Shown one piece after another: positions 1 through 64,000 of a stretch of DNA of 64,000 nucleotides. The first letter of the stretch is position 1; each line of letters begins with the position of its first letter. The notes beneath the pieces are model-generated. The model worked only from the letters and a program-made list of their open reading frames with translations. It had not been told where the DNA came from and did no database searches. Both the position numbers and the translations under genes were made by a program. This stretch comes from Pseudomonadales bacterium (GTDB lineage: Bacteria; Pseudomonadota; Gammaproteobacteria; Pseudomonadales; DC-out160): contig JAHRWA010000044.1 in the NCBI GenBank assembly GCA_019090455.1, forward strand, positions 1-64,000. Direction: 5' to 3'.

Positions 1-241
1 GTACTTTAAGAATTGATGAGGGGGTGGTGTAACGCAATAATTAATTTCGTAGAAGTTGTAAAGCTACCGCGTAGCGGTTTAGTTCAACAGCGACAATAGC
101 GGAAGCAATGATAACGATGATAACGATGATAACAATTCTGGTTCTGATGATGACTCTAATGACGACTCAGATGATACCGGCACCAATACAACAACACTCT
201 TCGAAGTTAGCATTGTAGACAATAACGCAGGTGCCGCTCAG

Positions 242-1837
242 GTGGGTGATACACTCTCTGCGCACTATACTTATAGCCTAACATCTGGCGACAATCTAGA
301 TTCTGAAGGTAACCTAAATTCTGAAAATATAGAAATTCCGGTAAGTTATCGGTGGTTAAGAGAAAATACCCCCATCCCCAATGCAACAGCATCAACCTAC
401 ACGCTCACTCTTGACGATCGTAACGTAACGATAAACCTTAAAGCATCGTCGCCCAATACTGACACCGCGGAAACATCGGCTCCCCTTTTCGCATCCACTA
501 GCGTAGCCATTGCAGATGATTTCCCTCTTAGCCAATTAATACTATCGGATGAAAATCTTAAAAACTGTATCGATTCAATTACCAATGAAAACGGCTGGAC
601 GATGGTCAACAGCGTTACCAAATTAACGTGTAACGATACTTCGATAATATCAACAGCGGGTATCGAACAATTCACAAAACTGACCAGATTGAACCTTCGC
701 CTCAATCAAATCCAAAGTACTGACCTTAGCGAACTGACCGCACTTGCCTATTTGGATCTGAGCAATAACCATCTGGACGATATTGATCTATCCAAAAATA
801 GTACGCTAACAACATTGATAATGACGGCCAACAATCTTTCTACCTTAGATATATCTCAAAACACACAATTGACCACGCTCATTGCACCCACCAATGAACT
901 TAGCACTTTGGATGTCTCCAACAACACCGCCCTCACAACATTAATACTCGTGGAGAATAACTTGATCGCTATGGATATCACCAACAATCCGGCGCTGACA
1001 ACCCTGTATCTCTCTTACAATTCACTGATGATGGTTGATCTCTCTCTGAATACGGAACTGACCATCCTCGATATTCAAAAAAATAATTTAACAAACATTA
1101 ATCTCGCTGAAAATACCAAACTGACTCATTTGGATCTCAATAATAATCAGATTACCGACATCGACCTTTCCCGAAATACGCGGCTGACAAACATCAACAT
1201 GTCTTCGAATCTATTACTCAGCTTAGATCTTACGAGCAATACGAATCTAGTAGATCTCGATTTATCCACAAACTCCCTCTCGATTATTGATCTAACCGAG
1301 AATGCTAAATTGGAAAACTTAGCGCTGCTATGGAACAATTTAACAGCCATAGACCTCACTGAAAACACGGCGCTCTCTAGTGCAACCATGTACTTTGATA
1401 CCATCGCCAGCATCGATTTCACTAAGAATACCGCGCTCAGTTATCTCTATTTAAACTGTGATCTCGCCAGTTTAGATCTTTCACAGAATACTGCGCTAAC
1501 ACATCTCAATTTGAGCACTCTTTTAACGAGCATCGATTTAACTCACAATACCGAGTTAACGGTTCTCTATCTGAACGATAACGCGCTGTCCAACATCGAC
1601 GTATCAACTCTTTTGGCACTGACACAATTGCGCATTGCTACCAACCAGCTCACCGCCCTCGACATATCGAACAACATTGGACTTACAGAGCTTTATGCTG
1701 AAGATAATCAAATCACGACTATTGATTTCACCAATAACGTTCATTTGAACACCCTGAGTTTAACCAACAATATATTTGACCCAACTACCCTTTCTTACTT
1801 GGATGGCATCGACTGGATTGAAAACATAGATTATTAA
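242..1837 (+). CDS. Leucine-rich-repeat surface protein, 5' end broken
   Basis: From about residue 150 the protein is built of some fifteen consecutive leucine-rich repeats of about 21 residues (63 bp), pattern L-x-x-[LI]-D-[LI]-S-x-N-T-x-L-T-x-L-x-L-x-x-N, as in LDISQNTQLTTL. Before them is a beta-rich, Ig-like stretch. Such repeats form a solenoid used for protein or glycan binding, usually outside the cell. GTG at 242 is the first possible start, but it has no clear ribosome site. The frame is open back to a TAG at 80-82, and residues coded by 83-200 are an Asp/Asn/Ser-rich linker of the kind that follows a lipoprotein cysteine. No signal peptide remains in the window, so the gene is probably a 5'-truncated lipoprotein. 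The binding partner cannot be told from sequence. Confidence 0.75.
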   Translation: MGDTLSAHYTYSLTSGDNLDSEGNLNSENIEIPVSYRWLRENTPIPNATASTYTLTLDDRNVTINLKASSPNTDTAETSAPLFASTSVAIADDFPLSQLILSDENLKNCIDSITNENGWTMVNSVTKLTCNDTSIISTAGIEQFTKLTRLNLRLNQIQSTDLSELTALAYLDLSNNHLDDIDLSKNSTLTTLIMTANNLSTLDISQNTQLTTLIAPTNELSTLDVSNNTALTTLILVENNLIAMDITNNPALTTLYLSYNSLMMVDLSLNTELTILDIQKNNLTNINLAENTKLTHLDLNNNQITDIDLSRNTRLTNINMSSNLLLSLDLTSNTNLVDLDLSTNSLSIIDLTENAKLENLALLWNNLTAIDLTENTALSSATMYFDTIASIDFTKNTALSYLYLNCDLASLDLSQNTALTHLNLSTLLTSIDLTHNTELTVLYLNDNALSNIDVSTLLALTQLRIATNQLTALDISNNIGLTELYAEDNQITTIDFTNNVHLNTLSLTNNIFDPTTLSYLDGIDWIENIDY

Positions 1838-2186
1838 ATTAACGATCATACATCGTTCCATCACCGCTAAAGTCACAGAAGATTCCGACGGTTATAAAAC
1901 CCAGTTCGCCTTAATTACCGATTACTGAACCGTTAAAAATGAAAGCTGATTGGGCACTCTTCGCCATTCCGATAAGGTCAGGTGCCCGTCATATTTTGAA
2001 TTTTTACTTCCTCTTAAGCAGGGCGACTAAAGTACTCTGCTTTTTACCCCAAGAGTCACCAAACCGTCCTTCAACCCCGCACGTAACGACTTGCTACAAA
2101 TCGAATTCAGCTTTATCTTAGTGAGGGATAAATCCCTACTCAATTCAATTCCTTAAAGATTAAACGAGAGACAACTTGGAGGTCAT
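1838..2186. other. Intergenic region without a supported gene
   Basis: A 60-codon open frame at 1939-2121 has no ribosome site and no recognisable protein features. A ribosome site (GGAGG) just before 2187 belongs to the monooxygenase gene. Nothing else was identified. Confidence 0.5.
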
Positions 2187-3767
2187 ATGGATATCGCCAA
2201 CAAAACCATCACCAACAATGCCGCATCCAACGTTAAAGTTGATAAAGAAATACTCATTATCGGTGCCGGCATCAGCGGTATCGGAACCGGTATAGAACTC
2301 AAAAAGCATCATATGAATTCTTTCATGATTCTGGAGAAAAGTGATTCTCCAGGAGGAACATGGCGAGATGCAAGCTATCCCGGCATCGCCGTGGACATCC
2401 CCTCATTTTCCTACTCCTTTTCCTATGAATTGAATCCAGAATGGTCAAAGATGTTTTGTGAGGGAGATGAGATTCGACAGTACGTTGATAATTGCGCCAA
2501 AAAATACGGCATCTATTCCCATTTTCGTTTTAACAGCAAAGTCGAAAAAACGGTCTTTGATACCGACAGCAACACTTGGACAACCCATTTAAGCGATGGC
2601 ACGAAACTGGTTTCCAATTATGTTATCGCGGCAACTGGCATTCTCAATCAACCGAAATATCCCGATATTCCCGGCATGGATTCCTTTACAGGAAAAACAA
2701 TGCACACCGCTCGTTGGGATCATGATTACAGCCTCGATAACAAAAAGGTCGCCATCATCGGTACCGGCGCCAGTGCGGTACAAATTATCCCGGCTATCGC
2801 AAAGCAAGTTAAATCCATGACGGTCTTTCAACGCACGCCTATATGGGTGATGCCAAGATACAACCTTAAGATAAGCAAACTGGCGCAATCCGTTTTCAAA
2901 CACGTTCCATTCGTTTCACGTTCAATTCGAAATATGACCGACGCAGGACTCAATCTTGGCGCGTATACAGCGGTAAACTATTCACGATTTCCGTCGCTCA
3001 CCCGTAACGCTGAATCCACCTGTATCAAGCACGTCAACAAACAAATTGAAGATCCCGCTACGATAAAAAAACTGATTCCTAAATACGATTTTGGTTGCAA
3101 GAGACCCGCTATTTCAAATGAGTATTTTCCCACTTTCAATCAAAAAAATATTGAATTGACCACAGAGGGTATTGAGCGGATCACGGAAAAAGGTATCGTC
3201 ACTGCCGACGGTGTGGAACACGAAGTAGATCTACTGATATGGGCTACTGGCTACAAAACCCAAGAGCCGGGTAACGCTCCCAGTTTTGGCGTCATCGGAT
3301 CTAAAAACTATGACTTAGGTGACTTCTGGTACGAAAACCGATATCAGGCATACAATGGGGTATCCGTGCCGGACTTCCCTAATTTCTTCCTGACCTTTGG
3401 CCCTTATACCGGAGGCTTAAATTGGTTTTCAATGTTAGAAGCCAATGCATTGTTTATTGTTCGCTGCCTAAAAGAAGCGAAAAGAAAAAAATCACGTTAT
3501 ATAGAGGTCACCCAGCAAGCCAATGACGAATACCTGGCAGACATGCTCGAAAGATCAGAGGGCTCTGTCTTCAATAACGCGGCGTGTTCCGAGGCCAACA
3601 GTTATTACTTCGATAATCATGGTGAAGCCTCACTGCCTAGCCCCTTCACCCCTTTGTGGCGATGGTTTCGAGTCAGACTAGTGGATTTGGATGCATATCG
3701 GTTTGCACCCTTGAAAACAGGAAGTCAATCTAGTAAGTCTCCAACACCTCTTTCAGAAGTTCAATAA
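2187..3767 (+). CDS. FAD-dependent Baeyer-Villiger monooxygenase
   Basis: This class B flavoprotein monooxygenase is predicted to insert oxygen next to a ketone carbonyl, giving an ester or lactone, using FAD and NADPH in the cytoplasm. The N-terminal FAD Rossmann motif is GAGISG (residues 26-31). The family fingerprint FxGxxxHxxxW[PD] appears as FTGKTMHTARWD at residues 167-178. A second dinucleotide motif, GTGASA, follows, and the ATGY motif is near residue 353. Length (526 aa) is typical. The start is fixed by a GGAGG ribosome site 6 bases upstream. The gene converges with, and overlaps by 38 bp, an alpha/beta hydrolase on the other strand that could cleave the ester product. The substrate is not predictable; cyclic or long-chain ketones and steroids are possibilities for the family. 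Confidence 0.9.
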   Translation: MDIANKTITNNAASNVKVDKEILIIGAGISGIGTGIELKKHHMNSFMILEKSDSPGGTWRDASYPGIAVDIPSFSYSFSYELNPEWSKMFCEGDEIRQYVDNCAKKYGIYSHFRFNSKVEKTVFDTDSNTWTTHLSDGTKLVSNYVIAATGILNQPKYPDIPGMDSFTGKTMHTARWDHDYSLDNKKVAIIGTGASAVQIIPAIAKQVKSMTVFQRTPIWVMPRYNLKISKLAQSVFKHVPFVSRSIRNMTDAGLNLGAYTAVNYSRFPSLTRNAESTCIKHVNKQIEDPATIKKLIPKYDFGCKRPAISNEYFPTFNQKNIELTTEGIERITEKGIVTADGVEHEVDLLIWATGYKTQEPGNAPSFGVIGSKNYDLGDFWYENRYQAYNGVSVPDFPNFFLTFGPYTGGLNWFSMLEANALFIVRCLKEAKRKKSRYIEVTQQANDEYLADMLERSEGSVFNNAACSEANSYYFDNHGEASLPSPFTPLWRWFRVRLVDLDAYRFAPLKTGSQSSKSPTPLSEVQ

Positions 3768-4605
3768 ACGCTTGAGGCTGATCTAAAAACAGATGATGTG
3801 CCGCATTCGGTAAACTGATAAACGGCACGTCATCAGGATAAGACTCTTTCATGTAGTCCAAGAATGCAGGAAAAAACAACATGCTTTTTTCGCCATGTAT
3901 CACCGTTGTTTTCAATTTCAGATTCGCAATATCCAATTGAAGTTCATCAGGCTCTTTCTTGATTACAAAGTCCGTATCAAACTTCCAAGAATATCCGCCC
4001 TCTACTTTCCCCAAAGAATGTTGGGCAATAAATCTTACAATAAACTCGTTCTCACAAGGTTGAGGCGGTAACAACTTAAACCGAGTAACCGCAGTCGCGA
4101 GATCGGGATAGACCTTTTTCGCTTTAAATGTTGATCCCATCATCTCACTATTAGGTTGAAAATTAGGAGGAAACATCGCCGAATCGATCACCACTATTCC
4201 GCGCAGTCGATCCGCATAATCCAACCCCGCCTGCAAGGTACCCTGCCCCCCATAACTATGAGCCGCAATGACAGTGCCCTCACCCAGACCCGCATCATCA
4301 ATAACAGCCATTAATTCTTTCGCAAAAAGTTTAGATGAATAAGACTCACGATGATCACTCTCACCCATGCCACTAATATCCACAGCGGCAACATTGTATT
4401 TTTCTAAAAAAGACGGGGCAATAAAATCCCACCAATGGGTATGAGCACCCCCACCGGATACCAGCAATAAACCGGGCTTATCACCTGTATTGTTCCACTT
4501 TTGGTAATGAATTTTACAGGACTCAACTTCAATAAAATGATCTTGATAGGGAGTGTTAACAGCCTCGATAAACCAGGCTGGTGCTTCCTTGTCAGAATAA
4601 TGCAT
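3730..4605 (-). CDS. Alpha/beta hydrolase
   Basis: The 291-residue protein has the alpha/beta hydrolase fold: an oxyanion-hole region LLLVSGGGAHTHWWDF near residues 40-55, a nucleophile elbow AHSYGGQG (Ser is the catalytic residue) and a C-terminal histidine in NAAHHLF. It has no signal peptide, so it is likely cytoplasmic. It may be an esterase, lactonase or epoxide hydrolase. Its 3' end overlaps that of the Baeyer-Villiger monooxygenase. Monooxygenase plus hydrolase is a common pairing in ketone degradation, so ester or lactone hydrolysis is a reasonable inference. A perfect 18-bp palindrome lies about 32 bp upstream of the start and may be its operator. Confidence 0.85.
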   Translation of the reverse strand: MHYSDKEAPAWFIEAVNTPYQDHFIEVESCKIHYQKWNNTGDKPGLLLVSGGGAHTHWWDFIAPSFLEKYNVAAVDISGMGESDHRESYSSKLFAKELMAVIDDAGLGEGTVIAAHSYGGQGTLQAGLDYADRLRGIVVIDSAMFPPNFQPNSEMMGSTFKAKKVYPDLATAVTRFKLLPPQPCENEFIVRFIAQHSLGKVEGGYSWKFDTDFVIKKEPDELQLDIANLKLKTTVIHGEKSMLFFPAFLDYMKESYPDDVPFISLPNAAHHLFLDQPQAFIELLKEVLETY

Positions 4606-4636
4606 AGTATCTTCTACTCAACTCCTAATAACTGGC

Positions 4637-4654
4637 ATTCACATCGATGTGAAT
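4637..4654. promoter_or_regulatory. Perfect 18-bp palindrome, likely operator
   Basis: ATTCACATCGATGTGAAT is a perfect palindrome. It lies 32 bp upstream of the start codon of the minus-strand alpha/beta hydrolase (4605), where a promoter-proximal operator is expected. The remaining 4606-4918 intergenic sequence shows nothing else. The binding protein is unknown. Confidence 0.5.
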
Positions 4655-4918
4655 TTCAAAATAATTAATTTCAGATAATAACTACAAAAGAATAACTACA
4701 ATTAATCACTGTAGGCCTAGATTCCATTCCAGTATCGGTCGCGAATCTAAAAACTCCGACATACTACTAAAGCAACGAGGTTACTGCAAAGAAGGCGTAA
4801 CTCTGCTAAGACGGTAGAGTCTTCACCATCAGGTTTAAACAGAAGCGGATTTAATTCAGCGATAATTTATCTTTTTATACTATGTATGTGCCAGTATTCC
4901 AACGACATCAGAAAGAGG

Positions 4919-7039
4919 CTATAAATTAATGGTAATCAGCCCGCCCCAACACTGAACTCCATTGTCGTCGAGTGCACAAGTGTGATTCCCGCCCACCGAG
5001 ATCGCCCGTGGATTTACCAAACGCTCCGGTACAATCAAATGATTCGTACGAACCTCCCCATTAAAAGGACCTTCAAATTCATATCCCCAACATTGCACGC
5101 CATTATCATCTAATACGCAGGCACTCATGTCGCTACTAGACACAGCTTTTGCATTTTCAAATGTAAACGGAATGTCAGCCACTAAAAAATGTTCCCTGTC
5201 TAAGACCACCCTAGAGCCTCCTGCCCAACACTCAACCTCACCGTCATCAATAACACAGGCGTGATTTCTACCGACGGTCAAGTCCAGTGCATTATTCAGA
5301 ACAACCTCTTCTTTTAGACCCTCTATTTCTGTCCCCCAACATTTCAAAATATTGTTTTCAATGGCGCAGATATTGTCATCCCCCGCTTCTATAAACTGAG
5401 GAATGCTAATGCCTGCTGACCAGGAAAATAGACTATCGTAAATTTCAGTGTCTCCATAACAAGTCTGTGGCTGGGTGTCAAAGCAGAAGTAATTGCGATG
5501 CGACACAACGTGATTGGCGGGGAAATCAAGAGGAATGGTTCCGGACTCATCATCAGGGTCAGGCTGACCGGATACTCGCCCAGCACTGACAAACGAATCA
5601 TCTTCCAAAAGGAAAACGACATTATCGGTGTCTATGGAAATGTCTTTGATTGGTGATGTTAAATTAAGTTTGTTGATTCCTACAAAATCGGTAAGCCAAC
5701 CCGCTGAGCCCCAACAATAAAAACGAACCCCATCTGCGGCGCAACTAAAGGCGCGAATGGGAAGTTGGTATTGACTCGACTCCAGCATTGTTAATGGTTG
5801 ATCCATTTTAGAGGGATGTGCTGCGCCTCCATTGTAAGAATAAAAACTGCCGCGCACGCACTCTATCTTATCTTCTACGGTGACGGCACAAAGGAAGTTG
5901 GAATCATAACTCATTAGCTTAACTTGAGTGTCAGGCCCAAAAGGGGTGTCGATTACGCTACTCTCATCACTCCAGCATTCCACCTGTTGCGATAGCGTTA
6001 ATACGCAGCCTCCGCCGAAATGCGCATCCAAGTCTAATAAAGTCAGCCCCTCCTCTGAGTCAAAAGCCGTAACCTCCAGCTCACTCACTTCACCGCTAAT
6101 CTGCCAGCATCTAATCCCTTCATTGACGAGCGCGCAAATCTTGTTTGAATACGCATCCAATTTATTCACATGTGGAAGATCTCCTGGGGCTTCAAACCAG
6201 TGAGTGTAGCTCTCGGTGCCCATGCAGCTGATTTCCCCTAATGCTAGTGCGCAAACACCTGCTCCCGAAAATGCGATATCGTCTACGTTCGTCAATTCAT
6301 CTGGTATGAGTAATGGACTGGCATCGTCATCAGACCAGCATTTCACCTTTCCTTCCTCGATAACGCAGGCGTGGTCAGAATTTAGAATCAGATTTTTAGA
6401 TCCATTCAAATCTTGGGGAGCCGTAAAAGGAACATCCCCCCAACAGACCATCTGAGTTGATTCCAGTGCACAGCTATAACCATAGCTCACTGCAACTTCT
6501 GACGGGGCGCTTAATGTCGGTACACTTGCCTGACCTACCTTATTCTCCCCCCAACACATGACGCCATATAAATCCAAAGCACAGGCGTGTGAATCGTGTA
6601 CTGCAAGCTGGAGAACATCAACCAGGCCCCGCACTATTTCGACAACGACATTGGTTTGAGTTGAATTTTGATTTTCATCCACTGCAATGACTGAAAATGC
6701 GACCGAGCCTACTTCATAAGGCGCGATAAATTCCAAAGCCGCATTCGTGTCGCCCAATAACACAACCTCAACTCCAGAGTGCTGAACCCATTGGTAAGTG
6801 AAGTCTTCTTTTGAAGAGTTCTCTGGTAAAGCATAAGGTACAACCACAGTGACTCCCCCTCGCGCACTGACCGAAATAGTTTCTGGGTTGATCTCAAGAG
6901 AGCTGTCAATGCTAGTACCGGGATCGGCCTCTAGATTACTTTTGCTGGAACTACCGCCACCGCAACCTGCAATGTCAAACAGTAGGAATAAGGCCAGAAG
7001 AAGGCGTCCCAGATTTACAGTAAAATGAATACTATCCAT
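4919..7039 (-). CDS. RCC1-repeat lipoprotein
   Basis: The start is placed at ATG 7039, 24 codons inside the longest frame, because AGGAAG stands 7 bases upstream and a lipoprotein signal follows immediately: a hydrophobic stretch ending in DIAGC (Cys26), then GGGSSS. After an Ig-like segment (about residues 45-150) come roughly a dozen repeats of the RCC1/alpha-tubulin-suppressor type, each with C-A-[LV]-x-x-x-G-V-x-C-W-G. These build a beta-propeller. The regular pairs of cysteines suggest disulphides, fitting export. Length is about 706 residues. Function is probably adhesion or binding at the outer membrane, but no ligand can be named. A 49-bp element shared with the pseudogene at 9079-10463 lies upstream. 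Confidence 0.85.
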   Translation of the reverse strand: MDSIHFTVNLGRLLLALFLLFDIAGCGGGSSSKSNLEADPGTSIDSSLEINPETISVSARGGVTVVVPYALPENSSKEDFTYQWVQHSGVEVVLLGDTNAALEFIAPYEVGSVAFSVIAVDENQNSTQTNVVVEIVRGLVDVLQLAVHDSHACALDLYGVMCWGENKVGQASVPTLSAPSEVAVSYGYSCALESTQMVCWGDVPFTAPQDLNGSKNLILNSDHACVIEEGKVKCWSDDDASPLLIPDELTNVDDIAFSGAGVCALALGEISCMGTESYTHWFEAPGDLPHVNKLDAYSNKICALVNEGIRCWQISGEVSELEVTAFDSEEGLTLLDLDAHFGGGCVLTLSQQVECWSDESSVIDTPFGPDTQVKLMSYDSNFLCAVTVEDKIECVRGSFYSYNGGAAHPSKMDQPLTMLESSQYQLPIRAFSCAADGVRFYCWGSAGWLTDFVGINKLNLTSPIKDISIDTDNVVFLLEDDSFVSAGRVSGQPDPDDESGTIPLDFPANHVVSHRNYFCFDTQPQTCYGDTEIYDSLFSWSAGISIPQFIEAGDDNICAIENNILKCWGTEIEGLKEEVVLNNALDLTVGRNHACVIDDGEVECWAGGSRVVLDREHFLVADIPFTFENAKAVSSSDMSACVLDDNGVQCWGYEFEGPFNGEVRTNHLIVPERLVNPRAISVGGNHTCALDDNGVQCWGGLITINL

Positions 7040-7218
7040 TGTTGTACTTCCTAGAGCAGATTGAATTTGATACGTATAGGTTTTCGTCGCTATTGCGTGA
7101 TTGTATGTCACTTTTAGAATCTATAGGGAAATGATAGGCAGCCACTCGCCTCAATCAGCGGTAACAACTACGGTCATAGGCGTCAATGGATTGAGGACAG
7201 ATTAGGTATGCTTTCATC

Positions 7219-7267
7219 GCTGTATTACAGCCAATAGCTAACCTTATTTTGACTTAAACTTCCTATT
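7219..7267. repeat. 49-bp dispersed repeat, copy 1
   Basis: This block matches 10861-10909 at 43 of 49 positions, including an identical 19-base core TAACCTTATTTTGACTTAA. It lies about 180 bp upstream of the minus-strand RCC1 lipoprotein start (7039). The other copy is about 400 bp upstream of another minus-strand lipoprotein (pseudogene). It could be a shared regulatory site or the trace of a duplication. The rest of 7112-7430 holds nothing recognised. Confidence 0.65.
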
Positions 7268-7426
7268 CTGCGTCTTATCCTTTATTTTTATTAAATTCGA
7301 AATAGTTTTCATATCAGAAATAAACTCAGAGCTTCTACCATAAAAAAATATCTTACCCTTCACCCTTATATCAATGCTGATAGGGTGAATTTAACTGTTT
7401 GTGGGCGCCCAATACTTCAACCTTAA

Positions 7427-7492
7427 TGCACCTATATAGTTGCATTTTATCCTATATGCACCTATATTCACTTATATAGATGCATATAGGAT
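7427..7492. promoter_or_regulatory. Probable HipB operator region
   Basis: The motif TGCACCTATAT occurs at 7427 and 7457. An inverted repeat pairs ATCCTATATGCA (7449-7460) with TGCATATAGGAT (7481-7492), a perfect 12-bp match in each arm. The right arm contains the AGGA ribosome site of hipB (start 7501). HipB-type antitoxins repress their own operon by binding TATCC...GGATA-like palindromes, and this array has that character. Autoregulation by the adjacent HTH protein is inferred. Confidence 0.6.
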
Positions 7493-7500
7493 CTTTCAAA

Positions 7501-7761
7501 ATGATATCAATCGACTTGATAGAAATCGGTAACGAAGCGAAAGCTCGCCGAAAAAACTTAGGCATAACCCAGGCCGAGGCCGCAGAGAAAATCCAAGCTC
7601 ATCGTAATGAGATTTCTCGCATTGAACAGGGTAAGTACAACGGTAATATCACGACCTTTGTACGCTACTTAAATTTGCTAGGCCTATCCCTACACACAGA
7701 AGTCAGTAGAAACCCGACTCTAGATAACCTGGATAAACTCTTTAATGAGGATGATGACTGA
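7501..7761 (+). CDS. hipB: HipB-like antitoxin, XRE-family HTH regulator
   Basis: This small DNA-binding protein (86 aa from the chosen start) has a Cro/C1-type helix-turn-helix: LGITQAEAAEKI then HRNEISRIEQGK. It is expected to neutralise HipA and repress the hipBA operon. ATG 7501 is preferred over the in-frame ATG 7480, because AGGA at 7488-7491 gives a good ribosome site and 7480 would sit at the operator itself. Its stop overlaps the hipA start in TGATG, which is typical of coupled toxin-antitoxin pairs. Confidence 0.85.
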   Translation: MISIDLIEIGNEAKARRKNLGITQAEAAEKIQAHRNEISRIEQGKYNGNITTFVRYLNLLGLSLHTEVSRNPTLDNLDKLFNEDDD

Positions 7762-9002
7762 TGGGCATTGACCTTAACTCACTGCCTCCGCGTATTAAAA
7801 AAATTCAAGTCCGTACACCCGAAGGTCTTAGCGGGCACTTATCTCATGACACACGTTATCGTTTTAGCTACGCCTCAAACGGGGAACAGGTTGCATTGGC
7901 GATGCCAGTACAATATGAGCCTTATAATCACGGTGCCCTACACCCTATCTTCGAAATGAACTTGCCCGAAGGCTTCATACGTCATCAATTGTCAGAACGC
8001 CTACAGCGATATACCCGAATTAGCGATATGCTTTTTTTAGCGATCCAGGGTGATGAAGGTATTGGCCGATTACAATATGAATCGGATATTATCCGAACCC
8101 CAACAACTTCGGAAAACCTTGTAGGCATACTCTCATGGGATGGACAACATAATTTATTCACTGAGTTGCTGGAACGTCATTTATTCAATACAACACTGTC
8201 AGGTATGCAGCCTAAAGTCTCTATCATCAGTGATAAAACATCTCTCATCAGACCTGATCTCATCATTAAAACCGGTGGCGAAGATTACCCTCACCTAGCG
8301 CTCAATGAATATATCTGTATGACGATCGCAGCCGCTGTCGGCATCGCCACACCCACCTTCTGGCTCTCCGATAATCATAAGCTTTTTGTGATGAAGCGCT
8401 TTGATATTCAAAACAATCAAATTCTCGGTATGGAAGATTTTGCCGTATTGATGGGGCGGCCGGGCCAGGAACGCTATCTCGGAAGCTATGAAAACGCTTC
8501 AAAAGTTATTAGCCTCTATACTGGTAGCCACCAAGAGATGGTACATTTTTTCGATTATATTGTCTTGAGTTGCCTGCTGGGTAACGGAGATGCACATCTT
8601 AAAAATTTTTCGCTACTCTATTCTAGCCCTCTGAATAAAGCCCGTCTCTCACCTATATATGATGTGGTTTGTACTCAGGTTTACGATCTCGAAGAAAAGT
8701 CTCTCGCGTTAAAAATGAATAAGAGTAGAGATTTTCCCACCCGGGAAGGTATTCTACGCTTTGCGAAAACTCTCGGTATAAAACAGGCGGAGCAACGGTT
8801 AGAGGAAATGGCCGACATTGCTCTACAACAATTGCAGTCCATTGATGAACTCAGTGAATTTCCCGCTTTACGACAAGTATTGGAACAAACCATTTCTCAT
8901 ACTGTTTCCCTTGACGGTTCACAAGTGGGATTTATGAAAAAACGTAAAGACAGTAAGAAACGAAAGACCGACGCATTATTACCCGGAAAGCCAAACAAGT
9001 AA
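7761..9002 (+). CDS. hipA: HipA-family serine/threonine kinase toxin
   Basis: HipA kinases phosphorylate a translation target (in E. coli, glutamyl-tRNA synthetase), causing growth arrest, and are held in check by HipB. The sequence shows the N-terminal HipA domain, GMQPKVS near residue 150, the lysine-bearing strand LIIKTGG, LNEYICMTIA, VMKRFD, the catalytic loop GNGDAHLKNF and the metal-binding Asp in SPIYDVV. Length (413 aa) is normal and all kinase motifs seem intact. A lysine-rich tail (KKRKDSKKRKT) ends the protein. It is translationally coupled to hipB. A weak hairpin at 9030-9058 follows. Confidence 0.9.
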   Translation: MGIDLNSLPPRIKKIQVRTPEGLSGHLSHDTRYRFSYASNGEQVALAMPVQYEPYNHGALHPIFEMNLPEGFIRHQLSERLQRYTRISDMLFLAIQGDEGIGRLQYESDIIRTPTTSENLVGILSWDGQHNLFTELLERHLFNTTLSGMQPKVSIISDKTSLIRPDLIIKTGGEDYPHLALNEYICMTIAAAVGIATPTFWLSDNHKLFVMKRFDIQNNQILGMEDFAVLMGRPGQERYLGSYENASKVISLYTGSHQEMVHFFDYIVLSCLLGNGDAHLKNFSLLYSSPLNKARLSPIYDVVCTQVYDLEEKSLALKMNKSRDFPTREGILRFAKTLGIKQAEQRLEEMADIALQQLQSIDELSEFPALRQVLEQTISHTVSLDGSQVGFMKKRKDSKKRKTDALLPGKPNK

Positions 9003-9029
9003 CTGCACCACCATTTGTTCGACTCACAA

Positions 9030-9058
9030 GGTCTAACCGAAAGACTCCCGATTAGACC
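9030..9058. terminator. Possible hairpin between convergent genes
   Basis: GGTCTAA (9030-9036) pairs with TTAGACC (9052-9058). It lies between the end of hipA and the end of the minus-strand pseudogene. There is no good T-run on either side, so termination activity is uncertain. Confidence 0.3.
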
Positions 9059-9078
9059 CTGCAAACTAAGATAAAAAT

Positions 9079-10463
9079 CTACCAATCTGCATTGGCGAGA
9101 TAAGCGGCTACATTCGTTGAAAAACCAGATTCATCTAATACCGCTCCCCAAACATTATTGAGGAACTCGCCCACAATCTGATAACCCAGCTGAGTATGAG
9201 GAAAATTTTCCGAATCGATTTCTAGGAGAATGACGCCCGATGCCGCCAGCTCTTCCAGTCGTGGCACTAACCATGAAATATTGGCACCACTGTCTTGCTG
9301 ATTTTTAATGTATTCGAAAAAACCAACAAAACTAGCGTAACTATAAATCACAGTAGACTGTGCTTCAGGCTCAAGCAATCGGGTAAGAATAAAACTGTAA
9401 GAGAAAGTAAATAGGATATTGGCATCCAAGCCTTCAGAGGGTTGCTGATGCTCGATAATAAACTCGTTATAGTCTGTCGCGGTAGTATGCGGAAACCAAA
9501 ACTCACTGACACTCTCGTTTTCGGCGAGAGCCTGTGACGGACCTACTGGCACTAACGTGTCCCACTCATCATGCAGCACAAGAACATCTCCTGTTAATTT
9601 TTCTTGTAAGTAAGCGACGTTATAAGGGTAATAATCACCGTCAGAGGGTTCACCATCAAGGGAAAAAAATACGCCGAAAATAAGCTGCGAAAAACGATTG
9701 GTACAGTTCAACTTTCTCTTGGTCATCATCAATAAAAGCTGGAATATCCTCTTCAATGTACGTTACCTGCTGCTCAAGATCCAACAGCGGCGTTCCTGCA
9801 ACACCGATACGAGGCTGATCAACAGGCTCCGCAGCTAATAATCCATGTAGCACCTCAAAGCCACTTAGCGATATTCCCTAGACAGCCACATTTTCATTGT
9901 TGGCTCCTTCATTTTGTTGAGAAAGAAAATGCAGTGCCAGCGCCATATTCTCAACACTCATTTACAGAGTTTCTCCCGGATAAAAACGGCCATAGACGAT
10001 CAACACTCCTAGATTGTTCAGCAAGAATCCGATGTTACGATCTGCTGCGACTTGCGGTGAAACGGTCCCGCTGTAGCAAGTCGTGCTACCTAGCCCCTCT
10101 ACATACCCTGGACTATCCACATCCTCATAACATCCGGGCAAGCCATTTTCTGACGCCCAACGAGTATCGACCTCTAGTCCTGTCCAATCAACACCTTCAT
10201 AGGGACTACTAAAGACCACTGTTTTATTCAACTCAGCTGAAGCAGGTGGTAACCATTGGACAAAAACAGATTGATTCTCGGCATTAGAGACCTCAATCAA
10301 TTGATAATCTCTTTGTGTATTGGCGTAAACGCCCGACTCGATAACACGCACACACATCTCCTCCTCGCAAGGTAATGGGGTACATCCAGAACCAAGTAGC
10401 AGCAGAAATAATACGGTAATGGGTTTATATAAGTTTGAAAAAAAGGGGGGGCAAGAAATTCAT
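9079..10463 (-). pseudogene. Decayed esterase-like (alpha/beta hydrolase) lipoprotein
   Basis: The pieces at 9962-10357, 9656-9853 and 9079-9756 read as one former secreted hydrolase. The original ATG is at 10463, behind GAGGA. A run of seven C and seven T after it (about 10442-10455) shifts the frame. Corrected, the frame gives a lipoprotein signal ending LLGSGC. Further in are an in-frame TAA (9962-9964), an in-frame TAG (9878-9880) just before the serine-elbow-like GISLSGFE, and a second frameshift between about 9656 and 9700. Downstream DEWDTLVPVGPSQAL resembles the acid-residue region of alpha/beta hydrolases and FPHTQLG may carry the catalytic His. Four independent lesions make this a pseudogene rather than sequencing error. 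Confidence 0.75.
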
Positions 10464-11079
10464 TCTACTATCCTCAACAGTGAAAATAAGCAATACGGAA
10501 GATTCACTAATGGAAATGAGGCGACTGTACCGCGAAGCAGCTGTTTAACTTCGATGAATGGGCCCAAAGCAAGGGCTTATCAATTTAACCATTGGCAATT
10601 GACATTTTATTATTTTCAGAATTAATTTAGTTATTATAGGTATTCAAAAGATAATAATTGGTATTGTTTTCGGATCTAGATCTAGCTTTGAATGCTATCG
10701 AAAACTCGATATTTAGTCCAGGCTAAGAAAGCGTATAACTGACTGGTCATTCCTAAGAATGACTATTTGGATTTCAGGCATTAGTATTAGAAGGGACTGT
10801 TAACAACTTAGAGCAGAGCGGTATATTGTTTTCATTGGTTGCCCACTGTATCGTACCTGCGCTGTATTGCAGCCACGTGTTAACCTTATTTTGACTTAAG
10901 CTTCCTATTTTACCTCTTTTATTATTTAACGTGGCGAAAGCAAATTGAAGGGGAGACGGTAAAGTGGAATTGAAGTTGTATCGACTGAAATCAAATATAA
11001 AAATGTAAATTCAATTTCAGTCAATTTCCCATTAAAATAGTAGAGCACGCAACATCATTCATGAATACAAGACGTAGCC
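10464..11079. other. Gene-poor intergenic region
   Basis: No open frame here has a ribosome site or protein-like composition. The only clear structure is the second copy of the 49-bp repeat at 10861-10909. The rest is AT-rich and unassigned. Confidence 0.5.
10861..10909. repeat. 49-bp dispersed repeat, copy 2
   Basis: This is the partner of 7219-7267 (43/49 identical, same orientation). It lies upstream of the start of the lipoprotein pseudogene (10463, minus strand). Confidence 0.65.
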
Positions 11080-11952
11080 CTACTGCTCTTCTATATCAAA
11101 ATTCTTAGCACTCTCAAAATCCTTAGCACTATGTCGCTCAGGCACTTGTCGCTCTTCTGGCCCCCAGCGCTTATTAACCCTCAATCCCCGTTGAACCGCT
11201 GGACGTTCCTCTATTTCTTTAGCCCAACGGATAACATGGGTATAAGAAGCCACTTCTAAAAATTTAGCTGAATCGTATATATTGTGTAGCACCAACGCGC
11301 CATACCAAGCATAAACGGCCATATCAGCGATAGTGTAATCATCTCCGCAGAGAAACCGGCGGTTTGATAAGTTCCGGTTCAAAACGTCTAACTGACGTTT
11401 CACTTCCATGGCATAACGGTCGATGGGGTACTCGTATTTTTCCGGGGCATAGGCATAGAAATGGCCAAAGCCTCCACCTAGAAAAGGCGCACTACCCATT
11501 TGCCACATTAACCAAGACATACATTCCGCTCGAGCTGAAGGTTCCTTGGGATAGAAAGCATCGAATTTTTCCGCCAAATAAACGAGTATGGCTCCTGATT
11601 CAAATATGCGGGTAGGAGGCGATGTACTACGATCGAGTAGCGCAGGAATTTTTGAATTGGGATTGATCGCAACGAAATCACTACCGAATTGATCACCCGC
11701 ATTTATGTCAACCAGATAGGCATCGTATTCAGCATCGGTTTTACCTAGGGCAAGTAACTCCTCCAACATCACTGTCACCTTTACGCCATTAGGTGTGGCT
11801 AAAGAATGGAGCTGCAAAGGATGCTCCCCAACGGGTAACACTTTCTCTTTGGTGGCGCCCGCGATGGGCCTATTTATATTACTGAATTTGCCACCGTTCT
11901 CTTTCTCCCATTTCCAAACTTCGGGCGGTACGTATTTCGTTTCTTCAGACAT
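11080..11952 (-). CDS. yghU: Glutathione transferase / disulfide-bond oxidoreductase YghU
   Basis: The protein follows E. coli YghU almost end to end: the N-terminal extension ending NGGKFSNINRPIAG, EKVLPVGEHPLQL, TPNGVKVTVMLEELLALG, NPNSKIPAL, the glutathione-binding FESGAILVYLAEKF and GGGFGHFY. Nu-class transferases of this kind reduce disulfides with two bound glutathiones and have organic-hydroperoxide activity, in the cytoplasm. Thioredoxin-like N-terminal domain, all-helical C-terminal domain, and normal length (290 aa). The ATG at 11952 has AGGTG about 11 bases upstream. It appears to be a single-gene unit. Confidence 0.95.
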   Translation of the reverse strand: MSEETKYVPPEVWKWEKENGGKFSNINRPIAGATKEKVLPVGEHPLQLHSLATPNGVKVTVMLEELLALGKTDAEYDAYLVDINAGDQFGSDFVAINPNSKIPALLDRSTSPPTRIFESGAILVYLAEKFDAFYPKEPSARAECMSWLMWQMGSAPFLGGGFGHFYAYAPEKYEYPIDRYAMEVKRQLDVLNRNLSNRRFLCGDDYTIADMAVYAWYGALVLHNIYDSAKFLEVASYTHVIRWAKEIEERPAVQRGLRVNKRWGPEERQVPERHSAKDFESAKNFDIEEQ

Positions 11953-11960
11953 AGTATTAT

Positions 11961-12006
11961 TTCACCTGTTAATTAAAAAATTCACCTATTAATTAAAAAC
12001 TTCACC
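11961..12006. repeat. 20-bp tandem repeat
   Basis: The unit TTCACCTRTTAATTAAAAAM occurs at 11961-11980 and 11981-12000, with a partial third copy from 12001. It sits in the leader upstream of yghU. The rest of 11953-12342 holds no gene; the ParA start follows. Confidence 0.7.
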
Positions 12007-12342
12007 CAATAAACTTTCGCTAAAACCAACAACTTCACAAAATAGCTAAACAGCAGAATAAACTCAATTTACAGGATATGCATAATCATAGAAAACCTCT
12101 TTTTCCCGTTTTATGATAAACGCAAGCACTTATAGAACACCGTCACGAGGCCTTATCCAGAAAACCGATCTACACTTGTTATATCACTTTTGTGCATAGT
12201 ATCACGTCTATTTTGGATCATCTCAAGCCGGGCTTAGTCAGAAGTTATAAGCTTGGCAAAAGGGTATCAGCGAGATCATCTTGGCTAGTTTCAATAAACC
12301 CGATAGATTTGGTGATAATCGTCAGTAAGGAAGCAAGCAAGA

Positions 12343-13023
12343 ATGTTCCGTGTAGCAGTAGTGAATTCCAAGGGCGGCGCTGGCAAAACGACGGTGGCAA
12401 CAAACCTGGTTAGCTACTATTGTAGCCAGCATCTAAAAACCGCGTTAATCGATTACGACAGTCAAGGATCTAGTACTTTTTGGGCTGCAACGAGAACCGA
12501 CCAATATCAGCCCGTCCAATCAATCGCGGCACATAAACAATCCTTACGTGTGACCAAAAGCTGGTATCTTCGCCCTGAACCTGCGACCGAACGGATAGTC
12601 ATAGACAGTCCCTCTGGCCTCGATATCATACAGTTTCGTCAAACCTTAAGTGAATGTGACGCGATCATTATTCCCGTGCTGCCTTCCTCAATCGATATTC
12701 ATGCAGTAGCTCATTTTGTCGCAGATTTATTAATGCAGAACAAAGATAACTACGAACGAAAACGCATAGCAGTGATAGCGAATCGTGTCAGAAAAAATAC
12801 GCTAGTCTTTCAAAAATTAGAGCGTTTTCTTGCCACCCTTGGTATTCCTTTTGTTGCCGTGTTGAGAGACACACAAGAATACGTGAAAGCCAGTGAATTG
12901 GGATTGGGTATATTCGAGCTAGATAAAGCCAATTCCCTCGACATTCGCAGCTGGGGGCCACTACTAAAGTGGTTAGATCAACTCCCAGCGCAAGATGCCA
13001 AACAGACCAAACATTCCCATTAA
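12343..13023 (+). CDS. ParA/MinD-family ATPase, orphan
   Basis: This deviant-Walker P-loop ATPase has motif A KGGAGKTT (residues 10-17), the A' region DYDSQGSS and the switch region IDSPSG. ParA ATPases position DNA or protein cargo by forming ATP-dependent dimers on the nucleoid. At 226 aa it is the short form without an N-terminal HTH. No parB, parS-like repeat or plasmid replication gene is nearby, so it is not an obvious partition cassette; short orphan ParAs often position cell-surface or chemotaxis complexes. The downstream AlkB gene follows after about 137 bp. Confidence 0.85.
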   Translation: MFRVAVVNSKGGAGKTTVATNLVSYYCSQHLKTALIDYDSQGSSTFWAATRTDQYQPVQSIAAHKQSLRVTKSWYLRPEPATERIVIDSPSGLDIIQFRQTLSECDAIIIPVLPSSIDIHAVAHFVADLLMQNKDNYERKRIAVIANRVRKNTLVFQKLERFLATLGIPFVAVLRDTQEYVKASELGLGIFELDKANSLDIRSWGPLLKWLDQLPAQDAKQTKHSH

Positions 13024-13159
13024 ACCCACTCAGTCAACCAGATCCACATCCCTGCATCTCTATTCAAAATAATTGCTATCAGCCAACTTGGTGGATGACC
13101 CATCGCACAACGAGATGATACTCTTTACGGCGAGAACAACATGCTGGCAAAGGGTTTCA

Positions 13160-13771
13160 ATGGATTTATTCAGTCAAACTAAAACAGAACCTATCACTAT
13201 TTTGAATCAAGATGGACTAGTGCAATTTCATGGAATTTTATTTCCACAATCCATAGCAGATGAATATTATTCCCGCCTATTCAATTCCATTGAATGGCGA
13301 CATGACGAAGCTATTATTTTTGGAAAACATATCATCACTAAACGCAAGGTGGCCTGGTACGGTGGAGCCCCTTTCCAATACACCTATTCCAACACGACCA
13401 AATCAGCTTTACCCTGGACTCGCGAATTGCTCGAATTAAAAAATAGCGTTGAGCGCGAAACCGGAGACACATTTAATTCCTGCCTTTTAAATTTATATCA
13501 TGATGGCAGTGAGGGTATGGCATGGCACAGTGATGCTGAAACAGATTTGAAAAAAAATGGTGCCATTGCTTCATTAAGCTTCGGCGCGGAAAGAAAGTTT
13601 TCCTTTAAACACAAAAAAACCAAACAAAAAATATCGTTAACCTTACCTCATGGTAGCTTATTGGTAATGAAGGGATTGACTCAGTCCTTCTGGTCCCATC
13701 GTTTACCTCCAACCAAATTGGTACATCATCCCCGAATTAACTTAACGTTTAGAACCATTATTCAAAAATAG
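13160..13771 (+). CDS. AlkB-like 2-oxoglutarate/Fe(II) dioxygenase
   Basis: Predicted to remove alkyl groups from damaged DNA or RNA bases by oxidative demethylation, with 2-oxoglutarate and Fe(II). The iron-binding triad is visible: H-x-D in WHSDAE (His123, Asp125 from this start) and His180 in SHRLPP. The 2-oxoglutarate-binding arginines are in PRINLTFR (Arg192, Arg198). The start is set at ATG 13160, with AGGG 6 bases upstream, instead of an upstream TTG at 13073. The length (203 aa) fits the short AlkB homologues (ALKBH2/3-like) common in bacteria. Confidence 0.88.
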   Translation: MDLFSQTKTEPITILNQDGLVQFHGILFPQSIADEYYSRLFNSIEWRHDEAIIFGKHIITKRKVAWYGGAPFQYTYSNTTKSALPWTRELLELKNSVERETGDTFNSCLLNLYHDGSEGMAWHSDAETDLKKNGAIASLSFGAERKFSFKHKKTKQKISLTLPHGSLLVMKGLTQSFWSHRLPPTKLVHHPRINLTFRTIIQK

Positions 13772-13832
13772 AGCACCCTCTTTCAATATTTAATCATTAT
13801 TGCTCGAAATTGACTGGTTTTATTTAAGTAAG

Positions 13833-13881
13833 GGCGTTCCTACAAGTAATGCCTCTAAATGGCATCGTTTGTAGGAACGCC
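13833..13881. repeat. Long hairpin, REP-like element
   Basis: GGCGTTCCTACAA (13833-13845) pairs perfectly with TTGTAGGAACGCC (13869-13881), and inside this ATGCC (13849-13853) pairs with GGCAT (13861-13865). The two nested stems would form an extended cruciform or RNA hairpin in the gap between the AlkB-like gene and the decarboxylase. There is no T-run, so it looks more like a repetitive extragenic palindrome than a terminator. No second copy was seen in this window. Confidence 0.55.
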
Positions 13882-14089
13882 ACTCCGATAGCGGAACAGG
13901 TTTGCCGAATCTGAACTATCAATTTGCGATATGTCGCTAAATCTTAAAATTCCGGCTCTTTTGAGCTGGCGCAACATTTGCAAAGTCCCCTATTAAAGAG
14001 CAAATCAATCGATTTAGTCGTCTTTTGACTATATTGGTTTGGCCATCTGTTACCTCAGTTTTGAAGGTAATTGTGACTTGGAGAGAACT

Positions 14090-15628
14090 GTGCCTGACTC
14101 ACCGAATTTATTGAATAACTCATTAGACCCCACTGACTGGTCTGGCACTCGTCAACAGGGACACGCCATGTTGGATGATATGTTTGACTATCTAGAGCAG
14201 ATTCGTCAGCGCCCTGTTTGGCAACCTATTCCTAACGACATTCGTAATCGATATAGAGAGCCACTACCGGAAAACTCTACTGATATTTCACTAGTCCACC
14301 AACGTTTCATGACCGAGATATTGCCTTATTCCGTAGGCAACACCCACCCCGGATTTATGGGTTGGGTACATGGTGGAGGTAGTGCTGTTGGCATGTTGGC
14401 GGAAATGCTTGCCGGTGGTTTAAACGCCAATCTCGGTGGCCGGGATCAGATTCCCATCGAAGTGGAAAAGCAAATTGTAAAATGGACTAGCGATCTTTTT
14501 GAGTTTCCTGATAAAGCCAGTGGCTTATTTGTAACGGGTACCTCGATGGCAAACCTCCTCAGTGTGCTAATCGCAAGAACTCGACAATTGGGAATATCAG
14601 TTCGTCAAAGCGGATTGACCAATACATCTGAGCAACTGGTTGCCTACACCTCAAAAGAAGCTCACGGCTGTATCGCACAGGCAATGGATTTAGCCGGTTT
14701 GGGAAGCGCCAATTTGCGCTGTATCGACACCAATGAATTCCATCAAATCGATATCCAACACCTTAAAGAAACGATAAAAGCTGATCGTAAAAAAGGGTTT
14801 ACCCCTTTCTATCTAGTAGGTACTGCTGGCACAGTTAATAGTGGGGCCATTGATAATTTAAGCGGCTTAGCCGATGTGGCCAGGGAAGAGAAGTTGTGGT
14901 TTCACGTGGATGGAGCTTACGGTGCGCTAGCGAAACTATCCCCTTCATTGTCACCCAGATTAAACGGGATTGAACAAGCCGATTCCATTGCTTTTGATTT
15001 TCATAAATGGTTGCAAGTACCCTATGATGCAGGCTTTTTACTCGTTCGCGATAGTACTCTTCATCAAGATACCTTCGCGTCTCCAGCGGCCTATCTACAG
15101 AGGGAAACCCGAGGATTGGCTGCCGGCTCTCCCTGGCCATGTGATCTAGGTCCAGATTTATCTCGCGGTTTTAAAGCCTTGAAAACGTGGTTCACCCTGC
15201 AAGTTTATGGTACAAAAAAACTGGCAAGTATCATTGATAATACCTGTGAATTGGCTCGCTATTTAACACATCGAATCTACGCAATACCCGAGCTTGAATT
15301 ACTGGCACCCGTTTCACTCAATATCGTGTGTTTCCGTTTTCTCGTGAGCGCTAAACAGTGCGCCGACCTAAAAATGACGAAAGAGGACATTGATAAATTA
15401 AATGCCGACATTGTCGTTGATGTACAAGAGTCGGGAATTGCCGCTCCCTCCACAACCTGGATTAATGGGCAGCAAGCAATACGAGTCGCTATTTTTAATC
15501 ATCGTACCGTAGGCGATGACATTGAGAAATTACTGGGTGTCATTCTCTGTAAAGGCCGGGCACGAGTGGCGTTAATTAAACGCCATAGATTGAAATCAAA
15601 TGAACTGGCGATAAAGCCCATCGTCTGA
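14090..15628 (+). CDS. Pyridoxal-phosphate-dependent amino acid decarboxylase
   Basis: A group II (aromatic-amino-acid/glutamate/diaminobutyrate type) decarboxylase that converts an amino acid to its amine. The PLP-binding lysine is Lys306 (from this start) in FDFHKW, with HVDGAYGA upstream contributing the cofactor-contacting Asp. The substrate-side motif NTHPGFMGW is near the N-terminus. GTG 14090 is preferred because GGAGAG stands 4 bases upstream; a longer frame from TTG 14039 has no ribosome site. Forty-six bases after its stop begins an ATP-grasp gene with its own GGAGA site, so the two are probably co-transcribed. The substrate is not evident. Confidence 0.88.
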   Translation: MPDSPNLLNNSLDPTDWSGTRQQGHAMLDDMFDYLEQIRQRPVWQPIPNDIRNRYREPLPENSTDISLVHQRFMTEILPYSVGNTHPGFMGWVHGGGSAVGMLAEMLAGGLNANLGGRDQIPIEVEKQIVKWTSDLFEFPDKASGLFVTGTSMANLLSVLIARTRQLGISVRQSGLTNTSEQLVAYTSKEAHGCIAQAMDLAGLGSANLRCIDTNEFHQIDIQHLKETIKADRKKGFTPFYLVGTAGTVNSGAIDNLSGLADVAREEKLWFHVDGAYGALAKLSPSLSPRLNGIEQADSIAFDFHKWLQVPYDAGFLLVRDSTLHQDTFASPAAYLQRETRGLAAGSPWPCDLGPDLSRGFKALKTWFTLQVYGTKKLASIIDNTCELARYLTHRIYAIPELELLAPVSLNIVCFRFLVSAKQCADLKMTKEDIDKLNADIVVDVQESGIAAPSTTWINGQQAIRVAIFNHRTVGDDIEKLLGVILCKGRARVALIKRHRLKSNELAIKPIV

Positions 15629-15674
15629 ACAATCCATTTCCTAAACAAGCAAGTTAAGATAACCGGAGATAACT

Positions 15675-16943
15675 ATGGGTCTGAATGCCTACGCTCAACG
15701 AATAGCGCTGCAAAGGGATAAGCAACCACTCATAGGCCTAGCGACTCTCATGACCATGGCATATCAGGGAGTCGATCTATCGAATTTGGGTGAAAAACTG
15801 ATTGCTCTGGCCAATCAGGATGACGCAGAAGCGATGATGGATTTGAGTACACTTTTGCAACTCAAGGGAGATCCTATCACCGGCGTCGCGCTGCAAGAGC
15901 AGGCACTTTCTCATCAGCAGGTATTTCGGTTAGAACCTGAAAAAGTGCTTAGTGATATTCGCTTATTAGTTATTATGTCACCGGGTGATTTAATGACTAA
16001 CACGCCATTTGAATTCCTAGCCGATGGTGCGGGAATTATCATGGAAATGTTGTATGTCTCCCCCGATCTACCCTTCCCTAAACAATTACCCGAACACGAT
16101 ATCGCAATTGTGGCAATTTGTGAGCTAGATCGAAACCGTCCTACATTGAATTTGGTGGATTCAGTGTTCCTCCAATGGCCCAGGCCAATCTTAAATCGAC
16201 CTCATTTAATCTCTCTCATGTCTCGGGACTTAATCTGCCAAACTTTGAAATCAATCCCCCATCTGATTGCACCAAAGACGATAAGAATGAGCCGTGATGT
16301 CTTGCAACAAAAGGCGTTAGCACAAGAGTCTATTGGCCAATTTCTGGTAAATAACAATTGCCCTATCATTATTCGCCCCATAGATTCCCACGCCGGCAAG
16401 GGCTTAAGTAAAATTGATTCTTCAGAAGAGTTGTTAGTTTATTTACAATCGAGAACAGAGTCTGATTTTTTTGTGACTCGATTTATTGATTATAGTGATA
16501 CGAAAAAACAGTTTAAAAAATATCGAATTATGTTTATGAAAGGCAAACCTTATCTCGCACATATGGCAGTTTCCGAACACTGGATGGTGCATTACTTAAA
16601 TGCGGGAATGAGTGAAAGCCATCAAAAACGCGCCATTGAAGCAGAAGAAATGAGAACCTTTGACAGCGCCTTTGCACATCGTCATGCAGCAGCGCTAATG
16701 GCAATACATAAAACAATAGGGGTTGATTACTTTGGTATCGATTGTACCGAAACGCGAGATGGGCGGTTACTGATATTTGAGGTGGGATCATCAATGGTGG
16801 TACACGGAATGGATCCGGTGTATCAATTTCCTTATAAGCCATCGCAAATGAAAAAAATCTACCAGGGTTTTCGGCAAATGCTGATGGACACTATGGAGCC
16901 ATATCCAAACAAACCGGATCTTAAAGTGTTAAGCCGTGATTAA
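15675..16943 (+). CDS. ATP-grasp protein with N-terminal TPR-like region
   Basis: The C-terminal two-thirds has the ATP-grasp fold of RimK/glutathione-synthetase ligases, which join a carboxylate to an amine or thiol through an acyl phosphate. Visible are the ATP-binding IIIRPIDSHAGKGL, the strand FFVTRFIDYSD, KYRIMFMKGKPY, and metal-binding GIDCTETRDGRLLIFEVGSS. The last motif usually ends E-x-N; here Gly stands where Asn is expected. The first about 100 residues are helical with a Sel1/TPR-like stretch (DDAEAMMDLSTLLQLKGD). Clear GGAGA ribosome site. Directly downstream of the decarboxylase, it might amidate the amine that enzyme makes; that is inference. Confidence 0.75.
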   Translation: MGLNAYAQRIALQRDKQPLIGLATLMTMAYQGVDLSNLGEKLIALANQDDAEAMMDLSTLLQLKGDPITGVALQEQALSHQQVFRLEPEKVLSDIRLLVIMSPGDLMTNTPFEFLADGAGIIMEMLYVSPDLPFPKQLPEHDIAIVAICELDRNRPTLNLVDSVFLQWPRPILNRPHLISLMSRDLICQTLKSIPHLIAPKTIRMSRDVLQQKALAQESIGQFLVNNNCPIIIRPIDSHAGKGLSKIDSSEELLVYLQSRTESDFFVTRFIDYSDTKKQFKKYRIMFMKGKPYLAHMAVSEHWMVHYLNAGMSESHQKRAIEAEEMRTFDSAFAHRHAAALMAIHKTIGVDYFGIDCTETRDGRLLIFEVGSSMVVHGMDPVYQFPYKPSQMKKIYQGFRQMLMDTMEPYPNKPDLKVLSRD

Positions 16944-17218
16944 TTTTGAGCCTACACTGAAATCATAATCCAATTTATAAGGTTAAAAAGTAGAATGACT
17001 AACTTCATTGTATAAGCAAACCACCCTATAATGGCATCGTGATATACTCAGACGGTTTTACAAGTTGGTAGATTTACGGCATTGATAGTTATGATTGAGA
17101 GGTCGTTAACGGGAACAACTTGATATTTGAAATAGAATTAATTCCTCCATGACAAACATGGATCTATAACGAGAAGATAAAAACAAAAAATAAGGCATCA
17201 GGTCAAATAACAAGGGCG

Positions 17219-18379
17219 GTGAAATTGAATAATATGATATTACGCAAATTGAAGAACCGATTTATTCCGAGTCTTTTGATAAGCCTGGCCTCTGCCAACA
17301 CAGTCTACGCCGGTACCGATGATTTGCTGCCGGGAGAAAGTTTCCCTCAAGTGTTCAGCGATCAATCCCCTTGGAACACGTCAATTAAAAGTAATCCTGT
17401 CATCGATCCTATGTCAGAAGATATGATATTCAATTTGAAATGGACTCTCGACTACCTAAGCATACCGACATCGATTGGTATTTCGTACAATGCATGGACT
17501 TCCCCGATACATATTATTGATTTTGAATCGGCACCCAAAATTGATATTTTCAATCCTACAGGCTCACCTTTCTACTACACTGTCGACCCCGATGGAGATG
17601 GCATCGCACGAGATATCCCATTACCCGCTGGAATTTGGGCAGATCCACAAGTTGACGGACATATGATTCTCGTGGATATCAATAAAAAACAAGCCTATGA
17701 ATTTTCTAGAATACAGCAAGGAATCGACATTATTACCGCTAGCAGGGTGGATTTTTGGGATCTAAATGAAATTGGAGCCCGCACTGTTGCTGGCCCAGAT
17801 CTTGGGGTCAACTATTGGATGAGTGGCGTTAGGGGTGCGGGAACGCCTTTTATTGCAGGCATTGTCAGATACGACGAAATGAAAGCAGGCTTGATAACCC
17901 ATGCCCTCGCCTTCTCAGGTATAACAAACAGAAAGCGAAACGTGTCCTCCGGTCACGGTTTGGCTAGAGAGTTCTGCGGGTATTCGCCGCTATCGAGCGG
18001 TCAAGTCGGCGTAGCTTCTAGGTCCGATGGTTTTTGGGTCGACGAAGGACCCGTAGTAGATGGACACGTTTCACCAGAAGATGATCAATGGCGGGAAGGT
18101 GCCTCAATCCTGGAGGGCCAACGAATCATGCTGAGTCCAACGCTGGATATCGAAGCATTGCTTGTTAGCGATGATGCTAAAGTCATTCTACGTGCGCTGC
18201 AAACCTACGGTGGATACATGGTAGATAATGCAATTGGCTTTAATATTTATTTTGAGAACTTAGGAACAGAGGCATCCAAATGGAATGAATTTGCCGGCGT
18301 ATTAGATATAGCTCAGCTCCCATTGGAAAGCTTAGACATACTAACCTGTGACAACCCCGTCTATTACAATGAGAGCTAG
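17219..18379 (+). CDS. Secreted protein of unknown function
   Basis: I do not recognise the family with certainty. The N-terminus has a positively charged start, a hydrophobic core and a signal-peptidase site after NTVYA, so the 386-residue protein is exported. The mature part is rich in Gly, Asp and aromatic residues; it has SPWNTSI near its start, several Asp/Gly turns (VDPDGDGIARD) and, in the C-terminal third, ILRALQTYGGYMVDN. The fold looks all-beta. The GTG start at 17219 has only a weak AGGG; ATG 17234 is an alternative. Its 3' end overlaps by 4 bp the convergent heme-motif lipoprotein. Confidence 0.6.
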   Translation: MKLNNMILRKLKNRFIPSLLISLASANTVYAGTDDLLPGESFPQVFSDQSPWNTSIKSNPVIDPMSEDMIFNLKWTLDYLSIPTSIGISYNAWTSPIHIIDFESAPKIDIFNPTGSPFYYTVDPDGDGIARDIPLPAGIWADPQVDGHMILVDINKKQAYEFSRIQQGIDIITASRVDFWDLNEIGARTVAGPDLGVNYWMSGVRGAGTPFIAGIVRYDEMKAGLITHALAFSGITNRKRNVSSGHGLAREFCGYSPLSSGQVGVASRSDGFWVDEGPVVDGHVSPEDDQWREGASILEGQRIMLSPTLDIEALLVSDDAKVILRALQTYGGYMVDNAIGFNIYFENLGTEASKWNEFAGVLDIAQLPLESLDILTCDNPVYYNES

Positions 18380-18891
18380 TTGACGGTGATTCTGCCGGTG
18401 GAATCACCATGGCATGCACTACAAGCACCGTCGGTAATAAGACCTGGCATTGTCACTGTCCCACTTGGACCATCAGCCTCGATATCAACACCTGTAACAA
18501 GCCCGTCACCAACAAAAAGCCCATCGACTACATCTGAGGTATAAAAATTCCCACTGTCATCCGTGGTAAGAGTGGTAACAACAGTATTGGTATCATGAGT
18601 GTAGAGCCGAATCGTTGCTTGTGTTTGTACCCCGCCTCCTGACTTATATGCCGTGCCTGCTACAGTAAAGACAGCTTCACTTTCCGCATCTCCACCATCA
18701 ACATGACAGGCCATACAATTTTCTCCAGCTCTATGGCTGGTTGTTAAGTTTGCATCATCTCCACCGTTATCATCGTCGCTATCATCATTGTCGCTCGTGT
18801 CACCACCGGTTTCGGTATCACTATCGCCGCCACCGCAAGAAGTGAGACTTAAAAAGCAAAAAAAACTCATCACTAAAATAGTAATTCTCAT
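18376..18891 (-). CDS. Lipoprotein with two CxxCH heme motifs
   Basis: ATG 18891 is chosen, 45 codons inside the longest frame: it has GAGGG upstream and begins a lipoprotein signal ending LTSC (Cys19). An Asp/Asn/Gly-rich linker follows. Two heme c motifs, CMACH and CSACH, flank a beta-sandwich-like domain (about 80 residues, carboxypeptidase-regulatory or Ig type, around IRLYTHDTNTVVTTL). Thus it is probably a small diheme, or heme-bridged, cytochrome anchored in the periplasm or outer membrane. Electron partner unknown; a second multi-heme lipoprotein occurs at 56016-57344. Confidence 0.75.
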   Translation of the reverse strand: MRITILVMSFFCFLSLTSCGGGDSDTETGGDTSDNDDSDDDNGGDDANLTTSHRAGENCMACHVDGGDAESEAVFTVAGTAYKSGGGVQTQATIRLYTHDTNTVVTTLTTDDSGNFYTSDVVDGLFVGDGLVTGVDIEADGPSGTVTMPGLITDGACSACHGDSTGRITVN

Positions 18892-19176
18892 AGTAACCCT
18901 CGTAGTTGCTTTGATAGGAATCAGGTGGTCATTAGCTAAAAATTGATTTCTAAGCTTGCAGCATTGATCGACCTGCATACAACTGTAGCACAAGCCAATC
19001 AGTGCGCCTCGACACACACAATACACTCGGACTCACTCTGGCAACCATTACGCCGTCTTTAAGCTAATTCAGCTAGTTTATGGATCACTGCAATAGAAAT
19101 GGTAAGAGAAATAGCAGAGGAATGATTAAAACTGAACGGAGGGAGCATCGGTTTCCCGCCCCCTCTGTAAATAGAT

Positions 19177-20577
19177 TCAAGATATGCGCTGGACTCGAAA
19201 TACTTTACCTTTTAGTTTTCCTGTTTCCAGTTTTTTCAGCGCATTGTTGGCCACTTTCGCACTGACAGCAACATAGGCAGAAAAATCAAAAATGACAATT
19301 TTTCCCACCTCAGTTCCCGCTATTCCATTTTCACCCGTCAGCGCACCCAGTATGTCACCCGGGCGTACTTTATTTTTCTTTCCACCGTCTATTTTAAGCG
19401 TCACCATAGGAGGCCGGAAAACGATTTGATCGAGTAGCTCCCGCGGAGGTAATGACGCAACACTAATCCCTTTATCCCGATGCTTTTCGAGACGCTTAAT
19501 ACGGTACTGCTCATTTTTACTAAATATTGTGCAGGCCAAGCCTTTATTTCCAGCTCGCCCCGTGCGCCCGATGCGATGAGTGTGGACATCAAGCTCATGC
19601 GCAAGCTGAAAATTAAAAACAGCATCGAGCTTATCCACATCCAGCCCTCGTGCAGCGACATCCGTAGCGACTAATACTGAAGTACTTTTATTCGCAAATA
19701 AAACTAAGATACGATCGCGGTCCTTTTGCTCTAAATCGCCGTGCAAAGCCATCGCCTTAAAACCCGAAAGTTTAAGAGATCCCGCCACCCCTTTCACATC
19801 TTTCTTGGTGTTACAAAATATCAAAGTAGACTCGGGCCTATATTCTAAAAGTAACAATCGCAACGCAATGATGCGCTGCTCGATATCATTACCACCCGAA
19901 GAATCTATTTCATAAAATAATTCTTCAATAGAATCGTTACCATGAGCATCGCTGACTTCTACAGTACAAGGTTCTATCATGATACGCTGGGACATAGCTT
20001 TTATCGTGTCGGGATACGTGGCACTGAATAATAAAGTTTGCCGCTGCTCTGGCAAGTAATCTACGATCTCATCGAGAGTGTCTTCAAATCCGGCATCCAA
20101 CATTCGGTCTGCTTCATCCAACACAAAGCAATTCAGATCTCTAATATCAAGAGTCCCTCTACGTAAATGATCCTCCACTCGACCCGGAGTACCCACAATG
20201 ATATGAGCACCATGTTCTAAAGACCCTTTCTGGGGACCAAAAGGCTTGCCGCCAGTGAGAGTGAGAATTTTAACATTCCCAATACCACGGGCCAATTTAC
20301 GAATATCTCCAGCGACCTGATCCGCTAATTCTCTAGTTGGGCAAAGCACCAACGATTGCACACAAAAAATCTCAGCATCTAATCTTTGTAATAGGCCCAG
20401 CCCAAAAGCTGCCGTTTTCCCCGAGCCGGTCTTAGCCTTTCCAATCACATCTTTCCCTTCAAGAATAGGTGGAAGAGCTTCAGCTTGGATCGGTGTCATG
20501 TGGTGATAGTCCAGCGAATGAAGGTTTTCAAGCAACGCGGGATTGAGATTGAGTAAATCAAATTTTGGATTATTCAA
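19177..20577 (-). CDS. dbpA: ATP-dependent RNA helicase DbpA
   Basis: DEAD-box helicase of the DbpA type, activated by hairpin 92 of 23S rRNA and acting in large-subunit assembly. Q motif at HHMTPIQ, motif I AKTGSGKT (48-55), DEAD (154-157), SAT (185-187), and the C-terminal helicase motifs ATDVAARGLD and HRIGRTGRAG. The last about 75 residues form the DbpA RNA-binding domain (VRPGDILGALTGENG). Length (466 aa) is typical. The start is TTG 20577 with AGGTAG 4-5 bases upstream. No neighbouring gene appears to be in the same operon. Confidence 0.93.
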   Translation of the reverse strand: MNNPKFDLLNLNPALLENLHSLDYHHMTPIQAEALPPILEGKDVIGKAKTGSGKTAAFGLGLLQRLDAEIFCVQSLVLCPTRELADQVAGDIRKLARGIGNVKILTLTGGKPFGPQKGSLEHGAHIIVGTPGRVEDHLRRGTLDIRDLNCFVLDEADRMLDAGFEDTLDEIVDYLPEQRQTLLFSATYPDTIKAMSQRIMIEPCTVEVSDAHGNDSIEELFYEIDSSGGNDIEQRIIALRLLLLEYRPESTLIFCNTKKDVKGVAGSLKLSGFKAMALHGDLEQKDRDRILVLFANKSTSVLVATDVAARGLDVDKLDAVFNFQLAHELDVHTHRIGRTGRAGNKGLACTIFSKNEQYRIKRLEKHRDKGISVASLPPRELLDQIVFRPPMVTLKIDGGKKNKVRPGDILGALTGENGIAGTEVGKIVIFDFSAYVAVSAKVANNALKKLETGKLKGKVFRVQRIS

Positions 20578-20700
20578 GAAACTACCTGACTGTATGAGGA
20601 CGAGAACCTAGATAAGATTGATCGTGTAGAGTAGAAATGCCGTGTAAAGTAATGGTGTTCGTATGAAATAGTAGTGAAAATCTTGAACTTCAAATAACTA

Positions 20701-20735
20701 CGCCCGACTCGGTATCAAATAACCAAGGTCGGGCG
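20701..20735. terminator. Hairpin downstream of the aldehyde dehydrogenase
   Basis: CGCCCGAC (20701-20708) pairs with GTCGGGCG (20728-20735), a perfect GC-rich 8-bp stem, placed just after the stop of the minus-strand aldehyde dehydrogenase. The T-run following on the minus strand is weak. Confidence 0.5.
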
Positions 20736-20755
20736 CATTTTCTGACTTCTATTTC

Positions 20756-22234
20756 TTACGACAGTTTATCTATGAGATAGTCAAAAATCTTCATGCGTCT
20801 ATCACCATAAGGTGCTTTTAACAATTTAGCCGCCGAAAACCGGCCTTGATAAAGAACGCCTTTCATATGAGAAAACTCTCTAAACCCATCAAACCCGTGA
20901 TATCCACCTAAGCCACTTGGGCCAATACCACCGAAGGGCATATTCTCGTGGAAAGCATGCAACACCGAATCATTGACCGTCACACCACCGGAAACTGTAT
21001 TCTTTACGACTCGTTCCACTTCGCTCTTATCATTATCAAAATAATAAAGCGCCAAAGGATGAGCTCTCTCTCGAATATAGTTAATGGCATCGTCTTTATT
21101 CGTATAAGTCACAATCGGTAGGACTGGACCAAAGATTTCCTGATTCATGATTTCCATATCATCGGTGACATCAGTAACAACCGTGTAAGGAATAACACGA
21201 GTGCCTTCAGGGATCGTTTCATTTTTTGGATTAGATTGATGCACCTTAGCCCCCTTCTCTTTTGCATCATCAATCAAACCATTCACTCGTGAGTAATGTC
21301 GGTCGTTAATAATCCAGGTAATATCCTGATTATCAACAATGCTAGGGTAACGCTCATCTGCCTGCTTCATATATTCCGCAACAAATTCTTGCTCTTTATT
21401 CTTAGGTAACAAAACGTAATCAGGTGCAATACAGGTTTGCCCCGCGTTCATGCATTTCCCTGTCTGAATACGCGTAACAGCCGTTTCGATGGGATAGTCT
21501 TCACTGATAAGAGTGGGCGATTTGCCACCCATCTCTAATGTAACAGGACATAGATTCTTAGCCGCCTCAACCATTACCATACGACCCACCTCGGTACCGC
21601 CGGTATAAACAAGATGATTGAAAGGCAATTTACTAAATTCAATGGAAGCGGTCACATCACCATTCACGATAGTGATGTATTCAGGGTCAAAAAACTTCTC
21701 AAACATCTCGCCCAGCACTTCTCCCGCAGCTTGAGATAAATCAGAAGGCTTGATCATCGCGTGGTTACCCGCAGCGATAACCCCCACCAAAGGCCCAGTG
21801 CACAAGAAAACAGGATAATTCCAAGCACTCATGATGCCAACCACCCCTTTAGGCTGATAAAGAATCTTACCGGTGCCGGTGGCAGTATTTAAGCTGAAAG
21901 GCGCTTTCTGATGCTTCATCCACTTTTTCAAATGCTTCTTAGTCGTCGCGATCTCACCCATCGTCGCTAATACTTCCGTCATACTCGTCTCATGAGGAGA
22001 CCGGTGGCCGAAATCAGACATAACCGCATCGATAATTCGTTGCTTATATTCACCCAGTGCAGTTTGCAATGTGCTCAATGCGCTGATTCGGTCTTCATAG
22101 GTGGTAAATCCGCGCTTTAAAAAGGCTGATTTTTGCTTGGTTAAGATCTCATTCAATTGTGTGGCTGTATCGATAGGGCTAATTGTAGGGTTATCAGTCA
22201 GTTGTGACTGTGTCGCTGTGGGCGTAGCACTCAT
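20756..22234 (-). CDS. Coniferyl-aldehyde dehydrogenase family protein
   Basis: NAD(P)-dependent aldehyde dehydrogenase, oxidising an aldehyde to the acid. The general base Glu234 lies in LEMGGKSP and the nucleophile Cys268 in NAGQTC; the coenzyme-binding region is MSAWNYP...KPSDLS. The overall sequence and the proline-rich C-terminal region match the coniferyl-aldehyde dehydrogenase (CalB) branch, which also includes fatty-aldehyde enzymes. The actual substrate could be lignin-derived aromatic aldehydes or medium/long-chain aldehydes. Length 492 aa; ATG preceded by GGAT. A hairpin follows at 20701-20735. Confidence 0.88.
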   Translation of the reverse strand: MSATPTATQSQLTDNPTISPIDTATQLNEILTKQKSAFLKRGFTTYEDRISALSTLQTALGEYKQRIIDAVMSDFGHRSPHETSMTEVLATMGEIATTKKHLKKWMKHQKAPFSLNTATGTGKILYQPKGVVGIMSAWNYPVFLCTGPLVGVIAAGNHAMIKPSDLSQAAGEVLGEMFEKFFDPEYITIVNGDVTASIEFSKLPFNHLVYTGGTEVGRMVMVEAAKNLCPVTLEMGGKSPTLISEDYPIETAVTRIQTGKCMNAGQTCIAPDYVLLPKNKEQEFVAEYMKQADERYPSIVDNQDITWIINDRHYSRVNGLIDDAKEKGAKVHQSNPKNETIPEGTRVIPYTVVTDVTDDMEIMNQEIFGPVLPIVTYTNKDDAINYIRERAHPLALYYFDNDKSEVERVVKNTVSGGVTVNDSVLHAFHENMPFGGIGPSGLGGYHGFDGFREFSHMKGVLYQGRFSAAKLLKAPYGDRRMKIFDYLIDKLS

Positions 22235-22742
22235 GAGGTTTGATCCTTTTGTTTGTGAATATGGGGCTTGCGAAGGGTGTTTTTTGCCGCCTATTATTGG
22301 TGGTGAAGGTGGTTTATTGCACCAAGTTTGTTGCGAATGCGGTTTTGATTTGTATAAAGTTGACTATTGACTTTAGCAGGAATTTTTGGTTTTTCCTACT
22401 TGTTGTTGATAAGGGTTTGTACATTCAAAACGAAACGTATCAACTGTCCCGGCTAACCTCAGCTCTTCGTAGAAATTGCCACTATAGTGTAAGCGTTCAT
22501 GAGTCGATTACTGAAGGCGTAGCTCTCTCCTTTGTCAATGATCAAGAGAGCGTACTTCATCCTCAACCCAAGACAATGGGGCATCGTTGACCCCTTACTT
22601 TGATGACTAGTGTGAGTCTGGGGAAGTGATGGTGTTTTGCTGAGCGCTTACTTTAAGAGTCACCTTAATCAAATAACACCAAATCATGAACACTACCGCA
22701 CAACCCACTACACATTACCATCTATCAATGATCCACTCAAAA
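22235..22742. other. Intergenic region without a supported gene
   Basis: Open frames on the plus strand at 22240-22590 and 22637-22849 have neither a ribosome site nor conserved features. The region should contain the promoter of the minus-strand aldehyde dehydrogenase, but no convincing -35/-10 pair was identified. Confidence 0.45.
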
Positions 22743-23711
22743 TCAGCGCCTTACTGACTCCTCGTGTTCCAAAAACCAGCGGTATACACCTTCAAGCCCA
22801 ACTTCAAGCGTCATACTGTACTGCCAACCCAAACTGGCTAGCCGATTGACATCCATCACCTTTCTCATCATGCCATCAGGTTTAGTCGCATCAAACTCGA
22901 TTCTTCCAGAATAGTCCACCACGGCAGCAACCGTTTCAGCCAACTCCCGAATAGTGCAATCGACTCCCGTACCTACATTGATATGCGAAAGCATGGGCTC
23001 TGTATGAGCTTGGTAGATCGAAGAATCCAACTCCATGACAAATACGCTCGCAGCAGCCATATCGTCGACGTGCAAAAACTCTCTCATCGGCTTGCCGGTA
23101 CCCCAGACCACAACCTTCTCATCAGCTGCCAATTTAGCCTCGTGAAACCGACGAATTAGAGCTGGTATCACATGAGAATTCTTAGCATGAAAATTATCAT
23201 TTTCACCATAAAGATTGGTGGGCATGATACAACGATAATCTCGACCGTACTGCCTGGCGTAGGACTCACACATTTTTATGCCTGCAATTTTGGCAATAGC
23301 ATAAGGCTCATTTGTAGGCTCAAGGGTCCCAGTCAACAATGCGTTCTCGTTCATAGGCTGCTGCGAATGAACAGGGTAAATACAAGAGGACCCTAAAAAT
23401 AATAGTTTATTAACGTTATGAGTATGCGCGGTATTAATAATATTGCATTCGATCATTAAATTTTCATATATGAAATCAGCTGGGTATTCGCTATTTGCGA
23501 TAATGCCACCCACTTTTGCCGCCGCTAAGTATACTTGATCGATATTATGTTCAGCGAAAAAAGTATTCACTGCTTGCTGATCCAATAAGTTCAACTCATT
23601 ACGGTCTGCCGTAATCACTTCAACGGAATCACTATTCATTAACTGCCTAACAATCGCGGAACCGACCATACCTCGGTCCCCCGCCACGAAAACTCGCTGC
23701 GCTCTCATCAT
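22743..23711 (-). CDS. fcl: GDP-L-fucose synthase
   Basis: Two-step epimerase/reductase converting GDP-4-keto-6-deoxy-mannose to GDP-L-fucose, with NADPH. Extended SDR: cofactor motif GDRGMVGS (11-18), the family [15 protein letters not shown], the catalytic Tyr-Lys in YAIAKIAG and [11 protein letters not shown]. Length 322 aa. It starts at the final base of the gmd stop codon (TAATG), so translation is coupled to gmd. It is the last gene of the polysaccharide operon and fixes L-fucose as one likely sugar of the polymer. Confidence 0.95.
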
Positions 23712-24835
23712 TAATTCTCCACTGAAATCGAAACATCATGACCGTGGGCATTTAATAAGGCATGGCGCTTCGCAAGATCCAAGTCGTTGGCCACCATCTC
23801 TGCACACATTTCTTCTACAGAAATTTCAGGTACCCAACCAAGATTCTTCTTTGCTTTACTAGGATCACCCAGTAATGTTTCCACCTCAGTCGGGCGAAAA
23901 TAGCGGGGGTCAACGCGAACAATGACATCGCCTATAGAGACTCCAGGCAATGGCTGCTCCTTCAGCGCTTTAACTATCCCCAATTCACCCAAGCCTTCAC
24001 CTACAAACTCAAGTTCAACCCCCAGTTCAAGCGCACTTAGTCGCACAAATTCTCGCACTGAAATTTGTTTGCCTGTAGCAATGACGAAATCATCCGCTAC
24101 CTCTTGCTGCAACATCATCCATTGCATCCGTACGTAATCCTTTGCATGCCCCCAGTCTCGCAAAGCATCCATATTGCCCAAATACAAACAATTTTCTAAA
24201 CCTTGTGAGATATTACAAAGCCCCCGGGTAATCTTGCGTGTAACAAAGGTTTCACCACGACGAGGAGATTCATGATTAAATAAAATGCCATTACAAGCAA
24301 ACATGCCGTAAGCTTCTCGATAGTTAACGACAATCCAGTAAGCATACATTTTTGCCACAGCGTAAGGAGAGCGAGGATAAAATGGAGTCGTCTCTGACTG
24401 AGGGACTTCTTGTACTTGACCGTATAATTCAGAAGTAGATGCTTGATAAAAGCGGGTTTTCTTTTCCATACCCAAAATACGAATCGCCTCTAGTAAACGT
24501 AAAGTACCCATCGCATCAGTGTCGGCAGTATATTCTGGAGACTCAAACGATACCGCCACGTGACTTTGTGCCCCGAGATTATAAACTTCATCAGGTTGTA
24601 CCTGCTGAAGAATACGAGTTAAATTCGAGCTGTCAGTTAAATCTCCGTAATGAAGATGAAACTTTGAATTATCGACGTGAGGATCTTTGTATATGTGATC
24701 GATTCTTTCTGTATTAAAAGAAGAAGCACGACGTTTTATACCGTGGACTTCATAGCCTTTCTCCAACAACAACTCGGCTAGGTACGAGCCATCTTGACCG
24801 GTTACCCCGGTGATTAACGCAATTTTATCAGTCAC
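23711..24835 (-). CDS. gmd: GDP-mannose 4,6-dehydratase
   Basis: Converts GDP-D-mannose to GDP-4-keto-6-deoxy-D-mannose, first step to GDP-L-fucose. NAD(P)-binding [10 protein letters not shown] (9-18), [15 protein letters not shown], and the catalytic YAVAKMYAY are present, as is the C-terminal [17 protein letters not shown]. Length (374 aa) is normal. It starts at a GTG (24835) inside the last codons of the upstream glycosyltransferase, with AGGAAG 8 bases before, and is followed immediately by fcl. Confidence 0.96.
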
Positions 24836-26087
24836 GACTTAACTTCCTTTTTTCAACCTTTACCACTCTATTTTCAAGCTCAGTTACAAATCTATCAATA
24901 ATTATATGCTTATTTAAATTCTCTTCCGCGTATTCCCTAGCAATTCGATTCGGTTTTTTTGTATCTAAATTCAAACACCGTCTCAACCCCTCAATAAAGG
25001 CCTTCACATCCTCTGGCGGGACTAAGGTATATATACCGAGATAGCGATTTTCTATTTGACCAAGTTCGGTGTTTTTATCCGCCGTAACTAATGCATGACC
25101 ACCAGCGGATAAAATATTGGTTAATTTTGACGGAAGAACGGCGTCCGCAGCGCCCCTTTTCTGCACCACCAAATGAACATCAGCCATAGCTAGTACTTGT
25201 GGCACGATCTCCCACTCTTGAAGTGGCTTAAAAACCACGTTAGCAATTTTTTTTCGCTTTGCAATAACCTGTAATGTTTTAGCGTACGCACCAGAACCTA
25301 TAATAATAAACTTAACACTCGAATCACTAGAAAGTGCCTCTGCCGCTTCCAAAACCACTTCTAATCCTTGTTTTTCACCAATATTTCCAGAATACAGTAC
25401 TACTTTATCTTCGCGAGTAAGGCCCCACGCCTTTCGCATTCTATCCCCCGATACATCGGGTATTACAAATTCAGTATCAGCCCAATTAGGGAAAAACAAC
25501 AAACGATCTTCAGCAACACCTTTCTCTTTTGCATTATTCAACATGCTGTACGAAATAGAGGAAACTACATCGAAACGATTTAATAGCCAGCTTTCAACCC
25601 GTTTAAGGACTTTTGAAATATAAGGATGTCGGCTCATACCAAGACCAAGCATTGCATCAATCTCAAAGTCTTGGATATGCATTACAGACTTCGCTCCCGT
25701 TATACGACAAAATATTAACATTGCAGGGGCACAGAATAGTGTGGGTTGCACCATAAAAACTACTTCTGGTTTTTGTGATAATTGACGAAATAAATTTACT
25801 AAAGAGGATAGAGCGAATGAACATAAATGAATGATCCGTCGGAGCAGACCCAACTTTTTTGGTACATAAGTAGGGCTTCTATAAACTAACGCTCCATTTT
25901 CAAGTTGAGTTTTTGACCACCAATTGCCAAAACCTTCATGTCGTCGCCACTCGGGATAATACGGAGGAGCCGTAATTACCTTTACATTGTGACCTTTCGC
26001 AGCTAACTCAGAGAGCAGCTCATCATTGTATTTCCCAACCCCAGTCATTTCTGGAGAAAAATTAATGCTGTATAGTAAGAACCTCAT
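24828..26087 (-). CDS. wcaI: WcaI-like family 4 glycosyltransferase
   Basis: Cytoplasmic GT-B glycosyltransferase, closely resembling WcaI of colanic acid synthesis, which is assigned fucosyl transfer to the growing lipid-linked repeat unit. Characteristic stretches: [41 protein letters not shown]-type [13 protein letters not shown], and the nucleotide-sugar loop [20 protein letters not shown] 26087 is chosen because it overlaps the stop of the acetyltransferase gene in TGATG. A fucosyltransferase role fits the two downstream GDP-fucose genes but is inferred. Confidence 0.88.
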
Positions 26088-26632
26088 CAATCCAATCTCG
26101 ACTTTATTGATACTGCTGGACTGCCCACGCAAACGACCCCTTTTGCCGTACTTTTAAAAACAGAGCTCCGCGCACCAATCACAGTCCCCGCTCCAACAGT
26201 TACCCCTGGAGCGATATACACATCCGCAGAAACCCATGCTTCGTTCTCGATAATTATAGGTTTCGCATAAATATCAAAAGCCAATGATTTATAATCATGG
26301 CTTCCTGTACATAGGTAACTTCGCTGCGAAACAACCGCATTTTCACCAATGCTAATTTCACCGAGAGTATAAAGATCTACATTATCGCCAATCCAAGAGT
26401 TCTTACCAATTGACAATTTCCACGGGTAAGTGATCTTAACACTAGGTCGAATAATGACGTTAGCGCCAATCTTGGCCCCAAACAACCTCAATAGAAATCG
26501 TCGCCACCCATATAAAAACTGCGGTGACAGACCAAAAAGTGTCGCCTCCACAAACCACCAAAGTTGAACAACTAGAACACTCCGGCCTCGAAAGTTAGAA
26601 GGGAGTTTAAATTCATCTAATTTCTGATACAT
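26087..26632 (-). CDS. WcaF-like acyltransferase, left-handed beta-helix
   Basis: Hexapeptide-repeat acetyltransferase that would add an acetyl group from acetyl-CoA to a sugar of the repeat unit. The C-terminal half consists of isoleucine-rich hexapeptide turns (IGANVIIRPSVKITYPW, IGDNVDLYTLGEISIGENAVV, APGVTVGAGTVIGARS) with the catalytic-type TGSHDY. The N-terminal region WWFVEATLFGLSP is the typical amphipathic start of WcaF/colanic-acid enzymes. The start 26632 overlaps the end of the upstream glycosyltransferase by 20 bp; GGGGG lies 7 bases before. Confidence 0.88.
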   Translation of the reverse strand: MYQKLDEFKLPSNFRGRSVLVVQLWWFVEATLFGLSPQFLYGWRRFLLRLFGAKIGANVIIRPSVKITYPWKLSIGKNSWIGDNVDLYTLGEISIGENAVVSQRSYLCTGSHDYKSLAFDIYAKPIIIENEAWVSADVYIAPGVTVGAGTVIGARSSVFKSTAKGVVCVGSPAVSIKSRLD

Positions 26633-27719
26633 TATTGGCCCCCATTTCATATAATAAATTTTCAACAGAGTTCTTTGAGGACGACAGCATATCATCAAAC
26701 GCCTCCAACCTTTTTTCTCTAGAGAAATTAGAAAATTCTCCAGTCAAACTCGATTTTTGAATATCTGTCGCTAGCATATTCGCCAAGTCATCCCCCTCAA
26801 GATAAGAATACCCCAGTAATAGCTCAATGACGGTCTCCATGCAGCCCCTACGCGTACCAAATAATATGCTACCACTTTGAGCTGCCTCAAATAAAACCAA
26901 AGGTTCTGCTTCATTCTTATATCGAGAAGGAAAAACGAAAGCATCTAACGAACGGTAAAATTCGTTCTTTTCGTCCCTGTAAAGAGCACCCAAATACTCG
27001 ATTTCTGTCATCTCGCCACAAGCCGATCGAACCAGCTTTCCTGCAAGATCATCTGCAAATGGCCCAGCTATTTTCGCTCTAAACCGTACATTCTTTTTCT
27101 TAAGCTCACGACAGACATCAATAAAAACATCAAGTCCCTTAGCACCACACAGATTTGCTAAATGTCCAATATTTATGAATGTATCGTCATTTCGCTCCTG
27201 GGATACATTAGGTCCAAAAAAGGCAACATTCGACACCGTTCTAATTTTTTCACACTTCACTTTGTATTTTAAAGACAAAAGTTCACTCATCCTCAGACCT
27301 AAAACCACATGAACGCCATTTACGCCCACTATTTTATTCAAAAAAAAGAATAGAAAACTAAATTTATTTAGATAATTAAACGAATGATGATGGATGAAAA
27401 GATTCGTCCGAAATAAGCGGCAAATGCCAATAAAAAACAAATCGTAGGCTTGACCATATCCGCCATTAATTGGACGATAAACGGTTAATTTAGGATTCAT
27501 TAGCAAACGAAAAAAAAGATTAAACATACATATGCATGAGTGGACTAACTTAAGCACACCCCATAATCGAGTACCGAACAAACTAGCCGCATGAGAAGGC
27601 GCCGTATTAATTACATAATTTTCTTTTCCCTCGAAATTAACTTTATCCAGAATCGCTTGATTCACACTAGACATGCCATGTAATGGATTTGGTAAATCCA
27701 TTAGAAACACTATCATCAA
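26613..27719 (-). CDS. Family 4 glycosyltransferase
   Basis: A GT-B transferase: N-terminal acceptor domain starting MMIVFLMDLPNPLHGMSSVNQAI, C-terminal donor domain with KIAGPF, and the E-x7-E-type motif in FVFPSRYKNEAEPLVLFEAAQSG, which binds the nucleotide sugar. Length 368 aa, no membrane segment. The donor and linkage cannot be told. ATG with GAGGTG 5 bases upstream. It overlaps the acetyltransferase gene downstream, so both are in one operon. Confidence 0.85.
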   Translation of the reverse strand: MMIVFLMDLPNPLHGMSSVNQAILDKVNFEGKENYVINTAPSHAASLFGTRLWGVLKLVHSCICMFNLFFRLLMNPKLTVYRPINGGYGQAYDLFFIGICRLFRTNLFIHHHSFNYLNKFSFLFFFLNKIVGVNGVHVVLGLRMSELLSLKYKVKCEKIRTVSNVAFFGPNVSQERNDDTFINIGHLANLCGAKGLDVFIDVCRELKKKNVRFRAKIAGPFADDLAGKLVRSACGEMTEIEYLGALYRDEKNEFYRSLDAFVFPSRYKNEAEPLVLFEAAQSGSILFGTRRGCMETVIELLLGYSYLEGDDLANMLATDIQKSSLTGEFSNFSREKRLEAFDDMLSSSKNSVENLLYEMGANNVSEIR

Positions 27720-27843
27720 TTCACCTCATAATTACTTTTTGCTAACCAACACCAATTCAAACTACAAATTATTTGCGGCTACAACTTCATCAAAACGAAA
27801 TTAGTAGTGACGAAAAGAAAATCAACATTGAACAATGCAATTA

Positions 27844-29268
27844 TTAGTACGTTAAATTCACTACCTTATATCTTTTTACCAACCGGGATCGGCTAGTAAA
27901 AAACAGGCAAGAAACAACTAGCATAACAAAGAGTGTTGCAACCCCTGGTACCACCCCCAAAAGAGAACCTCTTAAAAGAATTATTAAATACCCAGAAAGC
28001 ACACCTACCAACAATATACCAACTCCAAAATACCCAGACTTTAGTACATGACAGTAGTACCTATCATATATGCGAAGCCAGTAGCCAAAAAACGCCATCC
28101 CTACAATCAAACTTAATAGGCCAAAGTCAACATAAAACTCTCCGTATATAGGAGCAGATAGGTTTGTAAACTCATACTCCATATATCTAGAGGCTACTAC
28201 CCCTAGAGGCTCTGATTTATTCCAATATTGCCTGGGAATAAAAAATAAAATAACGCTAATGAGGTTTCTTCCATATTCAAACCCTTGACTCTGAATATAT
28301 AAAAAAATATTCGCCAAGGATTGAAACCCATCAAAATCTCCGTGACGCATATAGGCTCTAATGGATTCAATATCAAAACCTACTAGCCCCTTTCCTCGTG
28401 TAATTTGAGAGTACCAAGGAAAAACCGTAAATTGCATAAAGGTCATTCCAATTACAAAAAAAAGCCGCCTCTTTACACTATCTAGAGCCCCCATAATCCA
28501 TATAAGAGCAATCAAAAAACCAAACACCCAAAACCTAGAAGCTCCTAACGGAAAATTAATTATCGAATTAACACCTAATGATAATAAAAAAAACATTACT
28601 TGATATTTTGAAGCCCACCACCGACCACTATGGAATTTCTTTACCATCAATAAAGAAACAGATGTAAGGAGTACTCCAAACGCCAGAGCTCTAGGTAAAA
28701 CGAGAAGCATGCCGAACTGGGCCTTAGTGTTAACGAACCCCATGCCTTCAGATCTACTTCCCGTAAAAAAGTCAACACCCAGTTTCATAACCATCATCGA
28801 CAGAATCAATATTACGGTCAACAAAAAAAAGTTAGCCAAAAAGCGTGGCGCCATCGACCTTGCAAGAAAGCTCACCCGACCCACACCAACGTCCACATAC
28901 AGAGTCTTTCTTTTACCCAAAATCAACCCGACTTTAAACGCAAGTAAACCTATAGCAACAATACAACACACGAAATACAAGCTCTCCTTAGAATACGAAT
29001 CGAAAGGCGACCAATAAAATTCGGAGTTGTAAACTTGATTCAATGCAGGCAATAGAAGAAAGTTGGTATGGAATAACCAAAACATCAACTCTAAAGGGGC
29101 AACGGTACTCTTATAAACCGATCGCCACAGCATCAATGTAGTAAAAAATAATAGGGAGAAAAGGGAAACAACCACCCCATCGATCACCCCATCAACACCA
29201 ATAAAAACAACAACGCAAAAAAAAAGCCACACTAATGTAGAGAGCCAAGAAAAAAATAATGTCCGCAT
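27844..29268 (-). CDS. wzy: O-antigen/exopolysaccharide polymerase, Wzy-like
   Basis: A polytopic inner-membrane protein with about 11-12 hydrophobic segments and a long periplasmic loop in the C-terminal half (about residues 285-360, containing FDIESIRAYMRHGDFDGFQSL). That architecture, and its place between the flippase and the glycosyltransferases, is that of Wzy, which polymerises undecaprenyl-linked repeat units in the periplasm. Wzy proteins share little sequence, so assignment rests on topology and context. Length 474 aa; the segment is noticeably AT-rich. ATG with AGGCG upstream. Confidence 0.75.
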   Translation of the reverse strand: MRTLFFSWLSTLVWLFFCVVVFIGVDGVIDGVVVSLFSLLFFTTLMLWRSVYKSTVAPLELMFWLFHTNFLLLPALNQVYNSEFYWSPFDSYSKESLYFVCCIVAIGLLAFKVGLILGKRKTLYVDVGVGRVSFLARSMAPRFLANFFLLTVILILSMMVMKLGVDFFTGSRSEGMGFVNTKAQFGMLLVLPRALAFGVLLTSVSLLMVKKFHSGRWWASKYQVMFFLLSLGVNSIINFPLGASRFWVFGFLIALIWIMGALDSVKRRLFFVIGMTFMQFTVFPWYSQITRGKGLVGFDIESIRAYMRHGDFDGFQSLANIFLYIQSQGFEYGRNLISVILFFIPRQYWNKSEPLGVVASRYMEYEFTNLSAPIYGEFYVDFGLLSLIVGMAFFGYWLRIYDRYYCHVLKSGYFGVGILLVGVLSGYLIILLRGSLLGVVPGVATLFVMLVVSCLFFTSRSRLVKRYKVVNLTY

Positions 29269-29323
29269 TTTTACGCCTGTAAATTACCACTTTCTAGTGG
29301 TATACAATATTCAACTTCAAGCA

Positions 29324-30484
29324 TCAGGACAGCCCAATACATTCAAATATATATTTTGTGTTATTGCTTTTAACGAATTCAATTAAATTATTGCTGTTTA
29401 CATCATTAACGGTCCCAGACTCTCCAACCAGTCTTCTTATAGTTCCCCTTAAGGCCGGATAATCTTTAATTACCTCCTCAGTCACAATATCCTTAAAATC
29501 TATGGATACAGGTGAACGATCTGACAAATAGGACTCTTCATCTTGAAACACTATAATAATCGGACGTGCTAATACTTTATAATCCACATAAACAGAAGAG
29601 ACATCGGTAATTAACCCATCCGATGCTGATAGAAGCTCATACAAAGTCAAATCATTCCTTTGCAACCATTCCTCATTTATTAATCTAAGCCTGCTGTCGC
29701 TGTCATAGACAATCGGCATTCCTGCCTCTATAGACATAGGATGCGGTTTTACAATGACAAGTACATCTAGCTCCTCAAGCACCTTTATAAAATCACTCTC
29801 ATCAAAATCCGTTAAACCATAAACCCCTAAACTGTCATCGCCATCAACACGAAAATCCCCAAATACCGATCGGCGATATGTTGGAAGCCACACTAATACC
29901 TTAGAATATTTTCGCGTTAAACTGAGCAACTTCGGATTCACAACTTCTTTTCTGAGAATGTCCATCCGAGGCAAACCTACCTCTATCACTTGTTTGCTAT
30001 TCACACCAAAAGATTGGGCAACCGTTTTTGCAAAAACTCTGGACGTTGCAATAGTATAATTAAACCTAGGGGTCGACCTATTATTCTTATCAAGCAAACC
30101 GATTGCCTTGATAGGCATACCGTGCCACAAATTAACGACTACTTGCTGAGAGTTCAATTTCAATACAGAAAACAGCCCATGCGTAAAAAAAATGTACTTA
30201 CTTCGAAGATAAAACCACACCCCCCAAACGGAAAGCTTGGCAAAGTGATGAACAAACTTTTTATTTGCCCATTCCGGAACACTGACAACTCCATCCGTCA
30301 ATATAATTAACCGAACATTCATATTTACCTGATCAATGTGCCCAACAATAGCCCGGACGGTATCATCATAATTGGGGTAAGCATGAACAACTATTTTCCG
30401 ACTATCCTTTGGGATAATACAACTTACACACCACGCAACATACACTAGAACACTTCTGCCCCAATTTAATAATATGCGTAACAC
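29324..30484 (-). CDS. CDP-glycerol glycerophosphotransferase-like protein
   Basis: Belongs to the TagB/TagF family, which moves glycerol-phosphate (or ribitol-phosphate) from a CDP-polyol onto a glycan. Hallmarks: FFTHGL, NLWHGMPIKAIG, GLPRMDIL, VLVWLPTYRRS, VIVKPHP and the DGLITDVSSVYVDY active-site block. GTG 30484 is chosen because GGAGGAG lies 5 bases upstream, inside the longer frame. The first about 25 residues are hydrophobic and may attach the enzyme to the membrane. In this Gram-negative locus it probably decorates the repeat unit with a phosphopolyol. A cytidylyltransferase that could supply the donor is at 34145. Confidence 0.88.
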   Translation of the reverse strand: MLRILLNWGRSVLVYVAWCVSCIIPKDSRKIVVHAYPNYDDTVRAIVGHIDQVNMNVRLIILTDGVVSVPEWANKKFVHHFAKLSVWGVWFYLRSKYIFFTHGLFSVLKLNSQQVVVNLWHGMPIKAIGLLDKNNRSTPRFNYTIATSRVFAKTVAQSFGVNSKQVIEVGLPRMDILRKEVVNPKLLSLTRKYSKVLVWLPTYRRSVFGDFRVDGDDSLGVYGLTDFDESDFIKVLEELDVLVIVKPHPMSIEAGMPIVYDSDSRLRLINEEWLQRNDLTLYELLSASDGLITDVSSVYVDYKVLARPIIIVFQDEESYLSDRSPVSIDFKDIVTEEVIKDYPALRGTIRRLVGESGTVNDVNSNNLIEFVKSNNTKYIFECIGLS

Positions 30485-30615
30485 AACTCCTCCTTCAACC
30501 ACTCTAAATAACCTTCGTCATAAAAACAAAAACATATAACTCTGAACCAAATTCATTCCATAAGAGCTGACAATCGAGACGACCCCAATTACAACCCAAC
30601 CAATTCAATCCCACA

Positions 30616-31824
30616 TCAAGTCAATCGCCGTGCACCTAGACCGCGTAAAAAACACCAATACAACACCACCTGAATTATGTACATGAATGCTTCACACAAA
30701 TAAACAGCCATAATTCCAAATTCTTCAATACCGACTATCATTAAGCATATACTCCCCAGCCCCGTACCGACAATCACCATCCCTACCAACCCTACCCTAT
30801 GCTCGGCTATAGCTACCTGAGCATAGGCGCTTGAGACTGTCCAAACCAACAAAACCAGCATGAGAAAAAATGCAACAGCAGAAACCTCCTCATACTTTGG
30901 AGCACCTATACTTGCAAACACTAAATTAATAGATCCACAAAATAGAATAGCCAATCCAACGATAAAAAAACCCAACTTTTGCTTCCTAACAACATCAATT
31001 GCCGCAAGTCTTCGACGGGTATCAAGCAATTCAAAAAATTCCACTCTCCGAGAAAATGCAATTAACTGCGAAATCATGCTTACCATATTTTTTGCATACA
31101 CATACAACCCTGAAAAGTAGCCTCCCAAAAATCTATCAACGATAATTGGCAATGAGCGCCCATATAACTGTCCACCCATATAGCCAGCATTAAACATCGA
31201 TCCTTCTTTCAGCGCCAACCATACTTCATTCACCGACACCACCTGAAATTCCACATCTATATTTTCGCGCCGTAACGTTAAATATTGAACAATCACAGTC
31301 AAAGTCATTCCCAAACTAAAACCAATCGCAACCAGCTGCCCTACATAGCCCAGATCAAATACAACCGAATACCCGAGAGCCAATGAGGCAAAAAGCCAAG
31401 AAAGCCCAGAAAGTGGACCACTCAAATAGTTAATTTTTTGATTATCCAGTATTCCAACTGAATTAAAGGACCAGATAAAAGGAACCAACATGGCGAACAG
31501 GATCACGTCATTTGAGATTTTATTTAGCCCTAAAAAGGGGATAACCATTAGAACAGAAACAATCATAACCAAAGAAAAAACTATTCTTGCGCATACATGA
31601 GCCCAAAACTGTCGCAATCCGTTCTCGCGACCCCAATTCCTTGATATTATGTAAACACCACCCAAATCAGCAGACCACTGCATCAAAGAAACAACTCCTA
31701 ACCCTATCCCAACTGCACCAATCAAAGGTAATTGTTCTTTATACAATAGCCAGGTCTGGGTCAAAAACATCGCCCCCTGCCCCAGAAAAAAACCACTTAA
31801 AATTCTACCAAATTCCCGTGACAT
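30616..31824 (-). CDS. wzx: Polysaccharide flippase, Wzx-like
   Basis: A polytopic membrane protein with about 12 hydrophobic segments of the MOP/PST export superfamily; it would flip the undecaprenyl-linked repeat unit to the periplasm. The N-terminus (SGFFLGQGAMFLTQTWLLYKE) and the region GSMFNAGYMGGQLYGRSLPIIVDRFLG resemble Wzx proteins. ATG 31824 is used because GGTGG stands 6 bases upstream; this gives 402 aa. Position between wzz and the glycosyl/phosphoglycerol transferases supports the call. Confidence 0.82.
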   Translation of the reverse strand: MSREFGRILSGFFLGQGAMFLTQTWLLYKEQLPLIGAVGIGLGVVSLMQWSADLGGVYIISRNWGRENGLRQFWAHVCARIVFSLVMIVSVLMVIPFLGLNKISNDVILFAMLVPFIWSFNSVGILDNQKINYLSGPLSGLSWLFASLALGYSVVFDLGYVGQLVAIGFSLGMTLTVIVQYLTLRRENIDVEFQVVSVNEVWLALKEGSMFNAGYMGGQLYGRSLPIIVDRFLGGYFSGLYVYAKNMVSMISQLIAFSRRVEFFELLDTRRRLAAIDVVRKQKLGFFIVGLAILFCGSINLVFASIGAPKYEEVSAVAFFLMLVLLVWTVSSAYAQVAIAEHRVGLVGMVIVGTGLGSICLMIVGIEEFGIMAVYLCEAFMYIIQVVLYWCFLRGLGARRLT

Positions 31825-32092
31825 CAATTCCACCAAATTTATACATTATAACTTCACACACCCTCGATTTTAGCGGCAATTCCAACAACTCAAGTTTTTA
31901 AAATATGCGGAAAAAGAAATCACCCAATAATCTAACTTTCTATACCAACTGCAGAGTTTCACAGAAAAAAGTCAAACACCTCTCTCCCAGCTTTTTAAAT
32001 AAATACCGGCAATGGAATCGATATTTATTCAACACTCATTTTGCAACGTCAATGCATCATTTCAACATTGATTTTAAAATTTCAGCGCTTAC

Positions 32093-33337
32093 TTATTCCC
32101 CTAACCCTTCAGATCGAACCTTACCCACTAATTCAACCATAAAACAAGCAATAACGCCTAATAACGCACCTAACACTAGCCCAATCCCTAGCTGTACAAG
32201 CCACCCCATACCTACAGCTTTAAAAGTGCGGTGAGGTTTCACTACCACCTGAGTAGGGCGCACTAACTGGAATTGGTTACGCTGCACGGAAAGCCTTATG
32301 CTATCAGTCTCTGCCAAGTGCTTATTGTCAATTACATTATCAACATGAAAGCGAACCAGGATATTTCGCACATTCTCTACATTTGCTTGAGCCACCTCAA
32401 TAGTGCTTGCGTTATCTGCTAGAGCTTTTCTAAGATCTGCTTTTCTGTTTTCTAATTGAATCAACAGCTCTACCTCAAGCCTATCTCGATGATCACGTAT
32501 CTGCTTAAGCTCATTATCGAGCAGCAGTATAGCCATAGCTTCTTTCGGTTGAGTTTGGTCAGAGATATAAGCTGCTTTTTGTTTTACCAAGCTAAGAACA
32601 TCTACGTCCAGCCGCTGTATCTGCTTACTATAAAGAATTGCTTCTTGTTCAGTTCTAGCCAGTCGCTGAGACAATACGCCGCCCTCCTGCTTTATGCTCA
32701 TCACACTCGCAGTCAACTCTTTAAGTTCTAGCTTATAGTTATCTTTGTGCTGACGAGCTTGCTCCAAGATTTCATCTGCTAATACAATATGATCCTGAAT
32801 TAAGTTATTCGCAATTTTCGTTTCTAAAGCCAAAACGTTATCTCCATCTTCCCTCCAAAGCGTAGAAAGAATTAGAAGATTGCCATTCTTAGGGGCACTC
32901 ACCTTAAACTTAGGCGGCTCAAACTCGCTCAAGTCCTTGGACGCTGCCGCAGCCTCATTGAGTACTTGTGTAATAAAACGTTTCTCCAGCTTTGACTTCG
33001 AGTTATCTAAGCTTTCAATAAGCTTCCGTTCACTGAGGATACCCTTTTCGTTTGGCAGCATGTAACTGCCCAACTCGATTACCGTTTCGTAGTTATATTG
33101 CTTCGGCATCATCAACACAAATAATAAAGTAGCGACAATAGTCAGCGAAAACACTGCAAATAAAGTTAATTTATGGGATAAAACCACTCGAATTAAATCC
33201 ACTAAACTCATCTCATTTTCGGGAGTATAAGGTGTTGGTGCTAGCACGTATTCAGCCTTCCGCTCTAGCTGCGCAGAGGTACCACTACTGAACTTAGTGC
33301 GGTCAAATTCCGAGACTGACTCTTCCTTTTTGGACAT
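32093..33337 (-). CDS. wzz: Wzz-type polysaccharide chain-length determinant
   Basis: Inner-membrane co-polymerase that sets polymer length with Wzy. A cytoplasmic N-terminal segment ends NEMSLVDLIRVVLSHK, followed by transmembrane helix 1 (LTLFAVFSLTIVATLLFVLMM), a large periplasmic part with long coiled-coil helices (about residues 170-330) and helix 2 near the C-terminus (VQLGIGLVLGALLGVIACFMVEL), preceded by the usual proline-rich VRPTQVVVKPHRT. No tyrosine-kinase domain, so it is the O-antigen/Gram-negative type. A second, truncated wzz is at 39269-39447. Confidence 0.88.
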   Translation of the reverse strand: MSKKEESVSEFDRTKFSSGTSAQLERKAEYVLAPTPYTPENEMSLVDLIRVVLSHKLTLFAVFSLTIVATLLFVLMMPKQYNYETVIELGSYMLPNEKGILSERKLIESLDNSKSKLEKRFITQVLNEAAAASKDLSEFEPPKFKVSAPKNGNLLILSTLWREDGDNVLALETKIANNLIQDHIVLADEILEQARQHKDNYKLELKELTASVMSIKQEGGVLSQRLARTEQEAILYSKQIQRLDVDVLSLVKQKAAYISDQTQPKEAMAILLLDNELKQIRDHRDRLEVELLIQLENRKADLRKALADNASTIEVAQANVENVRNILVRFHVDNVIDNKHLAETDSIRLSVQRNQFQLVRPTQVVVKPHRTFKAVGMGWLVQLGIGLVLGALLGVIACFMVELVGKVRSEGLGE

Positions 33338-34144
33338 GCAGGCAACCTTGCGGGTAGTTAGCTTAAATCAATGTAGATAACCAGGGGGGCTATTTCTTCG
33401 GTCGCCGATACTAACATATATCTAGCTGGATTTAAGCCCTTTTCACATCAACAAGTTACGCGTTATTTGAGGGCAAATCGACGTAAAAAACTAACAACAA
33501 AGACGAAGAGAGAGGGAGTTAAGGACTGGTGAAATCAAGCGCGAATCTAAACAAGGGTACGATAGGAAAAAAATATAGCCTAACACTAAAAACATCAAAT
33601 TTAAGAAGCGCTTTATCGTAGATTTCAGAACAGCAAGCAGTGAGCAGTGAGCAAAAATACCAGGTAGCTAGGAATCACCGACACATGCTTCACCATTAAA
33701 CCGAAAAATATAAATTTTATTATTTGCCATTAGCAAACTAATATACCTTGAACATCCCCGAAAAAAGGGTTGCTTGCCTCCCTGGATACCGCTGTTTGAA
33801 ACAATCGGAAGTATCCGCTGGGAAAAATCTCGCTAATTGAAGCCAATTTCTAAACCCTAGACTCGACAATACCACGCGACATTTAAAACAGTGGTCTATT
33901 TTCTCGTTTACAGCATACTGAATGAAAACTAGAGTGACAATCGTTTAGATACTTATTGGGGGCTTAGGATTCTATCGTTTTAACAAATGAAGAAAGACTC
34001 ACAATTTCAACACCCCCCAAAGTTAAGACAGTAATGTAAAAAAACGCTCATACTCCCAAAACAGCGGCTTTAACAAACTTGCTATGAGCCACATAAAAAC
34101 ATAGCATATGCGCCCTGTTGACTTGCCTTTATCTTGGAGACTTA
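33338..34144. other. Long intergenic region between divergent polysaccharide genes
   Basis: This 807-bp stretch separates wzz (minus) from the cytidylyltransferase (plus), so it should contain both promoters. It is AT-rich and has no coding frame. A short tandem repeat GCAGTGA lies near 33641-33657, shortly before GGTAGCT; this is only faintly like a JUMPStart element. Nothing else was assigned. Confidence 0.5.
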
Positions 34145-34609
34145 ATGAGCAGAATTGTATATGTTTCAGGCACATTTGATCTTTTCCATAGCAATCATCT
34201 AAAAATGATTGAATACGGCAGAGGATTAGGCGAGACATTAATTATCGGGGTTAGCACTGATGAATTAGTCTGTAGTTATAAGAAACCACCAGCTATTCCA
34301 TTTGAAGAACGAATCCAAATAGTCAGAGCACTAAAGCACCCTGATGTGGTTATTCCTCAGCACTCTCTTGAGCACACTCAAAAAACACAAGACCTCAATA
34401 TAGATGTATTTGTCGTTGGTGACGATTGGCGCGGAAAATATGACTACCTAAAAGAGTTAGGAGTTAAAGTATTTTATTTCCCTTATGGTCGTGGAGTTAG
34501 CAGCTCCAATCTTAAAAAGAAAATCCATAAAGACTATCAACAAATCGTCTCACATAGCGATAAACACGATAACCCAACACCTAAAAAAGTTCCAGGACCA
34601 TCAGTATGA
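34145..34609 (+). CDS. TagD-like glycerol-3-phosphate cytidylyltransferase
   Basis: Member of the small cytidylyltransferase family that makes a CDP-polyol from CTP and a polyol phosphate. The nucleotide-binding GTFDLFHSNHL (residues 9-19) carries the H-x-x-H signature; the usual Gly is Asn here (HSNH). VVGDDWRGK and SSSNLKKKI replace the familiar GxDW and ISTTxIK. ATG 34145 has GGAGA 4-5 bases before it. The stop overlaps the start of a dehydrogenase gene (ATGA). With the CDP-glycerol transferase at 29324, this supports a phosphopolyol branch in the polymer. Glycerol, ribitol or another polyol phosphate remain possible substrates. Confidence 0.82.
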   Translation: MSRIVYVSGTFDLFHSNHLKMIEYGRGLGETLIIGVSTDELVCSYKKPPAIPFEERIQIVRALKHPDVVIPQHSLEHTQKTQDLNIDVFVVGDDWRGKYDYLKELGVKVFYFPYGRGVSSSNLKKKIHKDYQQIVSHSDKHDNPTPKKVPGPSV

Positions 34610-35211
34610 AAACCATGTTAATTACCGGAGGATCAGGGGATTTAGCTAGAGCCTTTCAGGATTTTTTTAAAAGCAATATGAAAATTTTATCCCCTTCCTC
34701 TCAGGAATTAGATGTTAGTGATAAGATTCAAGTCCGCGAATACCTACAAGATAAAGCAATCAACGTACTGGTTAATAACGCAGGTACTATCCATCCAAAA
34801 AGTATACTTGAAAGCGACGAAGATAGTTGGGAGCGCGACATTAGAGTTAATTTAATTGGTGCTTACTTTGTCACCAAAAAAGTCCTCGAAAATAGATCTA
34901 ACGCGTTAATTATCAATATAGCCTCTACTGCAGCATTTAATGCCTACTCAAATTGGTCATCATACTGCGCCTCAAAAGCTGGACTTGTAACGCTAACTAA
35001 ATGTTTAGCTAACGATAACTACAACGCATATGTATTATGCCCAGGAGCAGTCAACACAAAGTTCAGAGCTGGATTAGGCCTAGACAACTCAAATGCAATG
35101 GAAGCTACTGAAGTAGTCTCTCAGCTTCAAAACATTCTAGATGGACAGTATCAATCTGGTGATGTGATTTTTTTTCGAAAAAATGAAGTATCCATTAACC
35201 CGCGATTTTAA
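34606..35211 (+). CDS. Short-chain dehydrogenase/reductase
   Basis: Classical SDR of 201 aa: cofactor motif TGGSGDLA (7-14), NNAG, and the catalytic Ser and Tyr-x-x-x-Lys in IASTAAFNAYSNWSSYCASK. PGAVNT follows the active site. It is translationally coupled (ATGA) to the cytidylyltransferase, so it probably makes or modifies the polyol phosphate or the CDP-polyol, for instance by reducing a keto-sugar phosphate. This role is inferred from context; the same fold serves many substrates. Confidence 0.85.
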   Translation: MKTMLITGGSGDLARAFQDFFKSNMKILSPSSQELDVSDKIQVREYLQDKAINVLVNNAGTIHPKSILESDEDSWERDIRVNLIGAYFVTKKVLENRSNALIINIASTAAFNAYSNWSSYCASKAGLVTLTKCLANDNYNAYVLCPGAVNTKFRAGLGLDNSNAMEATEVVSQLQNILDGQYQSGDVIFFRKNEVSINPRF

Positions 35212-35339
35212 AAACCTGCTCAAAATAAAAGGAAAATGAAAAAAACAAATGCCCTTAGTTTGTTAGCCACTTAATTCTCCATCGAAGTTACTCTCAACAG
35301 GTCACAAACAATCCTGAGTTAAGCGTCTCCTTTAAAGCT

Positions 35340-35434
35340 GTGTATTCCGGCAAAGTTGAACACCAATTCCGGCGGAAGATAAACACCTTCAACATCAATC
35401 AGGATGGGTGTCCAACATGATCCGGAATACGCAC
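35340..35434. repeat. Inverted repeat near the element's left end
   Basis: GTGTATTCCGGCAAAGTTGAACACC (25 bases, 35340-35364) is repeated in inverted form at 35407-35434 with a few differences (shared core GTATTCCGG...GTTG-ACACC). Such repeats are common near insertion sequence ends. Whether they belong to the IS66 element or to an older insertion is not clear. Confidence 0.5.
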
Positions 35435-35519
35435 TTCCGGCTTCTACCGGAATTACCAGCATGCCTTTTTCGTTACCAACTAGCTTCAAATTCCACAGTT
35501 ATCTTTAATCGAATAAATA

Positions 35520-37434
35520 GTCACAGTAGGAATACCGATCACTCGGTACCCCCCGTTCAGATCCGTCCGTACACTACTAACGTATACGGCTCCTACCTCG
35601 AGTATTTGGCCCGAAAGCGTTGTTCAGGATAAGGATGTATAACACGTACTTTTGGAAACTGGCCCCTTACCCAGGGCCCAAACTTCGCCCAAACAATTCG
35701 ATGCCTTTGGCTGCGTCGACGTAACATTTTAAACCACCGTCTAATCATCTCATTATGGAACAACCAGATATTTCTAGTGTTGCCAGGACCACCATAATAA
35801 TTCATGTGCCCTGTAGCAACCGATCGTAGCCATTTTAGAGTTTCACCTTTTGGCCTATGCATACGCTTACGCAGATCCTGCTGCACCGCATCAATTTGTT
35901 TGCGAATTTTCTTCCTTGAAGTTTTCCTTCCTACTTTGAACTCACCATTTTTCTTCACGGTACACTAATGTGCAAATCCCAGGAAATCGAATGACTTCGG
36001 TTTCTTTTCATTACACCGTACCCACTGAGCTGCAGCATATCGACCAAATCGGATAAGTCGTGTTTTATCAGGGTGCAAAGCTAAACTAAATTTCCTTAGC
36101 CTTCGCCTCAACAACGCCAGATACTCATTCGCATCCCATTTATTTTGAAAGCAGAGAACAGCATCATCGGCATACCGGGTTACGATGACCTCTCCTTTTG
36201 CCTTTTTCCCACGCCACTGGTGTATCCATAAATCAAAAACGTAATGAAGGTAAATGTTCGCTACTAATGGAGAAATAACGGCCCCTTGTGGTACTCCACA
36301 GCCAGCAGGCGTTCGTTGCCCCAAGTCATTAACTACTCCTACCTTTATCCACTTCGTGATCATTTTTATTAGGCGTTTATCCTGTACGCGGTGCTGAATC
36401 ATTTGGATCATGCTCGACGGTGTCGAAAAACTTTTGGAGATCCAGATCTAGCACCCAGTTTACTTTCTTCTTGCTAAGACCATATGTCAGCGCGTCCAAA
36501 GCATCATGCTGACTCCGGCCTGGCCTGAAACCATATGAGAAACCGAGAAAATCAGTTTCGTAGATTTGATTAAGGATGATGACTATCGCCTGTTGAGCGA
36601 TTTTATCCTCCAAACACTGAATGCTAAGCGGTCGTTGAGTACCGTCATCTTTAGGCAAAAACACCTGCCTTGCCGCTTTCGGCTTATACCTCCCGCTGTG
36701 TATTCTCTCGCTCAAACCCATTAACTTCTCTTCAATATTCTCTTGACATTCGTACCAACTAACATCGTCGATTCCTTTTGCTGCATTTCGTTTGAGTTTA
36801 TAAAAACTCTTTCTCAGCAACTCCGGCATCAAGTGGTGCAACGGAGAAGTGAACTGCCGGTTCTTATCTTTGATTGCACTTTCACGCACGCGATCAAGCC
36901 CCAACATTGCAACGTTCCAGTTCTGTGCCTGGGTGCAGTTTGATTCGATCACGTTCCTCTTAGTCAAGCCCCTTCCCTCCAACAACTCCGCCTCATCAAC
37001 GATGTCTTGTTCGCTGCTTTCATAGATACTATGAAGCTTGTCCGACTTCCCTATTGCACTGTAAATTGTCGTGCTCATCATCCGATCACAATTCACCCTC
37101 AGTCAGGTTAGTGCCTGAGGCACAATTAGGGATCTCCCACGTTCCATACATTAAGCGTACTCACATGCATAAGGTCTCCGACCCCGCCAGGCAGTTAACT
37201 TCCTCACCAATTCGGAGAGTTAACTTATTGCTTTCCACTTCGTTTAACAGCGTCAGCGCCTGAATTTTATGTATTTCGGGGCTCAATACTTAGCCTATCA
37301 GCACCTCTACTAACACTGCACCTGCAAAGTTAGCCTTGCAGGTGCATAGCTCGAGGCTGGGGGGACGAGAGGTTAACTCCTATCCAACAGGGACTTATTT
37401 GATGCTAGCCTTCCTGACGTACTAAACGCTCCAC
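35520..37434 (-). mobile_element. Group II intron
   Basis: On the minus strand, domain V is clear at 35557-35592: it begins GAGCCGTATACG immediately after the reverse-transcriptase stop and ends CGGACGGATCTG, matching the 34-nt bacterial domain V hairpin. Domain VI is the hairpin GGTACCGA-GTGA-TCGGTATT just downstream, and the 3' end is near 35520 (CCTACTGTGAC). The 5' end is probably the GTGGAGCG at 37434. About 340 bp of structured, non-coding sequence (domains I-III) precede the reverse transcriptase. The exact ends are estimates. Confidence 0.75.
35593..37096 (-). pseudogene. ltrA: Group II intron reverse transcriptase/maturase, broken
   Basis: Three adjacent pieces make one LtrA-type protein of about 500 residues. 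36377-37096 carries the RT-0 to RT-3 region (FLPKDDGTQRPLSI, GFSYGFRPGRSQHDAL, LDLQKFFDTVEHD). 35965-36411 continues with PAGCGVPQGAVISPLVANIYL and the catalytic RYADDAVL. 35593-35958 is the maturase (GIIM) domain ending at domain V. The first two are separated by a frameshift near 36410-36418, where about 8 bases are missing. The last two are separated by an in-frame TAG at 35965-35967. The intron cannot now encode a working maturase. Confidence 0.85.
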
Positions 37435-37444
37435 GAACTACAGC

Positions 37445-38690
37445 TTACACAATTCTAACCGCTTGTTTTAAAGTCTCAGCATCCAAACACCAAGGCAGCA
37501 ACGCTTCATAATCCTCAACCATCGTTGCCAAGGGTAGCTCTTTAAAAATATGCTTCAGATAAGCATACGGCTCGTGGCCATGAAGCTTGCACATTTCAAT
37601 AAGGCTGTAAAATCGAGCATTCGTATGCGCACCCTTTGGGGTATCTGCGAACAACCAATTGCGTCTACCGATGGCGACGGGCCTGACGGCTCGCTCATCG
37701 CTATTACTGTCGATCTCGAGTATCCCACTATCACAATATCGAATCAGTTTTTCCCATTGATTTAACGTGTAGTTGATAGCAACGCCTAGCGGTGACTTGG
37801 GCAGAATCACTTGAGTATCCAACCACCCCTCTTTAAATGTGTTCAACAGAGGAATTGATTTTTCTTGGCGTAACGCATAACGCTCTTCTGACGAAAGCGC
37901 TTTGCCTTCTTTTTCGATCGCATATAACTTTTTAAAGAAGGTCAGTGCCGTAGCGGCTTTTGATTTTCGAACCGCTTCTTTGCTGGATAACGATTGGAGT
38001 GCATCGTTAAATTTTCGGCGTGCATGCGCAATGCATCCCGCCAGAGTGATACCCTGCTTTTCTAAAACGTTGTAAGCGGCATAACCTTCACACTGAACAT
38101 ACCCATGACACCCTTCAAACAAAGCGAGGACAACCTCAGAGGTACGGCTGGGATAATAATTATATAAAACAGATTCTTTACACGGCAGACCTCCGTGGCG
38201 CACCCAGATATAAGACTTAGAAGAGACCTTTCGATTGATCTCTTTTAATACCTGTATCGTTGTTTCATCACATTGGGTGTAAGGCCCGGCTCGAATTCCA
38301 TCAGCTAATAAGTTGATGAGTGGTAATGCCGCTTCGGCTAACTGAATTAACCAACGAGACATCGTATTTCGCGGTGGTGATATAGGATAACAAGCCGGCA
38401 TTGGTTTTGGGTAATATCTGAGGCGGTTTAATCGAAGTTTTGATGGACTCTTTTGACTTGCAGCAAGAGCAGGCATATTTATGCTACACATGTTCAATCA
38501 CGATATAGCGAGCGGAAACCCTATCGTACTACTCACTTTTCTGTTCGCCGATTTTCGTTAGCTCTGCACCGCAATCACATAGACGCTCACTTTTATCTAA
38601 TGTGTACTCAATGCGTTGGCGTTCTAGATTATTATCACAGACCTTACGCTTTCCCCGCTTCTTGCGCTGTTTTTTTTCCAACATAATATT
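37445..38690 (-). pseudogene. tnpC: IS66 transposase TnpC, broken
   Basis: The intact stretch (37445-about 38370) has the IS66 DDE-transposase core: RWLIQLAEAALPLINLL, QCDETTIQVL, GYVQCEGYAAYNVL, GCIAHARRKF, DSNSDERAVRPVAIGRRNWLFADTPKGA and the C-terminal domain FYSLIEMCKLHGHEPYAYL. The upstream portion is visible only in another frame (ERLCDCGAELTKIGEQ, then KYACSCCKSK, a zinc-finger-like region). It contains two in-frame TAG codons, and the usual KYxDxLPLYRQ segment is missing. It also runs directly into the truncated tnpB. Not functional. Confidence 0.85.
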
Positions 38691-38857
38691 TTGAGTTTGT
38701 CTTTGCCTTTGCTTGTAAAGACAAACAGGCTTATGGTAAAAGGTTTTAACTGCATTTCTAATTCAACAATCGCAGCTAGGCCATCTATTTGCTTTCTCAT
38801 ATCAACGGGATCGCAGTACAGGTACACTTTTATCGAACCCTTGCTGGGCCTGATCAT
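38624..38857 (-). pseudogene. tnpB: IS66 accessory protein TnpB, truncated
   Basis: Starts like IS66 Orf2/TnpB (IKVYLYCDPVDMRKQIDGLAAIV, LFVFTSKGKDKLKILCW) but after about 57 residues the homology stops. The remaining sequence is tnpC in another frame, so a deletion removed the end of tnpB and the start of tnpC. ATG at 38857. Normal length is about 115 residues. Confidence 0.8.
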
Positions 38858-38869
38858 GCAGCCTCCTTC

Positions 38870-39191
38870 AGTACCTTTATCAATCGGATGAGTAGAGCCT
38901 CGTTAGTGTTCTCACTGTTATGAATCTAGGTTCCGTTGACGCTAATCGTGATGGCGTTGCTTTCTGTGGATTTATTTTCCAGTGTGAGCTCTACAAATTT
39001 GGAAGGCTGGTCTTTGAGATTTGATAGTGCCAGCAGCTTCTTCTTAATTCGTAATTTGGTGTTTTCAGGCGTGAAACTTTTTGACCTCAATGTTGTGTTG
39101 TTTACAGAAACCTGCCTAGGTTAGACCGCTGTCCGACCATTACTTAATGATCTGCGACCACTGTTTTTTGTTTTTCCGTCATACCCTTCAT
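38870..39191 (-). pseudogene. tnpA: IS66 TnpA remnant
   Basis: Readable only in pieces: MTEKQKTVVADH near the start, then AGFCKQHNIEVKKFHA (matching the HTH region of IS66 TnpA), and FVELTLENKSTESNAITISVNG, then EALLIRLIKVLKEAA near the end. Several stops and frame changes separate these pieces. Its place just upstream of tnpB is as expected. Confidence 0.65.
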
Positions 39192-39268
39192 AATCACCTC
39201 TGCTTTTTGAGCTGGGAGTATGTCGGGTTAGTGATGCTTTTGGCAGTTTGGGCTTTATGGAGCGCTCA

Positions 39269-39447
39269 CCTACCAACAACAATAAAGCAAACTAATATCC
39301 CATAAAAAACTTTTTTATTCTTAATAACCACGCGTGCCAAATCAACTAAAGATATCTCATCTTCAGGAGAAACCTGAAATGCCACACCGGACCAATTGCC
39401 TGGGAATGAGTGGTGCTTACATTATTGTCCTTTTTCGTCATAATCAT
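39269..39447 (-). pseudogene. Truncated Wzz chain-length determinant
   Basis: From ATG 39447/39441 the frame begins MTKKDNNVSTTHSQAIGP; after a frameshift near 39390 it reads VAFQVSPEDEISLVDLARVVIKNKKVFYGILVCFIVVG. That is the cytoplasmic lead and first transmembrane helix of a Wzz protein, comparable to NEMSLVDLIRVVLSHK in the intact wzz at 32093-33337. The sequence stops at the right inverted repeat of the IS66 element. The rest of the gene is not found on the other side of the element. Confidence 0.75.
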
Positions 39448-39504
39448 ATCGCTAAAAATTTTTATTTAAGTTAATTTATCGGTGACTTTATTTTCCTACT
39501 AACA

Positions 39505-40566
39505 CTAATAAAGTGAGTTCCACCACGCCTCACTACTCAAAAACCAATTAATCGTTGCCGCTAATCCAACATTTACTTGGTGCCTAGGCTCCAAACCCAA
39601 CTCACCAGCAACCTTCCTCGCATCAATAGCATACCGCCGATCATGCCCCAACCGATCCTCAACAAAAGAAATCAAAGAAGCACTCTTGCCACCGTTCGCC
39701 GCCGGAGATTCTAAATACCGCTCCCTCAACCCAGCTTCCTTTGCAAACTTCTCATCAATCAATTCACAAATCATCTGAATCAAATCAATATTAGCCACTT
39801 CATTGTTTCCACCAATATTATAAACCTCACCCACTCTCCCCTTCTCCAAGATCGCCTCAATCCCTCGGCAATGATCTTCCACATACAACCAATCTCGCAC
39901 ATTTTTACCGTCGCCATAAACGGGAATCGATTTACCGTGCAAGATATTCAGGATCACTAAGGGGATAAGCTTCTCTGGATGTTGATAAGGCCCGTAATTA
40001 TTGGAGCAATTACTAATGGTCGTATTCAAGCCGTAGGTCTCATGATAAGCCCGGACCAAATGATCTGATGCGGCTTTACTGGCTGAATAGGGAGAATTGG
40101 GTGCGTAAGGGGTCGTTTCGGTGAAAGGGGGGTCATTGGGTCCGAGTGTTCCATAAACTTCATCGGTGGAAACATGATGAAAACGATGGTGGCTTTTGTG
40201 TTTCGCTTCTTCTAACCACACTTGTCTTGCCGCTTTCAATAAGCTGTGTGTTCCAATGACGTTAGTTTCGATAAAGATATCGGGGCCGGTAATGGAGCGA
40301 TCTACGTGGGACTCTGCGGCAAAATGGATTATCGTGTCGAGATCGTTATCTCTCAGTAGTTGTTCCACTAGCGGCTGATCGCAGATATCGCCCTGTACAA
40401 ACTGGAAATTATCTAAATTCTCTACTTTTTCTAAATTGGCTCGATTACCCGCGTATGTCAGCTTATCCAGCACGACGACTTTATCGCTGGGGTGCTGGTT
40501 CATCCAATAGTGTACGAAGTTACACCCTATGAATCCTGCCCCACCTGTCACTAACAACTTGCGCAT
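39505..40566 (-). CDS. rfbB: dTDP-glucose 4,6-dehydratase
   Basis: Converts dTDP-glucose to dTDP-4-keto-6-deoxyglucose, the branch point to dTDP-rhamnose and other deoxysugars. Extended SDR with GGAGFIGCNF (8-17), HFAAESHVDRSI, the catalytic region STDEVYG and YSASKAASDHLV, and NCSNNYGPYQ/PEKLIPL. ATG 40566 is the family-conserved start (MRKLLVTGGAGF). Length 353 aa. The partners rfbA, rfbC and rfbD are not in the window, so they are elsewhere or the sugar leaves the pathway differently. It probably heads the minus-strand polysaccharide operon. Confidence 0.93.
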   Translation of the reverse strand: MRKLLVTGGAGFIGCNFVHYWMNQHPSDKVVVLDKLTYAGNRANLEKVENLDNFQFVQGDICDQPLVEQLLRDNDLDTIIHFAAESHVDRSITGPDIFIETNVIGTHSLLKAARQVWLEEAKHKSHHRFHHVSTDEVYGTLGPNDPPFTETTPYAPNSPYSASKAASDHLVRAYHETYGLNTTISNCSNNYGPYQHPEKLIPLVILNILHGKSIPVYGDGKNVRDWLYVEDHCRGIEAILEKGRVGEVYNIGGNNEVANIDLIQMICELIDEKFAKEAGLRERYLESPAANGGKSASLISFVEDRLGHDRRYAIDARKVAGELGLEPRHQVNVGLAATINWFLSSEAWWNSLY

Positions 40567-40976
40567 ATTTCGTTCTCTTTTAACTCGAATGAATTGGCTC
40601 TTCACCATTCAGACCAGCACTGAATTTCTAGCGCGCAGCCTATCATATTTTGAAACCACCGGGCAGCATCTAATCGTTTTCTAAGCAACAAATTCGCAAT
40701 GGATAACACGGGTGTACGAAGACGACTTGATGTTGATACTGCGAGAATCAGACCTCGGTTTTTTAATTATCACGCACTCGAGACGACCTAGATCAATAAA
40801 TACCGGTTTTATCGCTCTCAACGGTGAATTCCCCTAACCAATGCCATGACATACTGAGCACACAGATTTAGGCAATGCGCTTTCAACACTGTCCACAACC
40901 GAAATTGCGCGTGGAAATGAATAATGAATAGTGGGAAGCGCAACTATCTTGAAAACAACATAGAGGAACGCATTCA
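40567..40976. other. Intergenic region between divergent genes
   Basis: Separates rfbB (minus) and the cyclooxygenase-like gene (plus), and should hold both promoters. An AGAGGAA ribosome site precedes the plus-strand start. No conserved element or small gene was recognised. Confidence 0.45.
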
Positions 40977-42542
40977 ATGTTTGAATTCATCAAGAACTTG
41001 GCCACTAAAGTAGGGCATGAATTTACACCTAATTTAGTCAGCAAAATTGCGATCAACCATCTTGCTAACACGGCCCAGCATCTACCGAGCCAGTATAGCT
41101 TATGGTCATATCAGGAAGGCAAGGTATGTGACTACGTTTCTTGGTCCTCCCTTACCGACAAATCCTATACTGGACGACTATTAGGGCCCGCTGCCGCTGA
41201 CGTGGTCGGATCATTGCCGCTCGACCCGCCGTTCCAGAGTCCATTAGACGATCAGTACGGACAGGTCACTGCCTTGTTCAAGCGTAAACAGCAAATAGAT
41301 AGTGATCGTACTAGCTTGTTGTTCCCATTTTTCGCACAGTGGTTTACCGACGGTTTGATCCGAGCTGACAATGCCGACCCAAGGAAGAACGCGTCGAATC
41401 ACGAAATCGACCTCTGCCAGATATACGGATTGACAGAATCTACGACCCGAATTCTACGATCCATGGAGAAGGGAAAGCTGAGGAGCCAGTTAATTAATTC
41501 TGAAGAATTCCCGGACTACCTGTACGGGGAGAATGGCGAGGTCAAAAGTATTTACCAGAATTTGCCTTACGTGTTGGACAATCGCTTAGAAGAAATCATC
41601 AACCAATTTGACGACGCTAAGGATCGGAAGCCTAGTTATTTTGCCACGGGTCTTGAAAGTGGTAATTCATCGGTGGGCTACACGACCATGAGTACGATTT
41701 TTCTTCGTGAGCATAATCGACTTTGCGATGAACTCGCCTCTCAAAATACAGACTGGGACGACGAACGTTTGTTTCAAACGGCAAGAAACATCAACATCGT
41801 ACTATTGTTAAAGGTTGTCGTCGAAGATTACGTTAACCATATTTCACCCATCAAAACACCCATTTTTAAGCTCGACAACACGGTTGCTGAAGATAAAAAA
41901 TGGAATCAACCGGGCCGAGTTAGCTTTGAATTCGATTTACTCTATCGCTGGAGTAGCCTGATACCAGACCAAATGAAATTCGGTTCAATAGACTACGATT
42001 ACAAACAGTTTATGTTGAATAATACACTACTCACCGAGCATGGCTTAGCCAAAATAGTGAATGATGCGTCTCATCAACGGGCCGGGAAATTATCATTAAG
42101 CAACACACCCGACTTTCTGTTAGGTGAGCAGCATGAAGCCATTAAGATGGCTCGTAGTTTCCAAACTAGAAGTTTAAACGAGTACCGGATTCTTTTTGGA
42201 TTGGAAAAGTTCCACGATTTTAATGATGTCACTTCGGACGCCGCCCTTTCCAATAGGCTCCAAGGCTTATACGGTCATGTAGATTACCTGGAGTTGTTCA
42301 CTGGTCTTTCTGCCGAGGGAATAGAGGACAATGCTATTTTTGGCGAGCTGATGACGACTATGGTCGTCAGTGATGCACTCACTCATGCCTTGACTAATCC
42401 GTTGCTAGCAAAGCAAGTGTTCAACTCAGGAACCTTTACCCGATCAGGAATGAACGTGATTGAAAATACGAGTTCATTGCAAGACATTACTAATCGAAAT
42501 CTACCCTCCGGCGCAAGGGCAGAAATTTCATTTGGATTCTAA
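40977..42542 (+). CDS. Cyclooxygenase-like heme peroxidase family protein, heme ligands altered
   Basis: The protein aligns over most of its length with animal prostaglandin H synthases: CDYVSWSSLTDKSY, FFAQWFTDG, STIFLREHNRLCDEL, TDWDDERLFQTAR, EFDLLYRWSSLIPD, SLNEYRILFGL, LQGLYGHVDYLELF, DAIFGE-like NAIFGELM. Cyclooxygenases oxygenate polyunsaturated fatty acids at a heme-generated tyrosyl radical. The catalytic Tyr385 equivalent is kept (Tyr323), and Gln203 is kept (Gln121). The distal His207 aligns with Asp125 and the proximal heme ligand His388 with Ser326. No signal peptide or EGF domain. It may be a heme-free relative or bind heme otherwise. A strong terminator follows. Confidence 0.8.
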   Translation: MFEFIKNLATKVGHEFTPNLVSKIAINHLANTAQHLPSQYSLWSYQEGKVCDYVSWSSLTDKSYTGRLLGPAAADVVGSLPLDPPFQSPLDDQYGQVTALFKRKQQIDSDRTSLLFPFFAQWFTDGLIRADNADPRKNASNHEIDLCQIYGLTESTTRILRSMEKGKLRSQLINSEEFPDYLYGENGEVKSIYQNLPYVLDNRLEEIINQFDDAKDRKPSYFATGLESGNSSVGYTTMSTIFLREHNRLCDELASQNTDWDDERLFQTARNINIVLLLKVVVEDYVNHISPIKTPIFKLDNTVAEDKKWNQPGRVSFEFDLLYRWSSLIPDQMKFGSIDYDYKQFMLNNTLLTEHGLAKIVNDASHQRAGKLSLSNTPDFLLGEQHEAIKMARSFQTRSLNEYRILFGLEKFHDFNDVTSDAALSNRLQGLYGHVDYLELFTGLSAEGIEDNAIFGELMTTMVVSDALTHALTNPLLAKQVFNSGTFTRSGMNVIENTSSLQDITNRNLPSGARAEISFGF

Positions 42543-42572
42543 TAATTGATTAATTTGTGCATGAGTTTATCG

Positions 42573-42606
42573 GGGATCTCAGCCTTTAGTTTAGATCCCT
42601 TTTTTT
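42573..42606 (+). terminator. Rho-independent terminator
   Basis: GGGATCT (42573-42579) pairs with AGATCCC (42593-42599), followed by seven T. It lies about 30 bp after the stop of the cyclooxygenase-like gene, on the plus strand. Confidence 0.8.
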
Positions 42607-42641
42607 GTTTAGTTTTTTTAATCTGGATATTTAATATAAAA

Positions 42642-43889
42642 CTAAGCATAGGATCCCGCACAGTAGCCAGATGACCATGCCCACTGAAAGTTAAAACCGC
42701 CCAAATGCCCTGTCACATCGAGTACTTCCCCAACAAAATACAGCCCTTGCTGTTGTTTGACTTCCATTGTTTTAGAGCTGACACCATCAGTATCCACCCC
42801 GCCTAAGGTCACTTCTGCTGTGCGATAGCCTTCCGTTGCCGATGGTTTAACGACCCAACGATTGAGAGACTTTCCGATTTCTTGGAGCTGCTTATCCTTA
42901 AACTCTGCCAATGGACTATTTCCGGACTCTGACCACCAGCAACTCTGTAACTCTGCAACTAGCGCATTCGGTAATATTTTATTTAACTGTGTTTTCAGTA
43001 AACTCTTCCCATGCTGCGACTTTGCCTCTAAGAGCCATTCAGTTGCATCCCTATTCGGTAACAAATCAATCAACACTTCATCGCCTGGGCGCCAGTAATT
43101 TGAAATTTGTAATGTAGCGGGACCACTCATTCCACGATGCGTAAAAAGTAGGTTCTCAGTAAACTGATGCCCCTGGCAACTAACATCAACCTCTATCGCG
43201 ACACCTGATAATCGTTCACACATGGATAGTGTGGCATCACTGAACATGAAAGGCACCAGCCCCGCTCGTCGCTCTACAACGGTAAGACCAAATTGATTAG
43301 CGATGTCGTAACCTTTACCGCTGCCTCCCAATGTCGGGATAGAGAGCGCCCCCGTTGCGACAACAACTGACTCACTTTCTAATGTAATGACTGTGGATTT
43401 TTTGGAGTAAGCCACTTTGTATCTATTTCGATTTTCGCTTTCAGCCATTATCTCTGAGCGACCCGTTAGATTTTCAATTGACCTCACATCACAGTGAGCT
43501 TGAATCGTAACGCCTGCCTTGTCACATTCTCGTAGCAGCATGGCGAGAATATCTTTAGCCGAATTCACACAAAAAAGTTGGCTATGCTTTCGCTCTTCGT
43601 ACTCAATTTCGTGCTGATCCACCATGGCGAGAAAATCCCATTGCGTAAAACCGTTCAGTGCGGACTTACAAAAATGGGGATTATTTGAAATAAAATTATC
43701 TGACTCCACTACATAATTAGTGAAATTACAGCGACCACCACCGGACATTAAAATTTTCTTTCCTACTTTGTTGGACTTTTCCAATACGATAACTCGCCGC
43801 CCTCGCTGAGCGGCCGTCAATGCGCACATCAGTCCCGCAGCACCAGCGCCAAGAACAATAACATCAAATTTCGGAGATTTATTTTTCAA
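42642..43889 (-). CDS. HI0933-family FAD-dependent oxidoreductase (YhiN/BaiN-like)
   Basis: Flavoprotein of the HI0933 family. The FAD motif is GAGAAGLMCAL (14-24), followed by the family signature KKILMSGGGRCNFTN; FLLTHRGMSGP-like LFTHRGMSGPATLQ and the C-terminal GEVLDVTGHLGGFNFQWAWSSG close the FAD site. Members are linked to reduction or desaturation of organic substrates, but the reaction here is not predictable. Length 415 aa. The start is a TTG (43889) without a clear ribosome site, needed to include the FAD motif. Cytoplasmic, apparently monocistronic. Confidence 0.88.
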   Translation of the reverse strand: MKNKSPKFDVIVLGAGAAGLMCALTAAQRGRRVIVLEKSNKVGKKILMSGGGRCNFTNYVVESDNFISNNPHFCKSALNGFTQWDFLAMVDQHEIEYEERKHSQLFCVNSAKDILAMLLRECDKAGVTIQAHCDVRSIENLTGRSEIMAESENRNRYKVAYSKKSTVITLESESVVVATGALSIPTLGGSGKGYDIANQFGLTVVERRAGLVPFMFSDATLSMCERLSGVAIEVDVSCQGHQFTENLLFTHRGMSGPATLQISNYWRPGDEVLIDLLPNRDATEWLLEAKSQHGKSLLKTQLNKILPNALVAELQSCWWSESGNSPLAEFKDKQLQEIGKSLNRWVVKPSATEGYRTAEVTLGGVDTDGVSSKTMEVKQQQGLYFVGEVLDVTGHLGGFNFQWAWSSGYCAGSYA

Positions 43890-44072
43890 AGAACATCACA
43901 CAAACGGGAGAAAAAAAAGAGGGGGAACTAACGATGTGAAGAAAGTATAGGATGAAATGGCTGAATATGATTACTCAAATTCAGCCATTTCAGGAGAATG
44001 ACAAGATGATGTCAAAGCCCCGTAACCATCAATACTTAAGACCTTAATAGAACTTAGATTTAAGATCCTGGA

Positions 44073-46295
44073 TTAAGCATCGATAATTGCGTTCAGAATT
44101 GCACTAGGACGCATGGCATTGGCGATAAGTTCGGGATTCGGATGAAAATAACCTCCAACATCAACAGGACCACCCTGCACATCACTAAGCTCCTTCACGA
44201 TTTCTTTTTCATTTTCAGATAAAGCTTTCGCTATAGGAGAGAAGTAAGACTGCAGCTCCTTATTATCGGTTTGTTCCGCTAACCCTTGCGCCCAATAAAG
44301 TGCTAGATAGAAGTGGCTGCCACGATTATCCAATTCACCCACGACGCGAGAGGGTGAATTACCATTGGCTAATAGCTGCCCCGTAGCTTTATCAAGCGTC
44401 GTCGCCAAAATAGCTGCCTTTTCATTTTTATTCTTGATGCCAACATCTTCTAATGAAACCGCTAACGCTAAAAATTCACCCAATGAATCCCAACGTAAAT
44501 GTGATTCTTCGACAAACTGTTGAACATGCTTAGGCGCAGAACCACCGGCACCGGTTTCAAACATGCCACCGCCCGCCATTAGCGGTACAATTGACAACAT
44601 TTTTGCACTAGTACCGACTTCAAGGATGGGAAATAAGTCCGTTAGGTAATCTCGCAGTACGTTACCCGTGACTGATATGGTGTCCTGCCCTTTCTTCATT
44701 CTCTCTAAGGTAAATCGCATTGCCTGATCCAAGGCGAGTATTCTTATATCTAACCCTTCGGTATCGTGATCTTGTAAATAGTTTTTCACTTTAACGATGA
44801 GGTTAGCGTCATGGGCACGATCTTCGCTCAGCCAGAACACGGCAGGCATTCCCGATTGTCTCGCCCGAGTTACCGCCAATTTCACCCAGTCTCGGATAGG
44901 CTCATCTTTGGTTTGGCATGCGCGCCAAATATCACCCTTCTCAACCTGATGTTCCATCATCACATTGCCTTGATCATCGACAATCCGCATCATTCCGTCA
45001 GCCACCATTTCATAGGTTTTATCGTGGGAACCATACTCTTCTGCTTTCTGCGCCATCAATCCTACATTGGGGACCGTTCCCATTGTCGCAGGATCGAATG
45101 CATCATGGTGTTTGCAAAAGTTAATCATTTCTTGATAAATCGTGGCGTAGTTTGAATCTGGGATCACGGCTTTGGTTTCTTTTAGCTTGCCGTCTGTACC
45201 CCACATCTTTCCACCTTCGCGTATCATGGCGGGCATGGATGCATCAACGATCACGTCACTGGGCGCATGTAGGTTCGAGATGCCCTTATCGGAATTCACC
45301 ATTGCCAGTTCTGGTCGGTGCTCATAGCCATCCAAAATATCTTCTTTGATCTGCTGTCGTCGAGAATAAGGAAGCGTCTCAATTTTTTCATAGATATTGT
45401 TCATGCCATTATTGGGCTCTACACCCAGGTTCTTCAGTTCTTCGGCATGTTTTTCGAATACATCTTTAAAAAATACGGTAACGGCATGTCCAAACACAAT
45501 GGGATGTGAAACTTTCATCATTGTCGCTTTAACGTGAAGAGAGAACAGTAAATCCGCTCGTTTTGCGCCATCCATTTCCTCTTCAAAAAAACTGCGCAAC
45601 TCTTTAATACTCATGTACATGGAATCGAGAATTTCCCCTTTAAGAAGAGGAAGCTTTTCCTTCATCACTTTGACTTCGCCGTCTTTTCCAACAAACTCAA
45701 TTTTGACGTTCATTGCTTTATCGATAGTGACTGATTTTTCTGTGTCGTAAAAATCACCTTTCCGCATATGCGCAACATGAGTCCGAGAAGCTTGGCTCCA
45801 CTTACCCATTCGATGAGGGTTAGTTCTAGCGTATTCCTTCACCGCTGCGGGTGCACGTCGATCAGAATTACCTTCACGTAATACCGGATTCACCGCACTA
45901 CCTAAGATTTTGGAATAACGTGTTTGAATTTCGCTTTCGCTATCGTTATTAGGCTGATCAGGATAATCGGGGACATTGAAACCTTGGTCTTGCAGCTCCT
46001 TAATGGCCGTCTTCAATTGCGGAAGCGCTGCGCTCACATTGGGTAGCTTAATAATATTCGCATCCGATTTTCGAACCAACTCACCTAATTCAGCGAGAGA
46101 ATCTTTAACTTTTTGATCGTCATTTAAATTCTCAGGGAAATTTGCCAGTATTCGAGCGGCAACAGAAATATCGCTGGTCTCAAATTCGATATCCGCCGAT
46201 TTAGCGAATTTTTTCAGGATGGGTAACAGTGAATAGGTGGCTAGTAGAGGGGCTTCGTCAGTGATGGTATAGATGATTTTCGATTTCGTAGTCAT
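44073..46295 (-). CDS. icd: NADP-dependent isocitrate dehydrogenase, monomeric type
   Basis: Citric-acid-cycle enzyme converting isocitrate to 2-oxoglutarate, CO2 and NADPH. The 740-residue length and sequence ([82 protein letters not shown]) are those of the large monomeric class, unrelated in length to the dimeric Icd of E. coli. Residues binding substrate and Mn ([17 protein letters not shown]) and the coenzyme region ([12 protein letters not shown]) are intact. ATG with GGGAA upstream. A single-gene unit; its divergent neighbour is the EF-G gene. Confidence 0.96.
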
Positions 46296-46703
46296 ATTGT
46301 TCCCTTAGTTTGTGGCAAGGTTGTCAAATGGCACGGTGGGATCGATTTGTGATCATTCTCACGTACGCAAGTCACATTTACTTGATAAGCCGCACATTAT
46401 ACTCAAATTGATCAAATTGGCTATCCGATAAATAGGGGGTTTGCTTCATCTAAACGGCTAAAAAAGCTAAGTAAATTGGCAAATAGGCTAGTGTCCGATA
46501 CTATTTTTGCCTCGAAACTAGGGAAAGCCTAATAAACCTTAAGATTGGGCTATTATCCAAACTAGGCCTCTCCGTTTGGGTAAGTCTCAGTTTGAGAGCG
46601 ACACCGGCAAGATAATAGACCGAAATTCGATCATCACCACCATTATCACGCTTAATCTTTAATATCTTTGCAATTTGTTATCCAAACCTTCGCCAAAATC
46701 TTA
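46296..46703. other. Divergent intergenic region, icd and fusA
   Basis: No gene. It carries the leader of the isocitrate dehydrogenase on one side and leads to the fusA promoter on the other. No riboswitch-like structure was recognised. Confidence 0.4.
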
Positions 46704-46709
46704 TATAAT
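46704..46709 (+). promoter_or_regulatory. Probable -10 box of the EF-G gene
   Basis: TATAAT is an exact sigma-70 -10 consensus, 38 bases before the chosen ATG (46747). The -35 box is not convincing. If used, transcription begins near 46716, which rules out the in-frame ATGs at 46675 and 46708. Confidence 0.45.
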
Positions 46710-46746
46710 GGCGCGCAATTTTGGCCCTGACTTACTGAGTAATATA

Positions 46747-48834
46747 ATGACTGATTTAACCCACTACAGAAATATTGGTATATTCGCCCACGTAGACGCG
46801 GGCAAAACAACAACAACAGAAAGAATCCTTAAACTCACCGGTAAAATCCATAAAACCGGTGAAGTTCATGACGGTGCAGCGACAACCGATTTCATGGAAC
46901 AAGAGCAAGAACGAGGCATTACCATCCAGTCCGCTGCGACCACCTGCTTCTGGGATGATCATCGCCTTAATATCATTGATACACCTGGACACGTTGATTT
47001 CACCGTTGAGGTGTACCGTTCTCTTAAAGTACTCGATGGTGGAGTCGGTGTTTTCTGTGGATCTGGCGGCGTAGAGCCCCAATCAGAAACCAACTGGCGA
47101 TATGCCAATGATTCCGAAGTATCGCGAATTATTTTTATCAACAAACTCGACCGTGTCGGTGCTGATTTTTTACGCGTAGTCGGCCAAGTCAAAAACGTAC
47201 TTGGCGCTAACCCCTTGGTAATGACATTGCCAATCGGTACAGAAGACGATTTTGTCGGCCTCATTGACCTATTATCACAGAAAGCCTATGTCTGGGACGA
47301 CTCTGGCCTACCAGAGAATTTTGATGAAGTCGACATTCCTGCAGACATGGTTGAACTGGTTGCTGAATATCGCGAATTATTGATAGAAACAGCCGTCGAG
47401 CAAGACGACGAAGTCATGACAAAGTATATGGACGGTGAAGAGATCTCCATCGATGAGATCAAAAAGTGTATTCGCAAAGGGACCATCGCACTCGACTTCT
47501 TCCCAACTTATGGTGGATCTGCATTTAAGAACAAAGGCGTTCAACTTATATTGAATGCGGTTGTAGATTACCTGCCTAGCCCTACCGAAGTTAAGCCTCA
47601 ACCGTTGACGGATGAAGAAGGCGTAGAAACTGGCGAGGTTGCTACAGTCGCAACGGATGAACCCTTTCGAGCTCTTGCTTTCAAAATTATGGATGACCGA
47701 TTCGGCGCCCTCACTTTCGTGCGCGTCTATTCAGGCATACTGAAAAGAGGCACCACTATTCTCAACTCCTACACGGGTAAAACTGAGCGTATAGGCCGTA
47801 TGGTTGAGATGCATGCCGATGATAGAAACGAAATTGAATCGGCTCAAGCCGGCGATATTATCGCAATCGTAGGTATGAAAAATGTGCAAACAGGTCATAC
47901 GCTTTGTGACCCGAAAAATCCTTGTACTCTAGAGCCTATGGTTTTTCCTGAGCCTGTGATTTCAATCGCGGTAACACCGACAGACAAGGCCGGTTCAGAG
48001 AAAATGGGTATCGCACTAGGCAAGATGATTGCAGAAGACCCCTCTTTCCGAGTTGAATCCGACGAAGAAACCGGTGACACCATCCTTAAGGGAATGGGTG
48101 AATTACATTTAGATATTAAAGTCGACATCCTTAAGCGTACGCATGGCGTCGAACTAAACGTAGGCCAACCGCAAGTGGCTTATCGCGAAACCATTACTCA
48201 AGAAATCGAAGATTCTTATACGCATAAGAAGCAATCTGGTGGATCGGGACAGTTTGGTAAGATCGATTACCGAGTTAAGCCGGGAGAGCCAGGATCAGGC
48301 TATACATTTAGCTCCACCGTTGTGGGTGGTAACGTACCCAAAGAATTCTTCCCAGCGATCGAAAAAGGCTTCCGGAAAATGATGGACGAAGGTCCTCTAG
48401 CGGGCTTCCCTCTTTTAGATGTTGAAATTGAATTATACGACGGTGGATTCCACGCAGTGGATTCATCCGCTGTTGCATTCGAAATCGCAGCTAAAGGCGC
48501 CTATAGACAAAGTATGCCTAAAGCCGGCCCTCAGCTAATCGAACCCATAATGAAAGTCGATGTTTTCACACCTGACGATCACGTTGGAGACGTTATTGGA
48601 GATCTAAACCGAAGACGAGGCATGATTAAAGATCAAGAAGCTGGCGTATCCGGTGCTCGAATCAAAGCGGACGTGCCATTAGCAGAGATGTTTGGCTACA
48701 TCGGCAGCCTTCGTACAATGACATCTGGCCGAGGTCAGTTTTCAATGGAATTCTCACACTATTTGCCATGCCCTAATTCAGTATCCGAAGCGGTTATTGC
48801 AGAAGAGAAAGAGAAGAAAGCCGCCAAGAAGTAA
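46747..48834 (+). CDS. fusA: Elongation factor G
   Basis: Translational GTPase that moves tRNA and mRNA through the ribosome after peptide bond formation and helps ribosome recycling. G1 AHVDAGKT (14-21), G3 DTPGH, G4 NKLD, followed by domains II-V ([29 protein letters not shown]-like [14 protein letters not shown]). ATG 46747 is chosen: it gives the conserved start [13 protein letters not shown] and fits a TATAAT box at 46704. Length 695 aa. It stands alone, not in the str operon with rpsL, rpsG and tufA, so it may be a second EF-G. A strong terminator follows. Confidence 0.93.
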
Positions 48835-48864
48835 CGGTTCTTATTCGTTCTCGTTAGAAAAAAA

Positions 48865-48897
48865 ATGCCCCGCTGATTTTATCAGCGGGGCATTTTT
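48865..48897 (+). terminator. Strong Rho-independent terminator
   Basis: ATGCCCCGCTGAT (48865-48877) pairs perfectly with ATCAGCGGGGCAT (48881-48893) around a TTT loop, with an A-run before and a T-run after. It lies 31 bp behind fusA. Confidence 0.9.
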
Positions 48898-49026
48898 GTA
48901 GGCACCTGTAGTTGAGAATACTCTTAACTTATGAAAATAGCCTTAAACAAACTGTAACGGTTACCTTTTAAATCAAAAACCATGTAGCCCGACAAATCTG
49001 CGCCCTTTTGAAAATTTTGCACCATC

Positions 49027-49320
49027 CTACTCTAAGGGCTTATCCACACACATAATAGGCTCTAGCCCACTACCATCCACCTCAAATCGGGCAGTTTCTT
49101 CGTCACTGTGGTCTTCTGGAAGGCAATTCTTAACGAAAACAAAGAGGAATCGCTGTGGTTCTGATTGTTGATTACGGGACCTGGTACTTAGCTTATAGTA
49201 TAGTGCGCCATCATTATTCACTAAGATACCGCTTAACTCGTTGCTTTCTCGGCTTTTTTCAAAGGATGTTTTTTCATACTCATGATCTGCGAAACACTCA
49301 CAACACCTGGCGCGGATCAT
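49027..49320 (-). CDS. Possible small hypothetical protein
   Basis: A minus-strand frame of about 97 codons from ATG near 49320. Its composition looks protein-like (SGILVNNDGALYYKL, RFLFVFVKNCLP, EETARFEVDGSGLEPIMCVDKP) and there is no competing gene in 48898-49281. Against it: the start overlaps the 5' end of the plus-strand hydrolase, no clear ribosome site is seen, and I do not recognise the family. An internal GTG (LVNNDGALYY) could also be the start. Confidence 0.35.
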   Translation of the reverse strand: MIRARCCECFADHEYEKTSFEKSRESNELSGILVNNDGALYYKLSTRSRNQQSEPQRFLFVFVKNCLPEDHSDEETARFEVDGSGLEPIMCVDKPLE

Positions 49321-50208
49321 CGCGACATTCCCTTCAGATCTTGGTCTGCAGATCCCACCTCTAACCCTACCTACAAAGGAGTTGTACATCTACTACACGG
49401 TATGGCGGAGCACTCCGGGCGATACGCACCACTGGCGAAAGAGTTGGTTAGCGACGGCTACATACTCATTGCTCACGACCACCGTGGCCACGGTGCCTCC
49501 ACATTCAATGAGAAAGAACTAGGCCATTTTAGCGATACCAACGGCTGGAATTTAGTTATTGGGGATGTACTCAGTATAAATGGCTACATCAAGAACCAGT
49601 ATCCGCAGCTTCCTATCATATTGTTTGGGCACAGTATGGGCTCATTTATCGCGTTACAGTACCTGCAGCTATACGGCAGCACAGTCAATCAAGTTACCCT
49701 CTCTGGCGCCACCTTTAACAATGCACTTCTCTCGCAGGTCGTTCATGGAATAGCCCGAATGGAGCGCCTGCGAATAGGCAAAAGAGGTCGGAGCAAGCTA
49801 ATCCAAAAATTAGCATTTGGACGATTCAATAAACCTTTTGAACCCAGCCGAACTGAGTTCGATTGGCTTTCGGATAATCCAGAGGAGGTGGATAACTATA
49901 TTTCCGACCCACTCTGTGGTGGTATTTCTACTACACAGCTATGGGTAGATCTGACATCAGCATTCACCCATATCTTCAAACCTCACAGCTTCCAGAAAAT
50001 GCCGAGCCGGATTCCTTATTATGTATTTTCCGGTGAATGCGACCCTGTTCAGGCTCCGAAGGGCAGCGACCAATTGATGCGTGCTATGCGTCAGGCGGGT
50101 ATCACCAACATCAAGCATCACATTTTTTCAAATGGTCGACATGAGACTCTAAATGATACCAACCGGAAAGAAGTCATATCCGAATTATTATCATGGTTAA
50201 ATCAGTAA
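49282..50208 (+). CDS. Monoacylglycerol-lipase-like alpha/beta hydrolase
   Basis: Serine hydrolase of the S33/lysophospholipase branch, which typically hydrolyses monoacylglycerols or lysophospholipids. Oxyanion motif HLLHGMAEHSGRY (residues 36-48), DHRGHGAS, nucleophile elbow GHSMGS, acid residue in VFSGECDPVQAP and catalytic His in GRHETLND. 308 aa, no signal peptide. The ribosome site is weak; the start is kept because the conserved domain begins early. Monocistronic, in a region rich in acyl-lipid enzymes. Confidence 0.87.
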   Translation: MICETLTTPGADHRDIPFRSWSADPTSNPTYKGVVHLLHGMAEHSGRYAPLAKELVSDGYILIAHDHRGHGASTFNEKELGHFSDTNGWNLVIGDVLSINGYIKNQYPQLPIILFGHSMGSFIALQYLQLYGSTVNQVTLSGATFNNALLSQVVHGIARMERLRIGKRGRSKLIQKLAFGRFNKPFEPSRTEFDWLSDNPEEVDNYISDPLCGGISTTQLWVDLTSAFTHIFKPHSFQKMPSRIPYYVFSGECDPVQAPKGSDQLMRAMRQAGITNIKHHIFSNGRHETLNDTNRKEVISELLSWLNQ

Positions 50209-50286
50209 CCGCCAATCTACCATTCACCCAGCTTGTCTATGTAAACCAAAAAGTCATATAAGCCGAAAGTCTAACGAAAGCTAGCG

Positions 50287-51165
50287 CTACTCTTCCAATA
50301 GAGCCACATTAAAGAATGGAGCCATGACTCGCGCTACATTCATATAATCATCTTCCATATGTAGGTGATGCCCTCCGTGAAAACGGTGAACCTGAAGATC
50401 TCGATGCAACGCGATGCGCTCATCAATTAACTTCTTATCCCGATTAGGACTTTCATCTCCAAAAATTAGGCAAGTAGGTGCCTCCATTCTTTTGACGAAT
50501 TCACAAATTTCTTCATGATTTACTTTCAAAGGAGCCGTAAATTTTAACCGAGGATCATTACGCCAAGTATAGCCATCGCCTTGTTGTTTTACCGATCTCT
50601 CACACAGCAATCGAGCGGCAGAATCGCTAATTTGGATCAGTGACTTCTTGCGGGTTTCCACCATAGCATCAACACTCGGATAAATAGGTGCCGACTTATC
50701 TTTAAGACCCACTGTTTTCAAATAGGATACTTTGACTAAATCCGGTATTTCACTAGCGGGCTGACGACGTGGAATACCAAAGCCTTCAATCAAACAGACT
50801 TTATCAATAAGCTCAGGCATCAGAGCGGCCATAATCAAACCGATGTGGGTGCCCATCGAATGCCCCATAATACTAAATTTATTCCAGCCTAATAATTTTG
50901 CAATCTCCAATACATCAAAAATATACTCGTAGGTAGAGTACTGCCCCCACCCGGGTCTATGATCAGAGAAACCATGTCCCGCCATATCTAGTGCACAAAT
51001 ATTCAGATCCGGTAGTCGTCTCGCTAAATAATCGAATGAATTGGCATTATCAAGCCAACCATGTAGCGCAATAACAGGTGCACCAGATTCATCGCCCCAC
51101 ATCTTGCCCGCTAGAGTCAGATCATTCACTTTAAACGAAACTTCTTTGGCTGCCTTAATTTTCAA
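50287..51165 (-). CDS. Alpha/beta hydrolase, SERHL/MEST-like
   Basis: Classical alpha/beta hydrolase of 292 aa: ALHGWLDNANSFDYLA (33-48), DMAGHGFSDHRP, the nucleophile elbow MGHSMGTHIG, acid residue in LIFGDES and a C-terminal HHLHMEDD with the catalytic His. Sequence layout resembles serine-hydrolase-like (SERHL) proteins of bacteria. The substrate is unknown. ATG with GAGGAG 11 bases upstream. A terminator hairpin separates it from the ferritin-like gene. Confidence 0.85.
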   Translation of the reverse strand: MKIKAAKEVSFKVNDLTLAGKMWGDESGAPVIALHGWLDNANSFDYLARRLPDLNICALDMAGHGFSDHRPGWGQYSTYEYIFDVLEIAKLLGWNKFSIMGHSMGTHIGLIMAALMPELIDKVCLIEGFGIPRRQPASEIPDLVKVSYLKTVGLKDKSAPIYPSVDAMVETRKKSLIQISDSAARLLCERSVKQQGDGYTWRNDPRLKFTAPLKVNHEEICEFVKRMEAPTCLIFGDESPNRDKKLIDERIALHRDLQVHRFHGGHHLHMEDDYMNVARVMAPFFNVALLEE

Positions 51166-51199
51166 ACGCTACTCCTCGCATATCTAGACTATGATAAAA

Positions 51200-51239
51200 A
51201 AGAAGCCAAGTCCCTCTAGGACGAGGAACTTGGCTTCTT
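51200..51239 (-). terminator. Rho-independent terminator, minus strand
   Basis: AAGAAGCCAAGT (51200-51211) and ACTTGGCTTCTT (51228-51239) form a 12-bp stem, with a short inner stem. On the minus strand it is followed by a T-run. It ends the transcript carrying the ferritin-like gene. Confidence 0.8.
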
Positions 51240-51264
51240 AGGTCGTTCATTTTCAAAAAATCGG

Positions 51265-52290
51265 TTAACCTGCTAAACGATAATATTCTTTAAGAACCGA
51301 TTTTTTACCCTTGTTATTAACAACCTCCGCAATTTGAAGATCAGTGCTTTTTCGCGTAGCGTCATACAATGTTTTGGTATGGAATTCTATCATGGTCTCC
51401 CACATCGGATCTATGATCTCAGCTCCACTGATGCTCCCACCATCACGGGTTTTAATGGTATAACTTCTAAATTCAGAGACCAACAATTGCAAATAGCCTA
51501 CGTGTGCTGCTTCATCTTGCTTAATACGATCGACTATGAGCGAAGCATGCGCGGCTTTTTCTCGCTGATCAGCGAACAACTCTGGATCCAAAAATAGCTC
51601 ATTGTTAAAGGAGAAAAACGATTCCGCTCTAATTTCTATCATCAAGACATTGAGTAATAAATTTAAAATATTCTGATGGAACGGCGAGATAATAGATTCA
51701 TTGGGATCCACTAACGGTGGAATAGGACTATCCTCCACCGGCGCACCAAACTTAATCCTTTCAGTTGGACGAGCAATCACATCACGAACCGCAAACCACA
51801 TTTTATCGTGACCACCCTCCCCAGTATCATCACGTCCACCCTCATCCCAGCCATGAGTGCGCAACAAACCTTTATTCAAATGCCCTAATGTTGCACCGGA
51901 AATATCCTCTTCAATGATGTCTTGAAAATCCGGCGCATCAAAGCTAGCCAACATTTTTCCTCGACCTTCCACCAATCCGGTAAGCGTTATCTGCGCATAA
52001 AAAATATTAGTAAAGCCATTTTGAATGAGAAATTTCTGTTGCTGATATAAGGGGTAATTATCATTCCCTAACAATTCCCTGTCTGCAGTGAGTAGAGAAT
52101 GCCCTCTTGCTTTCAGGTTCTGGCGCCAAGCTTTAATTGCAGGCCACCGATGCAGCGTCCTCGGCGAAATGTATTTTCCGGCTTCATCAAAACCACCATG
52201 AAGTTTCATCCCGGATTCCACCTGCCCTTTCGCATAAGGATGATCTTGTTCAATTTCTTCCTGAGTATAAATTAATTTTAGATCACTCAT
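51265..52290 (-). CDS. Ferritin-like (putative diiron) protein of unknown function
   Basis: Not a family I can name with confidence. The 341-residue protein (start ATG 52290, with GGGAGGG upstream; the longest frame starts 14 codons earlier) is mostly helical. It has two half-motifs of the four-helix diiron type: in the N-terminal half VEGRGK and EEDISGATLGHL, in the C-terminal half MIEIRAESFFSF and KQDEAAHVGYL (E-x-x-H). The first half lacks a clean E-x-x-H, so metal binding is a proposal. It follows an acyl-CoA ligase gene on the same strand, suggesting a substrate related to fatty acids. Confidence 0.5.
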   Translation of the reverse strand: MSDLKLIYTQEEIEQDHPYAKGQVESGMKLHGGFDEAGKYISPRTLHRWPAIKAWRQNLKARGHSLLTADRELLGNDNYPLYQQQKFLIQNGFTNIFYAQITLTGLVEGRGKMLASFDAPDFQDIIEEDISGATLGHLNKGLLRTHGWDEGGRDDTGEGGHDKMWFAVRDVIARPTERIKFGAPVEDSPIPPLVDPNESIISPFHQNILNLLLNVLMIEIRAESFFSFNNELFLDPELFADQREKAAHASLIVDRIKQDEAAHVGYLQLLVSEFRSYTIKTRDGGSISGAEIIDPMWETMIEFHTKTLYDATRKSTDLQIAEVVNNKGKKSVLKEYYRLAG

Positions 52291-52515
52291 AGTCACAACC
52301 CTCCCTCTCTGACCTTTGATTAATAAAAACAACTACAACAACTCATCAGGTACAAACAGCGTCCAGACGATCAAGTCCAGACAATCAACCTCACTAACCG
52401 TTTGCACCTAGAAAATCATTTCCCCTCTGATTAATCACTTTAGAAAACACCTACTCAATCATGCAAGCAATTCCAATTGAAGGGACATGACTCATAAACA
52501 GCTTCTATTTAATCC

Positions 52516-54063
52516 TCATTCCTTTGCGGCATCAGGAAACTGCTCTCGTAAAATCCGCTTCAGTACTTTGCCACTGGGGTTACGGGGGATTACATCAATG
52601 AAAACGGCGGATTTCGGCAATTTGAAACGTGCAAGCTTGCCATCACAATACTTCAACACATCCGCTTCGCTGAGGGCATCGGATTTACCCACGACAACAG
52701 CTAAGGGTGACTCTCCCCACCGTTTACTAGGCTGCCCGATAACCGCGACTTCTGCCACATCAGGGTGTCCAAGGATAATGTTTTCAATCTCAGCCGGGCA
52801 GACATTCTCACCACCGGTAATGATCATATCTTTTAAACGATCCTGAATCGTGACAAAGCCATCTGCATCCATGGATGCTACATCACCAGTACGCAACCAA
52901 CCATCAGCGACTAAAGACTCTTCAGTGGCATCAGGTCGATTCCAATACTCTTTCATAATATGTGAGCCGCGAACCCATATTTCACCGGCTTCGTCTGAAT
53001 CACAATCTTTACCTGCCTCATCGACAATACGAACTTCCGTATGAAAAAATGACCTTCCAGTAGAACCCATTTTTTCGGCAGCATGATCAGTGTCCATCAC
53101 ACAAGCTGGACCACAAGATTCCGTTAAACCATAAACTTGATGAATAGGAATTCCCAATTCGTCGTACTGTTTTATTAAACTAACGGGCAAAGGAGCCGCA
53201 CCGGACAGAATTGATCTGAGGCTACTGAAATCATAACGATCAAAATTAGGCACTTGAAGCATAAAATTGAGCATGGCGGGCACTAATAAACCCGTTGTAA
53301 TTTTCTCATCCTCAATCAGCTTCCAGGTAAGAGCAGGATTAAATTCTCGAACAACCACGCTGGTCGCACCACAATAAATATTATACGTAATGGGCGCTAA
53401 AGCACCTACGTGAAACATGGGTAACGCAGCTAAATTGATATCACCAAATCTAACCGTAATTGAATTTTGAAATGTATGGAGAGCACCTTCAGTCGTAGCA
53501 TGGGTATGTACCACGCCCTTGGGTAAACCTGTGGTTCCAGAGGTGTACATAATAAATAGGAGATCATCATTTTCCGCTTCAATCACTGGCTCAACAGTAC
53601 TGCCCGCTTCACGAAAGGCCGTATAGTCTTGAGAAAAAGCCGTTGTACCACCCACCTCAGAAACCATCAGCCATTGGTTTATATCCGTTTTATCCCCTCG
53701 CGAATGTATTTCAGTAATATTTTCAATAAATTCTTCGCCGAATATTAGAGTCGTTACACCACTATCCTTTATTATAAATTCTAGCTCGTCTGGAATAAGC
53801 CTCCAATTGATAGGGACAACCACTCCTCCCATCTTCGCTATAGCAAAATAAGACTCCACAAATTCAGCGCTATTCATAAGCAATAAACCGACTCTATCGC
53901 CACGTTTAACTCCGGAACTCACCAATGCACTGGCAACCTGATTGCAACGTTTGTTGAGTTGATCGAAAGTAAGTCTTAACCCCGAAGCACTATCGACATA
54001 GGCCTCACGTTCCCCACTTAATCTAGCTCGTTTAGCCAGCACGCCACCGATATTGTTTTTCAT
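52516..54063 (-). CDS. AMP-forming acyl-CoA ligase
   Basis: Class I adenylate-forming enzyme that activates a carboxylic acid through acyl-AMP to acyl-CoA. The P-loop motif is FIMYTSGTTGLPKG, the A5 region QVYGLTESCGP, A7 GWLRTGDVASMDADGF, A8 IQDRLKDMIITGGENVCPAEIE and the C-terminal catalytic lysine in NPSGKVLKRILRE. Length 515 aa is typical of fatty-acyl or aromatic-acid CoA ligases. ATG with AGGGAA upstream. It lies 226 bp before the ferritin-like gene on the same strand, and they are probably co-regulated. Confidence 0.92.
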   Translation of the reverse strand: MKNNIGGVLAKRARLSGEREAYVDSASGLRLTFDQLNKRCNQVASALVSSGVKRGDRVGLLLMNSAEFVESYFAIAKMGGVVVPINWRLIPDELEFIIKDSGVTTLIFGEEFIENITEIHSRGDKTDINQWLMVSEVGGTTAFSQDYTAFREAGSTVEPVIEAENDDLLFIMYTSGTTGLPKGVVHTHATTEGALHTFQNSITVRFGDINLAALPMFHVGALAPITYNIYCGATSVVVREFNPALTWKLIEDEKITTGLLVPAMLNFMLQVPNFDRYDFSSLRSILSGAAPLPVSLIKQYDELGIPIHQVYGLTESCGPACVMDTDHAAEKMGSTGRSFFHTEVRIVDEAGKDCDSDEAGEIWVRGSHIMKEYWNRPDATEESLVADGWLRTGDVASMDADGFVTIQDRLKDMIITGGENVCPAEIENIILGHPDVAEVAVIGQPSKRWGESPLAVVVGKSDALSEADVLKYCDGKLARFKLPKSAVFIDVIPRNPSGKVLKRILREQFPDAAKE

Positions 54064-54605
54064 ATTAATTCCCTGTTATTTTCCAATTATTATTGCCAAA
54101 CGGCTTCCTTTGAAAATACTTTCTTGAGATTCTTATTTTGAATGAAACCCCTATTCTTTATGAAACAGAGTGATCTGGCATTTAACCAGTTTGATGTCAA
54201 GCTTGCCAATAGAGTATTGTAATTAGCAGTGAAAAAGGAAAGAGAAATGGGTCCGTTGGGGTCAAGTTACAAAAATACCCACTTATAAATCAGCAAGCAA
54301 TGCAATTTAGCGATGACGAATACCCGATAACTCGTCAGTATATTCACCTATTTTGATAGGGTAATTATTTAAAAAACCGTTTATTTTTATACCTGCGAAA
54401 GCAATAAGGGTTATTGGATTCTCAGTATCCTGCCGCAGACATGCCAGTAGACAATTCACAAATTTATGTTATGTTACGGCAAATTAATTCGGTTATAGGC
54501 TACCCAAAGACCTACGTGCAAACGTGATTTTTCTAACAGATTAACGAACATGAAGATGGGCCCCAGCGATTCGCTACCATCAAAGATTAGTAGGACAGAT
54601 TTTCC
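54064..54605. other. Intergenic region without a supported gene
   Basis: Separates the divergent acyl-CoA ligase and the condensation-domain-like gene. It is AT-rich. No coding frame with a ribosome site and no distinct repeat was seen; it presumably holds promoters for both sides. Confidence 0.45.
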
Positions 54606-55871
54606 GTGACAACTAATAACTATAATAATCACAACAATAAAGAAGTCATTACTGAGCCTAATACAGTGGGACAAATATATCGAAAAGTCTCACCTTTAGA
54701 ACGAACGTACCTTTATCACGATAGAGGTAGTGAACAGCCCATGATACTCAATGCTGTTCTGGAGGGTCATGGTGAATTTCACTTGCAACAATGGCAAGCG
54801 GCCTTAAACAAGGTTGCGATCGCCTACCCCGGAATTAGACTAAAAAAATCAGGCAGGCTCGGTTTTTCAAATTGGCGCATAAGTGGGTCGCACATTCCCG
54901 TTACTTTGATCGAAAACTCACTCTGGGATGGCATGAGCCCCGAAAACGCCGTTTTTTTACGAAACCCTCTTTCCCCTTATGAAGGACCCAATTTCGAAGT
55001 CGTACTCGTTAAGTCCGATAAATTACGCGTCATTTTTAGACTGCATCATGCCGTTGGCGATACTGGCGCAATGAGACATATCATCGACGACGTATTTAGG
55101 GTACTAAAAGGGGGAGAAGCCATTGGATCCAATTCGGTTTTGTGTGATTTTGATATACTTAGCCGAATACCCCGTTCACGATTACCTAAATCCACGAATA
55201 CTGACATAGCTCCCACCGGACTACCGCAAGGAAGCTCCATGAACTCATTGTGGCACCGAATTCAATTGCCGCTGAAAGAGTATAAGTTATTACCTAAGAT
55301 GATGATTGCTATTAGGCAAGCAACGGATACCCTGCTGAAAGATAGATCTCCCCAGGAAGATATGCGCATTCGATTGACCGTCGATATGCGTCGACATTTA
55401 CCCAAAGATACTCGCACAACAGCAAACTGTTCCGGTGCCTTTGACGTATGCGTATCAAGCGATGATTCACCAAAAAATATCGTTCGAAAAATGAGTGCAT
55501 CTTTACGCTCCAATTCAGAAGCTGCATGCCCGCCTCCTTACTTACTCGCTCTAACGCGCTGGGCTCCCACTATGCTGCTGGGTGTTAAAGACAAGACCTT
55601 ACTAAAACTCCACGAAACAGCACAATACCCACGTTCAGGTACCCTATCAATGGTGCCCAAAGGCGTTAAATCAGATTACTGCGCTGCAGGCTTTATTGGA
55701 GAAACCTCTTTTGCGATACCCCCTCCCCTCAAGCTATTGCCTTTCTTTATGACATTATGGGTACACGAAGATGAAGTCGAAATGGTCGTGGGTATGCCTG
55801 AGCTATTGGGCAACAACGGTCGCTTAGAGCAGTTTACCAAACAAGTTAGAGATATCGCCACCAAGCTTTGA
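54606..55871 (+). CDS. Condensation-domain / WS-DGAT-like acyltransferase
   Basis: Belongs to the CoA-dependent acyltransferase superfamily that includes NRPS condensation domains, PapA proteins and wax-ester synthases. The catalytic motif is RLHHAVGDTGAMRH (HHxxxD, about residues 146-159). Later landmarks are VDMRRHLPKDTRTTANCSGAF (the DFGWG-side region of the fold), SMVPKGVKSDY and the C-terminal strand EVEMVVGMPELL. Length (421 aa) fits a stand-alone enzyme. The GTG start at 54606 has AGGA 10 bases upstream. No carrier protein or NRPS module is nearby, so the acyl donor is probably acyl-CoA. Substrate unknown. Confidence 0.72.
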   Translation: MTTNNYNNHNNKEVITEPNTVGQIYRKVSPLERTYLYHDRGSEQPMILNAVLEGHGEFHLQQWQAALNKVAIAYPGIRLKKSGRLGFSNWRISGSHIPVTLIENSLWDGMSPENAVFLRNPLSPYEGPNFEVVLVKSDKLRVIFRLHHAVGDTGAMRHIIDDVFRVLKGGEAIGSNSVLCDFDILSRIPRSRLPKSTNTDIAPTGLPQGSSMNSLWHRIQLPLKEYKLLPKMMIAIRQATDTLLKDRSPQEDMRIRLTVDMRRHLPKDTRTTANCSGAFDVCVSSDDSPKNIVRKMSASLRSNSEAACPPPYLLALTRWAPTMLLGVKDKTLLKLHETAQYPRSGTLSMVPKGVKSDYCAAGFIGETSFAIPPPLKLLPFFMTLWVHEDEVEMVVGMPELLGNNGRLEQFTKQVRDIATKL

Positions 55872-56015
55872 TGACCTAAACGTTTAATGACGTGGTGCAT
55901 AGTAAGAATGACCTCACCTTTAATCCATTTCAAGTACAGCCCGTCATCCCTTTACCTATTAATTCCTTTCAACTATTCTGCAATATCGACACAACATCAT
56001 AGGGCGTGCCTACCA

Positions 56016-57344
56016 GTGAGATTCATCGTATTTAGCTTAACCGTATTATTATTGGGCTGCTCAGTGGATCAACCCCACACATCAACTCCTGCTCAGACAT
56101 TTACAATCGTATACTCTTCCGATTTAGACGGCGAACTGGAGCCTTGCGGCTGTACCGTGGACACCGACTATGGTGGTATTCAAAGGCAAGCTGCTGCATT
56201 AGACACGTTGCGAACTCAACATCCAAACCTTATATTATTGTCTGGCGGGGGCTTACTGGACGACACGAGCCCACTCGCAAAATTAAAAAACCAATACATT
56301 ATTAGCGGCCTAATTCTACAAAAATACGATGCCATTGCATTACAAGCGAAAGACTTAAGTTTCGGTATTAGTATGCTAATGCAAGATTCAGATGCATTAA
56401 GTCTTCCTTGGGTAGCAACGAATCCATACGCCAACGAGGAAGCAATCAACCGCCACTCAGAAAAAAATAAAACCCGTATTCCATCCGACAAAACAATCAC
56501 CCGTGGTTCAATCACTTTGCGTTTTTTCAATAGCGCCAATTACCAAAATCAGCAGGGCGAAACGATATCTTTACCTAAAGTGGTCCTCATAGAACAACTG
56601 AAAGCCGCGAAAGCCAACGGGCATTTCACCATTCTCTCTGTCGAAGAAGGCGACACGAGTCACCATGATTTGGTAGGCAAATCGTTTTTAGATATTTTAA
56701 TGACACCAATGCGGGATGAGTATTTTAAAGACCCTGTCAGAAACGGAAATACGCTAATACTCTCTCCCGGTAATAGAGGTATGTCTCTTGGAGTCATACA
56801 ACTAACAGTTCAAGCAGGAAAGATTTCCGACTCCTTTATTCACAATATCACCGCGTTAGATAACGCCATTGAAAATGCACCCCGAATGGATACCTGGTAC
56901 GAAGACTACAACAAAGCGGTAGAAGAACAGTACCAAGAAAATGCCGCTCGCCGAATAAAACATGCCGACCCCGTATATGCTTCAGATCAAACATGTAAAA
57001 CATGTCACTCGAAGGAACACGAAATTTGGTCTCAAACCGATCACAGCAAAGCATTCGCAGACTTACAAAAAGTGTCTAAAGCATTCGACCCCGCCTGCAT
57101 CGGTTGCCATGTGGTTGGATTCGACGACGACGGCGGGTTTATTAATGAATTTCACACGCCAAATTTGAAAAATGTTCAGTGTGAATCTTGCCACGGTATG
57201 GGTGTAGCACACACTCAAAATCCAATCACTAATAAGCCATCAAAGTCAGATTGGACGATGGAACAAGTTTGCACTCAATGCCATAACAAGAAACACAGCC
57301 CTAAATTTGATGCCAAGATGTATTGGCCTCAAATTCAACATTAA
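56016..57344 (+). CDS. Four-heme lipoprotein with degenerate metallophosphoesterase-like domain
   Basis: GTG 56016 is chosen (longest frame starts at 55887) because it opens a lipoprotein signal, RFIVFSLTVLLLGC, with the lipid-bearing Cys at 15. The N-terminal about 280 residues follow the 5'-nucleotidase/UshA-like fold (IVYSSDLDGELEPCGC, LLSGGGLL, AIALQAKDLSFG), but the metal-binding D-x-H, GGD and GNH positions are changed. The C-terminus has four heme c motifs: CKTCH, CIGCH, CESCH and CTQCH, with extra histidines as possible axial ligands (cytochrome c554-like). The protein should be periplasmic and transfer electrons. Partner genes are not evident. Confidence 0.8.
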   Translation: MRFIVFSLTVLLLGCSVDQPHTSTPAQTFTIVYSSDLDGELEPCGCTVDTDYGGIQRQAAALDTLRTQHPNLILLSGGGLLDDTSPLAKLKNQYIISGLILQKYDAIALQAKDLSFGISMLMQDSDALSLPWVATNPYANEEAINRHSEKNKTRIPSDKTITRGSITLRFFNSANYQNQQGETISLPKVVLIEQLKAAKANGHFTILSVEEGDTSHHDLVGKSFLDILMTPMRDEYFKDPVRNGNTLILSPGNRGMSLGVIQLTVQAGKISDSFIHNITALDNAIENAPRMDTWYEDYNKAVEEQYQENAARRIKHADPVYASDQTCKTCHSKEHEIWSQTDHSKAFADLQKVSKAFDPACIGCHVVGFDDDGGFINEFHTPNLKNVQCESCHGMGVAHTQNPITNKPSKSDWTMEQVCTQCHNKKHSPKFDAKMYWPQIQH

Positions 57345-57601
57345 ATCCGATATAAGAAAATATCCCCTTTCCAGAGAAGAAACCATTTTCGTTTACTCCC
57401 AACACTGCCACTTTAAAAGCGATAAATGGGATTAAAGACTTTAGCGTGATAAGCTAGAATTACAGAGACCATGCCAGACAATGATCGGTCAAAATGATGA
57501 AACGTTTCGTCCTTTTATTAATCCAGTCATTTTGTTAAACCGGTCATTTTTTAAAACTAATACGAGATTTCCCTTAATTCAAACTTCTCTAGGAGAGTGT
57601 T

Positions 57602-58552
57602 GTGAGCGCTGGAACAAGATTACCCCATACCCCCGAGCCAATGCATAAATGGACAGGTTCAACAGGCTTAACAATGACCGGTGATTCTTGGGGCGACCCC
57701 AACGGTCCACTCGTCATATTACAGCACGGTGGCGGCCAGACCCGCCATGCTTGGAAAGGTACGGGGGAAGCCTTAGGTGCAGCGGGATATTTTGCAATTG
57801 CCTTGGATGCTAGAGGACATGGAGATTCAGATTGGGCACCCGATGGCCTGTATGGTATGGATGTTCAAATGGAAGATTTAAAGAGTGTTATCGCACAATT
57901 AAGCAATAAGCGCCCTGTATTAGTCGGTGCATCAATGGGCGGCGGTACGAGCCTAGTTGCCGTGGGCGAAGACCACATCGATGCGACAGCGTTGGTCCTA
58001 GTTGATATCGCACACAAGATAGAAGATAAAGGAGTGAAAAACATCCTGGATTTTATGCAAAATAAACCGGATGGATTTAGCTCTCTACAAGAAGTCGCAG
58101 ATGCAATTGGTGGCTACCAACCACATCGTAGCGCGCCCAAGAATTTAGAAGGACTGGCTAAAAATGTGCGTCTAGGGAAAGACGGACGATATCGCTGGCA
58201 CTGGGATCCGCGCTTTCTAAGCAAGGGTCGTGATTTCAAAAAACGTGAGGATCGATTAGGCGCATGTGTTGAAAACCTGTCCCTACCCACACTTTTAGTC
58301 AGGGGTGGTCTATCTGATGTACTTAGCGAAGAAGGCGCACAGAGTTTTCGCGATCTATGCCCCACCAGTGAATACGTTAATGTTACCGATGCTGGCCACA
58401 TGGTTGCAGGGGATCGCAATGATATGTTTGCTAGCGCAGTCATAGAATTTTTATCACGCACCGTTCCTGTGAAAGGAGAACCGGTACAAAAAGCACATCA
58501 AGTTAATCCCCACCATGACAGTTCAGAAGGGGATGTTCTTGATATCCCTTAA
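57602..58552 (+). CDS. Alpha/beta hydrolase
   Basis: Alpha/beta hydrolase of 316 aa with the oxyanion motif LQHGGGQTRHAWKG (39-52), DARGHGDSDW, the nucleophile elbow VGASMGGG, acid residue in LVRGGLSDVL and catalytic His in TDAGHMVAG. The lid region (NVRLGKDGRYRWHWDPRF) resembles peroxidase/epoxide-hydrolase-like members. GTG start with AGGAG 6 bases upstream. Probably cytoplasmic and monocistronic; substrate unknown. Confidence 0.87.
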   Translation: MSAGTRLPHTPEPMHKWTGSTGLTMTGDSWGDPNGPLVILQHGGGQTRHAWKGTGEALGAAGYFAIALDARGHGDSDWAPDGLYGMDVQMEDLKSVIAQLSNKRPVLVGASMGGGTSLVAVGEDHIDATALVLVDIAHKIEDKGVKNILDFMQNKPDGFSSLQEVADAIGGYQPHRSAPKNLEGLAKNVRLGKDGRYRWHWDPRFLSKGRDFKKREDRLGACVENLSLPTLLVRGGLSDVLSEEGAQSFRDLCPTSEYVNVTDAGHMVAGDRNDMFASAVIEFLSRTVPVKGEPVQKAHQVNPHHDSSEGDVLDIP

Positions 58553-58629
58553 TCTTCACGGGAGGGAATTGTTGCTATCGTATCCGGCACCTCAAGGTAA
58601 TAACCAGTACGATGGCAACGACACTTTCA

Positions 58630-58670
58630 TTACATCTATAACTACACCTACAACTACAACTACAGCCACA
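58630..58670. repeat. Short ACT/ACA microsatellite
   Basis: A run of degenerate trinucleotides (ACTACACCTACAACTACA) lies in the gap between the hydrolase and the YffB-like gene. No coding meaning is evident. Confidence 0.4.
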
Positions 58671-58736
58671 ATTAACTTTTCACTATCGAACTGCACTACG
58701 TAACTTGTATTATTTAACTCGCACGACAGGATATCA

Positions 58737-59081
58737 ATGACCACATTATACGGAATCAAAAATTGCGACACGATCAAGAAATCTCGCAAATGGTTAGAAC
58801 AAAATGGAATTGAATATCAATTTCACGATTACCGTAAAGATGGCGTCTCAGGTGAGCAACTCGAACAATGGTGTGATGAATTAGGCTGGGAAAAATTACT
58901 CAACAAGAGAGGGACTACCTGGCGCAAGTTACCTGATGAAACTAAGCAGACCGTCGACAGAGAAAAAGCGATTCTGATTATGCTGGATCAACCCGCCATC
59001 ATTAAGCGCCCCGTACTCGATTTAGGCACGATTAGATTGTTAGGTTTCAGTGAAAAAGAATATTCCGCATTACTCATTTAG
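58737..59081 (+). CDS. ArsC/Spx-family protein, YffB-like
   Basis: Small thioredoxin-fold protein (114 aa) of the ArsC/Spx/YffB group: LYGIKNCDTIKKSRKWL, with the single N-terminal Cys of YffB, then FHDYRKDGVS and the C-terminal IKRPVLDLG, which places the conserved Arg. YffB-type proteins have glutathione-dependent reductase features but an unsettled role. ATG with AGGA 6 bases upstream. A monooxygenase-fold gene follows after 37 bp and may be co-transcribed. Confidence 0.88.
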   Translation: MTTLYGIKNCDTIKKSRKWLEQNGIEYQFHDYRKDGVSGEQLEQWCDELGWEKLLNKRGTTWRKLPDETKQTVDREKAILIMLDQPAIIKRPVLDLGTIRLLGFSEKEYSALLI

Positions 59082-59118
59082 TCCTGTGGACCACTCAATT
59101 ATCAAACGGAGAATACTC

Positions 59119-59427
59119 ATGTTTATCGCCATGAATCGATTTAAAATTAAGTGTGGAAGCGAAGAGGCATTTGAAGAAATGTGGACCAACAGGGAAACTT
59201 TTTTAGAGGGTGTTGCTGGATTTGAAAGTTTTCAACTCTTAAAAGGCTCAAAATTCGCCGAACATACTCTCTTCGCGACTCATACCGTATGGGCATCTCG
59301 TCAATCCTTTGAAGACTGGACACGGTCGGAAGCGTTCCGTAAAGCCCATGTTGGAGTCGGCTCTAGCAAGGAACTCCACCTGGGACCACCTGAACTAGAG
59401 CTTTTCGAATCTGTACTCGATTTATAG
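59119..59427 (+). CDS. Antibiotic-biosynthesis-monooxygenase-fold protein (HmoB/IsdG-like)
   Basis: Dimeric alpha-beta-barrel (ABM) protein of 102 aa: FIAMNRFKIKCGSEEAFEEMW, GVAGFESFQLLKG, HTVWASRQSFEDWTRSEAFRKAH. This sequence pattern is typical of heme-degrading or small-substrate monooxygenases of the IsdG/HmoB type. The C-terminal His in KAHVG could ligate heme. ATG 59119 is chosen (GGAGA 6 bases upstream); the longer frame starts at 59050 inside the yffB-like gene. Confidence 0.8.
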   Translation: MFIAMNRFKIKCGSEEAFEEMWTNRETFLEGVAGFESFQLLKGSKFAEHTLFATHTVWASRQSFEDWTRSEAFRKAHVGVGSSKELHLGPPELELFESVLDL

Positions 59428-59971
59428 CGCTAAAAACTGCCTTCTGCTGAAGACTTAAAAATCGATAGAGTTTGCACCCGTATAAGTATAATTAATCCGA
59501 TGCCATAGAAATTTTTCTTCATCATTCAAATCACTTATACGGCCAGCACCTCGGCTATCTCAAAGTCAAAATAGTGCATTCATCATGCTTGATTCAGGCC
59601 AACTCTCATAATCTAAACCCTCAACACAATACATCTCCCCCCCTATTGTTTATACATAATTCTTCTTGAAAACACTGCCCCACACATAAAACCGTCGTTT
59701 GCTCAGTGATAGACGCCCAAACGCCCTATTTGCCTAAATTCACAAGTAAAATTGCAATACCGACTTCGTCCTTCTATTTACAAAATCATCCCATTTGTGG
59801 TTACATGTCCGTCTGGTTTTTGAGCGGTTAACTCAACTTACCTGACTAATAATTCAAGCTCTAAACTATTCCAGCAACACATAAAATAACAATTCGCTTT
59901 CGACAAAAAACCTTCCATAAAAACCTTTCCATAGAATATGGAACATAAGCACACTTTAGAAGTATGACATT
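59428..59971. other. Intergenic region without a supported gene
   Basis: 544 bp of AT-rich sequence with no coding frame, hairpin or repeat that could be supported. It should carry the promoter of the following acyl-CoA ligase. Confidence 0.45.
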
Positions 59972-61702
59972 ATGAGCAATCTACCCGATAACGCTTTCGC
60001 TGAGTTACTTAAACCCGGTTCCGATTATGAAATTAAAGAAATCGAAATTGCGGGAGTAACACAAACCGTTTTTGCCAACGCCCCCAAAACTATGCACGAC
60101 GTATATCGCGACGCCAGCGTGAAGTTTGGAGACAAAGACTTTCTTGTATACGAAGATCAACGTTGGACTTTCAAGCAAGCCTACGACCAGTCCATCAAAT
60201 TAGCGAGCCAACTCACTAATGAGTATGGCATCACTAAGGGAGATCGAGTCGCCGTAGCCTGTCGCAACTATCCCGAGTTGGTTTTCTCATTGATGGCAAT
60301 ACACGGATTGGGTGCCGTTTCAGTTTTAATGAATGCATGGTGGACAGGACCAGAATTAGAATATGGATTGGAAGATTGTGGCGCACGCGTTTTTATCGCG
60401 GATGAGGAACGACTTGAAAGAGCAGCACCTCACCTTAAAAAACTCGGCCTAGGTGTCATTAGCATTAGAACAGACAAGTCCTTCGATCTTGACTTAAGAA
60501 AAATCGAAAACCTCATCGCAACAGATAAAAGCACCATTATGCCCCCTGTTGATATGGAATCTGATGATACAGCCCTCATCATGTACACCTCTGGCACGAC
60601 GGGCCACCCAAAAGGCGCGTATTCAAGCCACCGAAATATTATTGGGACTTTATTAAGCTTCGAAGTGACCGCTTACGCAAAAGCTCGTGGTGCACCTAAA
60701 AAACCAAAATCAACGACATCTGACAAGAAACCGTCTAAGCCCAAGGTAAGGCTGCAAAGTAGCACGCTAATCGCAGTGCCTCTTTTTCACGTAACCGGAC
60801 TGATAGTTCAATTGTTCCTTTCCTATAGGGTCGCAAGAAAAGTGTCCTTGATATACAAATGGGACCCCGAGGTCGCTATTGATATCATCGAAAAAGAAAA
60901 GGTCACCGCATTTACTGGTGTCCCAACCATGAGCCGTGAGTTGATCGAACACCCTTCTTGGAATCTGCGGGACACATCCAGCCTGAAAGACATGGCCACC
61001 GGTGGAGCCCCTAGACCAGCGGAACAGGTCAAACAATTCACAAAGAAAGCCACCCACATCCGTCCGGGCCAAGGTTACGGATTGACTGAAACTTGCGGAT
61101 TGGGAGCATCTATTAGCGCCGAGGATTACATCACACGACCCACTAGCGTCGGCAAACCCAGCTACCCCCTTGTCACCATGAAAATAGTGGACGAAGCAGG
61201 ACAATCTCTTCCCACTGGGGAGCGCGGAGAAATCTGCATTAAAAGCTCGACCATCATCCAAGGTTACTGGAATAAACCAGAAGCGACGAAGAAGGAGTTC
61301 AAAGATGGATGGTTCTTTTCTGGTGATATTGGCTATTTAGATGAAGAAGGATATTTATTCATAGTTGATCGCGCGAAAGAGATCATCATTCGAGGCGGAG
61401 AGAATATCAGTTGCAGTGAAGTGGAAAGCGCTATATATGAACACCCGAATGTAATAGAAGCCTGTGTTTTTGGCGTGCCCCACGATCGTTTAGGCGAATC
61501 GGTAGCAACCATGATATACAGCCAACCAGACTCATCTTTAACTAGCGATGAGATACGAGAACATCTGGTTAGCCGACTTGCCAAATTTAAAGTCCCAGAA
61601 CATATCTGGTTCACAAAAGATCAGCTTATCCGTGGTGCAACTGGCAAGATTCAAAAACGTGACATTAAAGCCAAAGCAATCGAAAAACACCTTTCTTCTT
61701 AA
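59972..61702 (+). CDS. AMP-forming acyl-CoA synthetase
   Basis: Adenylate-forming ligase of 576 aa: P-loop LIMYTSGTTGHPKG (about 200-213), QGYGLTETCGLG, KDGWFFSGDIGYLDEEGY, VDRAKEIIIRGGENISCSEVE and the C-terminal lysine motif GATGKIQKRDIK. A lysine/proline-rich insertion (KKPKSTTSDKKPSKPKV, near 245-262) follows the P-loop, an uncommon feature likely to be a surface loop. Likely substrate is a fatty or branched/aromatic acid. Ribosome site weak (AGAAG). A perfect hairpin follows the stop. Confidence 0.9.
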   Translation: MSNLPDNAFAELLKPGSDYEIKEIEIAGVTQTVFANAPKTMHDVYRDASVKFGDKDFLVYEDQRWTFKQAYDQSIKLASQLTNEYGITKGDRVAVACRNYPELVFSLMAIHGLGAVSVLMNAWWTGPELEYGLEDCGARVFIADEERLERAAPHLKKLGLGVISIRTDKSFDLDLRKIENLIATDKSTIMPPVDMESDDTALIMYTSGTTGHPKGAYSSHRNIIGTLLSFEVTAYAKARGAPKKPKSTTSDKKPSKPKVRLQSSTLIAVPLFHVTGLIVQLFLSYRVARKVSLIYKWDPEVAIDIIEKEKVTAFTGVPTMSRELIEHPSWNLRDTSSLKDMATGGAPRPAEQVKQFTKKATHIRPGQGYGLTETCGLGASISAEDYITRPTSVGKPSYPLVTMKIVDEAGQSLPTGERGEICIKSSTIIQGYWNKPEATKKEFKDGWFFSGDIGYLDEEGYLFIVDRAKEIIIRGGENISCSEVESAIYEHPNVIEACVFGVPHDRLGESVATMIYSQPDSSLTSDEIREHLVSRLAKFKVPEHIWFTKDQLIRGATGKIQKRDIKAKAIEKHLSS

Positions 61703-61715
61703 GATCTGCAAGAAT

Positions 61716-61757
61716 CGATTGAGATCCATGAAACTTAGCTTTCATGGATCTCAATCG
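61716..61757. terminator. Perfect 18-bp hairpin between convergent genes
   Basis: CGATTGAGATCCATGAAA (61716-61733) pairs with its exact complement at 61740-61757 around a 6-base loop. It lies between the ends of the acyl-CoA synthetase and the membrane-protein gene, overlapping the latter's stop codon. It has no long T-run but could act as a bidirectional terminator. Confidence 0.6.
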
Positions 61758-62569
61758 TTACTTGGCCAAACAAAAATATCTTTGTAAGCCGTATAGGTCG
61801 TTAACACTAATACTGGCCCTAGAATCAACCAGCCCAACCCCAAAGGCAAAGTGGAGACTATCACAAGGGGTATTGCCACCAACGCATAGACAGTAAATGC
61901 CCCTAAATTACGAACACACCCATGAAAACTCATTTTCAATGCTTGAATCCCAGGCACTCCATGCAACATTGCTAATATTGGAGCAAACCACAAGGCCATA
62001 ATTAAAGGCATCATTAAAAGGCTTATCACTAAAAGAGTGAGAGTAATGGGCATCGCCAGCTTATAAAACAAATCAATCAAGATTGAGACTGTAAAATCTT
62101 CATCCGTCATAACTAAGCCCATCAATGTGTCGAATTCAACAAACGGAATCATTGATAACAGACCGATAAAAAATACGAGAAAGCTGCCAACAGCATACAA
62201 ACTACCAATAACAAACAAGTTACCAATATGCGACCTAAAACCCTCGAACAAATCACCCACCTCGAACTCACCTTCCAAGTCAGCCCTCTGAGCCGCAAAG
62301 ATAAATCCACCAGTGAATAACGGTCCCATCATCGACGATAAAAAGGAACCGAGAGGCACCATATTAATTGAGACTATGATGACTAGCCAAATAAAGCAGA
62401 TTCCAATCCACTTGAACGCTCCCTCTGAAAATAGAGTATAAGCGCGATAGAACCAACTCCAACCTGCGATAGCCTTACAAGTATGTAGTTCTACTAATTC
62501 AGGTGTGCTGAGAATCTGTTGCGAAGGCTCGCCATTGTCAGATGTATCACTCGTTTTAATATCATTCAT
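61751..62569 (-). CDS. BPSS1780-family multi-pass membrane protein
   Basis: 272 aa with about six hydrophobic segments (WIGICFIWLVIIVSINMVPLG, LFVIGSLYAVGSFLVFFIGLL, LAMPITLTLLVISLLMMPLIM, and a pair near the C-terminus). The cytoplasmic N-terminus WSWFYRAYTLFSEGAFKWIG, the loop FIFAAQRADLEGEFEVGDLFEGFR and ALWFAPILAMLHGVPGIQALKMSF match the BPSS1780/YciC-like family of inner-membrane proteins of unknown role. ATG at 62569. No operon partner is evident. Confidence 0.8.
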   Translation of the reverse strand: MNDIKTSDTSDNGEPSQQILSTPELVELHTCKAIAGWSWFYRAYTLFSEGAFKWIGICFIWLVIIVSINMVPLGSFLSSMMGPLFTGGFIFAAQRADLEGEFEVGDLFEGFRSHIGNLFVIGSLYAVGSFLVFFIGLLSMIPFVEFDTLMGLVMTDEDFTVSILIDLFYKLAMPITLTLLVISLLMMPLIMALWFAPILAMLHGVPGIQALKMSFHGCVRNLGAFTVYALVAIPLVIVSTLPLGLGWLILGPVLVLTTYTAYKDIFVWPSND

Positions 62570-62734
62570 TTAAAAACCGCTGCGTTATCTCTCTTCCGTT
62601 GATTAAGGTATTTTCCCTATTTATATTCCAGCCTCTATTTACTATCTCACAGTTATTCAATTAACCACTAGACTTCATTTATTTATCCTGGCGACTGGCA
62701 TTCAAATTAACGGCGCAATTGAGCCACACTGTGA

Positions 62735-64000
62735 TCAAAGCTCATCTTGAAAGCAGTTATTCGCGATATTGACTAAGGTCTCCAACACAGACCAGAAATT
62801 TTCCATGCCTCCGGGCTCTTCTCCATTGCCAATAAAATAAGCAGCCTCAGCAACAAGATCAATTTCAGCACGCAACTCTTTACTCACTTTTCTATCCAAA
62901 GCGCCGCACCATTCCTCTAGCCCTCCACTCAATTTTATGCCTTCAATAAGCCCCTGGCACCAAGCCCTTAACGGTAAATATCGACATCCCTGATCTGCAA
63001 AATCTATCTCACATGGTAAGCTCGGGACAGCATAGAGAACGGTATCCGTTATACAATCATAAAGGTCGAGCATAATCCCTACGATCTGGTCGCGTTGTTT
63101 TTTATTACGATAGTGACACCCTAAGCCGCCAAAAACTGATGGTAACCATACATCCGCTGACACATCTACAGGCGCGCATGCCAAGGCAAAAAACATTCCT
63201 TGAATTTGGTGAACATTTTGAGTTCCCAAAGCTCGGTCCTCGTGCTCCAAAAACAACTCCAGCGCCAACAAATCGTCTTCATCAATGATATGGCTTACGG
63301 ATGAGGGTAACTCGTCATCTTCATCTGCGGGTACAACCACTTCTTCGTTTTTATCATCCCACCACGCTTCACCACGCAACTCCATATAATACTCTAATGT
63401 TTTATTGGCTATCTCCCCCATGATAGGTATCTCTCTCATGGGAACACCCTCATTAAGCTGCCCCGCTACTATCGCGAAGTCCTTCCATATAGGACCGCGT
63501 TTTTTGGCATTACTCTTCGCCCACAGTGCAAGGTGCACAAATCGTGTAAACCACTTCTCTCGACGCCCTTCCATAATAAGATTAGCAGACAAATTAATGG
63601 CTTCGGCTGAACCCACTCCATGATCCGTAAATAAGCCATCCGCAACACGTTCAGCTTCATCATCTTGTTCAAACCAACCTAGAGTAAAATCCTCGCGCCA
63701 ATGCCACTTACTGCTGGTTTCCAGACTCTTCTTAATGGTGCCTTTACCCAGTAATTCAGGGTTTTCTTTCTGCCACTCATGCAACACATACTGATGATTA
63801 AGGGGTTGAGGATGCGGCGCATCTAGACCTAGAAGTTCAAGCCACATTAGCACTTCAGGCGGCACAGCCTGATTTGCTTCCAAATTCAAGGACAGGCCGT
63901 AGGGTAGCATCTCCTGCAAATAGTCCATGGACGTTTCCAAGCAATAAACCTCATCAGACATCCTCAGCAACACTTCATTACAGTCTTCCTTAGAGGATAA
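62735..64000 (-). CDS. UPF0149/YecA-like domain protein, cut by the window edge
   Basis: The C-terminal half (about residues 225-400) matches the UPF0149 domain: LALELFLEHEDRA, VHQIQGMFFALACAPVDVSADVWLPSVFGG, GIMLDLYDCITDTVLY, LRAWCQGLIEGI. The role of the family is unsettled. The N-terminal half is unfamiliar, highly acidic and Trp-rich. The frame stays open upstream of GTG 63973 to the last base of the window, so the true start is outside and the gene is partial here. No SEC-C zinc motif is seen at the C-terminus. Confidence 0.7.
   Translation of the reverse strand, partial: LSSKEDCNEVLLRMSDEVYCLETSMDYLQEMLPYGLSLNLEANQAVPPEVLMWLELLGLDAPHPQPLNHQYVLHEWQKENPELLGKGTIKKSLETSSKWHWREDFTLGWFEQDDEAERVADGLFTDHGVGSAEAINLSANLIMEGRREKWFTRFVHLALWAKSNAKKRGPIWKDFAIVAGQLNEGVPMREIPIMGEIANKTLEYYMELRGEAWWDDKNEEVVVPADEDDELPSSVSHIIDEDDLLALELFLEHEDRALGTQNVHQIQGMFFALACAPVDVSADVWLPSVFGGLGCHYRNKKQRDQIVGIMLDLYDCITDTVLYAVPSLPCEIDFADQGCRYLPLRAWCQGLIEGIKLSGGLEEWCGALDRKVSKELRAEIDLVAEAAYFIGNGEEPGGMENFWSVLETLVNIANNCFQDEL

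Follow-up and report, generated by a model that had tools for sequence, protein, structure and literature searches.

Among known enzymes, the closest comparison for the protein described here is the linoleate 10S-DOX of Nostoc punctiforme, a protein of 542 aa (Brash et al. 2014, via PMC13049297). As PMC13049297, a review of linoleate dioxygenases from 2026, describes it, the cyanobacterial 10S-DOX is about 31% identical to cyclooxygenase (COX) and retains proximal His388, Tyr385 and Tyr348, and the distal helix of the active enzyme reads F143-t-d-s-F versus F205-t-h-q-F in COX. The review further reports that 10S-DOX adds oxygen to C10 of oleate and linoleate and that a separate catalase-related hydroperoxide lyase can cleave the product. 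In COX dimers, according to PMC12756642, the catalytic subunit is the one that carries the high-affinity heme; its partner takes up fatty acid and has a modulating role, and full activity is reached near one heme per dimer. Dual oxidases, as presented in a 2015 review, carry a mutated peroxidase domain with no activity, and the same review lists bacterial cyclooxygenases as then known only from putative sequences (PMC4420034). Among the titles and abstracts of open-licence PubMed Central papers that our searches listed, none reported a COX-like protein from bacteria that lacks the proximal His.

Here we describe a gene for a cyclooxygenase relative that is, in effect, a naturally occurring mutant of the proximal ligand. 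It lies in the window, a stretch of 64,000 nucleotides from a Pseudomonadales bacterium (GCA_019090455.1, contig JAHRWA010000044.1), where its ORF runs for 521 codons from an ATG start with zero internal stops. The features that matter for the argument are listed below; the COX residue numbers used here follow the ovine numbering.

40977..42542, + strand: DOX/COX-like ORF of the animal heme peroxidase superfamily (10S-DOX/COX-like, 521 aa), from ORF, Pfam, phmmer and model
41337..41339, + strand: codon of Gln121 (COX Gln203), the same residue in every row of the family alignment (32 rows)
41349..41351, + strand: codon of Asp125 (COX distal His207), Asp in 43/43 distinct homologues
41355..41360, + strand: codons of Leu127-Ile128, immediately past the distal helix predicted at 115-125; most relatives read Phe-Leu
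41829..41831, + strand: codon of Tyr285 (COX Tyr348), kept, invariant in the 32 rows
41904..41918, + strand: codons of Asn310-Arg314, mostly YRxNW in the family, with R311 and W314 strongly conserved columns in the alignment
41943..41945, + strand: codon of Tyr323 (COX catalytic Tyr385), invariant in the 32 rows
41952..41954, + strand: codon AGT of Ser326 (COX proximal ligand His388); CAC or CAT in three sisters in the codon alignment
42572..42606, + strand: stem-loop and T run found by folding, probably an intrinsic terminator that may also serve the convergent gene 42642-43889

The original prediction had called the protein a cyclooxygenase relative nearly end to end, and both sequence and structure comparisons agree. 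It scores 146.8 bits against Pfam An_peroxidase (PF03098; cut-off 25, E 1.1e-42), and a search of NCBIfam returned no family. The top phmmer matches among PDB sequences are prostaglandin G/H synthases 2 and 1, with E 4.9e-64 for 5kir_A, whose residues 103-540 align with 52-509 of the window protein. The AlphaFold2 model (mean pLDDT 78.8, pTM 0.83) has the cyclooxygenase fold, matching COX-2 (1ddx_A) with Z 41.0 and rmsd 2.5 over 463 aligned residues within the model range 1-521. COX-1 and COX-2 are the best of the 50 structural matches listed (Z 39.7-41.0), and Foldseek also returned the COX fold; lower matches are Dictyostelium peroxidase A (Z 31.1), a cyanobacterial peroxidase (Z 30.5), plant alpha-dioxygenases (Z 27.6-29.1) and DUOX1 (Z 26.3-27.1). 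A COX fold alone, here a predicted one, is no proof of function.

In the gap-free phmmer alignment to COX, the distal motif of the window protein reads FFAQWFTDG versus FFAQHFTHQ, and the proximal motif LLYRWSSLIPD versus TLYHWHPLLPD. Gln121 falls in the column of Gln203, Asp125 in that of His207, Tyr323 in that of Tyr385 and Ser326 in that of His388, just as had been predicted for both the two kept residues and the two replacements. The COX pair of distal and proximal His is absent, its places being taken by Asp125 and Ser326, and with Ser in the His388 column the protein lacks the proximal heme-ligand His that characterises the peroxidase-cyclooxygenase superfamily and the 10S-DOX-type family alike. 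It does carry the 10S-DOX-type distal motif AQ(W/Y)(F/L)(T/V)D, as AQWFTD, and the equivalents of Tyr385 and Tyr348 (Y323, Y285) that go with it.

It had also been claimed that both heme histidines were lost, and here the two sites part company. The proximal half of the claim stood: that position is His in 42/43 distinct homologues and Ser in the window protein only, and no second genome with a proximal Ser was found among them. The distal half did not, and we rejected distal-His loss as a private event of the window protein, the position being Asp in all 43. Because the distal Asp is common to all homologues, one canonical ligand has been lost relative to the protein's own family, not two. 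Judged from the alignments, this bacterial family carries the distal Asp as a stable feature, which corrects a likely misreading, and the proximal Ser326 is private to the window lineage, as far as sampled. What appears new is one private proximal-ligand loss; the distal Asp is known, and ordinary for the family.

The first set of homologues came from GTDB species contigs, from scans of one order, one class and two further orders, from ten of the genomes looked up individually, and from plasmids, with 9 of the 16 plasmid matches taken; it held 33 distinct homologues, including the window protein and a second copy from its own genome. Two later genome scans added 4, and IMG/VR gave 8 sequences, 6 of them distinct, for a total of 43 distinct homologues, which are not 43 independent events because many are closely related. 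The probes for the GTDB contigs included FPFFAQWF, and one of the two IMG/VR probes contained the Asp. The fairer distal-Asp count is therefore 37/37, since the six IMG/VR sequences were partly found with an Asp-containing probe. The distal Asp is nonetheless universal among sequences found by whole-protein search alone, which is free of probe bias, and the proximal site was covered by no probe. The family is patchy, with matches below 1e-80 in 4/390 genomes of the window's order, 2/369 of its class and 4/398 of its phylum (own genome included), in 3/385 genomes in the class of a Kiloniella relative and in 9/61 in that relative's order.

The loss can be placed on a maximum-likelihood tree (32 rows, 508 of 651 columns), where the window protein joins L074 (Kiloniella laminariae), L073 (an alphaproteobacterial MAG) and L085 (from Kiloniella's order) with support 100/96. 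These three sisters are 56-60% identical to it and all keep the proximal His; their grouping to the exclusion of the window protein has support of only 89/73. From the shared node, the end branch of the window protein measures 0.48 changes per column versus 0.25-0.34 for the sisters, a ratio of only about 1.4 to 2.0. Because all three sisters have CAC or CAT at the proximal codon, two base changes (CAY to AGT) are needed to reach Ser, and the codon after it is AGC in the window versus GGN in the sisters.

The window protein has also changed more than its sisters elsewhere. Of the 102 columns whose weighted conservation outside the clade reaches 85% or more, it departs at 10, versus 2, 1 and 2 for the sisters; the counts are 17/135 versus 5, 3 and 6 at a 75% cut-off, and 3/51 versus 0, 0 and 0 at 95%. 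The ten departures are R36L, H68L, F127L, L128I, R311Q, W314R, H326S, L397T, F445S and A464V. Changes at 68, 127, 128, 311, 314, 397, 445 and 464 recur in some distant rows (for example, W314R in L103, Lys at 311 in L100 and L105, and Phe at 128 in the own-genome copy), and H326S never does. Low model confidence at residues 304-315 might have pointed to damage there; we rejected this, because the model of the His-bearing Kiloniella control is equally unsure at its residues 293-312.

The gene was expected to act as a single-gene unit, and its surroundings fit: the neighbouring ORFs lie on the opposite strand, and the hairpin terminator at 42572-42606 follows it on the 3' side. This hairpin folds with -13.3 kcal/mol (z -2.78, 1/200 shuffles equally good) and was not picked by a simple consensus terminator scan, whose sole terminator-like site is on the - strand inside ORF 40977-42542 (1 found versus 2.5 expected). 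A promoter scan gave no site upstream of the gene (1 found, inside the ORF, versus 4.1 expected). The neighbours, which we take to resemble a dTDP-glucose dehydratase, a BaiN/YhiN-type flavoprotein and a monomeric isocitrate dehydrogenase, include no recognised pathway partner among the adjacent ORFs. Farther out, 2.5 kb upstream on the other strand, the ORF at window 37445-38497 is presumably IS66-type transposase-like. There was no near match in PLSDB to indicate a plasmid origin (query, window 20000-40900), and the window protein had no match in a collection of annotated phages that would indicate a phage origin.

A second DOX copy lies on a different contig (C4) of the same genome. It is about 44% identical to the window protein, reads YRWH, with the proximal His, and groups elsewhere in the tree. 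PF00067 has 9 matches in the genome, 0 of them on the contig of the window, and PF00199 has none. The latter profile gives the catalase-like neighbours of relatives a weak score or none, so a divergent catalase-like gene might have gone unseen. About 1.0 kb upstream of the second copy, C4 carries a CRISPR-like array (L112:9343 onward) of 41 copies of a 32-nt core repeat, with a spacing of 65-68 nt among the copies listed.

Relatives of the gene offer more context, judging from 28 loci that we compared. A P450 gene adjoins the DOX-like gene on the same strand in 4/28 (Sinorhizobium, two Rhizobium and one in the window's order), a catalase-like gene sits beside it in 3/28 (Methylobacterium, Paracoccus, Ruegeria), and in 2/28, both mycobacteria, a fatty-acid desaturase is found downstream. 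Four of these neighbours clear the Pfam cut-off: the P450s of L110 and L105, the catalase-like gene in Methylobacterium and the single desaturase scanned. The P450 of R. etli and the catalase of Paracoccus are below it and known from record annotation only, the Sinorhizobium P450 rests on annotation plus similarity, and the Ruegeria catalase-like gene and the second desaturase on BLAST similarity only. No pathway context was recognised at the window gene itself; P450 or catalase-like neighbours were seen only at more distant relatives. The P450-DOX pairs, at L110:5318-8301 (window's order), L100, L105 and L106, have gaps of -51 to 30 bases and look like an unfused analogue of the fungal DOX-CYP fusions. 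In the mycobacteria (L016:2834-7818 and L018), the desaturase follows 221 and 241 bases after the DOX-like gene on the same strand, and a gene with a solute-binding-protein match precedes the DOX-like gene.

Some family members may travel with viruses. Eight IMG/VR contigs (L117-L124) carry 10S-DOX/COX-like genes, 6 of them distinct, all with distal Asp and proximal His kept. On L118, the gene at 2836-4584 lies just upstream of PHROGs tail terminator, minor tail and tape-measure matches; tail terminator and minor tail homologues occur in the same order in L117, L120, L121 and L122, and none of these tail-gene homologues was found in the available pieces of L119, L123 and L124. Our literature search found no phage-borne case, and a phage-borne fatty-acid dioxygenase, if these genes are that, would be surprising.

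The product of the window gene is probably an altered or dead enzyme. Our preferred reading, held tentatively and short of a firm conclusion, is that it is a single-lineage derivative of the 10S-DOX type that may have lost the ordinary heme and tyrosyl-radical chemistry while keeping the fold and the fatty-acid channel. Its ancestor would have belonged to the patchy bacterial 10S-DOX-type family, with distal Asp and proximal His, and the window lineage alone, as far as sampled, would then have exchanged the proximal heme-iron ligand for Ser. Without that His, heme would be bound weakly or without normal axial ligation; once the iron ligand is gone, both the hold on heme and the cleavage of peroxide should be weaker, and with them the Tyr radical, so that the cycle from peroxide through ferryl heme and the Tyr323 radical to fatty-acid oxygenation would not run at a normal rate. 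The protein would persist as a fatty-acid-binding pseudoenzyme, and the His-bearing second copy could do the ordinary reaction. In favor of this we count the state of the two heme sites among the homologues (Asp at the distal one in 43/43, His at the proximal one in 42/43), the two-base codon change, the longer end branch, the excess departures relative to the sisters, the low omega (0.05, below), the COX-fold model, the YRWH second copy and the fatty-acid-oxidation type neighbours in relatives.

However, Tyr323, Trp325, Arg324, Tyr285, Gln121 and Asp125 are all unchanged in the 32-row alignment, and they fit a still-active enzyme as well. This counts against our preferred reading and for a heme dioxygenase that is still active with altered axial ligation, in which the peroxidase is weakened and the Tyr323 radical and fatty-acid oxygenation persist; the fifth ligand might be Ser326, water or another side chain, such as Met346 (the COX 408 position, counted along the gap-free alignment). 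COX-2 with proximal His388 changed to Tyr keeps cyclooxygenase activity, so residual activity through other ligation is conceivable, and the intact frame and low omega across the branch also speak for it. Ser, however, is not a usual native heme ligand, and the excess change relative to the sisters includes F127L/L128I after the distal helix and R311Q/W314R before the Tyr helix. We consider this reading unlikely, though a serious contender.

The same excess can be taken as a sign of decay. In that case the gene would have been inactivated recently and would be drifting with little selection on it, made redundant by the second copy and perhaps acquired from another lineage. The second copy with its proximal His elsewhere in the genome and the lack of any recognisable linked pathway gene would suit this. 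So would the genus mate, in which neither copy was found (genome 87% complete, 6% contaminated), and the probable mismatch between nearest relatives in Kiloniella's class and the gammaproteobacterial order of the window. What counts against our preferred reading is that ten departures are not unusual in the family: in a leave-one-out count, distant rows with the proximal His show 7 to 27. Against decay stand the complete ORF with start, stop and terminator and the modest branch length. In a rough codon model of our own making, run on 7 taxa and 501 codons from a single starting point, omega on the window branch is 0.05 versus a background of 0.045 (lnL difference 0.02), and fixing it at 1 along the entire branch costs 11.0 log units, which rejects neutrality. 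With saturation at synonymous sites (the codon branch length is close to 3), this omega is a whole-branch average that allows recent relaxation and leaves the His loss undatable. Decay, too, strikes us as unlikely, though a serious contender. A sequencing or assembly error at the Ser326 codon, suggested by Ser being seen in a single genome, is very improbable, since it would require two adjacent base changes (CAY to AGT) in a clean frame where the next codon (AGC versus GGN) and several nearby conserved residues also differ.

The gene makes it possible to test whether tyrosyl-radical fatty-acid oxygenation can proceed without histidine-ligated heme and whether COX folds turn into lipid-binding pseudoenzymes, with ready controls in the three His-bearing relatives (56-60% identity) and the His-bearing copy of its own genome. 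By analogy with COX, we also entertain, as a long shot, a COX-fold protein that works without normally ligated heme, either as a Ser- or water-ligated dioxygenase or as a heme-poor allosteric subunit. One could speculate that the second copy would be its catalytic partner, a pairing that is conceivable in principle.

Set beside the known systems, the window protein is most like 10S-DOX in its size, COX fold, FTDSF-type distal Asp motif and equivalents of the catalytic Tyr and Tyr348; most of the present bacterial family also shares the DAFxQA motif near the C terminus, and the catalase-like gene beside some relatives recalls the catalase-related lyase of Nostoc. It differs in having Ser where 10S-DOX has the proximal His, a comparison made with Nostoc by published motif only, and in having no linked catalase-like or P450 gene. 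COX-1 and COX-2 share with it the fold (Z 39.7-41.0) and the equivalents of Gln203, Tyr348, Tyr385 and Trp387, whereas they have His207 and His388 in place of Asp125 and Ser326, their Gly526 and Ser530 fall in the columns of Val463 and Ala467, and the window protein is shorter at the N terminus. The dual oxidases resemble it as an animal peroxidase fold that outlasts peroxidase activity (structural match Z 27.1; PMC4420034), but in them the domain forms a fusion with an NADPH oxidase, and its sequence is distant from the window's family. In Coprinopsis CcDOX1/2, as PMC9579011 has it, a heme-ligand residue was likewise lost from a retained domain; there, however, the P450-related part lost its Cys and the dioxygenase part kept both His. 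Finally, the distal Asp of the window's family brings to mind dye-decolorizing peroxidases, in which a distal Asp is catalytic (PMC4420034).
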